From Flavobacteriaceae bacterium (GTDB lineage: Bacteria; Bacteroidota; Bacteroidia; Flavobacteriales; Weeksellaceae), in contig JAITMJ010000147.1 in NCBI GenBank assembly GCA_031277475.1, positions 1 through 39,383 of the forward strand: DNA of 39,383 bases. Reading direction: 5' to 3'. Position numbers and translations under genes: made by a program. The notes under the pieces are model-generated. The model worked only from the letters and a program-made list of their open reading frames with translations. It was not told the origin of the DNA and did not search any database. How positions within the stretch are numbered: position 1 is the first letter of the stretch; each line of letters begins with the position of its first letter. This document shows positions 1-39,383 of the stretch, one piece after another.

Positions 1-410
1 TCTCTTAGATTTTTACACCCTTAAAGATAAACTTTTACCTCCCAAGTTCAAGAGAAAAATATTTTTCTCTTGAACTTTTTTATTATATCGGCATATAACT
101 TTACTAATGGAATATAAGAAATTTTAGTTAAATTTTAGATATTTGCAATAAATAAATTAAATATATTTAATAATTTTTGAATATTTAAGTATGATTTTAA
201 CGTAAATAATTTTATAAAGGTTTGAAAATATTTTAAATGTAAAGGCGTTTTACTCAGCAAATGAAAAATCGTATTAAAAAAGAACACAAACCTTTGCTAA
301 ATGGAGTGCCGTTGCATTTTCGAAAAATAGGGGTGAAAATATGGTGAACTTTGCGTTAAAAAAAGACGGATTAATATTTTTTTTATGCGTTTGACCTTAG
401 AAAATATCAG
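1..410. other. Intergenic region without a supported gene
   Basis: This AT-rich stretch lies before the first gene. It holds a perfect inverted-repeat terminator at 44-82 and, at its right edge, the promoter of the rhodanese gene. I see no other open frame, RNA gene or repeat that I can support. Confidence 0.6.
44..82. terminator. Perfect hairpin with T tract
   Basis: Positions 44-60 and 61-77 are exact reverse complements: a 17+17 bp palindrome with arms beginning AAGTTCAAGAG. A run of T follows at 76-82. It reads as a rho-independent terminator for a gene to the left of the window. Because the arms are symmetric and A/T-flanked it could act on either strand. Confidence 0.75.
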
Positions 411-418
411 TAACTTTG
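391..418 (+). promoter_or_regulatory. Bacteroidetes-type promoter of the rhodanese gene
   Basis: TAACTTTG at 411-418 matches the -7 consensus TAnnTTTG exactly. TTG at 391-393 lies 17 bp upstream, as expected for the -33 element. The box falls downstream of the first possible ATG (385), which argues that translation starts at 460. Confidence 0.55.
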
Positions 419-459
419 ACAAAATTAAATATTCAAAAAACACTAACAAGACAAACGAT

Positions 460-747
460 ATGACTTTAGAACAAACTTTAAAATCCGGAAACTATGAATT
501 GATAGATGTTCGCGAACCAATGGAATTAGAAATGGACGGCAATATCAGCGGTGCAAAAAATATTCCTCTCGGCGAAATCGAAAGCAAAACCGAAGAAATC
601 TTAAACATAGATAAACCCGTAATTCTCTTTTGCAGAAGCGGAAACCGAAGCGGAAAAGCATTGGATTTTCTTAATTTGCAAGGCTTGAAAAATGGCTTCA
701 ACGGTGGTGGTTTCGCGGAATTAAGTGAAAAATTGAGAACCATTTAG
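460..747 (+). CDS. Rhodanese-like domain protein
   Basis: A 95-residue single-domain rhodanese (sulfurtransferase fold). The family moves sulfane sulfur through a persulfide on an active-site cysteine. The sequence shows the N-terminal DVREPMEL motif, the GAKNIPL strand-turn and the active loop CRSGNRSG with its catalytic Cys. The length fits the small GlpE/PspE-like class. No signal peptide is visible, so it should be cytosolic. I chose the ATG at 460 rather than 385 because a perfect -7 box lies at 411-418 and because the extra 25 residues are not rhodanese-like. It faces away from lptD and stands alone. The physiological sulfur acceptor cannot be told from sequence. Confidence 0.85.
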   Translation: MTLEQTLKSGNYELIDVREPMELEMDGNISGAKNIPLGEIESKTEEILNIDKPVILFCRSGNRSGKALDFLNLQGLKNGFNGGGFAELSEKLRTI

Positions 748-781
748 CGAGAACAAAATTTGAATTACAAACGTGTTGTCG

Positions 782-822
782 AAATCTCAAACCTCAAATT
801 TCAAACTTCAAATTCTCAAAAA
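782..822. repeat. AT-rich heptanucleotide repeat array
   Basis: Units such as CAAACCT, CAAATTT, CAAACTT and CAAATTC follow each other every 7 bp. Read on the minus strand they fit YRRRRTT. The array lies between the convergent rhodanese and lptD genes and touches the lptD stop codon. Confidence 0.55.
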
Positions 823-3413
823 CTCTGATTATTAGTCGGTGGAAAACTTCTTTCTTTGTATTTCACAGCGTCTTGCAGGATGTTGGCTTTTATTCCGATG
901 AAAAAATCATAGACTTTGTATTGTCCGCCAAAAGGAATCCAATTGAAATTAATCGTAAAACTCCGCTGATCCCGAGAAAATCCGATTCTGGTGTAGGCTA
1001 ATTCTTTCGTGATGAAATCGTAGTTCGTGCTTCCGTTGATGCTCCAATACGGTGTCAGATTCAAATTTCCGTCTAATCCCAAAGATGCCACTTTTGTTCC
1101 TTCCCGCGAAAGCCCTTTTGTGTAGCCGTATTGCGCATTGATACTCAAACTCCAAGGTTGTTGAAAACGCGCGTAATGATCGTCATCAAAATAATATTTT
1201 TCATTCCGAATTTCGCCTTTATACTTATATTTTTTTGAAAAATCTTCCTTTTCGCCGAAAATCGCTTCACTTAAAGGATAGGACATTTGAACGTTGAATC
1301 CCTGCAAACTGAATTTTCCGAAATTTTCCGTGCGTATTCCGGTGTTGGAACCGGGTTCAAAAACAATTTCATACGGATCCAACGTCAGTTGCGAATTGAT
1401 GTTCAGTTTGCCCTCGAAAAAAGACGTTTGTCCGCTAAAAGAAAACACAGACCATTTGTATTTTTCGGCGGCGAAATTGTAACTCGTATTGAAATTCAGA
1501 CTTTCAAAAATCTTCATTTTTTTCACGCCCACAGAATCTTTTTTGGATTTCACTTTCATCTCGATATTGTTGCCGATATTAATTCCAACCGATTGCACCA
1601 AGCCCGAACTCGGCGAACCGATAATGCCTCTGTCGAAAATGGAATAGGTTGTCATTTCGCCTCTGTCATTAGAATATTGTCTAAAATATCCAAACTTCGG
1701 ATCCGAAAAATCCGGCGAATAATTAAAACTGACGGACGGCGTAACCATGTGCCGAACGGCTTCTATTTTAGAATCTTTTTTAAATTTCAACATTCCGTAG
1801 AGCGTGGTTTGCAAACTGACGGACGTGGAAAATGTGGAATATCCCGCAATTTTTTTGTTTAAAACATCCTCGGTTCGGTTGGAAATCGGGTTGTAAAATC
1901 GGGTCAAGGTTTTTGTGGTGAGCGCATTGTTCACGGTTCCGGAAATCGAAAACGTAAAATATTTCGCAATCGGCGTGTTTGTGCCGATGGAAATATCGTT
2001 TTTCAGACCGGTTTGCATTTTGTCCCACATCGCTTTTGTGAAAATTTCGCTTTCGGTGGTGGTTACATAATTGTTGAGGTTCAAGCCTGTATTTACGGTA
2101 ATATTTTGCAGCAAACCTTCTCGTGTTCCGCCGTTTTTCGGTTTAAAAAGATAAAATTGATTGATGGCGACATTCATTTGCGGAAATCTGAGATCCGCAT
2201 TTCCGGTGGCAAAATTCTGCGAATACGAAGCATTTCCGGTGATGGAAATCGGGAGCGTCAAAAATCTTTTTGTGATGCTGACGCTGGAATTTTGTTGTGT
2301 GTTCAAAGCACTTTTGTCGAAAGCATAATTGTTGTTCACCGTATTGTTGTAAAATTTGCTGCTCGTGATGTCCACCGATGCGGAAAACGTGAAAAACGGA
2401 TTGGCTTTTGCATCTTGGCTGTGCCGCCACGAAATTCTGTAAGTTGATGATTTTGAATAATTTGAAAGTCCTTTTATCCCGCGAATTGTGGTTCCGATGT
2501 CTGCTGCAAAATTTCCGGAATATTTGTAATTTTTTCTGTAATTCATCTCCGGTCGAACGTCCCAACTTCCTTTGGTGTAAAGGTCTGCGAGAATTTTCAA
2601 ATCAAAATGTTCGCCAATCGGTTGGTAATATCCGAGGCTGTTGAAAAAGAAACCCACATCTTCCCTTTCGCCGAAACTCGGGATTAAAATTCCTGCGGAA
2701 CGTTTGTCGGAAAACGGCAATATTGCGAATGGCATTATCAACGGAGTCGGCACTTGTTCGATGTACATTTGGATGGGTCCCGTGATCACCTGCGATTTTT
2801 CTTTTCCTTTAATTAATTTAATGTTCGGTGCCGAAAGATGATAATCTGCCAAAGAATCTTTTTTCTCGATGAAATAAATATCTGTGGTATAAATTCCACG
2901 TTTCATAAAGAACACGGAATCGTTGTATTTTTTGGTTTTTTGTGCCACAATCACGCCCTCGCTTTCCTCCGTTCTCGCGTTGAAAGCAATGGCTTGTCGC
3001 GTTTTGTAGTTGTAGGTTACTTGTTCATATTCATAACTTTCTCCCGCTTGCGTAGCCACAGCCGGCGTTGAAATTCTACCCAAAGAATCCAGTTCGCCTC
3101 GTGCATAAATCAGGTTTTTGGTGTAGTCAATGGAAATATAATCCGCATCAATTTGCATATCCTGATATTTCACTTGCGCTTTTTTGTTCAGGTGCGTCAT
3201 CTTTTTTTCGAGGTCGTTTTTGGTAAATTCCGCTTTGGAATACAGGATGTCCGCCAGCGGTTCGTCTTTCGCGGTGATGGTATCGGATTTTGGGATAGAA
3301 TCGTAGATTTCCGCATTTTCAGGCAATTTTTCAGGATTGTTTTGCGCCGAAAAAAGGTTAAAAATCAGGATTAATAAAACCGATAATATATTTTTAAAGC
3401 CGTTGCTCGCCAA
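816..3413 (-). CDS. lptD: LPS-assembly outer membrane protein LptD
   Basis: A large outer-membrane beta-barrel of about 865 residues that places lipopolysaccharide in the outer leaflet. An N-terminal OstA/LptA-like part (MQIDADYISIDYTKNLIYARG and following) precedes a long barrel that opens with ILPFSDKRSAGILIPSFGE, typical of Bacteroidetes LptD. Alternating aromatic strands run to the C terminus. An ATG exists at 3497, but the signal peptide (FKNILSVLLILIFNLFSAQ) would then begin some 30 residues in. A TTG at 3413 puts it at the N terminus, and a perfect -7 box (TAATTTTG on the minus strand, 3437-3444) lies 23 bp before it, so I prefer 3413. The C-terminal codons run into a heptanucleotide repeat. 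Confidence 0.9.
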   Translation of the reverse strand: MASNGFKNILSVLLILIFNLFSAQNNPEKLPENAEIYDSIPKSDTITAKDEPLADILYSKAEFTKNDLEKKMTHLNKKAQVKYQDMQIDADYISIDYTKNLIYARGELDSLGRISTPAVATQAGESYEYEQVTYNYKTRQAIAFNARTEESEGVIVAQKTKKYNDSVFFMKRGIYTTDIYFIEKKDSLADYHLSAPNIKLIKGKEKSQVITGPIQMYIEQVPTPLIMPFAILPFSDKRSAGILIPSFGEREDVGFFFNSLGYYQPIGEHFDLKILADLYTKGSWDVRPEMNYRKNYKYSGNFAADIGTTIRGIKGLSNYSKSSTYRISWRHSQDAKANPFFTFSASVDITSSKFYNNTVNNNYAFDKSALNTQQNSSVSITKRFLTLPISITGNASYSQNFATGNADLRFPQMNVAINQFYLFKPKNGGTREGLLQNITVNTGLNLNNYVTTTESEIFTKAMWDKMQTGLKNDISIGTNTPIAKYFTFSISGTVNNALTTKTLTRFYNPISNRTEDVLNKKIAGYSTFSTSVSLQTTLYGMLKFKKDSKIEAVRHMVTPSVSFNYSPDFSDPKFGYFRQYSNDRGEMTTYSIFDRGIIGSPSSGLVQSVGINIGNNIEMKVKSKKDSVGVKKMKIFESLNFNTSYNFAAEKYKWSVFSFSGQTSFFEGKLNINSQLTLDPYEIVFEPGSNTGIRTENFGKFSLQGFNVQMSYPLSEAIFGEKEDFSKKYKYKGEIRNEKYYFDDDHYARFQQPWSLSINAQYGYTKGLSREGTKVASLGLDGNLNLTPYWSINGSTNYDFITKELAYTRIGFSRDQRSFTINFNWIPFGGQYKVYDFFIGIKANILQDAVKYKERSFPPTNNQSF

Positions 3414-3586
3414 TTTTCTTAAGAATAAATCGGTTTCAAAATTAAGGTTTTTTGGGGAACTTGGTTGGTGTGGCTTTTGCGGCACAAAGGCGAGCATTTA
3501 CAGTTAGGAATGTGTGAAATATATAGTATATTTACCACGTAATTATTATGATATTGAAAGTATATTGATTTACTTAAAAGCACGAT

Positions 3587-6500
3587 ATGAGACCCAAAGA
3601 AATACTTCCGTGGTTACCTAAAGACAAGCGATTAGATAATTTTTATCAAGGAATTGTAAATTTTGTAGAGGATTATGTAGAGGATTCAACAAAGTCTAAA
3701 AAGTATGTTTATTCTAAAGAAATATTAGACCCCTGTGTTGGTTATATAAAAATCAATTCATGGGAGATGGCGGTATTGGATACAATGTTATTTCAACGAT
3801 TGAGAAAAATATCACAATTAGGGTTAGCTTATCTCGTATATCCATCGTTGAATTATAGTCGTTTTGAACATACAATTGGCACACTAGGGCGATTAAATCA
3901 GGTGTTGACAAGATTGAAAGAAAATGATATAAGATTAAAAGAAAAAGTAAAAAAGAGAAGGAGTGATATTACCGTCATAGACAGATATGAAATTGCTATT
4001 AGAATTGCTGCTTTATTTCACGATGTGGGACATTGTTTATTTAGCCATTTAAGCGAATTTGCAATAAGTGATTTACAAGGTAATGAACAAGATTACACAG
4101 ATGAAGATTTACAAAATGATCAACCACCACCGGCAGAATATTATCCTTCTGTAAAGACCATAGAAAAGATTTTTAACCGAGAGTTTGCAAGGGATAAAGA
4201 AAAATTGAAAATTTTCGAGATATTTTCAATTGCCATATTGGGTACAAAAAAAATTGCTAAATTGATATTTGACAATTTTCCTGAAATTGACGAACACAAG
4301 CTTATAAATATCCCTCGTACTTTAAAAAAGATTACAGATAAAAATGGTTTGTTGCACCAATCTGCTCATTTTATTGCGGGATTGCCTGCTAATGACGAGC
4401 CTGAAACCGTGTTTTTAGCTCAATTAATGAGTAGCGGATTAGATGTGGATAAACTTGATTATATGAGTAGGGAAGAACATTTCTCCGGTATAAAAATTGA
4501 AATGGATTTACAAAGAATTTTTAACAAAATAAATATTTTTCCAAAATCAAAAAGTGAGTTAGCCACTCCATTAAAAAAGTATAGTGATTTTATAAAACAT
4601 ACCTCAAGTGATACACGAAATTATATCTTATTAGGCATCGATAAAGGTGGGCAATTTGCCTATGAAGAATTTTGCGTGGCAAGATTATCTTTATATGAAA
4701 AAATATATTTGCATAAGAAAGTTAGGGCGGCAGAATCTTATATGAAAAAGCAAATAAAAGGACTTATTCAAAATGAAAAAAATTATCAACGAGCACACAA
4801 TTGGTTATACGTACCTGAATCAATTATTGAAAAAAAGATGACTTTTTCAACTTCCGAAATGGTAGTGGAGGATATAGAAATACTCGGGCAAATTACACAG
4901 ATGGGTACAAAAAAAAATGTTGAGACGCATTCTCTATTTTCAGATATTTTTAAAAGACAAATTCCCGACAGAGCATTTGGTTTTGGACCTTCTAATTCAA
5001 AAACAGATAGTCCTATAAATGAAATAGCAATAGACGAGGAAAAAGTAAAAGAATTACAATCTGTTCGTTTATGGGAATTCTTATTATCACAAGAGCAAAG
5101 ACAATTAGAATTATCTGTAATTGAAGAGGCAAAAAAAATAACAGAAGAAATTAAAGATAAAAATGAATATGATTTTTTACCAAAATCAGAAGAAGATTGG
5201 AAAAATATAGAAAAGACATTAGTATTTGACATTCCTAAACCTAATAGAGTTAAACTGGATCCACAAACATTGCATTTTGAAGATATAGGTGCATTAAATA
5301 CAGTAAACTGGACTATTCCTATTGCCAATATCCATATCTCATATCTATTACACAAAATATTAGCATATGTGTATGTAAATCATAGGTTTGTGCCATTAAT
5401 AACTTTGGCCTGTGAAAGAATATTTTATAAATATACACTAAATAACAAAGAAGAGCAATTTATTTTTGACCAAACACAAGCAATCTCAAAAGAAAATCAA
5501 TCAAAGATAAAAAAAATTAAAGATGAACTCGTGGCTGTTGGATTTTATAATACGTGTCCCGAATTGATGCCACTAGATCCGAAATTGACAACAGCAAATG
5601 CTGTTGAATTAATAGAGAATGTTGTTAGAAATCTTAGCTATTTGGAATGTTGTGATTCACCTTCAAAATTGGAAGTTGAAGAATTTTTGAAACAATTTGA
5701 CGAAGATATGCAATTATCAGCTTTGCATCTAATAAGTAATATAAAAGTCCTTTCTCCACAAAAAGAACTGCCAGACATTATCAAAGAAATACGAAATAGT
5801 GAAAAAGTTAGAGATAAAGGAGTTGTAGTGCTTCCACTAGGTAATTACTTAAATAGTTCAAGTAATTTTTATAAACATCTAAAGAATACTTTTAATGAAC
5901 AAAAAATAACATCTTTAAGTTTTGACGATAAAGATTTAAAAGACGAGATAGAGAGAAATGATTACATCTTTCTAATAGATGATAATATCAATTCGGGTAT
6001 TCAGTGTTTTAATTTTATGATGAGATATTTAGGTTATAGTGATAGTGTTATTGAAAAAGATAACAGAAATAAACTATGGTTAAAGAAATATGATAATAGA
6101 ACAGAATGTACACATCCTGCATTAGAAATTAGTAAGAAACTCCGAAATAAAAAATTTGAATTTATTTTTGTAACAGGACACGAAACTTCAAAAAATGAAT
6201 TAAGTCACTATTTGACAAAGTATTGTAAATTGGAACAAGATAATTTTGAAATTACTATCATACATGAAATAAAAAATAATGACAAAATTTTTGATTTAAG
6301 TAATTTAACATATTCTAAAATAGACGATAAAAACTATACCATATTTGGAAAATTAAAGATGGATTTTAGAACTTCGGTAACCCCGGAACAGATTGACAAA
6401 ATAAGTAATAAATTCAGAGAAATTGGTAAACAAGTAGTAAAACAAAAAGGAGTATGTAGAGATTGTGAACAGCCAGAAGAAGACCACGCTTTAGGATACC

Positions 6501-6634
6501 ACAATAGAGAAAATCTTATTGTATTCGTAAATAGCATTCCGACTATGACTTTTACAGCGTTATGGTGTGAAGGTAAATACACCGATAAAAATGGAGATGT
6601 CAAAATATGGAAGCCGTTGATAAAAAGAAAATAA
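3587..6634 (+). CDS. SAMHD1-like HD phosphohydrolase fused to a PRTase-like domain (predicted defence gene)
   Basis: A 1015-residue cytosolic protein. Residues about 45-310 form an HD domain of the dGTPase/SAMHD1 class. Visible motifs are RLRKISQLG (71-79), RFEH (92-95), HDVGH (145-149), FSH (152-154) and SGLDVDKLDY (283-292). The metal ligands H95, H145, D146 and D288 are therefore all present, so the enzyme is probably active on a (d)NTP or related nucleotide. The middle is helical and unassigned. Around 765-830 lies a phosphoribosyltransferase-like domain whose PRPP loop reads LIDDNINSGIQ (796-806). Near the end are a C957-x2-C960 pair and an ENLIVF...TALW motif (975-993). The stop is 10 bp before the SIR2 gene, so the two form an operon. 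Frequent ATA and AAA codons and the AT richness differ from neighbouring lptD and suggest transfer. The exact reaction is unknown. Confidence 0.8.
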   Translation: MRPKEILPWLPKDKRLDNFYQGIVNFVEDYVEDSTKSKKYVYSKEILDPCVGYIKINSWEMAVLDTMLFQRLRKISQLGLAYLVYPSLNYSRFEHTIGTLGRLNQVLTRLKENDIRLKEKVKKRRSDITVIDRYEIAIRIAALFHDVGHCLFSHLSEFAISDLQGNEQDYTDEDLQNDQPPPAEYYPSVKTIEKIFNREFARDKEKLKIFEIFSIAILGTKKIAKLIFDNFPEIDEHKLINIPRTLKKITDKNGLLHQSAHFIAGLPANDEPETVFLAQLMSSGLDVDKLDYMSREEHFSGIKIEMDLQRIFNKINIFPKSKSELATPLKKYSDFIKHTSSDTRNYILLGIDKGGQFAYEEFCVARLSLYEKIYLHKKVRAAESYMKKQIKGLIQNEKNYQRAHNWLYVPESIIEKKMTFSTSEMVVEDIEILGQITQMGTKKNVETHSLFSDIFKRQIPDRAFGFGPSNSKTDSPINEIAIDEEKVKELQSVRLWEFLLSQEQRQLELSVIEEAKKITEEIKDKNEYDFLPKSEEDWKNIEKTLVFDIPKPNRVKLDPQTLHFEDIGALNTVNWTIPIANIHISYLLHKILAYVYVNHRFVPLITLACERIFYKYTLNNKEEQFIFDQTQAISKENQSKIKKIKDELVAVGFYNTCPELMPLDPKLTTANAVELIENVVRNLSYLECCDSPSKLEVEEFLKQFDEDMQLSALHLISNIKVLSPQKELPDIIKEIRNSEKVRDKGVVVLPLGNYLNSSSNFYKHLKNTFNEQKITSLSFDDKDLKDEIERNDYIFLIDDNINSGIQCFNFMMRYLGYSDSVIEKDNRNKLWLKKYDNRTECTHPALEISKKLRNKKFEFIFVTGHETSKNELSHYLTKYCKLEQDNFEITIIHEIKNNDKIFDLSNLTYSKIDDKNYTIFGKLKMDFRTSVTPEQIDKISNKFREIGKQVVKQKGVCRDCEQPEEDHALGYHNRENLIVFVNSIPTMTFTALWCEGKYTDKNGDVKIWKPLIKRK

Positions 6635-6644
6635 TAAAAATAAA

Positions 6645-8162
6645 ATGGAACCAGAAATAAAAGAATTTTTAAAAATCTATGGACAAGCATTGAAAGATAA
6701 TAATGCTACCATATTTGCAGGTGCAGGACTTTCCAAAGCCTCAGGCTTTGTCAATTGGAAGGAGTTAATGCGTGATACTGCTGCAGATTTGGGGTTAGAT
6801 GTCAATAAAGAAACAGACCTGATAGCCATTGCGCAATATCATATCAATGAAAGGCTTGACAACAGGAGTATTATTAATCAAACAATTATCAACCAATTCG
6901 TTAAAGATGCGGAATTAACAGAAAACCACCGTATATTAGCTCGATTGCCCATATCTTCATATTGGACAACTAATTACGATAGTCTAATTGAAATAGTAAT
7001 CAAAGATGCTGGCAAGACAGCAGATGAAAAGAAAACCTCACAAAACATACTGACAACTTTACCCAAGAGAGATACTATTGTTTATAAAATGCACGGCGAC
7101 ATAGGGCAGCCAAATGAAGCTATAATCGCAAAAGAAGATTATGAAACTTATGGAATAAAAAGAGGTGCTTATTCAATAGTGCTTCAATCAGAGTTGCTGT
7201 CAAAAACTTTTTTATTTGTTGGTTTTAGTTTTGATGACCCTAATATAAATTATATTCTTTCTCGCATTAAAAATTTACTCGGAGAAGAATCAAATGCACA
7301 AAGAACACATTATTTTTTTGTACAAAAAGAAAAAAACTCTAAAAAAACAAAAAAACAGAAGTTGAAAATAAAAGATTTGAATCGTTATGGAATTAGAGCA
7401 ATTATTATTAACAAATATGACGAAATTACACCAATACTAAAATTATTGGAGGACTTTTATAAACGCTCAAATATTTTTATATCTGGTGCAGCAGAATATT
7501 TTGAAAAAGACAACCAAAATGAAAATCAGCACAAATTGTTTATTCATTCTTTGGCTAAAAGTATTTTGTCAAATAAGCATAAGATTATTACTGGGAAAGG
7601 GAAAAAAGTTGGAGATGTTGTTATTGATGGAGCTCTTGATTATATGTTTTCGACAAAATATCGGCATTTTGATGAATACATTAAAATGAGACCCTTTCCT
7701 TTGGAATTTGTTAGAGAAGGAATTAGCGAAGAAGAAAAGAAAAAGGAAAAGAAAGAACGTAACACAAAATATCGTGATGAAATGCTTCAAGAAGCAGGAA
7801 TTGCAGTTTTTGTGTATGGAAATAAAAAAGATGAAGATGGCATAAGTATAAAAAATTCCAATGGTATGGAAGACGAGTTCAATATTGCCGTTGAACGAGG
7901 GATTAAGCCTATACCAATCGGAGCAACCGGATTTATGGCAAAACAACTGTGGGATGAAGTTACAAAAAACTTTGACAAATATTATCCATCAAATAAAAAC
8001 AACAAAAAAAAGATGGAGGAAATCAGAAGTTTAATGCAAGAAATAGGAGATGAAGCGACATTTAAAGAACAAATAAACGAAAAAAATAAGGAATATTTTG
8101 AGAAAATTTATGATATTGTAAATGAGATTATTAAAAAATTGAACACAGTTGATTCTTTGTAA
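6645..8162 (+). CDS. ThsA-like SIR2-SLOG protein, predicted NAD+-degrading effector
   Basis: A 505-residue protein with two domains. Residues 1-about 270 are SIR2-like: AGAGLS (25-30) binds NAD, TTNYD (108-112) carries the conserved Asn (N110), and MHGD (149-152) carries the catalytic His (H150). The spacing matches ThsA of the Thoeris system, whose essential residues are N112 and H152. From about 277 (IFISGAAEYF) begins a SLOG domain, with a glycine-rich loop GKGKKVG (317-323) and MEDEF (408-412) followed by an alpha/beta strand. In ThsA the SLOG domain senses a cyclic ADP-ribose signal and activates NAD+ hydrolysis. By analogy this is the killing arm of the operon, while the upstream HD-PRTase protein would sense or make the signal. 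No TIR gene is nearby. Catalysis is well supported; the activating ligand is unknown. Confidence 0.88.
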   Translation: MEPEIKEFLKIYGQALKDNNATIFAGAGLSKASGFVNWKELMRDTAADLGLDVNKETDLIAIAQYHINERLDNRSIINQTIINQFVKDAELTENHRILARLPISSYWTTNYDSLIEIVIKDAGKTADEKKTSQNILTTLPKRDTIVYKMHGDIGQPNEAIIAKEDYETYGIKRGAYSIVLQSELLSKTFLFVGFSFDDPNINYILSRIKNLLGEESNAQRTHYFFVQKEKNSKKTKKQKLKIKDLNRYGIRAIIINKYDEITPILKLLEDFYKRSNIFISGAAEYFEKDNQNENQHKLFIHSLAKSILSNKHKIITGKGKKVGDVVIDGALDYMFSTKYRHFDEYIKMRPFPLEFVREGISEEEKKKEKKERNTKYRDEMLQEAGIAVFVYGNKKDEDGISIKNSNGMEDEFNIAVERGIKPIPIGATGFMAKQLWDEVTKNFDKYYPSNKNNKKKMEEIRSLMQEIGDEATFKEQINEKNKEYFEKIYDIVNEIIKKLNTVDSL

Positions 8163-8471
8163 TATATTCGAGCAACGAAACATAAAACCCAACTGGTCAT
8201 GCCTTTAGACAAATATCTCTTTAATAAATGGAAAAAGCAACAGCAAAAAGACAGAGAGTTCGCAAATACAAGACATTGCATTACACAATCTGCCTCTGTA
8301 AAGACCGAATAGATTTTATAAATAATCTACTTTTTTAAGTGTGATTGAAAAAGAGTATTACCAAAATACGAAAAATAGCAGCCGTAAAATAAATGAATAA
8401 AAATATACGAAATTCTAAACCCGAATCAAAAACATAAAAACGGACTGATTTTTTCTTTATCGTAGTTTTTT
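8163..8471. other. AT-rich tail region after the defence operon
   Basis: About 310 bp without a supported gene. A 37-codon plus-strand frame at 8199-8312 (starts MPLDKYLFNKW, lysine/glutamine-rich) could be a short peptide or a gene remnant; I recognise nothing in it. The base composition stays like that of the operon, so the transferred block may extend to about 8460. Confidence 0.4.
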
Positions 8472-8915
8472 TTATTTTCTCAACATTTCCGTGTGCGGGA
8501 TATGGTCTTCCAAATATTTTTTGCCGGTATCTTCAAAACCGAATTCTTTGTAAAATTTCAATAAATAATCCTGTGCGGAAATCCGTACCGCAGACGTTCG
8601 GAAACGATTTTCTATAATTTCCAAAGCATATTTCATCAGTTGTCTGCCGATGTTTTTTCCTCGTGCCTGTTGTGTTGTCAAAACCCTTCCGATACACGTT
8701 TCATCATATTTTATTCCGCAATCAAAAATTCTGCAATAGGCTAAAACATTTCCTTTTTCGTCTTCCGCCCAAAGATGAATTGCTGTTTGGTCATCATCAT
8801 CCAAATCGTGATAAGGTTCGTTTTGCTCGACTACAAAAACATCAATCCTCGCTTTGATGATTTCATAAAGTTCATCAACATGGAGTTCATCAAAATTTTT
8901 AACTTTCCAATTCAT
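8472..8915 (-). CDS. elaA: ElaA-like GNAT acetyltransferase
   Basis: A 147-residue GNAT-fold enzyme, predicted to move an acetyl group from acetyl-CoA to an amine. It follows E. coli ElaA closely: the N-terminal ARIDVFVVEQNEPYHDLDDDD segment, CIGRVLTTQQARGKNIGRQLM (the acetyl-CoA pyrophosphate loop R-G-x-N-I-G), and AQDYLLKFYKEFGF near the end followed by DHIPHTEM. It is full length for the family. It lies 36 bp downstream of the zinc-ribbon gene on the same strand, so the two may be co-transcribed. The acetyl acceptor of ElaA proteins is not established. Confidence 0.88.
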   Translation of the reverse strand: MNWKVKNFDELHVDELYEIIKARIDVFVVEQNEPYHDLDDDDQTAIHLWAEDEKGNVLAYCRIFDCGIKYDETCIGRVLTTQQARGKNIGRQLMKYALEIIENRFRTSAVRISAQDYLLKFYKEFGFEDTGKKYLEDHIPHTEMLRK

Positions 8916-8951
8916 AGGTTTTTTTCGGTTGGTGATTTTTTGCGGTCTGAA

Positions 8952-9299
8952 CTATTCGTTTTTCACAATCAGCAGCCAGTCGTCTTCGAGAAATTTGTAG
9001 CCGATATTATAGATAAATCTGTATTCAGAGCCGTTTTTGTAGGATTTAAAATTCGTGAAATAATTGAAATCAAAACCGGCGGCGGAAAGTTTGGTTTTGG
9101 TGGTTTTCATTTTCCCGTCTGCAAAATTTTGGGAAATAAGAATCCTGTAATTCTTCCGCAATTTGTTGTGAATATTCCTCATCAGATTGGAAGAATCTTT
9201 GTTCAGTTTGTTGTTGTAGGCATTTCTGCAATCGTCATTACAGAATTTTTTATCGGAGCGCCCGATGATTTTTTCGCCACATTCTAAACAATAATTCAC
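8952..9299 (-). CDS. Small zinc-ribbon protein of unknown function
   Basis: A 115-residue protein with a four-cysteine knuckle at the N terminus: C-x2-C (CLEC, residues 4-7) and C-x3-C (CNDDC, about 20-24), expected to bind one zinc. The middle is basic and helical (NKLNKDSSNLMRNIHNKLRKNYRIL), and the C-terminal part is rich in aromatics (FNYFTNF, YRFIYNIGYKFLEDDWLLIV). No catalytic motif is visible. I read it as a conserved hypothetical of the type widespread in Bacteroidetes. It precedes elaA on the same strand. Confidence 0.75.
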   Translation of the reverse strand: MNYCLECGEKIIGRSDKKFCNDDCRNAYNNKLNKDSSNLMRNIHNKLRKNYRILISQNFADGKMKTTKTKLSAAGFDFNYFTNFKSYKNGSEYRFIYNIGYKFLEDDWLLIVKNE

Positions 9300-9431
9300 A
9301 ACGGCTTTTTTAATTCTGAAACTAAATTAATAATAAAATTTTAATTTGAAAATGAGATTAAAAAGATACGGGTTAGAATGTTATATCACGAAAGCATGAA
9401 AACACGAAACCTGAAACTCACAACTTTTTAC

Positions 9432-9439
9432 TATTTTTG
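9432..9439 (+). promoter_or_regulatory. -7 box upstream of pdhA
   Basis: TATTTTTG matches TAnnTTTG and ends 20 bp before the pdhA ATG at 9460. I do not see a TTG at the ideal -33 distance, so the promoter call rests on the -7 box alone. Confidence 0.45.
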
Positions 9440-9459
9440 CCGAATAATTCTATAAAAAT

Positions 9460-10461
9460 ATGGAGGCGTTTTCAAAAGAAGTTTACTTGAAATGGTATTC
9501 GGAAATGACGATGTGGCGAAGATTCGAAGATAAATGCCGATCGCTTTATCTGAAACAAAAAATCAGAGGTTTTTTGCATTTGTACAACGGACAAGAAGCC
9601 ATTCCCGCGGGTTTTACACACGCGATGGATTTGTCCAAAGACAGTATGATTACGGCGTACAGATGCCACATTCACCCGATGGCAATGGGCGTAGACCCGA
9701 GAAGAATTTTGGCGGAACTTTGCGGAAAAGCCACAGGAACTTCCGGAGGATTGGGCGGTTCTATGCACATTTTCAGCAGAGAACATCGCTTTTTCGGAGG
9801 ACACGGAATCGTGGGCGGACAAATTCCTTTGGGCGCCGGAATCGCTTTTGCCAACAAATATTTCGACAGAAAAGCGGTTTGTATTTGCTTTTTTGGTGAT
9901 GGTGCCGCGCGACAAGGCTCGCTTCACGAAACGTTCAATATGGCGATGAATTGGAAACTTCCCGTAGTTTTTGTGGTGGAAAATAATCAATATGCGATGG
10001 GAACTTCCGTGAAAAGAACCGCCAACCACGAAGATATTTATAAATTGGGATTAGGCTACGAAATGCCTTGTATGCCGGTGGATGCGATGGATCCGGAAAA
10101 AGTGGCGGAAGCCGCTTTCGAAGCGATTGAACGCGCAAGACGAGGTGACGGACCTACGTTTATAGAAGCGCGAACTTACCGATATCGCGGACATTCAATG
10201 TCTGACGCAGAACCGTACAGAACGAAAGAAGAAGTTGCCGAACACAAAAAAGACGACCCGATTGAACTCATAAAACACAGAATTTTGGAAAACCAATGGG
10301 CAACCGAAACGGAATTGGAAGAAATCGACAACCAATCTCGGGATTTTGTGGAAGAATGTGTAGATTTTATGGAACATTCACCGTTTCCTTCGCCGGAAAA
10401 AGTTTACGAATACGTTTACGCACAAGAAGATTACCCGTTTTTGGATAAATTGGAAAATTGA
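9460..10461 (+). CDS. pdhA: Pyruvate dehydrogenase E1 component, alpha subunit
   Basis: A 333-residue thiamine-diphosphate enzyme subunit that decarboxylates pyruvate and, with the beta subunit, acetylates E2 lipoyl groups. The thiamine-diphosphate motif runs from GDG (146-148) to NN (175-176). YNGQEAIPAGF, GGLGGSMHIF and the phosphorylation-loop-like YRYRGHSMSDAEPYR are also typical of E1-alpha. The length is right for the short bacterial form. The E1-beta and E2 genes are not adjacent here: the next gene is a Fic protein after a repeat-filled gap of 170 bp. Confidence 0.95.
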   Translation: MEAFSKEVYLKWYSEMTMWRRFEDKCRSLYLKQKIRGFLHLYNGQEAIPAGFTHAMDLSKDSMITAYRCHIHPMAMGVDPRRILAELCGKATGTSGGLGGSMHIFSREHRFFGGHGIVGGQIPLGAGIAFANKYFDRKAVCICFFGDGAARQGSLHETFNMAMNWKLPVVFVVENNQYAMGTSVKRTANHEDIYKLGLGYEMPCMPVDAMDPEKVAEAAFEAIERARRGDGPTFIEARTYRYRGHSMSDAEPYRTKEEVAEHKKDDPIELIKHRILENQWATETELEEIDNQSRDFVEECVDFMEHSPFPSPEKVYEYVYAQEDYPFLDKLEN

Positions 10462-10465
10462 GTTG

Positions 10466-10556
10466 TTTAAAAAGTTCAAAGTTTAAGGTTCAACCCTTCG
10501 ACTTCGCTCAGGGTGACAATTAATTCAAGGTTCAAGGTTTAAAGTTTGAGATTTGA
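10466..10556. repeat. Heptanucleotide array plus CTTCGACTTCGCTCAGGGTGA element
   Basis: Two arrays of seven-base units (AAGTTCA, AAGTTTA, AGGTTCA and similar) flank CCTTCGACTTCGCTCAGGGTGACA (10495-10518). The latter is one form of a dispersed element also seen near 17415-17456 and 33081-33104. It fills the gap between pdhA and the Fic gene. Confidence 0.6.
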
Positions 10557-10631
10557 ATTTTATAATATATTGATTATCAAAAAACTTTAAAATCAATTTC
10601 CATTAAAAATCACACATAAAAAAACATTTCT

Positions 10632-11450
10632 ATGATGATAAATGAGGCTATTTTATCTCAATATCAAAAACTAAATTATACGCTTTCTCTCGAAAGGGAA
10701 AGAGAACTCATCGCCGAATACATCTATTCTACCAATAGTTTGGAAGGAAACCAACTGACTTTGGCGCAAACGAAATCCATCATAGAAAACGGTACAATTT
10801 CCGGCAAGAACATTAAAACCAAAGATTTATTGGAGCAAAGAGGAACTTACAAAGCACTGATGTTTATGCTGAACGCCGTGATTTCCAAAGAACCTCTGAC
10901 GGTTGATTTTATCAAAAAACTGAATTGGCTTTCCATCGGATCGCTTTTTCAAGACGATTATTATTTATCCTACAAACAGCACGGACAAAAATACGGAGAT
11001 TTTAAAGTAAAAAAAAACAAAATTCAAATCACGTTAAGCGGCGGAGAAAAATTCAATATTGAACCTTTGAGCACGCCGGAAAATGTAGAACTGAATATGA
11101 AAACTCTGGTTTCCCAAATCAACAACAGCGAAAAAAATGTGGTGGAGAAAGCCGCTTTTTTAGCACAAGAAATTTGGCTTCATCAGCCTTTTATTGACGG
11201 AAACAAACGCACCGCAAGATTGCTCATTAATTTTCTTACGATGAAAGAAGGATCGCCACTTTTTCCATACACCGAAAAAGGAATTTATTTTAATGATATG
11301 CTCATCGAGCAGTATGTATCTAAAAAAAGCGGGCTGATTCAAGATTTTATAATCAACGCTTTAGAAACCCAAATACAAAAAATAATTTCCGTTTTTTCTA
11401 ATGAAAATCAGCAACAAAAAACATTTAAAGGCTACAGATTTATGCTTTGA
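10632..11450 (+). CDS. Fic-domain protein (predicted AMP-transferase) with N-terminal inhibitory motif
   Basis: A 272-residue Fic protein. Fic enzymes usually attach AMP to hydroxyl side chains of target proteins. An inhibitory helix motif (S/T)xxxE(G/N) is present as T34-NSL-E38-G39, which places it in the class with an N-terminal internal inhibitor. The Fic loop reads H-QPFIDGNKRTAR. The FxDGNxRxxR part is intact, but the residue directly before PF, where the catalytic His normally sits (HPF), is Gln, with His one position earlier. The start has no good Shine-Dalgarno, as is common in this phylum. It stands alone between repeats and an ABM-domain gene. Activity is uncertain because of the shifted His. 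Confidence 0.82.
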   Translation: MMINEAILSQYQKLNYTLSLERERELIAEYIYSTNSLEGNQLTLAQTKSIIENGTISGKNIKTKDLLEQRGTYKALMFMLNAVISKEPLTVDFIKKLNWLSIGSLFQDDYYLSYKQHGQKYGDFKVKKNKIQITLSGGEKFNIEPLSTPENVELNMKTLVSQINNSEKNVVEKAAFLAQEIWLHQPFIDGNKRTARLLINFLTMKEGSPLFPYTEKGIYFNDMLIEQYVSKKSGLIQDFIINALETQIQKIISVFSNENQQQKTFKGYRFML

Positions 11451-11477
11451 TTACAAGTTTGAAAATTGAAATTGAAA

Positions 11478-11789
11478 ATGATAGCAACAACTCCGAAACC
11501 GCCATATTACGCCGTAATTTTTACTTCAATTAAAAAATCCGATGACAAAGATTATGCGGAAATGGCTGAAAAAATGCAAAATCTTGTGCAGAAACAGCAA
11601 GGATTTCTCGGTATGGAAAGTGCAAAAAACGAAACAGGCATCACGATTTCCTATTGGAAAAATTTAGAAAGTATCAAACTTTGGAAAGATAACGCCGAAC
11701 ATCTTGTGGCACAAAAATTCGGAAAAGAATTTTGGTACGAAAACTACAAAGTCCGAGTTTGCCTTGTGAAAAGAGATTATGAATTTTAA
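11478..11789 (+). CDS. Antibiotic-biosynthesis-monooxygenase (ABM) domain protein
   Basis: A 103-residue protein with the dimeric alpha/beta-barrel ABM fold. YYAVIFTSIKK forms the first strand, MAEKMQNLVQKQQGFLGMESA the helix and turn, and ITISYWKNLESIKLWKDNAEH the characteristic YW..LE.I..W core. Members range from heme-degrading enzymes to quinol monooxygenases, and the sequence does not choose between them. I start at ATG 11478 because the upstream in-frame start is only a TTG at 11466. It lies 27 bp after the Fic gene, on the same strand. Confidence 0.8.
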   Translation: MIATTPKPPYYAVIFTSIKKSDDKDYAEMAEKMQNLVQKQQGFLGMESAKNETGITISYWKNLESIKLWKDNAEHLVAQKFGKEFWYENYKVRVCLVKRDYEF

Positions 11790-11790
11790 T

Positions 11791-12116
11791 GTTTGTTTGG
11801 CACTTATTTTTAAGAGTCACATCTCGAAAGAAGCAGGCGTTATTACGGACAAATGGACGGGTTATATTCCTTTGCAAGAGGATTATTCCATCACAAAAAT
11901 CAAGAGTGGTTCCTCGTTTTTTTTGAAGTAAATACATTTGTTCATCAAGTAAAAGCAATGCTTCGAAGTGTATATTTCCGGATGCATGAAGGACACATTG
12001 AAAAGTATTTGGATGAATACAGTTTTAGAATTAATCGTTCTATATATGGGCAAACTATTTTTCACAAGCTAATTGAACGGATTTTCTACATAAAATATTG
12101 GTTTACAACAAATTAA
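11791..12116 (+). pseudogene. IS1595/ISXO2-type transposase remnant, frameshifted
   Basis: Only the C-terminal part of a transposase can be read. The frame through 11814-11935 gives HISKEAGVITDKWTGYIPL, the TDKW/TDxxxxY catalytic-core signature of ISXO2-like (IS1595) transposases. It runs into a stop just after an eight-T run at about 11916-11923. Dropping one T restores a second frame (FEVNTFVHQVKAMLRSVYF and on to HIEKYLDEYSFRINR), the usual C-terminal end. The N-terminal half, including the zinc ribbon, is missing, and no terminal inverted repeats are obvious. It is a decayed insertion and inactive. Confidence 0.75.
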
Positions 12117-12152
12117 AATAAGTGTTAAACTTTAAACAAAAAAACTCGCACC

Positions 12153-12190
12153 AAAAAACCCCTCCAATTTAGATTGAAAGGGTTTTCATT
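12153..12190 (-). terminator. Terminator of the M23 peptidase gene
   Basis: On the minus strand AACCC, ATTG-type arms and GGGGTT pair around TCTAAATT, and a run of T (A at 12153-12158 on the plus strand) follows. It lies 25-60 bp beyond the stop of the M23 gene. Confidence 0.6.
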
Positions 12191-12214
12191 TATGAGTTCT
12201 CGTGGTTATTGCAA

Positions 12215-13579
12215 TTAATTTAAAATCTTAAAGGTTTTATTTGAAATTTTTAAGATATAATTTCCTTTTTGGTGTTGGAAAGGCAGTTTGTTTACGCCTT
12301 TTCGCAGATTAATTTTCGATTTTGAAATCAGTTTTCCGTCCATAGAATAAAGTTCCGCAGAAAATTCGTTTTCAAATTTTTCTCCGCTGTAAATGATTTC
12401 CAACTGATTGTTTCTCACAGGATTAATGATTTGGAACGTTTCCTTTAACACAGAATCTGTTCCGGCAGTAACGCCATAAGTGAATTCGTGTGTAAGGCTT
12501 TTAGTACCGGAAGTTACGGTAGTCTTCCAAGTTCCGGTTTGGTCAAAGTAACCTTCCGGAAAAGTCCAACCCCAAGCAGACCAACCATAAAGTGTATCCA
12601 TCGTATAACTGGCTTGTGCTGCAACGGTATTGTCCGGACGAGTGAGTATTATACTGAAAATTTCGCCCACCGGAATGTCTGTTAAATAGCCATAAACGTA
12701 AACCGTTTCTCCGGTGTTGAAATTGTCTTTAAAATTCGTAGTTTCCTGAACGCCGCAACCGTTGTCCAAACTTATTGCTGCGCTGTGCGTCAATACGGCA
12801 TTAATTTTCGGGTTGAGATACGGTTTTTGGGTTTGCCACCAAGAATCTGTGTCGGAAGGCGAGGTATAGCAAGGTCCGACGAAAGCGGTGTAAGGATCCA
12901 CGAGTTGGTTGTTGCTGTTGTAAACTTCAAAATGCAAATGCGGTCCTGTAGAATTTCCGGAACTCCCGACAATTCCCAAAAATTCTCCTGCGGCTACGCT
13001 GTCGCCGATATTTTTTGTCGTCAGCGAACCTTCTTTCATGTGTCCATACCAAGTTACGCTGCCGTCGGCGTGTTGCAAATAAACGGCGTTCCAAACCAGA
13101 TTGCTCATTTGGCACCTTCTGTCGTATTGTCCATCCATTTTTGCAACGATGACTCCGGGTGCTGCCGCCACAATTTCCGATTGATTGTTGTCCATTTGAT
13201 ACCAACCGAAAGGAAACGTGTAAATATCAACTCCGGCGTGTCCGTTATAAGTTTTTTGTCCGCAATTATAGTCTCGAATTTGTCCGGTTGCGTCGTGATC
13301 CACATAATTAGAAATTCCCCAAATTTCGTTGTAAGGAGTTCCGGCTGCTTTTTTTACAGGCCAAATAAAAAGCGGATGAGCCAGCGTTTTATCCTCCGTA
13401 AGTTTTCCTTGTTGCTTTAAAATTGCTCTATTTTCGGCAATCATTTCCTTGATAACAGTACGCTGTTCATCGGTGATGCAATCGGTAGGTTCCACATTGA
13501 AACCTTTTCCGACCATCGTTTGCGAAAAACATACTAAATACGAATTTAGCAGTAAAATAGTAATGATTTTTGTTCTCAT
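12215..13579 (-). CDS. Secreted M23 metallopeptidase with T9SS sorting domain
   Basis: A 454-residue exported peptidase. A signal peptide (IITILLLNSYLVCFSQ) is followed by a LytM/M23 domain: GHAGVD (H114, D118), WYGH (H180) and GPHLHFE (H214, H216) supply zinc ligands and catalytic histidines. M23 enzymes cut glycine-containing or cross-linking peptides of peptidoglycan or other proteins. A beta-rich segment (about 275-375) precedes the C-terminal domain FQIINPVRNNQLEI...YSMDGKL...GNYILKI, a type A T9SS sorting signal, so the protein should cross the outer membrane and be surface-attached or released. Its promoter carries the 25-bp element shared with the surface protein and the histidine kinase. 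Confidence 0.92.
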   Translation of the reverse strand: MRTKIITILLLNSYLVCFSQTMVGKGFNVEPTDCITDEQRTVIKEMIAENRAILKQQGKLTEDKTLAHPLFIWPVKKAAGTPYNEIWGISNYVDHDATGQIRDYNCGQKTYNGHAGVDIYTFPFGWYQMDNNQSEIVAAAPGVIVAKMDGQYDRRCQMSNLVWNAVYLQHADGSVTWYGHMKEGSLTTKNIGDSVAAGEFLGIVGSSGNSTGPHLHFEVYNSNNQLVDPYTAFVGPCYTSPSDTDSWWQTQKPYLNPKINAVLTHSAAISLDNGCGVQETTNFKDNFNTGETVYVYGYLTDIPVGEIFSIILTRPDNTVAAQASYTMDTLYGWSAWGWTFPEGYFDQTGTWKTTVTSGTKSLTHEFTYGVTAGTDSVLKETFQIINPVRNNQLEIIYSGEKFENEFSAELYSMDGKLISKSKINLRKGVNKLPFQHQKGNYILKISNKTFKILN

Positions 13580-13604
13580 AAGATTAAATTTTAAATATTT
13601 TTTG

Positions 13605-13656
13605 CAAAGTTGAGCGATTTTTCAATACAAGTCAATCCCCAGAAATAGTGATTTTT
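13605..13656 (-). promoter_or_regulatory. Promoter of the M23 gene with shared 25-bp element
   Basis: On the minus strand the element containing TCACTATTTCTGGGGATTG (13632-13656) ends in TTG. After 20 bp comes CAACTTTG (13605-13612), one base from the -7 consensus, and the ATG follows 25 bp later. The 25-bp element is identical at 17366-17390 and 17489-17513. Confidence 0.7.
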
Positions 13657-13745
13657 CGAGGTGCGAGATTCGAGATACGAGATGCGAGGTTCGGGGTTCG
13701 GGGTGCGAGATTCGGGTTTCGGGTTTCGGGTTTCGAGATGCGAGT
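13657..13745. repeat. GC-rich heptanucleotide repeat array
   Basis: Some 12 units of seven bases follow each other (CGAGGTG, CGAGATT, CGGGGTT, CGGGTTT and similar), fitting CGRGRTT with small changes. The array abuts the far end of the 25-bp promoter element. The same CGAGGTGCGAG junction occurs next to the element copy at 17478-17513. Confidence 0.75.
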
Positions 13746-13829
13746 TTGTCAATCTTTTAATTTTAAAATTTGCAGGGATAAAAATTTATCCCCATTTTTG
13801 TATGGTCTTTTGATGAAAAATATAAAATT

Positions 13830-14066
13830 ATGCCTACGTTGTTAAATATTTTCGGTTTGCGTTTTTTCTTTTATTCGGAGGAACATTTGCCTATTCACGT
13901 TCACATTGAGAATGCGGATGGAAAAGCGAAAATAAATTTAGTTCCTGAAACGGAAGTTGTTGAAAATAAAAACATTAAACCAAAAGATTTGAAAAAAGCG
14001 ATTGCGATAATAGAATTATACAAAGATGATTTTATCAGTGCTTGGAAAGAATATCACGGGGAATAA
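13830..14066 (+). CDS. DUF4160 family protein
   Basis: A 78-residue protein of the DUF4160 type: N-terminal FGLRFFFYSEEHLPIHVHIEN with the H-x-H pair typical of the family, then DGKAKINL and a C-terminal helix LKKAIAIIELYKDDFISAWKEYHG. It is full length. The family is often encoded next to a DUF2442 protein, as here (gap of about 100 bp). A toxin-antitoxin-like role has been suspected for such pairs, but I cannot support it from this sequence. Confidence 0.8.
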   Translation: MPTLLNIFGLRFFFYSEEHLPIHVHIENADGKAKINLVPETEVVENKNIKPKDLKKAIAIIELYKDDFISAWKEYHGE

Positions 14067-14168
14067 TGAAAAATATAAAATGAAACACGCATGACAAAAT
14101 ATTGACACACAAACGAATGATTGTACAAAGTGTTCCATCTGACCGCTGAAAAAATAAAATATAAACAG

Positions 14169-14591
14169 ATGAAAACAATTAAAAGAATTTGGTTTTCCGA
14201 GAGCAGAATTTTTATGAAAACAGAGCAAGGCGAAATGTTCAGCAGACCGCTTGAAGCCTTTCCGCTATTGAAAAACGCGAGTGAAACGGAACGCGAGAAT
14301 TTTGTAATCGGGAAATTTAAAGATGATGTTCGTTGGGAAATTTTGGATGAAGACCTTCACATCAGCAGTTTTTTTGAAGAAAACGAACCGAAAAAAAACG
14401 AAATCGGGGAAGTGTTTTCGCGCTATCCGCAAATTAATGTTTCGGCTTTTGCGGCACAAATCGGGATTAATAAAAGTCTTTTGGCAAAATACATTTACGG
14501 CATAAAAACCCCGAGCGAAAAACGCAAAAAAGACATCGAAAACGGCTTGCACGAATTTGCCGAAAAACTTTTGCAGGTGCAGTTGGTTTGA
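14169..14591 (+). CDS. DUF2442 domain protein with C-terminal helix-turn-helix-like region
   Basis: A 140-residue protein. Residues 1-75 fit DUF2442 (IKRIWFSESRIFMKTEQGE...LEAFPLLKNASETERENF...DVRWEILDEDLHISSFF). Residues about 88-130 (FSRYPQINVSAFAAQIGINKSLLAKYIYGIKTPSEKR) look like a Cro/XRE-type helix-turn-helix, so it may bind DNA and regulate its own operon with the DUF4160 gene. I start at ATG 14169, since the ATG at 14121 adds 16 residues foreign to the family. Confidence 0.75.
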   Translation: MKTIKRIWFSESRIFMKTEQGEMFSRPLEAFPLLKNASETERENFVIGKFKDDVRWEILDEDLHISSFFEENEPKKNEIGEVFSRYPQINVSAFAAQIGINKSLLAKYIYGIKTPSEKRKKDIENGLHEFAEKLLQVQLV

Positions 14592-14667
14592 GGTTTTTAG
14601 AATATTTGATTTTTAAAATAACCGCCACACGAAAGGATTTGTGCGGAAGGTGAAAATTATTACAATT

Positions 14668-15003
14668 ATGATACGAATAGATATTAATGACCCGAATTTA
14701 ACATTACGAGATAGACCCACCAATTGGGGAACAGGGGTTTGGCTTTATAATGGAGTGCTATTTACGGGTATTGTATATGAGTACTTCCCTAATACTACAC
14801 AGTTTTCTTCAGAAAGTGAATATGTGGATGGAATTTTAGATGGCAGACAAGTAGAATACTGGCCAAACGGAAAAATAAAAGATGAGTATTTTGAAAAATA
14901 TGATGGTGTTTATGGTTCGTTTAAAGAATGGAACGAGCAAGGTGTCTTAATAACCCATCAAATATATGACAGTAATGGAAACTTAATAGAGGTTATAATT
15001 TAA
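14668..15003 (+). CDS. YwqK/MORN-repeat-like protein
   Basis: A 111-residue protein with MORN-like repeats: GVLFTGIVYEYFPN, SESEYVDGILDGRQVEYWPNGKIKDEYFEKYDGVYGSFKEWNEQG and LITHQIYDSNGNL. This is the pattern of proteins often called YwqK-family antitoxins. Such repeats form beta-sheet surfaces, and members may act as immunity proteins, but no toxin is next to it. I start at the ATG at 14668; a GTG at 14641 also is open. Directly after its stop, a second copy of its first codons begins (15004). Confidence 0.65.
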   Translation: MIRIDINDPNLTLRDRPTNWGTGVWLYNGVLFTGIVYEYFPNTTQFSSESEYVDGILDGRQVEYWPNGKIKDEYFEKYDGVYGSFKEWNEQGVLITHQIYDSNGNLIEVII

Positions 15004-15150
15004 ATGATACGAATAGATGCAGATGACCCCAAATTTATGTGCATTGCCCCCGCACAAATCCTTTTGTGTAGTTTTCTGTTCAATCTGTTTCGGGGGGATT
15101 TTTGTGACTTTGGCGACGATTATAATTTGCTTTTTCGATTTTTTGCATAC
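15004..15150 (+). pseudogene. Truncated tandem copy of the YwqK-like gene start
   Basis: ATGATACGAATAGAT, the first five codons of the preceding gene, recurs at 15004, followed by similar codons (MIRIDADDPKF against MIRIDINDPNL). After about 12 codons the similarity ends and the frame becomes hydrophobic and phenylalanine-rich, ending soon after. It looks like the left edge of a lost paralogue fused to unrelated DNA. Confidence 0.5.
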
Positions 15151-15198
15151 TGATTTTTTAGGGACTTTTGTGACTGATATGACTTTTGTCTTTCTCAA

Positions 15199-15230
15199 AC
15201 TTTGACAAAGATTTTCAACTTTGTCAAAGT
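15199..15230. repeat. 12-bp perfect inverted repeat
   Basis: ACTTTGACAAAG (15199-15210) and CTTTGTCAAAGT (15219-15230) are exact reverse complements around an 8-bp loop. There is no T tract, so it is more likely an operator or the end of a rearranged element than a terminator. Confidence 0.6.
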
Positions 15231-15235
15231 GTCAA

Positions 15236-15302
15236 AAACCCGAACCCCGCATCTCACACCCCGAACCTCGCACCTCGCACCCCGAACCCCGCACCCCGAA
15301 CC
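15236..15302. repeat. GC-rich heptanucleotide repeat array
   Basis: Seven-base units CCCGAAC, CTCGCAC, CCCGCAT and similar run across this stretch. They are the reverse complement of the array at 13657-13745. Confidence 0.7.
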
Positions 15303-15340
15303 TAAAAAAAATCCGTCTCGCGTTTTGTGGCGAGACGAAT
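15303..15340 (-). terminator. Terminator of the T9SS surface protein gene
   Basis: CGTCTCGC (15314-15321) pairs perfectly with GCGAGACG (15330-15337). On the minus strand a long T run follows (A at 15304-15311 on the plus strand). It lies 35-70 bp beyond the stop of the surface protein gene. Confidence 0.85.
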
Positions 15341-15374
15341 TTTCTAATAAAAAAGATAACTACAAAATTTTTAT

Positions 15375-17318
15375 TTATTCTTTTATAAATTTAATGGATT
15401 GATTATCAACATTTAAAATATAAATTCCTTTCTGAAAACCGGAAACATCCACAGAATTTCCATTGAACATTTTTACCAATTTTCCCGAAATATCGTAAAT
15501 TCTCCTCCCCCCGACCCCCTCCGAAGGAGGGGGAGTCAGCGTTGTTCCCCCTTTGGGGGAAAGGGGGCTTATGTACAAAATATTTTTCACAGGATTCGGA
15601 TAAACGGCAATTTTATTTTTTGAAACTTCTGCGGTGCCCATCAAAATCAAGCCGAATTCGTCTGCACCCATATCCGGAATGATGGTGCTTCTGGTTTCTC
15701 CGTCAATGTCCGTAGTTGCGCCGCCGGGAATTAATGTTCCCAAATTGTCAAGCGTAGGATTGTCGGCTAAATTCAAATGCAAATTGGAGAAGGAAGTGAA
15801 CACCGGTAAAATATTTTTGGAATTGGTATTTCCACCGAAACCGGCTTGCAATGCCGCCAAATTTGCTCTCGCCGAACCGATAAATCCGAGATTTTGTGTG
15901 GAATAATAATCGTTGTAATCAATATTGCTGAAAATATTGTTGTTTGAATTCACACTATAAATGGCGTAGCGATTGCCTATGGTTTGAGAATTAACGAAAA
16001 TATTATTTCTCAAATCGAGGGCTCCGACTGCCGTAACGCCCGAACCAATCATCATCGCCGCCGTAATGCCTTCGGGTGCAAATTGATCGAGTCTCATATA
16101 GATAGTGTTGTTATAAATTTTATAGCCGGTTCCGGAGTTTACATAAATTCCCCAACCATTATCGCTAAATGCAGTGCCGTCCCAACCGTCTGCAGCGATG
16201 TCGAAAATAAAATTGTTGAAAATATTGTTGGTTCCTGTCGTATTACTTGCATTCAGCATAATACCCACAGCCCCGTAAGGACCGTTTTGTTTGATGAACA
16301 TAATTTGGTTGTTCGTAATAGACACGCCTGTAGTTGGGTTAGTGCCATTGTCCAAAAGCCAAATACCGGCAATCGAAACATTATTGATTTGTGTTAAATC
16401 TGCAATGGTATTGTCGGAAATCGTAATATTGGAGTCTATGATACTGGGAGCAACCAACATTCCCATCACGAAATTGCTGTTATGAGTGATATTGTGAATC
16501 TCGTTGTTTTTCACTACCGCATTTTTTGTTCCGGGACCAATCCAGAATCCTGTTTTTTGGTTCGTAACAATGCCGGACGGAATATTTCCAACGTTGTTAT
16601 TTTCCAACAAAACGCCATCAATACCCTCGGTGTAAATGCCCGTACCGGATAAAGCATTTGTGCCTGAAGCGTCTAAATTAGAGTTTTTCACGGTGAAATT
16701 GGTGTTGTTCGGATCCGCATTTGCCCGAGCAAAAATTCCCATAAACGCCTTTTGAACAGAAACATTGTCTATCGTTACATCTTTGAAATCTCCCGGTGCT
16801 GTGTTTGTACTATTAGTAAGGATAATGGCGGAACTTAATTGAGTGCCATTGATAAATACTGCATTTTTCAAGGTAATATTCGTGTTTCGGACACCTGCGG
16901 CAGAAGCCACATGAAGCACTTGCGATGAACTTGTTCCGGTATTGTTAAATGTTAAATTACGCGTAGTTCCGTCTGCGGTGTTCGAGCCGTCTATCGTAAC
17001 ATTACTTCCATTAATCTTTACCAATGCGGCACCTGCTAAATTTCCCGAAATCGTAGCCGTAGTTCCGGCGGTCGGTTTTATGGTAACAGAAGTGTAAGTA
17101 GTGCTGTTGTTCAATACTGCCGCCGCAGTTTCCGTAGTATTTCCCGAAACGTTGATTTGGATAACGCCCTGATGTGTTCCCGCATTGATGGCATCAAACG
17201 ATGCTTTCAAAGTGGTATAGTTCGCTGACGGCGTTCCCGATGACGCAGTCACATTAATTGCCTGTGCAAAATTCATTACAGAGACAATGATTCCTAAAAA
17301 TGTAAAGATTTTTTTCAT
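15375..17318 (-). CDS. T9SS-exported beta-helix surface protein with repeat element in its sorting domain
   Basis: A 647-residue protein with a signal peptide (KKIFTFLGIIVSVMNFAQA). The main part is rich in Asn, Thr and Gly and shows the pattern of a right-handed parallel beta-helix (repeats such as NVTIDGSN, NITLKNAVF, DVTIDNVSV, NFTVKNSNL, NITISDNTI), usual for adhesins or polysaccharide-binding surface proteins. The C-terminal domain VYPNPVKNILYIS...RIYDISGKLVKMF...GIYILNV is a type A T9SS signal. Between ILYIS and RIYDISG about 22 residues (PLSPKGGTTLTPPPSEGVGG) come from a GC-rich palindromic DNA element at 15502-15570. The start at 17318 matches the signal peptide and lies 20 bp after the -7 box; an upstream in-frame start at 17369 would overlap the promoter. 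Confidence 0.85.
   Translation of the reverse strand: MKKIFTFLGIIVSVMNFAQAINVTASSGTPSANYTTLKASFDAINAGTHQGVIQINVSGNTTETAAAVLNNSTTYTSVTIKPTAGTTATISGNLAGAALVKINGSNVTIDGSNTADGTTRNLTFNNTGTSSSQVLHVASAAGVRNTNITLKNAVFINGTQLSSAIILTNSTNTAPGDFKDVTIDNVSVQKAFMGIFARANADPNNTNFTVKNSNLDASGTNALSGTGIYTEGIDGVLLENNNVGNIPSGIVTNQKTGFWIGPGTKNAVVKNNEIHNITHNSNFVMGMLVAPSIIDSNITISDNTIADLTQINNVSIAGIWLLDNGTNPTTGVSITNNQIMFIKQNGPYGAVGIMLNASNTTGTNNIFNNFIFDIAADGWDGTAFSDNGWGIYVNSGTGYKIYNNTIYMRLDQFAPEGITAAMMIGSGVTAVGALDLRNNIFVNSQTIGNRYAIYSVNSNNNIFSNIDYNDYYSTQNLGFIGSARANLAALQAGFGGNTNSKNILPVFTSFSNLHLNLADNPTLDNLGTLIPGGATTDIDGETRSTIIPDMGADEFGLILMGTAEVSKNKIAVYPNPVKNILYISPLSPKGGTTLTPPPSEGVGGRRIYDISGKLVKMFNGNSVDVSGFQKGIYILNVDNQSIKFIKE
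15502..15570. repeat. GC-rich palindromic element inside a coding sequence
   Basis: CCCCCTTTGGGGGAAAGGGGGC (15547-15568, given here in parts: CCCCC, TTTGGGGG, AAAGGGGGC) belongs to the same family as 38227-38249 and 38413-38434. A second palindrome, CCCCCTCC-GAA-GGAGGGGG, lies at 15515-15533. The element keeps the reading frame of the surface protein gene open. Confidence 0.75.
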
Positions 17319-17338
17319 TCTTAATAAAAATTTTTCTG

Positions 17339-17390
17339 CAAAGTTGGGATGTTTTTTAATGCGTGTCAATCCCCAGAAATAGTGATTTTT
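17339..17390 (-). promoter_or_regulatory. Promoter of the T9SS surface protein gene with shared 25-bp element
   Basis: The 25-bp element (17366-17390) reads on the minus strand into TTG, then 20 bp, then CAACTTTG (17339-17346), then 20 bp to the ATG at 17318. Layout and spacing equal those of the M23 promoter. Confidence 0.7.
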
Positions 17391-17402
17391 GGCTGTTGGC
17401 TT

Positions 17403-17488
17403 TTGGCTAATTGCATGTCACGCTGAGCAATGTCATCCTGATCCTGTCGAAGGGCTGTCGCACCCCGAACCTCGCACCTCGCACCTCG
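17403..17488. repeat. Dispersed TGTCACGCTGAGC/CTGTCGAAGG element and heptanucleotide array
   Basis: TGTCACGCTGAGC (17416-17428) and CCTGATCCTGTCGAAGGG form a degenerate copy of the element near 10495 and 33081. The heptanucleotide array CACCCCGAACCTCGCACCTCG follows. Both sit between the two divergent promoters that carry the 25-bp element. Confidence 0.6.
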
Positions 17489-17540
17489 AAAAATCACTAT
17501 TTCTGGGGATTGATTTTTTTAATTTAAACCCTTTACTTTG
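17489..17540 (+). promoter_or_regulatory. Promoter-like region of the histidine kinase gene with shared 25-bp element
   Basis: The 25-bp element (17489-17513) ends in TTG at 17510-17512. After 20 bp comes TTACTTTG (17533-17540), one base from the -7 consensus. Only 4 bp then remain to the ATG, so the transcript would be leaderless if this is the start site. The copy is an exact inverted repeat of 17366-17390. Confidence 0.6.
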
Positions 17541-17544
17541 CAAA

Positions 17545-19485
17545 ATGAAAAAATATATTCTCATATTTTTATCGGTTTTGTGGTGTTCTACGCTGTTTGG
17601 GCAAAACAATTCCACAATAGACAGCCTGCAACGGCTCATCAAAAAGTCTAAAAATGATACCAATAAAGTGAATTTGCTTTTTGATTTGATGAGCGAATAT
17701 TCCAACAACAACCCTAAAAAAAGCAGAGAACTTATAGAGGAAGCCGGAAAATTGAGCCATAATTTAAAATATCAAAAAGGGATTATTCGGTACAATGAAA
17801 ATATGGGATTTATATATACTCAAAAATCCAAATATGATTCCGCAATATGGCATCTTAACCGAGTGCTTGATTTATATGAAAAAGAAAAAGACTCGCTGAA
17901 TATCGGATATACGCTGATTAGGATTGGTGAAAGATATAATTATAAAGGAGATTATGAAAACGGACTTCGATATATCACCAATGCAAGAAAAATATTGGAT
18001 AATCACGATATTCCGCAGATAAAAAAAGCACAGATAGAATTCATGGTTGCCAGTTCTTACAATGGAATGTTGGATTATAAAAATGCTATAGCACACGGCG
18101 AAAAAGCAGCAGCCATATACAAAACAACCGATGCGGAATTTAGTTTAATGGCAACACTCAACAATTTGGGAGAATATTATCAAAAAGCGGAAATGTTTTC
18201 GGAAGCAGAAAAAACTTATATGGAAGCATTGGCTATCTGCCGAAAATTAGATCGTCCCTTCGAAGAAGTCATTATTAATGAAGGTATGGCAAACCTTATG
18301 CTGCTGAAAAATCAGCCTGCAGAAATGAAGAAATATATAGACAGAATATTCGAGATTTTAGCAACACCCGATTTCTCAAATATTTATGATGAAATGTTAG
18401 CCCATCAATATCTCGCACAATATTATTATATCACCGGTAATTTAACAAGGGCTAAAGAAGAAGCGGAAAAATCTTTGAAAATGGCTGAAAGCGATAATAA
18501 TACCGAAGTAAAAATAACCATTCTTGATTTATTAGCCAATATAAGTGCCGCACAACACGATTTCCCGACTTCATTGAAATATTCCGGAGAGGTAGAAAAA
18601 TTGCGTTCCGGTATTTTCAACGAAAACCTCGCACAAAAAGTCGCCGATATGCGCACCAAATACGACACCGAGAAAAAAGAAATCCAAATAAAATCTCAGC
18701 AAACCGAATTAAAACAAAAAACAAAAATCAATACCATTCTCATCATCGCAATAGCATTGTTAATCCTCGTTTTAGCGTTGATATACCGAATGTACAGAAA
18801 CAGACAAAAATTACAACAAATAAAAATAGCCGAACTCGAAAAAGAAAAACAACTATCTGCCGCACAATCTCTGCTGAAAGGTCAGGAAGAAGAAAGAGGA
18901 AGAATAGCCCAAGACCTTCACGACGGACTCGGCGGTTTGCTGAGCGGTGTAAAATTACAATTAGGAGCAATGAAAGGAAATCTCGTATTAACGGAAGAAA
19001 ACGGTGCACTGTTCAATCGTGCCATCGGAAAATTAGATGAATCGATCTCGGAAATGCGCCGCGTAGCGCACAATATGATGCCGGAAGCATTGTTAAAACT
19101 CGGTTTGCAACAAGCCTTGCAAGATTATTGCGAAAACCTCAATATTTTGCAGAAACTCCGCATCAATACAGAATTTCACGGTTTGGAACAAAGAATGGAA
19201 TCCTCTACGGAAGTCATCATTTACCGAATCATACAAGAATTGCTGAACAACAGCATCAAACATTCCGGTGCTACATCCGTTTTGCTACAAGTGATGAGGC
19301 AAGAAAATACGCTTTCCGTAACGGTGGAAGACAATGGCAAAGGTTTCGATGTAGCCGAAACTGACGAAAAATCCGGAATCGGTTTGCAAAATATCCGCAG
19401 CCGCGTAAACTATTTGCGCGGAAAAATCGACATCAAATCCGAACCCGGAAAAGGAACCTCGGTTTATATGGAATGTGAGGTGTGA
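17545..19485 (+). CDS. TPR sensor histidine kinase (HisKA_3/NarX-LytS type), orphan
   Basis: A 646-residue membrane sensor. A signal peptide (KKYILIFLSVLWCSTLFGQ) leads a periplasmic part with TPR repeats (about 40-380). A coiled stretch follows, then one membrane span (INTILIIAIALLILVLALIY). The cytosolic kinase begins with EEERGRIAQDLHDGLGG, in which H459 is the predicted phosphorylated His of HisKA_3, and ends with an HATPase_c domain (ELLNNSIKHSG, VEDNGKGFD, GIGLQNIRSRV). Such kinases normally pair with a LuxR-type response regulator encoded next door, but none is here: secA follows. The start at 17545 fits the signal peptide. The gene carries the same upstream element as the M23 and surface protein genes. 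Confidence 0.9.
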   Translation: MKKYILIFLSVLWCSTLFGQNNSTIDSLQRLIKKSKNDTNKVNLLFDLMSEYSNNNPKKSRELIEEAGKLSHNLKYQKGIIRYNENMGFIYTQKSKYDSAIWHLNRVLDLYEKEKDSLNIGYTLIRIGERYNYKGDYENGLRYITNARKILDNHDIPQIKKAQIEFMVASSYNGMLDYKNAIAHGEKAAAIYKTTDAEFSLMATLNNLGEYYQKAEMFSEAEKTYMEALAICRKLDRPFEEVIINEGMANLMLLKNQPAEMKKYIDRIFEILATPDFSNIYDEMLAHQYLAQYYYITGNLTRAKEEAEKSLKMAESDNNTEVKITILDLLANISAAQHDFPTSLKYSGEVEKLRSGIFNENLAQKVADMRTKYDTEKKEIQIKSQQTELKQKTKINTILIIAIALLILVLALIYRMYRNRQKLQQIKIAELEKEKQLSAAQSLLKGQEEERGRIAQDLHDGLGGLLSGVKLQLGAMKGNLVLTEENGALFNRAIGKLDESISEMRRVAHNMMPEALLKLGLQQALQDYCENLNILQKLRINTEFHGLEQRMESSTEVIIYRIIQELLNNSIKHSGATSVLLQVMRQENTLSVTVEDNGKGFDVAETDEKSGIGLQNIRSRVNYLRGKIDIKSEPGKGTSVYMECEV

Positions 19486-19497
19486 AGGATTAGCGAT

Positions 19498-19550
19498 AAA
19501 TGATAAATGATGAATGATGAATCATCAAACTTCAATCATCAATTATGAAA
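19498..19550. repeat. AT-rich heptanucleotide array
   Basis: GATAAAT, GATAAAT, GATGAAT and GATGAAT follow each other every seven bases, then related ATCAT units. It lies just past the histidine kinase stop. Confidence 0.5.
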
Positions 19551-19680
19551 TTAAATCCATCGAAAATTTAAATAAAACGGAGATACTCATAATTTTTTTT
19601 AGTGCAGCGTTGTACAGAAGTGCCGAACTTGTAGCAATTTTTATGCCCACATCCCTCCACCGATTTTCATTAATTTTGAG

Positions 19681-19688
19681 TATATTTG
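19681..19688 (+). promoter_or_regulatory. -7 box upstream of secA
   Basis: TATATTTG matches TAnnTTTG and lies 22 bp before the secA ATG. No clear -33 TTG stands at the usual distance. Confidence 0.45.
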
Positions 19689-19710
19689 CAGGCTGAATTT
19701 TAAAAAAATT

Positions 19711-22700
19711 ATGAGTCTTTTTAATAAAATCCTTAAAAGTTTTTTGGGCGATAAAAACGCGAACGACTTGAAAGAGGTGAAAACCACAGTCGCTAAAATA
19801 AAAGCCGCCGAACCGAACATCACAGAACTTTCGGACGACGGACTTCGGGAAAAAACATTGGAATTCAAAGAAAAAATAAAAGCCGCATCAGCGGAAATCA
19901 CTTCGCAAATCGAGCAAATAAAAGAGCAAATCGGCAATACATCAAATATTGACGAAAAAGAAGCACTATTCGGAAAAATTGAAACGCTGAAAAAAGAATC
20001 CTACGAAGTAGAAGAAAAAGTTTTAATCCAAATTCTGCCCGAAGCATTCGCATTGATAAAAGAAACCGCGAAAAGATTAGTGGAAAACGGCGGTCTGGAA
20101 GTGCAGGCAAACGATTACGACAAAGAACTCGCAACTACCAAAGATTTCGTGGAAATTCGCGGCGACAAAGCCTTTTGGAAAAATTCGTGGAACGCCGCCG
20201 GAACGCCCATCGTTTGGGATATGATTCATTACGACGTTCAATTTATCGGAGGCGTGGTTTTGCACAGCGGAAAAATTGCGGAAATGGCTACCGGCGAAGG
20301 AAAAACATTGGTCGGAACTCTGCCGATTTACCTCAATGCACTTCCCGGAAGAGGCGTTCATGTGGTTACCGTAAACGATTATCTCGCAAAAAGAGACTCC
20401 GCGTGGATGGGACCGCTTTATCAATTTCACGGCTTGACAATTGATTGCATTGATAATCATCAACCCAATTCGGACGGAAGAAGAAAAGCCTACAATTCCG
20501 ACATTACCTACGGAACCAACAACGAATTCGGCTTCGATTATTTGCGGGACAATATGGTGGCTTCGCCAAATGAACTCGTGCAGCGCGAACTCAATTTTGC
20601 GATTGTGGACGAGGTAGATTCCGTATTAATCGACGATGCCAGAACACCGCTCATCATTTCAGGACCCGTTCCGCAAGGCGACAGACAAGAGTTTGACGTG
20701 CTGAAACCCTCGGTGGACAGAATTGTGGAAATTCAAAAAAGAACCATTTCCGGCGTTCTCGGCGAGGCAAGAAAACTAATCGCCGCAGGAAATACAAAAG
20801 ACGGCGGTTTTAAACTTTTGCAAGCCTATCGCGGACTTCCGAAAAATAAACATCTGATAAAATTCCTCTCCGAAAGCGGAATCAAAACGCTGCTCCAAAA
20901 AACCGAAGCGCAATATATGCAGGACAACAACCGCGATATGCCGCTCGTGGACAAAGACCTTTATTTCACAATCGACGAAAAAAACAATCAAGTGGAACTC
21001 ACCGATAAAGGCGTGGAATATATGTCGCAAGGAAATTCCGACCCGAACTTTTTTGTGCTTCAAGACATCGGAACCGAAATCGCCGAATTGGAAGCGAAAA
21101 ATCTTTCCAAAGATGCCGAATTTGAGGCTAAAGAAAAACTTTTTGCAGATTTTGCCGAAAAATCCGAACGCATTCACACGATGAGCCAACTTCTGAAAGC
21201 CTACACTTTGTTTGAAAAAGACGATGAATATGTGGTAATGGAAGGCGAAGTGAAAATCGTGGACGAACAAACCGGACGTATTATGGAAGGCAGACGATAT
21301 TCGGACGGTCTCCATCAAGCCATCGAAGCCAAAGAAAACGTGAAAATTGAAGCGGCTACGCAAACATTTGCCACAATTACGCTTCAAAATTATTTCCGAA
21401 TGTACAACAAACTTGCGGGAATGACGGGAACTGCCGAAACCGAAGCCGGAGAATTTTGGCAAATTTACAAATTGGATGTGGTCGTGATTCCTACAAACAG
21501 ATCCATCATTCGGGATGACAGGCACGATTTGGTGTACAAAACCAACCGCGAAAAATACAACGCCGTCATCGAAGAAATCGAGAATTTAACAGAGAAAGGA
21601 AGACCCGTTTTGGTGGGAACAACTTCGGTGGAAATCTCGCAATTATTATCCAAAGCATTGCAACTGAGGAAAATTCAGCATCAGGTTTTGAATGCCAAAC
21701 TTCACAAAAAAGAAGCGGACATCGTAGCGGAAGCGGGAAAATCCAAAGCCGTAACCATCGCTACAAATATGGCGGGAAGAGGAACCGACATCAAACTTCG
21801 CGAAGGTGTGAAAGAAGCGGGCGGACTTGCCATCATCGGAACCGAAAGACACGATTCCAGACGCGTGGACAGGCAGCTTCGCGGAAGATCGGGAAGACAA
21901 GGAGATCCGGGAAGCTCGCAGTTTTATGTTTCGTTGGAAGATAATTTGATGCGGCTTTTCGGCTCGGAAAGAATTGCAAAAATGATGGACAGATTGGGAC
22001 ACAAGGAAGGCGAAGTGATTCAACATTCGATGATTACGAAATCCATCGAGCGCGCTCAGAAAAAAGTGGAAGAAAACAATTTCGGAATCCGAAAAAGACT
22101 TTTGGAATACGACGACGTGATGAACAAACAGCGAGACGTGATTTACAAAAGAAGAAAAAATGCGCTTTTCGGTGACCACTTGAAATACGACATCGCAAAT
22201 ATGATTTACGACGTTTCGTTTTCCATCGTAAATAAAGGAAAAATGACGGGTATTTTCAAAGATTTTGAATACGAAATCATTAAAAATTTCACGATGGAAT
22301 CGCCGGTTTCCGAAGCCGATTTTAAAAATAAACAAGTTCAGGAACTCACCACTATTTTGTTTGAGGCTGCCCAAGAAGATTATCGAAAAAAATTGGAATT
22401 GATGAAAGAAAAAGCCTTTCCGATTATTGAAAACGTTTACAAAACGCAAGGAAAAAATTTCAAAATGATTCAAGTTCCTTTTACCGAAGGACAAAAAACG
22501 ATGACCATCGTTACCGATTTGGAAAAGGCTTACGAAACGAAATGCCAAACGCTGATTGACGACTACGAAAAGAACATCACGCTCGCCATCATTGATGAAA
22601 ATTGGAAACTTCACCTTCGGGAAATGGACGATTTGCGGCGTTCGTCTCAAGGTGCGGTTTACGAACAAAAAGATCCGCTCATCATCTACAAGCAAGAATC

Positions 22701-22782
22701 TTTCCACATTTTCAGCGAAATGATCGACAAAATGAACAAAGAAATCATCTCGTTTTTATACAAAGGCGAAATTCCAAAGTGA
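19711..22782 (+). CDS. secA: Preprotein translocase ATPase SecA
   Basis: The 1023-residue motor that drives unfolded proteins through SecYEG at the inner membrane. Visible are the Walker A loop MATGEGKTL (K198), the Walker B/DEAD-type motif DEVD (300-303), [10 protein letters not shown], the second ATPase half ([71 protein letters not shown]) and the helical scaffold ([17 protein letters not shown]). A long segment around residues 345-430 lies between motor motifs, as in other Bacteroidetes SecA. The protein ends at LYKGEIPK and lacks the CxCxxxxxxxxCH zinc tail. It is the export motor that the Sec-signal T9SS cargo of this window would need. Confidence 0.97.
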
Positions 22783-22898
22783 TTATCATCCGGCAAAATA
22801 TTTTTGATGCAGTTTTTTATGCGGAAATCCGATTTTCCTAATAATTCTTTTATTGATATAAATTAAATTGATAATCAAATAATTAACAATATTAAAAG

Positions 22899-23315
22899 AT
22901 GTTAAAAATAGACATTCACAGTTTTTCATATAAAAAAGGAATTCCGAAAGATGATTCCGGAAATGGCGGCGGATTTTGTTTTGATTGTCGCGGAATTATG
23001 AATCCCGGAAGAATTGAAAAATATAAAAAATCAACCGGTGCCGACGCTGACGTTCAGGAATATTTGGAAACGCAAACCGAAATGCCAAAATTTTTAGACC
23101 TCATTAAGTGTTTGATTTCCATTAATATAGATAATTATTTGTCCCGAAGTTTTGAAAATTTACAAATCAATTTCGGATGCACCGGCGGGCAACATCGTTC
23201 GGTTTATGCGGCGGTAAAAATTGCGAAATTTATTAAAGAAAAATATCCTCAAACCAAAGTGAAAATCACGCACGACGAACAATCTGCTTTAAGCATTGAA
23301 CCTCGTAACTCGTAA
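22899..23315 (+). CDS. Free-standing RapZ C-terminal domain protein
   Basis: A 138-residue protein matching only the C-terminal domain of RapZ/YvcJ: ILIHSFSYKKG-like start (IDIHSFSYKKGIPKD), FDCRGIMNPGR, and the signature FGCTGGQHRSVYAAVKIA. The N-terminal P-loop kinase domain of full-length RapZ is absent. In E. coli this C-terminal domain binds small RNAs and controls GlmS mRNA, hence amino-sugar synthesis. The MurU-like gene 17 bp downstream supports a link to cell-wall sugars. The last codons (EPRNS) fall in a CTCGTAA heptanucleotide repeat, which may have replaced the original C terminus. Confidence 0.85.
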   Translation: MLKIDIHSFSYKKGIPKDDSGNGGGFCFDCRGIMNPGRIEKYKKSTGADADVQEYLETQTEMPKFLDLIKCLISINIDNYLSRSFENLQINFGCTGGQHRSVYAAVKIAKFIKEKYPQTKVKITHDEQSALSIEPRNS

Positions 23316-23332
23316 AACTTGTAACTCAAATT

Positions 23333-24046
23333 ATGAAGTCTCTCATTTTTGCGGCAGGAAAAGGAACTCGGCTGAAACCTTTTACAGATCATCATCCGAA
23401 AGCACTGGTTTTGGTGAACGGAATTTCATTGATGGAAAGAAACATCAAATATCTTCAAAGTTTCGGAATCAATGATTTCGTAGTTAATGTTCATCATTTC
23501 GGCGAACAAATAGTAGAATTTCTGAAAAAAAACAGCAATTTCGGTGCAAAAATTGAAATTTCCAATGAGAAAAACGAACTTTTGGAAACTGGCGGAGGAT
23601 TGATGTTTGCAAGGAAATTTTTGGATTTTGGGGAAGATTTTTTAGTAATGAATGTCGATATTCTCACAGATTTGAACATTTCGGATTTCGTAAAATTTCA
23701 TAAAGAAAAAAGAGATTTTGCTACTTTAGCCGTTTCAGACAGAAACAGTTCACGGAAATTGTTTTTTAATGATGAGATGATTTTGCGCGGCTGGATCAAT
23801 ATCTCAACCGGCGAACAACGGCTTGTGGAATTTAATAAAGATTTTAAAGCATTGGCTTTCAGTGGAATACATTGTATAAATCCGAAAATATTCGATAAAA
23901 TAAAAAGAACCGGAAAATTTTCCATTATGGAAGAATATTTGGATTTGATGTTCACCGAAAAAATCAGAGGCTACAGACATTCTGCTGTTTTGACGGATGT
24001 TGGAAAACCGGAATCCGTATTTGAAGCGGAAAAATGTTTTTTGTAA
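23333..24046 (+). CDS. Sugar-1-phosphate nucleotidyltransferase (MurU-like)
   Basis: A 237-residue nucleotidyltransferase of the Rossmann type: the activation loop AAGKGTRLKPFTDHHPKAL carries the GxGTRLxPxT..PK signature, followed by ETGGGLMFARKFLDFGEDFLVMNVDILTDLN, whose D is a likely metal ligand. The length fits MurU (uridylylation of MurNAc-1-phosphate in peptidoglycan recycling), though other NDP-sugar pyrophosphorylases are possible. A MurNAc/GlcNAc kinase of the AmgK kind, which often lies next to MurU, is not seen here. It forms an operon with the RapZ-like gene. Confidence 0.82.
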   Translation: MKSLIFAAGKGTRLKPFTDHHPKALVLVNGISLMERNIKYLQSFGINDFVVNVHHFGEQIVEFLKKNSNFGAKIEISNEKNELLETGGGLMFARKFLDFGEDFLVMNVDILTDLNISDFVKFHKEKRDFATLAVSDRNSSRKLFFNDEMILRGWINISTGEQRLVEFNKDFKALAFSGIHCINPKIFDKIKRTGKFSIMEEYLDLMFTEKIRGYRHSAVLTDVGKPESVFEAEKCFL

Positions 24047-24157
24047 ACTTAAAGAAATTCCGAATGAAATTTGTTAATTTTATCTCAAATTTTAGATTAC
24101 GAACTTCGATTTTGTTCAGCCTGACCATAAAAACTAACCATTCATAAATACAAAAAA

Positions 24158-24808
24158 ATGCTTACCGTTTTATCAGAAAATTTTTCGCTCGTCAATTCAT
24201 GGATCAATGAACTCCGAAATGTAGAAACACAGACCAACAGAATGGTTTTTCGCAAATCTATGGAACGCATCGGCGAAATTGCGGCTTTTGAAATCAGCAA
24301 AAGTTTGGAACAAAAAGAAATTGAAATTATGACACCTTTGGATAAAATTAAAGTGAAAGAAATTGCGGTTCAGCCCGTAATTACCACTATTTTAAGAGCC
24401 GGAGTTCCATTGTTTCAAGGAATTTTAAATTATTTTGATAAAGCCGATTGCGGATTTGTGGCGGCTTACCGAAAACACGATGCCAACGATTATTTTTCCA
24501 TAAAACAAGATTATCTCACTTGTCCGAATATCGAAGGCAGACCGCTGATAGTCGCCGATCCGATGTTGGCGACCGGCGCGAGTTTAATAGAAGCGATTAA
24601 AGATTTATTGACCAACGGAAATCCCACGCAAATTCACATTGTTTCGGCGATTGCTTCCAAACAAGGCATCGAAACCATTCAAAACGCTTATCCCGAAGCA
24701 AAACTTTGGATTGGTACGGTTGATGAAAAACTGACGGCAAAAGGCTACATCACTCCCGGATTGGGAGATGCCGGAGATTTGTCATACGGCGAAAAACTGC
24801 AACGGTAA
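24158..24808 (+). CDS. upp: Uracil phosphoribosyltransferase
   Basis: A 216-residue enzyme that makes UMP from uracil and PRPP in pyrimidine salvage. The PRPP loop VADPMLATGAS (132-142) and the C-terminal uracil-binding segment YITPGLGDAGD are intact, as are TTILRAGVPLFQG and AAYRKHD. The length is standard. The start at 24158 follows an AT-rich leader. It converges with comF, with only 18 bp between stops. Confidence 0.95.
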   Translation: MLTVLSENFSLVNSWINELRNVETQTNRMVFRKSMERIGEIAAFEISKSLEQKEIEIMTPLDKIKVKEIAVQPVITTILRAGVPLFQGILNYFDKADCGFVAAYRKHDANDYFSIKQDYLTCPNIEGRPLIVADPMLATGASLIEAIKDLLTNGNPTQIHIVSAIASKQGIETIQNAYPEAKLWIGTVDEKLTAKGYITPGLGDAGDLSYGEKLQR

Positions 24809-24826
24809 CCCATTTGAAATTTTGAA

Positions 24827-25492
24827 TTAATATTCCACCGCCATCACCAAAACGCTGACTTTATTGTTGTTTCCGGATTTTAAAATTTCCCAAACCGCGG
24901 CAGACATTGTATTTCCGGTAGTGAAAACATCGTCCGTCAGTAAAATGTGCTTGTCTGAAACAGTTTCGGTGGCAGAAAACTGATTTTGCGTTTTACCTCT
25001 TTCTTCTATTTTGCGTTTTGCCTGTGCTTTGGCGTAGATATTTCTTTTTAAAATAGTGTGATTAATCGGGATTTTCCAATGTTCTGACAGCGTTTCCGCA
25101 AAAAGATGAAGCTGATTATAGCCGCGTTTTTTCAATTTTTTCGGATGAAGAGGAATCGTAGCCAGCAAATTCGGTTTTTCAGTTTTAAAGTTGATTTTTT
25201 CCACAGTCCATTTTGCCAGAATTTTCCCGATGTTTTCGCGGTTTTCATATTTTAATTGGTGAATAATATCTCGGCTCAAACTTTCGTCTTTTTCAAATTG
25301 CATCAGCGCAAAAGCATTTTCCACAGGGAAAAGAAGTTTACAACGTTCTTTCAATAAATTATTTTCATCAAAATCAAAATGCGTAAAATGAATGTTGCCG
25401 AAACAGATTTCACAAACCAAATCATCGCTGCCGATAATCCGGTTGCAGCCCATACAACGATTCGGAAAAAAGAAATCCTGCAGAAAATTCAT
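24827..25492 (-). CDS. comF: ComF family protein (phosphoribosyltransferase-like)
   Basis: A 221-residue ComFC-type protein, in the family needed for DNA uptake during natural transformation. Four cysteines form a zinc site (C13-x2-C16 and C27-x2-C30: NRCMGC and CEIC). The type I phosphoribosyltransferase domain contains IPLHPKKLKKRGYNQLHLFAE and the PRPP loop ILLTDDVFTTGNTM. I start at the ATG at 25492, since MNFLQDFFFPNRC is the usual family start; an upstream ATG at 25528 adds 12 residues. Confidence 0.9.
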   Translation of the reverse strand: MNFLQDFFFPNRCMGCNRIIGSDDLVCEICFGNIHFTHFDFDENNLLKERCKLLFPVENAFALMQFEKDESLSRDIIHQLKYENRENIGKILAKWTVEKINFKTEKPNLLATIPLHPKKLKKRGYNQLHLFAETLSEHWKIPINHTILKRNIYAKAQAKRKIEERGKTQNQFSATETVSDKHILLTDDVFTTGNTMSAAVWEILKSGNNNKVSVLVMAVEY

Positions 25493-25805
25493 CTTTGAAA
25501 AAAAATAATCTTCACGAAATTTAAACATTTTTTCCTAAAGTTAGCATTGTCGTCATAAGTTATTGGGTTTCTGCCGCCTGCTCGCAGGGGTTGGTAGCGT
25601 CGCAAACCGACTGATGTGAACATATTAATTACTGATAATGAATACATTATAATATCAGATCATATAATTTATGATATGTTCGTATTTCTGGAACGCTTAA
25701 ATAATGCCATATTTGAGATTTTTTGATTTTTTTCAAATTAAAGCACTCTCAACCTCTTTTTAAAAACAAACTTTCAGATGGTTGTGAATTCAGGATTAAA
25801 ATTCA
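25493..25805. other. Intergenic region upstream of comF
   Basis: About 310 bp without a gene I can support. A short GC-rich part (25570-25615) contains a CCTGC-TC-GCAGG palindrome without a T tract. The rest is AT-rich. It separates two minus-strand genes and probably holds the comF promoter. Confidence 0.4.
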
Positions 25806-27008
25806 TCATTCCCTCTCTTTATTATATTTTTCCAGCGCATCTTTCAAAAGTTCCACGCTTCTTCGCAAATCGTCTTCTTTCAAAACATAAGCGATTCGCA
25901 CTTGCTTTTTTCCGAGTTCGGGATTGCTGTAAAATCCGCCCATCGGCGCAACCATCACGGTTTCATGGTTGTCGGAATATTTTTCCAAAAGCCACTGTGC
26001 GAATTTTTCGGTATCGTCCACAGGAAGTTCCACCGCACAATAAAATGCGCCTTTCGGTTTGGGGCAAACCACGCCCGGAATTTCGTTCAGCAAATCCACC
26101 AAGAGATTTCGGCGTTTGGTGTATTCTTCACGAACAGCGCGAATGTAGTTTTCATCGTCAATATGAGCGGCAGTTGCAGCAATTTGTCCCAAAAGAACAG
26201 GGCTCAATCGCGCTTGAGCAAAAAGAATTGCAGCATTTCGGATTTTTTTGGAACGCGTCAGCATACACCCGATTCTTGCGCCGCACATCGAATATCTTTT
26301 GGATTCGGAATCTATAATAATCACATTTTCAGAGGCTTCTTTAAATTCCAACATCGAAACTTGCTTGTTTCCGTCGTAAACATATTCGCGGTAAACTTCA
26401 TCGGCGATGATGACGATATCGTGTTTCAACGCGATGTCTGCCAATTTCTGAAGTTCTTCTTGAGTATAAAGATTTCCGGTCGGATTTCCGGGATTGCAAA
26501 TGATAATCGCCCGCGTTTTTTCGGTAATTTTTTTCTCGAAATCTTCCATCGGCGGAAGTGCAAAACCGGTTTCAATCGAGGATGGAACTGCAACTACATT
26601 GATGTTAAACGTTCCCGCAAAACCGTTGTAATTGGCGTAATAAGGTTCCGGAATTATGATTTCGTCGCCGTCGTCGCAAAGTGTGGAAATCGCGAAATTC
26701 AATGCTTCCGAACCGCCGTTGGTTACGATGAAATTATCGGTTGATAAATCCGTAAATCCCAGCGAATGATAATAATTTTTCAGAACGGTTCTGTATTCCA
26801 AATTTCCTTCCGAAAGCGCATATTCAAAAATTTTGAGATGATTGTTTTTCACTGCATCCAAGGCAGTTTGCGGCGTTTCGATGTCCGGCTGACCGATGTT
26901 GAGGTGATAAACTTTTATTCCTTTTTGTTTGGCTTGTGTAGCAAAAGGAACCAATTTTCGAACCGGAGACGCCGGCATTTTCTTCGCTCTTTCCGAGATG
27001 TTTGGCAT
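25806..27008 (-). CDS. Class I pyridoxal-phosphate aminotransferase
   Basis: A 400-residue fold-type I aminotransferase of the aspartate aminotransferase I-alpha group. It shows the N-x-G-x-P-D start (LNIGQPDIETP), TNGGSEALNFA, CNPGNPTGNLY, ADEVYREYVYD and the PLP lysine (K237, in SESKRYSMCGARIG). A C-terminal RIAYVLKEDDLRRS supplies the carboxylate-binding Arg. I start at ATG 27008 because the longer frame begins at a TTG and overlaps the -7 box at 27030-27037. The exact substrate pair (aspartate, alanine or another) cannot be told. Confidence 0.9.
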   Translation of the reverse strand: MPNISERAKKMPASPVRKLVPFATQAKQKGIKVYHLNIGQPDIETPQTALDAVKNNHLKIFEYALSEGNLEYRTVLKNYYHSLGFTDLSTDNFIVTNGGSEALNFAISTLCDDGDEIIIPEPYYANYNGFAGTFNINVVAVPSSIETGFALPPMEDFEKKITEKTRAIIICNPGNPTGNLYTQEELQKLADIALKHDIVIIADEVYREYVYDGNKQVSMLEFKEASENVIIIDSESKRYSMCGARIGCMLTRSKKIRNAAILFAQARLSPVLLGQIAATAAHIDDENYIRAVREEYTKRRNLLVDLLNEIPGVVCPKPKGAFYCAVELPVDDTEKFAQWLLEKYSDNHETVMVAPMGGFYSNPELGKKQVRIAYVLKEDDLRRSVELLKDALEKYNKERE

Positions 27009-27029
27009 TTTTCTATATTTTTTGTTTTG

Positions 27030-27037
27030 CAAAAATA
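27030..27037 (-). promoter_or_regulatory. -7 box of the aminotransferase gene
   Basis: TATTTTTG on the minus strand matches TAnnTTTG and ends 21 bp before the ATG at 27008. It rules out the longer TTG-started frame. Confidence 0.5.
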
Positions 27038-27052
27038 CGGAAAATTCAACGC

Positions 27053-27095
27053 TTAAAGTTCAAAGTTCAAGATTTCGACTTTACTCAGGGCGATA
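27053..27095. repeat. Short heptanucleotide array with degenerate CTCAGGG element
   Basis: TTAAAGT, TCAAAGT and TCAAGAT units are followed by TTCGACTTTACTCAGGGCGATAA, a worn form of the element near 10495. Confidence 0.5.
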
Positions 27096-27260
27096 AAATC
27101 CAATTCCGAAAATTGTATTTTTACAATCGCCGTAAGCATTGTTTCTTTCTAAGTTTGATATCCCACAACCCCGCTATTCACCACCACAATATTCACCGAA
27201 AAAAAACAAAACCAAACCCCACCCATAAACGAAAATATTATTTTTTACAGGAATCACTGA

Positions 27261-29138
27261 TTACAATTTCTCCAGCAATATCTTCGCATTGTCCGCATTG
27301 GCAGCTTTTTTCAGGAATGCTGCGTAATCTTTGTATTTTTCTTTCGGATATATGCCTTTGTTTATGGTTAATGTTCTGTGAACCAATAGTTTATCGTCTT
27401 TTATTTCAAAATTGATTTGATAGGCACCAAACTCGCTGCTGAAATTCATGGGGTTTGGAAGTTCGGAAAATTTAAAACCTGCGGGCGCAGAATATTCTAT
27501 TTTGTAATCGTCTTGATATGGAAACGCCGTTTCAAACGGAAGTTTTCTTTCTTCACGAGAAGTCAAAAGGGGAGTTCCGCCAAAAGGTATCGCCGGAAAA
27601 AACAAGTCGTTTCCTAATTTTTTGGCGAAATCCGAAGTTTTCATTTTTACCGAAAAACCGATTTCCGCATTATCCCGATTGTTACTGAGATTTTCCACCG
27701 AAAAATCCGAAACTTTCGTGCGCAAATACCTTTCTTTGACTATATCTTTCAATTCATTATTTTTCAAATAAAGTAAGTTTAAAACCAAATCGTATTGTCC
27801 GCCCGTGAAACGAAATTCCGCATCGGAAACCGCGCTTGCATCTTCGTTTAAATTAATGCGAGCCGCGATTTCTTCTTTGCTTTCTTCGGGTTTATAAATC
27901 GGCGTGTCTATGATTTCAATACCGTTTTCGTTCACCGCCAAAACATTTCTGTAGCGTGTTCTGTAAGAAATATGATTAAACGCAATTTTCTGGCTCGTAT
28001 TTTCTAACCAAATATTTCCGGTTTCCGCAGGAATCATTAATATAACGTGATTTCCGCCCATTCTCGGAAAATTTTCATCAAATTTCCACTCGGTTTCATC
28101 GCTGTAAATTATGGAATAATAAGACGGAATTCCTGCGGCCGCCAGCAGCGTTCGCATATAATTGGTGAGTGCTTTGCAATCTCCGTAACCTTTTTTGGAA
28201 ACTTCCGAAGCGGGCATCGGTTTCCAGCCTCCGATTCCGATACTTACCAATACATATCGTGTTTTGTTTTGCATATATTGATAAATGGTTTTCACTTTTT
28301 CTTCCGTAGTTCCCTGCAAATTCAGCGAAGCGATTTCCTGCCGGATTTCCGGCGTGATTTCCGAAACCGGAACCAATAAATTCTTGTGAATCCATTTCCC
28401 GAAACTGTTCCAATCCGTCAAATTTCCCTGAACTTTTTCCAATGTAAATTTCTCCACAGAAAATTCAACTTTCGGAGCCAAGTATTCCGGATCCGGTGCC
28501 AAATCTTCTTTTTTTATCGCCGCAATATTTCCGAGAGTATAAATATTGGTGTTTCCGTTTTCTGTTTTTTGGATTTCGGCAATATCGGTGTTCGTGATTT
28601 TATCGTTAATTTTAATGCCCGAAAGATTTACGATTTTGTAAACCGCTTTCTGAACGGATAAATTAAAAGAATCCAACGGAAAAAAATCATCAATAAAAAT
28701 CGTGTTTGAAGTGTTGGTTTCGTAGGAATATTCTATAGTGAAAGGATAGGAAATCGGCATTGGTTGCAGGAAAAGAACTCTATCGTCCACATACAGTCCG
28801 CTGTTTGATGCACTGAAATCTCCGAAATCTTTTTTCGCAAAAGTTTTTTCCAATTTTCCTGCCGCATTGTATTGATTTACTTTTATGTTGCTCGCTTTTG
28901 TCGTGGGGTCATAACCAATATGGATGTAGGAAAATTCGTCTCCGGCTTTGTCTAAAACGGTGATGACGAAACGGCGTTTTATCGTCATTTCGTCTATGGA
29001 TTTTATGGTACATTCTTCAGAATAATCCCGAATTACGGCATTTGCGTTTTGTTTTAAATGTTCCGGAATTTCCGATACCGGATAATTTTGAGCGTTCACA
29101 ATTTGAACGGCGAATAGAAGGAATAATAGATGTTTCAT
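27261..29138 (-). CDS. Exported DUF3857/transglutaminase-like protein
   Basis: A 625-residue protein with a signal peptide (KHLLFLLFAVQIVNAQ). The DUF3857 region covers about 35-200 (TIKRRFVITVLDKAGDEF...DFSASNSGLYVDDRV...YPFTIEYSYE). The transglutaminase-like core follows, with C321 (GYGDCKAL), H364 (GGNHVILM) and E379 (WLENTSQ) as the likely triad. The C-terminal part is beta-rich (DUF3858-like). Bacteroidetes encode many such periplasmic or outer-membrane-associated proteins; their substrates are mostly unknown. Confidence 0.88.
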   Translation of the reverse strand: MKHLLFLLFAVQIVNAQNYPVSEIPEHLKQNANAVIRDYSEECTIKSIDEMTIKRRFVITVLDKAGDEFSYIHIGYDPTTKASNIKVNQYNAAGKLEKTFAKKDFGDFSASNSGLYVDDRVLFLQPMPISYPFTIEYSYETNTSNTIFIDDFFPLDSFNLSVQKAVYKIVNLSGIKINDKITNTDIAEIQKTENGNTNIYTLGNIAAIKKEDLAPDPEYLAPKVEFSVEKFTLEKVQGNLTDWNSFGKWIHKNLLVPVSEITPEIRQEIASLNLQGTTEEKVKTIYQYMQNKTRYVLVSIGIGGWKPMPASEVSKKGYGDCKALTNYMRTLLAAAGIPSYYSIIYSDETEWKFDENFPRMGGNHVILMIPAETGNIWLENTSQKIAFNHISYRTRYRNVLAVNENGIEIIDTPIYKPEESKEEIAARINLNEDASAVSDAEFRFTGGQYDLVLNLLYLKNNELKDIVKERYLRTKVSDFSVENLSNNRDNAEIGFSVKMKTSDFAKKLGNDLFFPAIPFGGTPLLTSREERKLPFETAFPYQDDYKIEYSAPAGFKFSELPNPMNFSSEFGAYQINFEIKDDKLLVHRTLTINKGIYPKEKYKDYAAFLKKAANADNAKILLEKL

Positions 29139-29149
29139 TTAATGTAACA

Positions 29150-29222
29150 ATTTATCAGTGTAACAATGTAACAATGAATTTTGAACCTTGAACTTTGAAT
29201 TTTGAACCTTGAACTTTAAACT
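29150..29222. repeat. AT-rich heptanucleotide array
   Basis: Runs of TGTAACAA and then TTGAACC, TTGAACT, TTGAATT and TTAAACT units, seven bases apart, fill the gap between ferritin and the transglutaminase gene. Confidence 0.65.
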
Positions 29223-29726
29223 TTAAATTGTCGTATTTAGCGTTCTTTGTCCCAATTCTTGGTCGAAAAGATAGAGTGCAGACGGATTGTCGGAAACCAT
29301 TTTTATTTTTGCGAGCATTAATGATGCTGTTGCTTCTTCTTCCACTTGTTCGTTCACAAACCATTGCAAAAAAGTGGCGGTTGCAAAATCGTTTTCGTCG
29401 TTGGCATTTTTCAGAATGTTGAAAATACTTTTCGTTACCGATTTTTCGTGTTCTAATGCTTTTTTAAAAACTTCTGCGGCATCCGAAAATTTATGCGGCG
29501 GTTTTGGAATTTCGTTGAGGATAATTTCGCTGTCCACATCTGCCAAATAATCGAAAAATTTGTCGGCGTGCAAGAGTTCTTCCTTGCTTTGAACGCGAAA
29601 ATAGTTGGCAATTCCGTCCAAATCTTTTGCCGAAAACCAAGCCGACATCGAGAGATAATATTGTGCGGCGTATTGTTCTTTGGCAATTTGCTCGTTGATG
29701 AGAGCCGCTATTTTTTTACTGATCAT
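29223..29726 (-). CDS. ftnA: Ferritin (non-heme)
   Basis: A 167-residue iron-storage ferritin that oxidises Fe(II) and stores it in a 24-subunit shell. All ferroxidase residues stand at the same numbers as in E. coli FtnA: E17, E50, H53, E94, Q127 and E130. The length is standard, and it has no heme-binding Met of the bacterioferritin type. A heptanucleotide array begins directly at its stop codon. Confidence 0.95.
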   Translation of the reverse strand: MISKKIAALINEQIAKEQYAAQYYLSMSAWFSAKDLDGIANYFRVQSKEELLHADKFFDYLADVDSEIILNEIPKPPHKFSDAAEVFKKALEHEKSVTKSIFNILKNANDENDFATATFLQWFVNEQVEEEATASLMLAKIKMVSDNPSALYLFDQELGQRTLNTTI

Positions 29727-29840
29727 TTTATTTATTTTTTTTTATTAGACTTTGAGACAAAAGATTAAATCTCAAAATTCCGGAATTTTTAAATCTTTAA
29801 TTAAATTTTTTAATTCTTCGCGCCAAATATACTTAAAATA

Positions 29841-29872
29841 AAAAAGGCGGAAAAAAATTCCACCCTTTTTAA
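29841..29872 (-). terminator. Terminator of the Spy-like gene
   Basis: On the minus strand AAAAGGGTGGAA pairs with TTCCGCCTTTT around a T-rich loop, followed by more T. It lies 17-48 bp beyond the stop of the downstream gene. Confidence 0.65.
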
Positions 29873-29888
29873 TTGTTGTTTGCCGTTT

Positions 29889-30302
29889 TTATTCGGCTGC
29901 TTTTCTTGCACCGGCTTTTGTCGATCTGCTTTGAGCGGCTTCTTTAGATCTTCTTGCCTCTTTCATTTTTTGCCATTTTTCGAACTGCTCGGGAGTAAGA
30001 ATTTGTTTCATTTCTTCTTCGTGTGCCGCTCTTTTTTCCTGCATATCTGCAGCTTTTCGGTCATGATTGGCTTTCATTGCTTCTTTTCTTTTGTCTTGCA
30101 GAGCGCTGATTTTCGCAACTTGATCATCAGACAAACCTAAACTTGCTTTCATTTCTTGAAGTTTAGCATCTCTTTTTTCCTGCATTCTGGCATCACTTTG
30201 CGCTGACGCTGATAACGATGCTGCTGCTGTTGCTTTTTCCGTTTGAGCCATTGCGAATGTTCCGCAACCAACTACTAATAGACTTAAAACTAATTTTCTC
30301 AT
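29889..30302 (-). CDS. Spy/CpxP-like periplasmic helical protein
   Basis: A 137-residue exported protein with a clear signal peptide (KLVLSLLVVGCGTFAMAQ). The mature part is all-helical, charged and rich in Lys, Glu, Ala and Met. It carries LSDDQVAKI (about 57-65) and LTPEQFEKWQKM (about 103-114), the LTxxQ-like motifs of the Spy/CpxP chaperone superfamily. A role in envelope stress is a guess from the family. A perfect -7 box (TAACTTTG) lies 50 bp upstream. Confidence 0.75.
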   Translation of the reverse strand: MRKLVLSLLVVGCGTFAMAQTEKATAAASLSASAQSDARMQEKRDAKLQEMKASLGLSDDQVAKISALQDKRKEAMKANHDRKAADMQEKRAAHEEEMKQILTPEQFEKWQKMKEARRSKEAAQSRSTKAGARKAAE

Positions 30303-30352
30303 TTTTATAAGATTTTAAAATTGTTAATATTTCTTTGATATTCGAATTTCAG

Positions 30353-30360
30353 CAAAGTTA
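30353..30360 (-). promoter_or_regulatory. -7 box of the Spy-like gene
   Basis: TAACTTTG on the minus strand matches TAnnTTTG exactly and leaves a 50-bp leader. Confidence 0.5.
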
Positions 30361-30439
30361 AAAAATAATTTTATAAAACCTGTTAAAAATTTGTTAAAAT
30401 TTTGATTTCTGACTTTTTTAACTTTTAACCTGAAATTTA

Positions 30440-31306
30440 TTATTTGCCTCTTGTATTTCCTCCGCGGGTATTGGAATTATTATCCCTCACATTTTCCTTC
30501 GGAGTTTGGGTAGTGTTGTTTCTCACATTTCCGTTATTTTCTCTCGGAGTTTGAGTGGTACTGTTGTTTCTAACACCCGAATTGTTGTCTCTTGTCGGAG
30601 TTTGAGAGGTATTGTTTCTCACGCCGTTGTTTGTTGTAGAATTTCTAACGCCATTATTTTGAAAACCCGGATTTTGATAGCTGCTTCCGCTTCGCACATT
30701 ATTATTTTTAAAACCGATATTTTCGCGATAATTGTTGTACCAACCATTGTTTGCGTGATATTGAGTTCTGTCGATTCTGTAAACATTAACATTGATATTT
30801 CTGTAATACGGTCTCACACAAATTGCCGGTTTATAATGTTTGATTCTGTAATTATGATAATAAACCACCGGACTGTAGCCGCCGTAATAGGTGTTTTGGA
30901 AAATCACGAAAACTTGTGGTCCCAAAATAAATTGCAACGCAAAAAATCTGTCGTAATACCATCTGTCGGGATTATATCTGTAATACATATTCCACGCTGC
31001 AAAATCCGCATACATTTGGTTCAGACGAATGATTTGGTCGATTTGCCAAGGCGTTAAATGATGTTTTTTATAAAACTTGTTCCAATTTATTTTTGTGATG
31101 CTCTTTCTGTAATCGTTGTAAAAACTGATGTAAACATTATCATTGTAGTAATCCGCCGGATATTCGTAATAATAATCGTCCGAAAAATATTCCGGATTGT
31201 CATAATAATATCCGCCGCCGCCATAATCTCCCGGATAATCGGGATAATACTGAGAAAACGAAAATGTGCCTGATACAAGCAGCATTCCCAAAATTATTCT
31301 TTTCAT
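30440..31306 (-). CDS. Secreted Tyr/Asn-rich protein of unknown function
   Basis: A 288-residue protein with a signal peptide (KRIILGMLLVSGTFSFSQ). After it comes a Tyr/Asp/Gly-rich stretch (about 20-55), then a compact domain with INWNKFYKKHHLTPWQIDQIIRLNQMYADF, which has a helical zinc-free look. The C-terminal 80 residues repeat Asn-rich units of the kind NNGVRNNTTQTPREN, at least four times. Such low-complexity tails suggest an envelope or surface location. I do not recognise the family. It lies upstream of the Spy-like gene on the same strand, with its own gap of 130 bp. Confidence 0.65.
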   Translation of the reverse strand: MKRIILGMLLVSGTFSFSQYYPDYPGDYGGGGYYYDNPEYFSDDYYYEYPADYYNDNVYISFYNDYRKSITKINWNKFYKKHHLTPWQIDQIIRLNQMYADFAAWNMYYRYNPDRWYYDRFFALQFILGPQVFVIFQNTYYGGYSPVVYYHNYRIKHYKPAICVRPYYRNINVNVYRIDRTQYHANNGWYNNYRENIGFKNNNVRSGSSYQNPGFQNNGVRNSTTNNGVRNNTSQTPTRDNNSGVRNNSTTQTPRENNGNVRNNTTQTPKENVRDNNSNTRGGNTRGK

Positions 31307-31449
31307 TTCAATTCAATTTTAATTTGTTAAAAAAAAGATTTCAACCGCGAAATCCGATTTTTGGATACGGATATGAAAAAAAAGTTAAAATTGAAGTTCG
31401 AGGTTTGGATTTCGCTCAGACCGACAAAATTGATGAATTTTTCAATTTA

Positions 31450-33018
31450 TTATTTTAATGAATACGAAGTTCCTTCCCTTCCATCTTTCAGTTCGATGCC
31501 GCGTTCCAAGAGTTTGTCGCGGATTTGGTCGGAGAGTTCAAAGTTTTTGGATTTTCGGGCTTGGTTTCTCAATTCGATTAAAATTTGCATCGCTTGGTCG
31601 AGTTTTTCATCGTTGTTTTCTTCGATATTTTGAAAGCCGAAAACGCCATAAACAAAAGCATTCATCAGTGTTTTTAATGCGTTAAAATCTTCGAGAGAAA
31701 TTTGTTCTTTTTCGTCTTTTAATGCAAAAATAAATTTCACGGCTTCAAAAATATGTGCCATCAAAATCGGCGAATTGAAATCGTCTGTCAATGCCTCGAA
31801 ACATTTGGTTTTCCAATCGGAAAATTTGAAATTTGATTCGAGATTCGGGGTTCGGGGTTCGAGGTTCGGGGTTCGAGATTCGGGATTCGAGGTTCGAGAT
31901 TCGAGGTTCGAGATTCGAGATTCGAGGTTCGAGATTCGAGAATTATTAATTATTAATTCTTCATTATTAATAATTTTCACGGCTTCCATCAAGCGTTGAA
32001 ATCCTTTTTCGGCGGCGGTCATCGCTTCGTTGGAAATATCCAAAACACTTCGGTAATGCGCTTGCATAAAGCAAAATCTCACAACGGAAGGATGAAATGC
32101 TTTTTCAAAAAAATCGTTTTCGCCGGAGAGCAATTGCATCGGCAAAATATAATTTCCGGTAGATTTGCTCATTCGTTGTCCGTTCATTGTCAGCATATTA
32201 GCGTGCATCCAATAGTTTACGGTTTCGTGTCCGTTTCCGGCTTTTCCCTGCGCGATTTCACATTCGTGGTGTGGGAATTTCAAATCCAAACCGCCGCCGT
32301 GAATGTCGAATTTTGTTCCCAAATATTTGGTACTCATCACGGTACATTCCAAATGCCAACCCGGAAAACCTTCGCCCCAAGGCGAGTTCCAGCGCATAAT
32401 GTGTTCGGGCGATGCTTTTTTCCAAAGTGCAAAATCGGCGGGATTTTTCTTTTCGTTTTGTCCGTCTAAATCGCGGGTATTGGCGATGAGTTCTTCGATA
32501 TTTCTTCGGGAAAGTTCGCCGTAGTTCAGTCCGCGTTTGTTGTATTCTTCGACATCAAAATAAACAGAGCCGCCGTTTTCGTAGGCAAATCCGGAATTGA
32601 TGAGTTTTTGTGTGAGTTCGATTTGTTCCAAAATATGTCCTGTGGCAGTCGGTTCGATGGTTGGCGGAAGCAGGTTGAAAACGTCCAAAACTTTGTGGAA
32701 ATCAACGGTATATTTCTGCACGATTTCCATCGGTTCGAGTTTTTCGAGGCGAGATTGCTTCACGAATCTGTCGTTTTCCGCAGTTCCGTCGTCCGTCAAA
32801 TGTCCGGCATCGGTGATGTTTCGGACGTATCGCACTTTATATCCGAGAAATTTCAGCGTTCTGAAAATAAAATCGAACGAGATAAATGTGCGCACATTTC
32901 CCAAATGCACGTTGCTGTAAACGGTGGGTCCGCAGACGTACATCCCGATATTTCCTTCCAAAATCGGTTTAAAGATTTCCTTTTCGGCGGTGAGAGAGTT
33001 GTAGATTTTTAAATTCAA
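31450..33018 (-). CDS. cysS: Cysteinyl-tRNA synthetase with in-frame repeat insertion
   Basis: A 522-residue class I enzyme that charges tRNA-Cys. It shows [13 protein letters not shown] (zinc Cys and HIGH-like HLGN), GWHLECTVM and HHECEIA (zinc site), and RMSKSTGN (KMSKS loop). Between the catalytic core and the DALR-type helical domain, after [11 protein letters not shown], lie about 46 extra residues: an Asn-rich [10 protein letters not shown] part and five seven-residue repeats of the form SRISNLE, encoded by the array at 31835-31942. E. coli CysS (461 residues) has no such segment. No ATG start exists: the frame opens with TTG at 33018 ([14 protein letters not shown]), which itself lies in a heptanucleotide array; another in-frame TTG is at 33039. 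Confidence 0.9.
31835..31942. repeat. Heptanucleotide array inside cysS
   Basis: Fifteen units of seven bases (CGAGATT, CGAGGTT, CGGGGTT and one CGGGATT) run without a break. Three units make 21 bp, hence seven codons, which is why the protein shows five heptads. An AT-rich stretch of TTATTAAT repeats follows to 31977. Confidence 0.9.
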
Positions 33019-33126
33019 GGTTTTGGGTTTAAAGTTCAAAGTTTTAGTTTGCGAAATTAATTAAAAGATTTAAAAATTCAACGCTTCGACAGGCTCAGCG
33101 TGACATAAATTCAAAGTTCAAGGTTT
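33013..33126. repeat. Heptanucleotide arrays and CTTCGACAGGCTCAGCGTGACA element at the cysS start
   Basis: AAGGTTT, TGGGTTT, AAAGTTC and similar units cover 33013-33045, including the cysS start. ACGCTTCGACAGGCTCAGCG lies at 33081-33100, and a short array follows to 33126. Confidence 0.65.
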
Positions 33127-33657
33127 TCTTTCTCTTGTGTATTTGCTAAAAACAGTAGTATAAATATCATCAAAATTAAATGCAGTAATACTTTTGTATT
33201 CTATTTTAGTCAATGTTTTATCAAAAAATCCGAAAGCGTCAAAATAGCGAATATAAACACTATCAGACATTACACGTTTTATTTCGCCGATGGTAAAAGT
33301 ATCAATATCAGGATCTTCGCATTTAGCAATTATATTTTGTTTTTTCTTTTGGAATGTTTTCATTATTGAAACCCAATCTGTTAAATCTACTTTTGTTCTT
33401 AATGCAATACTTATTTGTTCCCTTTTCAGAATCTTTTCAAAATATTTATCCCTTTTTCTATGATAAATTTTTTTGATATTTTTCATTGGAAGAATAACAA
33501 AAGATATTGGAATAAAATCATAAATTTCTTGAACGACAATAAAATTTTCCGAAAAATCGACTATATAACCCCAAACAAGTTCCTGTGTTTCAGGAATATT
33601 TTTTACAATACCTACATAATTTTTATGATTGTAGTAATTTGTAATTTTCTGTAACAT
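33118..33657 (-). CDS. Hypothetical protein
   Basis: A 179-residue protein that I do not recognise. It lacks a signal peptide and membrane spans. The N-terminal half has alternating beta strands (YVGIVKNI, LVWGYIVDFSENFIVVQEI, PISFVILPMKNIKKIYHRKRDKYFEKIL), which suggests a small barrel such as a PRC- or Sm-like fold. A second, similar pattern runs from 125 to 170 (FTIGEIKRVMSDSVYIRYFDAFGFFDKTLTKIEYKSITAF), so the protein may be two related barrels. Its stop lies in the heptanucleotide array upstream of cysS. Confidence 0.6.
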   Translation of the reverse strand: MLQKITNYYNHKNYVGIVKNIPETQELVWGYIVDFSENFIVVQEIYDFIPISFVILPMKNIKKIYHRKRDKYFEKILKREQISIALRTKVDLTDWVSIMKTFQKKKQNIIAKCEDPDIDTFTIGEIKRVMSDSVYIRYFDAFGFFDKTLTKIEYKSITAFNFDDIYTTVFSKYTRERKP

Positions 33658-33770
33658 AATATTAAAATTTATACACTATTGTTTTTATAAATTATCTGAA
33701 GTTTCCACGAGTTTTTTCTGTAAAATTAATTAATTCAATTGGTGCGGAAGTTCCGCAAGAATTGCAAATT

Positions 33771-33929
33771 TCAGACTTTTTTATATTTCAATCTCTTTTT
33801 AAATTCCCCCAAAATACCGATTCCGGCGAGGAATATTAAAAGCAAATTGTCTGTGAAAGTTTTATTGAGCCAATCAAAAATCAGCCAAAACATTAATCCG
33901 ATTGGAAATAAAAATTCTTTTCTGTTCAT
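33771..33929 (-). CDS. Small membrane protein (52 aa)
   Basis: A short frame below usual length cut-offs. It reads MNRKEFLFPIGLMFWLIFDW, then a polar turn LNKTFTDN, then LLLIFLAGIGILG and a basic tail EFKKRLKYKKV. Two hydrophobic helices with a short loop and a positively charged end are what a small two-span inner-membrane peptide looks like. Codon use fits the neighbours. Function is unknown. Confidence 0.6.
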   Translation of the reverse strand: MNRKEFLFPIGLMFWLIFDWLNKTFTDNLLLIFLAGIGILGEFKKRLKYKKV

Positions 33930-34151
33930 TTTTTTAGATGTAAGAATTGAGATTTCAATTTTTCAAACCAACCAACGTTCCGATGATTTCCGCCGCCTTT
34001 TCCCCGAAATTTTTTTTTTGAACTGCTTGAAATGTGGTTTTTAAGGAGGAATGAATTACATTTTTTAATGTGTTTGACCCGCTATAAAAATTTCAGAGTT
34101 CTGATTTTGAGATTAATATAAGAAATTATAAAAAACCTAATTCTCTCATTT

Positions 34152-34439
34152 TCAAACTAAAAAAACATCCTCTATTTCCGTCATTCTCATCATCACGGAA
34201 CGTGCGTAAGAGCAGTGCGGATAAACTTTCCAAGCGTTTTCTCGTGCGAATTTCAAGATTTCTTCCACCAAGAGTTTTCCGTTTCCTTGTCCTTCAAATT
34301 TCGGATGAACGAGCACGAAAGAAATAATCAGTTTTTTATCTTCCGGAAAAATGGTATAAGTCACTTTTCCGATTTCTTCGGTTTCGTTGCGAAGCGCGAT
34401 GAACCCGCCGTTTCCCGATTGATAATTTTCAAATTTCAT
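34152..34439 (-). CDS. YjdJ-type GNAT N-acetyltransferase
   Basis: A 95-residue protein of the small GNAT class (Gcn5-like, YjdJ). GKVTYTIFPEDKKLIISFVLVHPKFEGQGNGKLLVEEIL carries the acetyl-CoA loop G-Q-G-N-G-K, and FARENAWKVYPHCSYARS is the family end. The C-terminal ten residues (MMRMTEIEDVFLV) are short. It lies 40 bp after the antitoxin-like gene on the same strand. Its acceptor is unknown. Confidence 0.85.
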   Translation of the reverse strand: MKFENYQSGNGGFIALRNETEEIGKVTYTIFPEDKKLIISFVLVHPKFEGQGNGKLLVEEILKFARENAWKVYPHCSYARSVMMRMTEIEDVFLV

Positions 34440-34479
34440 CTGTTTATATTTTATTTAAATCGACTTCCCAAAAATTCTC

Positions 34480-34710
34480 TCAATGCTGTTTTATATTCAA
34501 CAAATCGTCCAACGTTTTATACCCTTCGATTCCGTTCATCTCAATATCTTCCGACATCATTTTTGCCTCGGATAACGCCGCTTTAAACAAAGAAATTTTC
34601 CGATTTTTCACCTCGCTTTTACGGCGAATAATTCCCGAGCCGATTAAACCGGTCAGCACTTGTTTTGCGTATTTATTTTTTTCGTCGTATTTGATGGTCA
34701 TTGTTGTCAT
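34480..34710 (-). CDS. Small antitoxin-like protein
   Basis: A 76-residue protein with the N-terminal strand MTTMTIKYDEKNKYAKQVLTG followed by a helix, then a basic stretch (IIRRKSEVKNRK) and an acidic C-terminal helix (EAKMMSEDIEMNGIEGYKTLDDLL). This layout resembles small Bacteroidetes antitoxins that precede RelE-type toxins, but no RelE-type gene is next to it; a GNAT gene follows instead. The family call is tentative. Confidence 0.55.
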   Translation of the reverse strand: MTTMTIKYDEKNKYAKQVLTGLIGSGIIRRKSEVKNRKISLFKAALSEAKMMSEDIEMNGIEGYKTLDDLLNIKQH

Positions 34711-34773
34711 AACATCAATTTTTAGAGTGTTTTCGGAATATGCAAATGTATAATTTTTTTTCTCGTTGTAAAT

Positions 34774-35706
34774 TCACCCATTAATTTGATTAAAAATTCC
34801 ATCCAAAAGCATCGCGATAATTCCGATAAAAATCCAGATTTTCAACAGATTAAGTGCTACAAAAACGGGAACTCTTTTGGGGCTCAAAATTAAATAAACG
34901 GCAATGGCGATGATGATTAATCCTGCCTCGAAATAGAGATTCATAATGTTGTAAACCTTGCTTTTTTCGATTAAAATTACGGAAATTGCTGCCAAAACCA
35001 TCAGGAAAAAAATTAAAATCAAGCGCGAAATTCTACTGTCGAAAACATTGGGAATGGTAGAATATCCGAAAAGTTTATCGGCGTTTTTTGTGAGTGCATC
35101 TTTCAGAATATCAATGATTAACAAAATTAAAAACAGAAACAAAGCCATCAAAAAAATCTTCATCGAAAATGCGCCGTAATACACCAACATTCCGAAAAAC
35201 GGATAAAGCGTGAGGGCGACAAAAGTGAGGTTGTTCAGAATTAAAATTTTTGAAATTTTGTGGCTGTAAAACCACATAACGAATTGATAAACAACAAGAA
35301 AAATAAAAACCCTTCGCGAAATAAACACCGAAATTCCAAGCGAAATGAGGTTGAGCGAAAGGTAGGCGTAGAGAAAATATTTTTGTTCCAGAAAACTTTG
35401 GATTTTGGTGCGCAGCGGTTTTGTGATGCGGTCTTTTTCGCGGTCGTAGAACTGATTGATAATTCCGCCTGCCAAAATGCTGAGAATGGTGCAAAAAATA
35501 ATGCCGTGAACTTTGAAATCAAAAACAAATTTCCGCAAACTTTCTTCGCGATTAAACAAAAAAAACGTGGAAACATAAAGCGCAAAAGCGAGGATGACTA
35601 CGGACGTGAACCGCATTCCCAGAAGGAAACCAAGCAGTTGCGAAACTCTGTAGAGAAAGAATTTTTGTGGAGATTTTAGCGATTGGAAATCATCTTTTCC
35701 GGACAT
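34774..35706 (-). CDS. UbiA-family prenyltransferase
   Basis: A 310-residue integral membrane enzyme with about eight or nine hydrophobic spans. The first Asp-rich motif is N84-QFY-D88-REK-D92, a variant of NDxxDxxxD. The second lies at 199-210 (D199, D203, D210, in DILKDALTKNAD) and is followed by GYSTIPN. UbiA enzymes attach a polyprenyl chain to an aromatic or polar acceptor. It is 16 bp after the mevalonate kinase gene, which supplies isoprenoid precursors, so a lipid-quinone or related role is likely. The acceptor is not clear from sequence. Confidence 0.85.
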   Translation of the reverse strand: MSGKDDFQSLKSPQKFFLYRVSQLLGFLLGMRFTSVVILAFALYVSTFFLFNREESLRKFVFDFKVHGIIFCTILSILAGGIINQFYDREKDRITKPLRTKIQSFLEQKYFLYAYLSLNLISLGISVFISRRVFIFLVVYQFVMWFYSHKISKILILNNLTFVALTLYPFFGMLVYYGAFSMKIFLMALFLFLILLIIDILKDALTKNADKLFGYSTIPNVFDSRISRLILIFFLMVLAAISVILIEKSKVYNIMNLYFEAGLIIIAIAVYLILSPKRVPVFVALNLLKIWIFIGIIAMLLDGIFNQING

Positions 35707-35722
35707 TTTTTCCGAGATTTTT

Positions 35723-36649
35723 TTAGAATCTGTAAATCACCTCTTTGTTGAAACTTTTCAGCATTTTTTCGGCCTTTGCATAGTCTTTTGCAAATCCCAA
35801 AATATAGCCGCCGCCACCGCTTCCGCAGAGTTTCAGGTAATAAATATTCGTATCCAAGCCTTTTTTCCACGCATTGAAAAGATTTTCGGGAATCATCGGT
35901 CGGAAATGTTCGTATGCCCAAACGGAAAGCTTTTTCAAGTTTTTGAAAAACGGGCTCATCTCTTTTTTCAAGAAAGCATCGATGCACGCATTGTTGTAGC
36001 GGATAAATTCTTCTTTCAATGTTTTTCGGAAACCTTCGGTTTTCATTTTTTCAAAGAAAATTTGAATCATCGGTCCGGTTTCTCCCGCTGTTCCGGAATC
36101 TATCAAGAAAATCGCACCTTTTCCGGCTTCGCTTTTCGGGATGAAAACTTGGTTCACATTTTCTTTATTTTCGATGAAAATCGGGAGTTTCATATAGCAA
36201 ATCAGCGGGTCTATTCCCGAACTTTTTCCATGAAAATGATTTTCCATTTCGCCAAAAACAGTTCTCAATTTCTTCAAAGTATCTTTGGAAATATTTTCGG
36301 GCAGATGTTTTATGTAAGAATATTTTTCAAAAACTGCGGCTACCAACGCTCCGGAACTTCCCACGCCGTAACCTTGCGGAATGTTGGAATCAAAGAAAAG
36401 CCCGTGCGAAATATCTTGCCGAAACTGCGAAACGTCAATTTTAAAATCTTCGGGCAGTTCCAAATTCGCCAAATATTGAGAAAATTTTTGCAGGTGCAGA
36501 TTTGATTTTTTTTCAAACTCCGAATCCAAACCGGAAAATTTGAAAGCACCGTTGTAAAAATTGTATGGCAACGTCAATCCTTGAGAGTTTTCGATGATTC
36601 CGTATTCACCGAAAAGGAGAATTTTTGCATAAAACAAAGGGTTCGTCAT
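35723..36649 (-). CDS. Mevalonate kinase (GHMP kinase)
   Basis: A 308-residue GHMP kinase that phosphorylates mevalonate with ATP in the isoprenoid pathway. AKILLFGEYGIIEN (8-21) is the N-terminal GHMP motif, PQGYGVGSSGALVAA (91-105) the ATP loop and KLCGSGGGGYILGF the C-terminal motif 3. Possession of the mevalonate route is known in many flavobacteria. It leads an operon with the UbiA gene. Diphosphomevalonate decarboxylase, a close homologue, is less likely given the full GEYG motif and the length. Confidence 0.85.
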   Translation of the reverse strand: MTNPLFYAKILLFGEYGIIENSQGLTLPYNFYNGAFKFSGLDSEFEKKSNLHLQKFSQYLANLELPEDFKIDVSQFRQDISHGLFFDSNIPQGYGVGSSGALVAAVFEKYSYIKHLPENISKDTLKKLRTVFGEMENHFHGKSSGIDPLICYMKLPIFIENKENVNQVFIPKSEAGKGAIFLIDSGTAGETGPMIQIFFEKMKTEGFRKTLKEEFIRYNNACIDAFLKKEMSPFFKNLKKLSVWAYEHFRPMIPENLFNAWKKGLDTNIYYLKLCGSGGGGYILGFAKDYAKAEKMLKSFNKEVIYRF

Positions 36650-36672
36650 TTGGTTTTCAACTTTTTACAGTG

Positions 36673-36680
36673 CAAAAGTA
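36673..36680 (-). promoter_or_regulatory. -7 box of the mevalonate kinase operon
   Basis: TACTTTTG on the minus strand matches TAnnTTTG exactly, 23 bp before the ATG. Confidence 0.5.
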
Positions 36681-36864
36681 CAAAATTTCAAGAATTAGAA
36701 TATTGATTTGTTTTAAAAATCAGTTCGAACGTATTAAAAGCACGTTCAACAAACGGTTTGTGGTTACATTGCTTCAGAAGATTAGCCCTCGCTTTGTGTA
36801 ATTTCTTGTTTTAATTCAACCCGTGATTCGCATGAATTTCTAATTTTTTAAATCGTCTAATCCC

Positions 36865-38208
36865 TCACCCATCCACTTCCTCAAAAAATGCGCTTACTTT
36901 TTTCATAAATGCTTGTCCGAATGTCAGTCTTTCTCTTTTGGTTTTTTTGCTTTGAGGAGATTCTGTTTCTTCTTGATTTTCAACGGATTCTGTGTTTTGC
37001 TCTTCGAGTTTTATTTCTTCTTCTGCCGGATTTTCGCCTGTGGGTTTTTTGTCGCGAATTTTTAAACTTTCCATCAACAAGCCGATGGCGGTTGCAAATT
37101 CGGGATTTTTTAAATATTCGTCTTTATCGTTCGCAACGTATTCATTGGCAAACCCGATTCTGCTGTCGAATCCTGTGATGTAATTCGCCAACTGCCGCAG
37201 ATTTTTAAGGTTTGAGCCACCGCCCGTCAATACAATTCCGCCGATGAGTTTTTTCTTTTGCTCGAATGCGCCGTAGGCTTTGAGTTCGGTGTTTACCATT
37301 TCCAAAATTTCTTCGATGCGCGCGTTAATCACTTTAGCCAAAGTTCTGAGAGAAATTTCGCGGTCTTGTCTTCCGTGCAATCCGGGAATTGTAACAAATG
37401 TAGTGTCTTTTTCCAAATCCGGAATCGCCGAACCGAACTTCACTTTTAGTTTCTCGGCATATTTTTCTATAATCGAACAGCCTTCTTTGATATCATTGGT
37501 AATGATGCCGCCGCCGTACGGAATGACGCAGGTGTGGCGAATAATATTGTCCTTAAAAATCGCAATATCCGTAGTTCCGCCGCCGATATCCACAATAGCA
37601 ACGCCGGCTTCTTTTTCTTCTTTCGCGAGAACGGCTTCGGAGGAAGCAAGCGGTTCCAAAGTGAGTGCTTCCATTTCCAAACCTGCCTCTTTCACACAGC
37701 GCGCAATATTTCGAATGCTTGCCATTTGCCCGACAACCACATGGAATTTCGCATCCAAGCGTTTTCCGTGCATTCCGACGGGTTCCTGAATTTCGTCTTC
37801 GGCATCCACTTTATATTCCTGCGGAAGAACGTGCACGATTTCCTCGCCCGGCAACATCGGAAGTTTTTTCACCTGCTCTTTCAGAACTTCAATATCTTCT
37901 TCCGTGATGTAGGTTTCCGGATTTTCGCGCATAATGTAATCCGAATGTTGCAAAGAACGGATGTGTTTTCCGGCAACGCCTACGGTTACTTTCGTAATGG
38001 GAATTCCCGAACTTTTTTCCGCTTCCTGCACCGCCGTTTGTATGGAAGTGATGGTTTGCGCAATGTTGGTTACAATTCCTCTGTGAACGCCGAGACTTTT
38101 GGATTTTCCCACGCCGAGAACTTCAATTTTGCCGTGAGAATTTCGTCTGCCGACTATGGCGACAATTTTTGTGGTTCCAATGTCTAAACCTACTGAATAG
38201 TTTTCCAT
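36865..38208 (-). CDS. ftsA: Cell division protein FtsA
   Basis: A 447-residue actin-like protein that anchors FtsZ to the membrane and recruits the divisome. The phosphate-1 motif GLDIGTTKIVAIVG, the phosphate-2 motif VAIVDIGGGTTDIAIF, the SHS2 subdomain after about residue 85 and IVLTGGGSNL are present. A charged linker rich in Glu (about 395-430) leads to a C-terminal amphipathic helix (GQAFMKKVSAFFEEV) that should insert into the membrane. The gene is separated from ftsQ and ftsZ, which normally flank it; both are missing here. Confidence 0.95.
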   Translation of the reverse strand: MENYSVGLDIGTTKIVAIVGRRNSHGKIEVLGVGKSKSLGVHRGIVTNIAQTITSIQTAVQEAEKSSGIPITKVTVGVAGKHIRSLQHSDYIMRENPETYITEEDIEVLKEQVKKLPMLPGEEIVHVLPQEYKVDAEDEIQEPVGMHGKRLDAKFHVVVGQMASIRNIARCVKEAGLEMEALTLEPLASSEAVLAKEEKEAGVAIVDIGGGTTDIAIFKDNIIRHTCVIPYGGGIITNDIKEGCSIIEKYAEKLKVKFGSAIPDLEKDTTFVTIPGLHGRQDREISLRTLAKVINARIEEILEMVNTELKAYGAFEQKKKLIGGIVLTGGGSNLKNLRQLANYITGFDSRIGFANEYVANDKDEYLKNPEFATAIGLLMESLKIRDKKPTGENPAEEEIKLEEQNTESVENQEETESPQSKKTKRERLTFGQAFMKKVSAFFEEVDG

Positions 38209-38226
38209 GCTTTTTTTGTTTAATGA

Positions 38227-38249
38227 GCCCCCTGTCCCCCGAAGGGGGC
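38227..38249. repeat. GC-rich palindromic element, copy 1 upstream of ftsA
   Basis: GCCCCCTG, TCCCCC, GAA and GGGGGC form a palindrome of the family found inside the T9SS surface protein gene. It starts 19 bp beyond the ftsA start codon. Confidence 0.75.
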
Positions 38250-38412
38250 AAAATTCCTAATAATTGACATTCTATTTTGCCGTCTTTTGCCACATATTTT
38301 TTTAATTTTCTTTCATTTGAATCGGCGAAACCTAACACAAATGAAAAAAAACAAAGTTTTTTTGAAATTTGCCGACGAAACCGAGGTTCGGCGTAGCCAA
38401 TCCTGCGGATTT

Positions 38413-38434
38413 CCCCCTTTGGGGGATAGGGGGC
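38413..38434. repeat. GC-rich palindromic element, copy 2 (inverted)
   Basis: CCCCC, TTT, GGGGG, ATA and GGGGGC form the same element in the opposite orientation to 38227-38249. Some 160 bp without a gene separate the two copies. Confidence 0.75.
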
Positions 38435-38559
38435 TTTTAGTTCAAAATCCAAAAATCCGAAATTTATTTGTTTTATGCTATTTATTTTTTAAACAATTAT
38501 CAACAATTACTCTGTATTCACCGTTGTTATTATTGACGGTTATTCCATTGAGTAGCAAT

Positions 38560-38967
38560 CTATTCCGATTTGCTCTTCCAAAATTCCAACTGTTCTTCTA
38601 TATCTTTGATTTTCTGTTCATAAAAATCTTTGATTTCTTTTATTCGGTCTTCATATTGTTCAATCAATTTTTCTGTGGTTTCCTTATTTTCTTGAAGCAA
38701 GGTTTCCACATAATAACCGGTTGAGCTGTCATAATTGGTTAGATTCACGGTTTTGGTTCTGCCAATATCGTGAAAAAATTCTTTTGGTGTGGTTTCAAAA
38801 GTTTTCATTATTTCATCCAAATATTTTGCCCAAGAATAGGTATCTCCCGACTCTAAACGCTGATAAGCAGAACGTGTAATATTCAGTTTTTCCGCCATAT
38901 CTTCATGGTTATATCCTTTTTTATGTCTCAGGTGTTTTATCTTTTTTACAATTTCTTTGTTAATCAT
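38560..38967 (-). CDS. XRE-family transcriptional regulator with coiled coil
   Basis: A 135-residue protein. Residues about 6-60 form an XRE/Cro helix-turn-helix (IKHLRHKKGYNHEDMAEKLNITRSAYQRLESGDTY). The C-terminal 50 residues (NKETTEKLIEQYEDRIKEIKDFYEQKIKDIEEQLEF) have the heptad pattern of a coiled coil, suggesting a dimer. It is divergent from the small gene at 39119, and an ATTGAT-T-ATCAAT palindrome lies between them, a candidate self-operator. Confidence 0.8.
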   Translation of the reverse strand: MINKEIVKKIKHLRHKKGYNHEDMAEKLNITRSAYQRLESGDTYSWAKYLDEIMKTFETTPKEFFHDIGRTKTVNLTNYDSSTGYYVETLLQENKETTEKLIEQYEDRIKEIKDFYEQKIKDIEEQLEFWKSKSE

Positions 38968-39033
38968 TTTGCGAGTATTTTAAGACGAAAATAGAATATT
39001 TTACCCGAAATATAGTCAATACGTTTATATATC

Positions 39034-39046
39034 ATTGATTATCAAT
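39034..39046. promoter_or_regulatory. 13-bp palindrome, candidate XRE operator
   Basis: ATTGAT and ATCAAT flank a central T. It lies in the divergent intergenic region, 67 bp upstream of the XRE start and 46-58 bp upstream of the small gene's -33-like TTG (39091-39093). Confidence 0.4.
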
Positions 39047-39118
39047 AGCATAAAAAACCCAAATATATCGCTGAAAACCCATTTTTAGGGTTGCAATTCC
39101 GAGGGAAAAAGTAAATCT

Positions 39119-39316
39119 TTGTCCCATCAATTTTTAAACAACAACTTCACTATAAAAATTAAAAACAAAGCGGATGAAGATTGGGTTTTAAAAATGAAAC
39201 AAATATTCGAATATATGGTTTTGCCGATTTCCAAAAAAACGGATATGCCCGCCAAAGCAGAAAAAATTGGCAGAAAAAGTATGCAACGCTTGAAGTGCGA
39301 ATTAATTAAAATGTAA
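39119..39316 (+). CDS. Small hypothetical protein
   Basis: A short frame of 65 codons from a TTG, or 40 codons from the ATG at 39194. The residues ADEDWVLKMKQIFEYMV and the basic tail look like protein, and a strong terminator begins 6 bp after the stop, so the region is probably transcribed. A promoter-like TTG (39091-39093) followed 20 bp later by AATCTTTG (39114-39121) overlaps the TTG codon, which favours the ATG start. I recognise no family. Confidence 0.45.
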   Translation: MSHQFLNNNFTIKIKNKADEDWVLKMKQIFEYMVLPISKKTDMPAKAEKIGRKSMQRLKCELIKM

Positions 39317-39321
39317 TTTCA

Positions 39322-39370
39322 AAATACCCGGATTAAAAAAAACGAGCTTCTCAGATTCGGGTATTTTTTT
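39322..39370 (+). terminator. Strong rho-independent terminator
   Basis: AAATACCCG (39322-39330) pairs perfectly with CGGGTATTT (39358-39366), with a further partly paired GAT/ATT inside, and a run of T follows. It ends the small plus-strand gene. Confidence 0.85.
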
Positions 39371-39383
39371 AACAAAAACAATG

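Follow-up and report, generated by a model that had tools for sequence, protein, structure and literature searches.

E. coli NarL recognizes the consensus TACYYMT-NN-AKRRGTA. NarL activates transcription from position -44.5, and its site abuts the -35 box (PMC7419079). In Porphyromonas gingivalis, FimR acts directly on the promoter of a surface structure (PMC1974823). A third system, PorX/PorY-SigP, is an example of two-component control that is linked to type IX secretion (T9SS), and its kinase and regulator are encoded apart (PMC4800418).

We compared these systems to a locus in which a 25-bp element lies before two genes for T9SS cargo and a gene for a sensor kinase. (By "the window" we mean the whole stretch of DNA that was analysed, or 39,383 nucleotides.) Based on its sequence, position, and conservation, the element is probably a site from which a NarL/FixJ-type regulator activates transcription, and the kinase gene would belong to the resulting small, local regulon.

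The three copies and their promoters

The element, AAAAATCACTATTTCTGGGGATTGA, is present in three exact copies, each of which faces a gene. Copy 1 (13632..13656, minus strand) faces the gene for an M23 metallopeptidase with a T9SS type A sorting domain (12215..13579, minus strand; 454 amino acids). Copy 2 (17366..17390, minus strand) faces the gene for a secreted surface protein with a T9SS sorting tail (PF18962/TIGR04183; 15375..17318, minus strand; 647 amino acids). Copy 3 (17489..17513, plus strand) faces the gene for a sensor histidine kinase with the architecture TPR-HisKA_3-HATPase_c (17545..19485, plus strand; 646 amino acids). (The next gene is secA.) The kinase also matches the FimS family, but below the threshold. 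Copies 2 and 3, which are divergent, make up an inverted repeat that is perfect over 25 bp, and its arms are 98 bp apart.

Within the element is a core, TCACTATTTCTGGGGA, or TCACTAT-TT-CTGGGGA. The core is 16 bp long and forms a degenerate inverted repeat, whose two 7-bp arms are 2 bp apart, and it is followed by a TTG. The arms pair at 4 of 7 positions; in the relatives' sites, which are described below, 3 to 7 of 7 positions pair, and mostly at least 5. A TTG at -33 is a promoter box in Bacteroidota. The core and the -33 TTG are at 13636-13651 and 13633-13635 in copy 1, at 17370-17385 and 17367-17369 in copy 2, and at 17494-17509 and 17510-17512 in copy 3. In each copy, exactly 20 bp separate the TTG from a -7 box. 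This box is CAACTTTG for the peptidase (13605..13612, minus strand) and for the surface protein (17339..17346, minus strand), and it is TTACTTTG for the kinase (17533..17540, plus strand, with the ATG 4 bp further on). Both versions have one mismatch to TAnnTTTG, and all three promoters are of the Bacteroidota housekeeping type (-33 TTG and -7 TAnnTTTG). The distance from the core to the TTTG of the -7 box is exactly 27 bp in all three copies. In flavobacteria, TAnnTTTG occupies -12 to -5 (PMC9723704), so the core is centered at about -43.5.

When we searched the whole 2.99-Mb genome, allowing up to 3 mismatches, we found just these three copies, at one locus, and all of them at promoters with identical geometry. 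For comparison, the chance expectation for the 19-mer at up to 3 mismatches is 0.01 in the window, and a reversed control pattern had 0 matches in the genome. An exact scan of viral contigs for the element gave no match, and Rfam gave no meaningful match in the region of the element. The sequence-only reading had already described the 25-bp identity at these positions, the orientation toward the genes, the perfect inverted repeat, the 20-bp spacing, and the identities of the three genes, and had suggested searching the genome for the motif. All of these observations held up.

Related sites and the candidate regulator

Other genera of the family have the same design, before genes for NarL-type response regulators and before kinases, and also before T9SS and lipoprotein genes that lie beside pairs of a TPR-HisKA_3 kinase and a NarL-type regulator. 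(Several of these sites were found by patterns with the distance to the -7 box already built in.) In genome G018, the site TCCGTATTTCGGGGGATTG was found without any constraint on promoter or distance, and a TTTG lies exactly 27 bp on. This site is divergent to a TPR-HisKA_3 kinase-NarL pair and faces a lipoprotein gene. In G091, a contig (C40) that encodes a TPR-HisKA_3 kinase and a NarL regulator has three such operators within about 10 kb, before one protein with a T9SS tail and two lipoproteins. In genus g20 and in G011, the NarL regulator gene, which is directly behind a kinase gene, has a perfect palindrome in front of it (TCCCTAAATTTAGGGATTG or TCCCTAATATTAGGGATTG). As a guess based on its large size, genus g20 may be Chryseobacterium, of the family Weeksellaceae. 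The sites in relatives are linked to regulators: they are directly before a NarL-type regulator gene or beside kinase-regulator pairs.

We also built a weight matrix from 12 sites, all of them from other genera. The three copies rank first in the window, with 21.0 bits, versus 14.1 bits for their own overlapping matches on the reverse strand. The best site that is unrelated to them reached 13.6 bits. In 380 kb sampled from the genome and read on both strands, no other site came within 1 bit of the three copies.

Across 84,980 species, a broad scan that permitted gaps of 20-25 yielded six convincing non-coding matches in Bacteroidota (L111, L116, L118, L125, L131, and L133), and all six have a gap of 23, which corresponds to 27 bp from core to TTTG. 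The pattern TMCC-N8-GGKA was found upstream of 14 of 51 TPR-HisKA_3 kinases but just 3 of 68 other genes (p = 4e-4). A recognizable site accompanies just a quarter to a third or so of the relatives' kinases.

Some other searches were less informative. Among 59 relatives at up to 3 mismatches, the matches were mostly coding (the G018 site stood out later), and our first guess derived from relatives, TACTGATTTTTGGGGATTG, had nearly all of its matches in coding sequence. Matches in relatives that were like AAATCCGCAGAAAATTTCTGCGGATTTTTT resemble intrinsic terminators and were dropped. When just the regions upstream of kinases were used and TTTR stood for the box, distance statistics proved too loose to be decisive.

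Which regulator might bind these sites? There is no response regulator gene beside the window's kinase. (A relative of this kinase is present in 58 of the 80 genomes of the family that we searched.) In the roughly 13% of this genome that was read for regulators, contig C19 encodes an orphan NarL-type regulator, unlinked to the sites. It is 54% identical to the regulator that adjoins the closest likeness of the window's kinase outside of this genome. We infer that the kinase pairs with an orphan regulator, for which the C19 protein is the best candidate. Two paralogs of the kinase in this genome (on C10 and C62) lack the element.

Repeats, duplication, and other explanations

All three copies lie at the edge of a repeat, since CGAGGTGCGAG flanks copies 1 and 3 and TTGGCTGTTGGCTTTTGGC flanks copy 2. 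The array of heptanucleotides by copy 1 (13657..13746) is outside of the operator, and the 98 bp between copies 2 and 3 (17391..17488) are unrelated repeat filler, with a CGAGGTGCGAG array beside copy 3. The sequence-only reading had noticed the heptanucleotide at two of the copies, which is correct; a refinement is that copy 2 is also at a repeat edge. Could the element be a conserved end of these arrays? The junction with CGAGGTGCGAG falls on the same base in copies 1 and 3, and repeat filler lies upstream of all three copies, yet copy 2 abuts another repeat, and the core has an unchanged promoter distance in relatives without such arrays. If most copies had been off promoters, or always with the arrays, this had been proposed to mark a repeat border. 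Neither was seen, and the seven other CGAGGTGCGAG arrays in the genome (places with TCGAGGTGCGAG) lack the element. We consider the repeat border to be already largely refuted and extremely improbable. It is very improbable that copies 2 and 3 are the terminal inverted repeats of a 148-bp MITE, with copy 1 as a solo end. Their perfect inverted repeat would fit, and a similar sequence, TCCCCAAGTTTTGGGATTGATCC, is present at two places in G315, where the flank on one side is shared and has a transposase-like reading frame and the other side differs. (We set the G315 matches aside as probable ends of insertion sequences.) But the genome has three copies only, each of them equally far from a -7 box before a gene; we saw no flanking target duplication in the sequence and no transposase; and the promoter position is conserved in relatives.

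Another explanation is that a promoter segment was duplicated recently, so that copies 1 and 2 are paralogous and their sameness reflects recent descent instead of a dedicated regulator. Copies 1 and 2 do have similar spacers (11/19 positions; shuffle p = 0.002), and the identity extends beyond the 19-bp motif into a flanking run of A. This extended identity, across 25 bp, suggests that local duplication accounts for part of the sameness. As a full explanation, we think it is unlikely: the 25 bp are unchanged between copies 1 and 2 while their spacers have diverged by about 40%, the spacer of copy 3 is unrelated to that of copy 2 (5/19), and the core is also present in other genera and in other orders. 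Or the element might be a repressor site, or the site of a regulator from another family. For instance, a gene at 14169-14591, which lies between copies 1 and 2, encodes a DUF2442 protein whose C-terminal part looks HTH-like to the eye. However, the promoter region of this gene has a different palindrome (GGGATAAA-AA-TTTATCCC, 13775-13792), NarL regulators are beside the operator in relatives, and the center at about -43.5 resembles activation by NarL. This makes a repressor or another family quite improbable.

The proposed operator and known systems

We return to a NarL-type activator site, which has strong comparative support. All three genomic copies are at promoters with the same geometry, and in relatives the core keeps its distance to the -7 box in front of genes for NarL-type regulators, T9SS cargo, and lipoproteins near TPR-HisKA_3 kinases. 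Both findings support the earlier suggestion that the genes share an operator or upstream promoter element and that a small regulon links surface proteins with the kinase, although the regulation itself is inferred. Going beyond that suggestion, the binder is likely to be of the NarL/FixJ class, and the cognate regulator is not encoded in the window. Binding, and activation rather than repression, are predicted from the sequences.

The element would be an operator-promoter unit, in which a NarL-type core is directly followed by the -33 TTG, and this TTG belongs to a promoter that is ordinary for Bacteroidota (TTG-20 bp-NNNCTTTG). The kinase would phosphorylate a NarL/FixJ-type response regulator, as TPR-HisKA_3 kinases normally do. 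A dimer of the regulator would then bind at about -51 to -36, adjoining RNA polymerase, and would activate the promoters of the M23-T9SS peptidase, the T9SS surface protein, and the kinase itself. This would create a local regulon with feedback on the kinase.

More broadly, NarL-type operators at a constant 27 bp from the -7 box may wire TPR-HisKA_3/NarL systems to small sets of nearby genes for T9SS cargo and lipoproteins throughout Bacteroidota, with the half-site (TCC versus TAC) following the residue before the conserved histidine of the regulator's recognition helix (S versus T); here, the regulator would have become separated from the kinase and the operators. We see this broader proposal as evenly poised between right and wrong. 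The family has many TPR-HisKA_3 kinases with NarL-type partners, and the fixed geometry is a signature that allows target genes to be predicted in each genome and that yields short DNAs to test. The role of a large and little-studied family of sensor kinases would become testable, and the expression of T9SS cargo would be tied to a two-component input other than PorXY-SigP. In a partial search of the literature, we did not find a published description of this operator.

The core resembles the 7-2-7 operators of E. coli NarL (as at ogt and yeaR), which are 16-bp inverted repeats with two 7-bp arms and 2 bp between them; the core may have this layout too, but as a poor palindrome. In both cases, the site abuts the upstream promoter box and is centered near -44, and the binder (predicted, in our case) is from the NarL/FixJ family, with a HisKA_3-type kinase as its partner. 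The core differs in having TCACTATTTCTGGGGA instead of TACYYMT-NN-AKRRGTA. It matches this consensus at 10 of 14 positions, which 0.4% of the 16-mers in the window also do. Other differences are the Bacteroidota promoter, the predicted status of the binder, and the targets, which are secreted surface proteins and the kinase. FimS/FimR similarly has a TPR-type sensor kinase, but its targets are fimbrial genes, a 7-2-7 site is not given in the available part of its description, and in the window the regulator gene is not adjacent. PorX differs in having a PglZ domain and in acting via an ECF sigma factor on genes for the T9SS machinery. In contrast, the promoters in the window are of the ordinary TTG/-7 type, not the ECF type, and their targets are T9SS cargo.

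Three copies and their promoters

The sequence-only reading described three identical 25-bp copies of an element, each facing one gene, and its coordinates hold. Copy 1 (13632-13656, minus strand) faces the gene for an M23 peptidase with a T9SS tail, copy 2 (17366-17390, minus strand) faces the gene for a second T9SS-tail protein, and copy 3 (17489-17513, plus strand) faces the gene for a TPR-HisKA_3-HATPase kinase. The three copies are not due to chance, since just 0.01 matches to the 19-bp core (with up to three mismatches) are expected in the window. A search of the complete genome, which that reading had proposed, found these three only at up to three mismatches. (A reversed control pattern had no matches.)

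In the orientation of its gene, each unit consists of AAAAA-TCACTATTTCTGGGGA-TTG-20 bp-CAACTTTG or TTACTTTG, with exactly 27 bp between the 16-bp core (in the window, a weak palindrome with 4 of 7 pairs) and TTTG. The flavobacterial -7 box, TAnnTTTG, spans -12 to -5 (PMC9723704), so the core should lie at about -51 to -36, centred on -43.5, with the TTG occupying -35 to -33. The kinase transcript would begin about at the gene's start codon.

Could the conserved 25 bp reflect copying, or the edge of the neighbouring repeats? Copies 1 and 2 have spacers that agree at 11 of 19 positions (shuffle p 0.002); for copies 2 and 3, the figure is 5 of 19. Because the spacers differ, wholesale recent copying of promoters does not explain the conservation. 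The identity of the A-run extends past the 19-bp motif, which suggests some local copying. The sequence-only reading also considered that the element might be the border of the heptanucleotide repeats next to it. This is largely refuted by its absence from 7 other TCGAGGTGCGAG places in the genome and by the different repeat that adjoins copy 2. A simple reading, we infer, is that repeat filler replaced intergenic sequence that was not needed, as far as the boundary of a functional unit.

A G/C-rich filler repeat at 15504-15570 (ISPLSPKGGTTLTPPPSEGVGGRRI) is in frame within the T9SS sorting tail, and a T9SS-tail-like frame on contig C151 (locus L072) likewise has a heptanucleotide array beside or inside it. 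Elsewhere in the window, a palindrome at 13775-13792 (GGGATAAA-AA-TTTATCCC) lies upstream of a DUF4160-DUF2442 gene pair (13830-14591). It may be the site at which a toxin-antitoxin-like pair regulates itself. At 3587-8162, a SIR2-STALD protein adjoins a PRTase-CE protein, in what looks like an anti-phage defence pair, and 10632-11450 encodes a Fic/DOC-domain protein of 272 amino acids.

The element in other genomes

We compared genomes at the level of the family, with no second species of the window's genus among them. The plain 19-mer, at up to three mismatches, mostly matched coding sequence; a match in genome G018 (contig C94) is non-coding. This site, TCCGTATTTCGGGGGATTG, has TTTG exactly 27 bp further, faces a lipoprotein gene, and is oriented divergently from a TPR-HisKA_3 kinase, behind which lies a NarL-type regulator. 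The kinase's own upstream region has TCCCCTTTTTTGGGGA. Including the -7 box in the pattern identified contig C40 of genome G091, where a TPR-HisKA_3 kinase and a NarL-type regulator are followed by three sites, all with TTTG at 27: TCTCCAATTTTGGGGATTG upstream of a T9SS-tail protein, TCTCCCATTTTGGGGATTG upstream of a lipoprotein, and, further along, TCTCCTGTTTTGGGGATTG upstream of another lipoprotein. (The pattern allowed 3, 2, and 1 mismatches in TTTG for these sites, respectively, and 0 were used.)

A search of 320 genomes with an improved core placed TCCCTAAATTTAGGGATTG, or a near variant, immediately 5' of a NarL-type regulator gene in G011 and in six genomes of g20, a large genus of the family (G123, G199, G207, G236, G268, and G275); at the annotated loci (G123 and G011), a kinase gene precedes the site and the regulator gene. 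Similar sites are upstream of T9SS-tail proteins in G136 and G186. Among 25 further non-coding, non-target matches in the fetched loci, 11 have TTTR at exactly 27, representing about five independent loci. Four g20 promoters (L092, L160, L161, and L088) carry tandem sites spaced by about 24 bp (for example, TACCTAAAATCAGGTA then TACTGATTTTTGAGGATTG), and small lipoprotein genes lie downstream in at least three.

The pattern ATTTCTGGGGATTG-N{20,25}-CTTTG, run against 84,980 species, returned 38 stretches, the majority coding and with every gap length among these. All six convincing non-coding matches from Bacteroidota have a gap of 23, which places TTTG 27 bp from the core. L111 and L116 (Bacteroidales) are upstream of an outer-membrane-protein gene and differ from the window core at 2 of 20 bases; L118 is upstream of a TonB-receptor-like gene; the site in L125 (Polaribacter) lacks a gene facing it as expected. 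The others, L131 and L133, are from Bacteroides and have a second operator-like site upstream of a gene (with a hemerythrin domain in L133, where this was tested), and then a LuxR-type regulator gene. We left out the two other matches of non-coding appearance: L122 (gap 23), which reads like coding sequence, and L128 (gap 20), from the cyanobacterium Dolichospermum.

In both of these Bacteroides species, beside the LuxR-type regulator gene and on the minus strand (L133:5790-5945 and L131:6870-7026), an operator of the same kind, with its -7 box, lies upstream of a short stretch that lacks a long reading frame and ends CCCCGC...GCGGGGACTTTTTT. This is likely a small RNA of about 100 nt; the stretch in L133 had no meaningful match in Rfam.

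Link to kinases and NarL-type regulators

With a weight matrix built from 12 sites of other genera, the three window copies rank first (21.0 bits), followed by matches that overlap them on the reverse strand (14.1 bits) and the best unrelated site (13.6 bits). No site on either strand of 380 kb sampled from the window's genome came within one bit of the three copies. The evidence for the right half-site is partly circular, as the seed patterns were derived from the window; the left half-site and the linkage to regulators are free of this circularity. TMCC-N8-GGKA is upstream of 14 of 51 TPR-HisKA_3 kinases; of 68 other genes, 3 have it (p 4e-4, which is optimistic because some of the kinases are closely related to each other). 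Paralogues of the window kinase in its own genome lack the element. Upstream of a paralogue on contig C10 (L047), CCCCAGAAAACAGGGG is 17 bp from TTTG, versus 27 bp for the window element, or about one helical turn nearer.

A NarL-type regulator adjoins most TPR-HisKA_3 kinases of the relatives. The proposed regulator is not encoded in the window; one orphan NarL-type regulator is on contig C19, within the 380 kb sampled. Outside this genome, the kinase most closely related to that of the window is the one in G085, and the regulator adjoining the G085 kinase shares 54% identity with the C19 regulator. The C19 helix has the sequence TVDSHRKN, which G018 shares. Where kinase promoters carry a site, a serine before the helix's histidine goes with TCC-type half-sites and a threonine with TACC-type. 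This is only a lead, as the pattern is post hoc and involves about 11 lineages, with one ambiguous site (L225) included. The regulators of g20 and G091 (VNTH and VSTH), with TCCC-type sites, do not simply follow it.

We propose that a phosphorylated NarL-type dimer would activate transcription at the element, and that the kinase gene itself would belong to the regulon that its system controls. Repression in place of activation is less likely. Activation would have a precedent in E. coli, where a NarL site at ogt, centred at -44.5 and abutting the -35 element, activates (PMC7419079). The predicted position of the window element matches that site, and its core, although a weak palindrome, may share the 7-2-7 geometry.

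Follow-up and report, generated by a model that had tools for sequence, protein, structure and literature searches.

A tandem repeat with a unit length not divisible by three would be expected to be lost from genes, and the question raised by this locus is how fifteen seven-base units came to lie, in frame, within the gene for a cysteinyl-tRNA synthetase (CysRS). The stretch of DNA that was analysed (39,383 nucleotides, here "the window") is one entire contig (C78) of the 2.99-Mb genome of a Chryseobacterium-like member of the Weeksellaceae, a metagenome-like draft in 156 contigs and the one genome by which its genus is represented.

The cysS gene and its array

The cysS gene occupies positions 31450-33039 on the minus strand as a single, intact copy, with a TTG start at 33039 or 33018 and a reading frame that is open across all 529 codons. 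No other cysS-like gene was found in the genome, two further low-scoring matches being the array read in other frames. Pfam places the catalytic domain (PF01406, E=2e-96) at residues 23-344 and a DALR_2 match from residue 415, and a solved cysteine-tRNA ligase structure (6ujd_A, E=1.5e-264) aligns on both sides of the insert. Residues of the conserved CysRS motifs are invariant between the window protein and 24 relatives; catalytic domain, conserved motifs and DALR domain together identify a cysteinyl-tRNA synthetase which, judged from its sequence, is intact apart from the loop. Compared with its nearest sister gene (L004, see below), the domain that follows the array has diverged by 0.21, 0.12 and 0.45 at codon positions 1, 2 and 3, which indicates that it is still constrained as coding sequence.

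The array itself (31836-31940; TRF score 137, unit list) consists of 15 consecutive heptads that read RTTCGRG on the plus strand, antisense to cysS, and CYCGAAY on the cysS coding strand. They encode five seven-residue repeats, or 35 residues (367-401), and are preceded in the protein by 11 residues from five AT-rich heptads of AATTATT type (31941-31975, a TRF row); the preliminary description of this DNA had recognized both the five repeats and an Asn-rich stretch inside cysS. At the far end of the loop cassette (31819-31835) lie the degenerate heptads CAAATTTCAAATTTTCC on the coding strand, and the loop as a whole amounts to 67 residues. The head-to-tail run exceeds chance, the longest run of units in Markov simulations of the window (dinucleotide make-up) being 1-2, versus 15 in the array. 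Folding of the array as RNA gave no excess structure (z -1.09). An error of assembly has to be considered for a genome in 156 contigs whose reads are not available, and we hold it to be highly improbable: the array is built of degenerate units and contains no exact repeat longer than 28 nt, the entire feature spans 142 nt, the frame is kept, and the same cassette ends are found in an independent genome (G238, see below).

Where the insert lies in the enzyme depends in part on the method. It had been assigned to the linker between the catalytic and helical domains, and the Pfam gap at 344-415 agrees; an AlphaFold model instead puts it between helices 337-358 and 406-418, the first two of the helical domain. 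The C-terminal part of that model is confident, the catalytic part is poor because the alignment is shallow, and the insert is placed at low confidence (block pLDDT 47-62). The expectation that the site tolerates insertion has been borne out.

The start region of the gene (33018-33075), with its TTG start, is also periodic in seven nucleotides (AACTTTG AACTTTA AACCCAA AACCTTG AATTTAA), and TRF detects heptads at the cysS start of several relatives. Scans for promoters and terminators near cysS gave output no better than shuffled sequence, and Rfam had no match within 13000-34000 of the window.

A dispersed family and its published counterparts

Related arrays stand between genes elsewhere in the window, within a few bases of the positions (13657, 15236 and 17460) first reported for them. 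They comprise 13 units of the RTKCGRG family at 13654-13744 (plus strand), six exact units (15260-15301) with degenerate units at 15239-15302 (minus strand), and four units at 17464-17491 (minus strand), all by TRF and unit list. In the window's genome the pattern (RTKCGRG)x3 has 46 matches, which correspond to about 17 arrays of this unit family as located by pattern search. The pattern is found in 72 of 316 Weeksellaceae genomes and 6 of 33 genera; the reversed pattern, as a control, does not occur in any of the 316. The family is dispersed and mainly intergenic: ORF calls place 74 of the 87 arrays that were read in context between genes. ORFs that seemed to hold arrays (at window 17464 and in L229 and L270) were rejected as upstream misassignments of the start codon.

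The intergenic arrays have a marked polarity with respect to gene borders. On the G-rich strand, 65 of the 74 have their closest gene on the 5' side. Arrays that begin at most 15 nt downstream of a sense stop codon number 28, and no array is that close to a sense start codon. Some of the sites are orthologous and the gene calls are heuristic, which makes the nominal p of 1e-11 for this polarity an overstatement. All six reading frames are open in 88 of 94 arrays, in a setting where about half of all 7-mers are stop-free on both strands. Because a period of 7 is coprime with 3, each of the three frames on a strand of such repeats yields one and the same cyclic heptapeptide, and this property, combined with the lack of stops in the RTKCGRG family on either strand, makes capture by a gene easy.

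The closest published parallel is the class of GGGNATC and GGGGA(C/T)T heptamers of Xanthomonas and Nostoc, which are degenerate, G-rich, dispersed and mostly intergenic, with 7-11% touching ORFs, and which closely follow stop codons when in sense orientation or precede start codons when in antisense (Rehm et al. 2015, PMC4692102). The arrays described here share the degenerate, G-rich seven-nucleotide unit, the dispersed and mostly intergenic distribution, and the position of the nearest ORF on the 5' side of the array on the G-rich strand. They differ in the unit, which is RTKCGRG (NTNCGRG), and in being captured in frame in the linkers of universal genes. The common gene-border polarity suggests, by analogy, that one mechanism may be at work across phyla. 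A regulatory G-quadruplex on the G-rich strand, as has been considered for the Xanthomonas and Nostoc heptads (PMC4692102), would accord with this shared polarity; it is nevertheless very hard to credit here, since most arrays cannot form four consecutive G3 tracts (9 of 87 can) and the cysS array is not one of those that can.

A second class, the TAACTGA direct repeats of Beggiatoaceae, Cyanobacteria and some Bacteroidetes, is found mostly before start codons, with some copies inside ORFs, chiefly at protein ends; in forward orientation it places stops in all frames (MacGregor 2015, PMC4679880). These are likewise heptamer direct repeats, present in Bacteroidetes and partly within ORFs, with a different unit. 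The degenerate heptanucleotides known as STRR in cyanobacteria include some in rnpB and in the tRNA-Leu intron. There, as in cysS, degenerate heptads occupy an essential gene, the difference being that these lie in RNA genes and not in protein linkers. To our knowledge, there is no consensus on the function or the mechanism of bacterial heptamer repeats.

Heptads beyond the RTKCGRG family are also common. In the 560 kb of DNA flanking cysS in loci L004-L083, period 7 and its double dominate the tandem repeats (22 and 17 arrays, versus 1-6 for periods 6, 8 and 9), and many unrelated units occur, such as TAATGAG, ATCACTT and AATGATG. Two of the intergenic arrays in the window adjoin an identical 23-mer, AATCCCCAGAAATAGTGATTTTT, present at 13634-13656 and 17368-17390 (plus) and at 17489-17511 (minus), so that it makes an inverted pair around the array at 17464. 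Another dispersed element of 22-23 nt, CTTCGAC-N3/4-CTCAG-NN-TGACA, has 84 exact matches in the genome (control, 0), with copies in the window at 33084-33105, just upstream of cysS, and at 10496-10518.

The cysS loop in relatives and the origin of the array

Comparison of the loop covered 155 loci from many genera, with 134 distinct loops. Among named genomes, the nearest cysS (79% identity) is that of "Chryseobacterium sp. labscale reactor MAG14" (L004, genome G248). A loop of 31-35 residues is the rule (125 of the 134 distinct loops), and the array is missing from nearly all relatives. The earlier view that the array lies in frame and belongs to a genome-wide heptad family is upheld. No relative was found to carry the same segment as non-repeat DNA.

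Heptads of other kinds do occupy the same loop elsewhere. The sister L004 has units of AGCAATC/AGCRGAA type (GGCAATC AGCAATC AGCAATT AGCAGGA AGCGGAA AGCAGAA AGCGGAA), L283 has TTTCAAG units that persist in decayed form in its relatives, L071 and L068 have AGCCAAG-type and AGTTGCC-type heptads, and L014 has different heptads again. Codon-shuffle tests were significant (p<0.005) for period 7 in 6 loops and for period 14 in 8, where 0.7 are expected; every other period from 4 to 16 reached that level in 2 loops or fewer. On a cysS tree built without the loop, at least five gains or losses of the heptad state are required, and heptad capture in this loop, as read from the alignments and the tree, is recurrent.

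Such recurrence raises the possibility that the loop is selected, either through tuning of CysRS by the heptad peptide or by its length, or because changes in unit number act as a phase-variable switch. The cysS-flanking 560 kb, which were not selected for repeats and are 84% coding, have period-7/14 arrays inside ORFs in cysS alone, three of them in the loop and the fourth elsewhere in the gene, as selection on the loop would predict. Yet units and peptides differ between species, most relatives are short-looped, loss of frame would cost the enzyme, which appears to be single-copy, its C-terminal domain, and the same pattern recurs in unrelated ABC-F and PrmC linkers; we regard such selection as quite improbable.

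A further relative, G238, belongs to a different genus. Its 22 congeners, whose CysRS proteins are 91-95% identical, have an ordinary 34-residue loop (one of them also has a second, divergent cysS copy with a 31-residue loop), and G238 alone of the 23 carries the cassette, in a loop stretch of 25 residues. The AT part of its loop is identical to that of the window over 30 nt, within the AT-rich heptads at 31941-31975. About four TTCGAA/CTTCAAA heptads follow, and then the same end as in the window, CAAATTTCAAAT(A/T)TTC(T/C)GATTGG, its degenerate heptads being common to both genes. The order is the same in the two: AT heptads, TCGAAT-type heptads, and SNFK-F/Y-SDWK. As is clearest in G238, the insert, on comparison of the loops, is a replacement of the loop and not a clean insertion. 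Counted from the 30-mer to GATTGG, the stretch is 36 nt long in G238 and 123 nt long in the window; the difference of 87 nt equals 12 heptads plus one codon, so that other small indels were involved besides the gain of units.

The exact AT 30-mer occurs in 3 of the 316 genomes, in cysS of the window, in cysS of G238 and at an intergenic site in G283. A long gene-conversion tract linking the window and G238 genes was rejected, as the flanks just outside the loop have no raised identity; the cassette must have moved or arisen within very short limits. PriA was considered as a further capture of the 30-mer (1-2 mismatches, several species) and set aside, since the loop is the same length in orthologues that lack it. 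PriA of L151, L152, L153, L154 and L159 encodes INNEELKIKN or INNEKLIINN, from DNA near-identical to the AT 30-mer and with no change in length.

The original proposal was that an intergenic array had been captured as such. A move of a ready-made array into cysS as a unit, in the manner of a mobile element or through recombination of one array with another, could draw on the occurrence of this unit family in about 17 arrays of the genome and in 72 of the 316 family genomes, and would fit a cassette common to the window and another genus. The array itself points elsewhere: none of its 21-mers recurs in the window, the genome holds no further exact match to the AT 21-mer (a single match has 2 mismatches), and no excess RNA structure was seen. 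Units are also more alike within arrays than between them (0 of 500 permutations at each variable position), as local expansion predicts. We therefore consider a ready-made array to be an unlikely source, and capture of the array as such is not upheld.

The lack of shared 21-mers, the likeness of units within arrays and the short, precursor-like allele in another genus argue for local expansion of a short cassette. Our preferred reading, which we think probable, is that the array is a simple-sequence repeat of degenerate heptanucleotides that lengthened within a tolerant loop of cysS, expanding by slippage from such a cassette. A short heptad-bearing loop would have replaced the original loop in one lineage; the near-identical cassette in two unrelated cysS lineages would reflect either a very short transfer or a parallel capture, and slipped-strand replication would then have lengthened the array. 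Slippage alone does not explain the 30-mer shared by two unrelated lineages. With a 7-nt unit set against a 3-nt codon, later changes in unit number must come in threes or be compensated, and the survivors would be those changes that kept the frame, in steps of three units (21 nt, or 7 codons) or with compensation. From these sequences we infer that slippage is the expansion step and that selection acts for frame and tolerance only; the heptad peptide is most likely a neutral, flexible spacer.

Heptads in other protein genes

The same pattern is seen in linkers of other proteins. In the window's own genome, an ABC-F ATPase (L146) has RTKCGRG-family heptads in its C-terminal linker, and the G248 orthologue has AACCAGC heptads in the same linker. 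PrmC of G024 has ATGCGAG heptads in a linker of 49 residues, versus about 21 in most orthologues, and in G156, a close relative of G024, TCTCAAA heptads occupy the same place. FolP of G016 has heptads at its N-terminus. Across the Weeksellaceae, the process proposed for cysS probably delivers fresh sequence time and again, both to the cysS loop and to the linkers of ABC-F and PrmC.

In-frame repeats of other kinds have been described. Rickettsia palindromic elements (about 150 bp, ten families, with a conserved ORF) are fused in frame into metabolic genes (reviewed in PMC10969869). They resemble the cysS case in placing repeat DNA in frame within genes, and differ from it in that cysS holds a short tandem array, which lacks an element boundary, an excess fold and a long exact second copy. 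Tandem repeats of Borgs create new, probably disordered protein segments, and their units within ORFs are always divisible by three (PMC9879509); here, too, tandem DNA repeats make protein segments, with a 7-nt unit that is not divisible by three.

Bacterial heptamer repeats, some of them inside ORFs, are thus already published (TAACTGA, PMC4679880; GGGNATC, PMC4692102), and the initial suggestion that this class of in-frame repeat was without precedent was too strong. What is new is the repeated, parallel capture and turnover of heptads in internal linkers of universal enzymes. A search for the RTKCGRG unit family, or for heptads in Chryseobacterium, found no paper, and neither did one for heptads of changing unit captured repeatedly and in parallel by internal linkers of such enzymes, the search being confined to papers open without a subscription. 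The heptads sit in essential proteins, and sister species carry different units in one and the same loop; such repeats are a recurrent source of new protein linker sequence. A bolder proposal, tentative and on balance doubtful, is that a polar process adding seven-nucleotide units, and following one gene-border rule across Bacteroidota, Gammaproteobacteria and Cyanobacteria, steadily supplies Weeksellaceae linkers, such that the CysRS, ABC-F and PrmC loops are repeatedly overwritten by changing heptads and cassettes pass between genera. The short precursor-like allele, the close relatives that lack the cassette and the recurrence at one site make the birth, expansion, decay and exchange of repeats in coding DNA testable in culturable relatives of Chryseobacterium.

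Two further observations concern these genes. The folP gene of G016 (L223, 1233-2165) appears to start within a heptad array, which gives its protein an N-terminal extension of HLASRTPHL type. A copy of the dispersed CTTCGAC-N3/4-CTCAG-NN-TGACA element (G000:C154:5784-5806) is itself in frame, encoding SFDSAQDD directly before the heptads of the ABC-F linker (L146).
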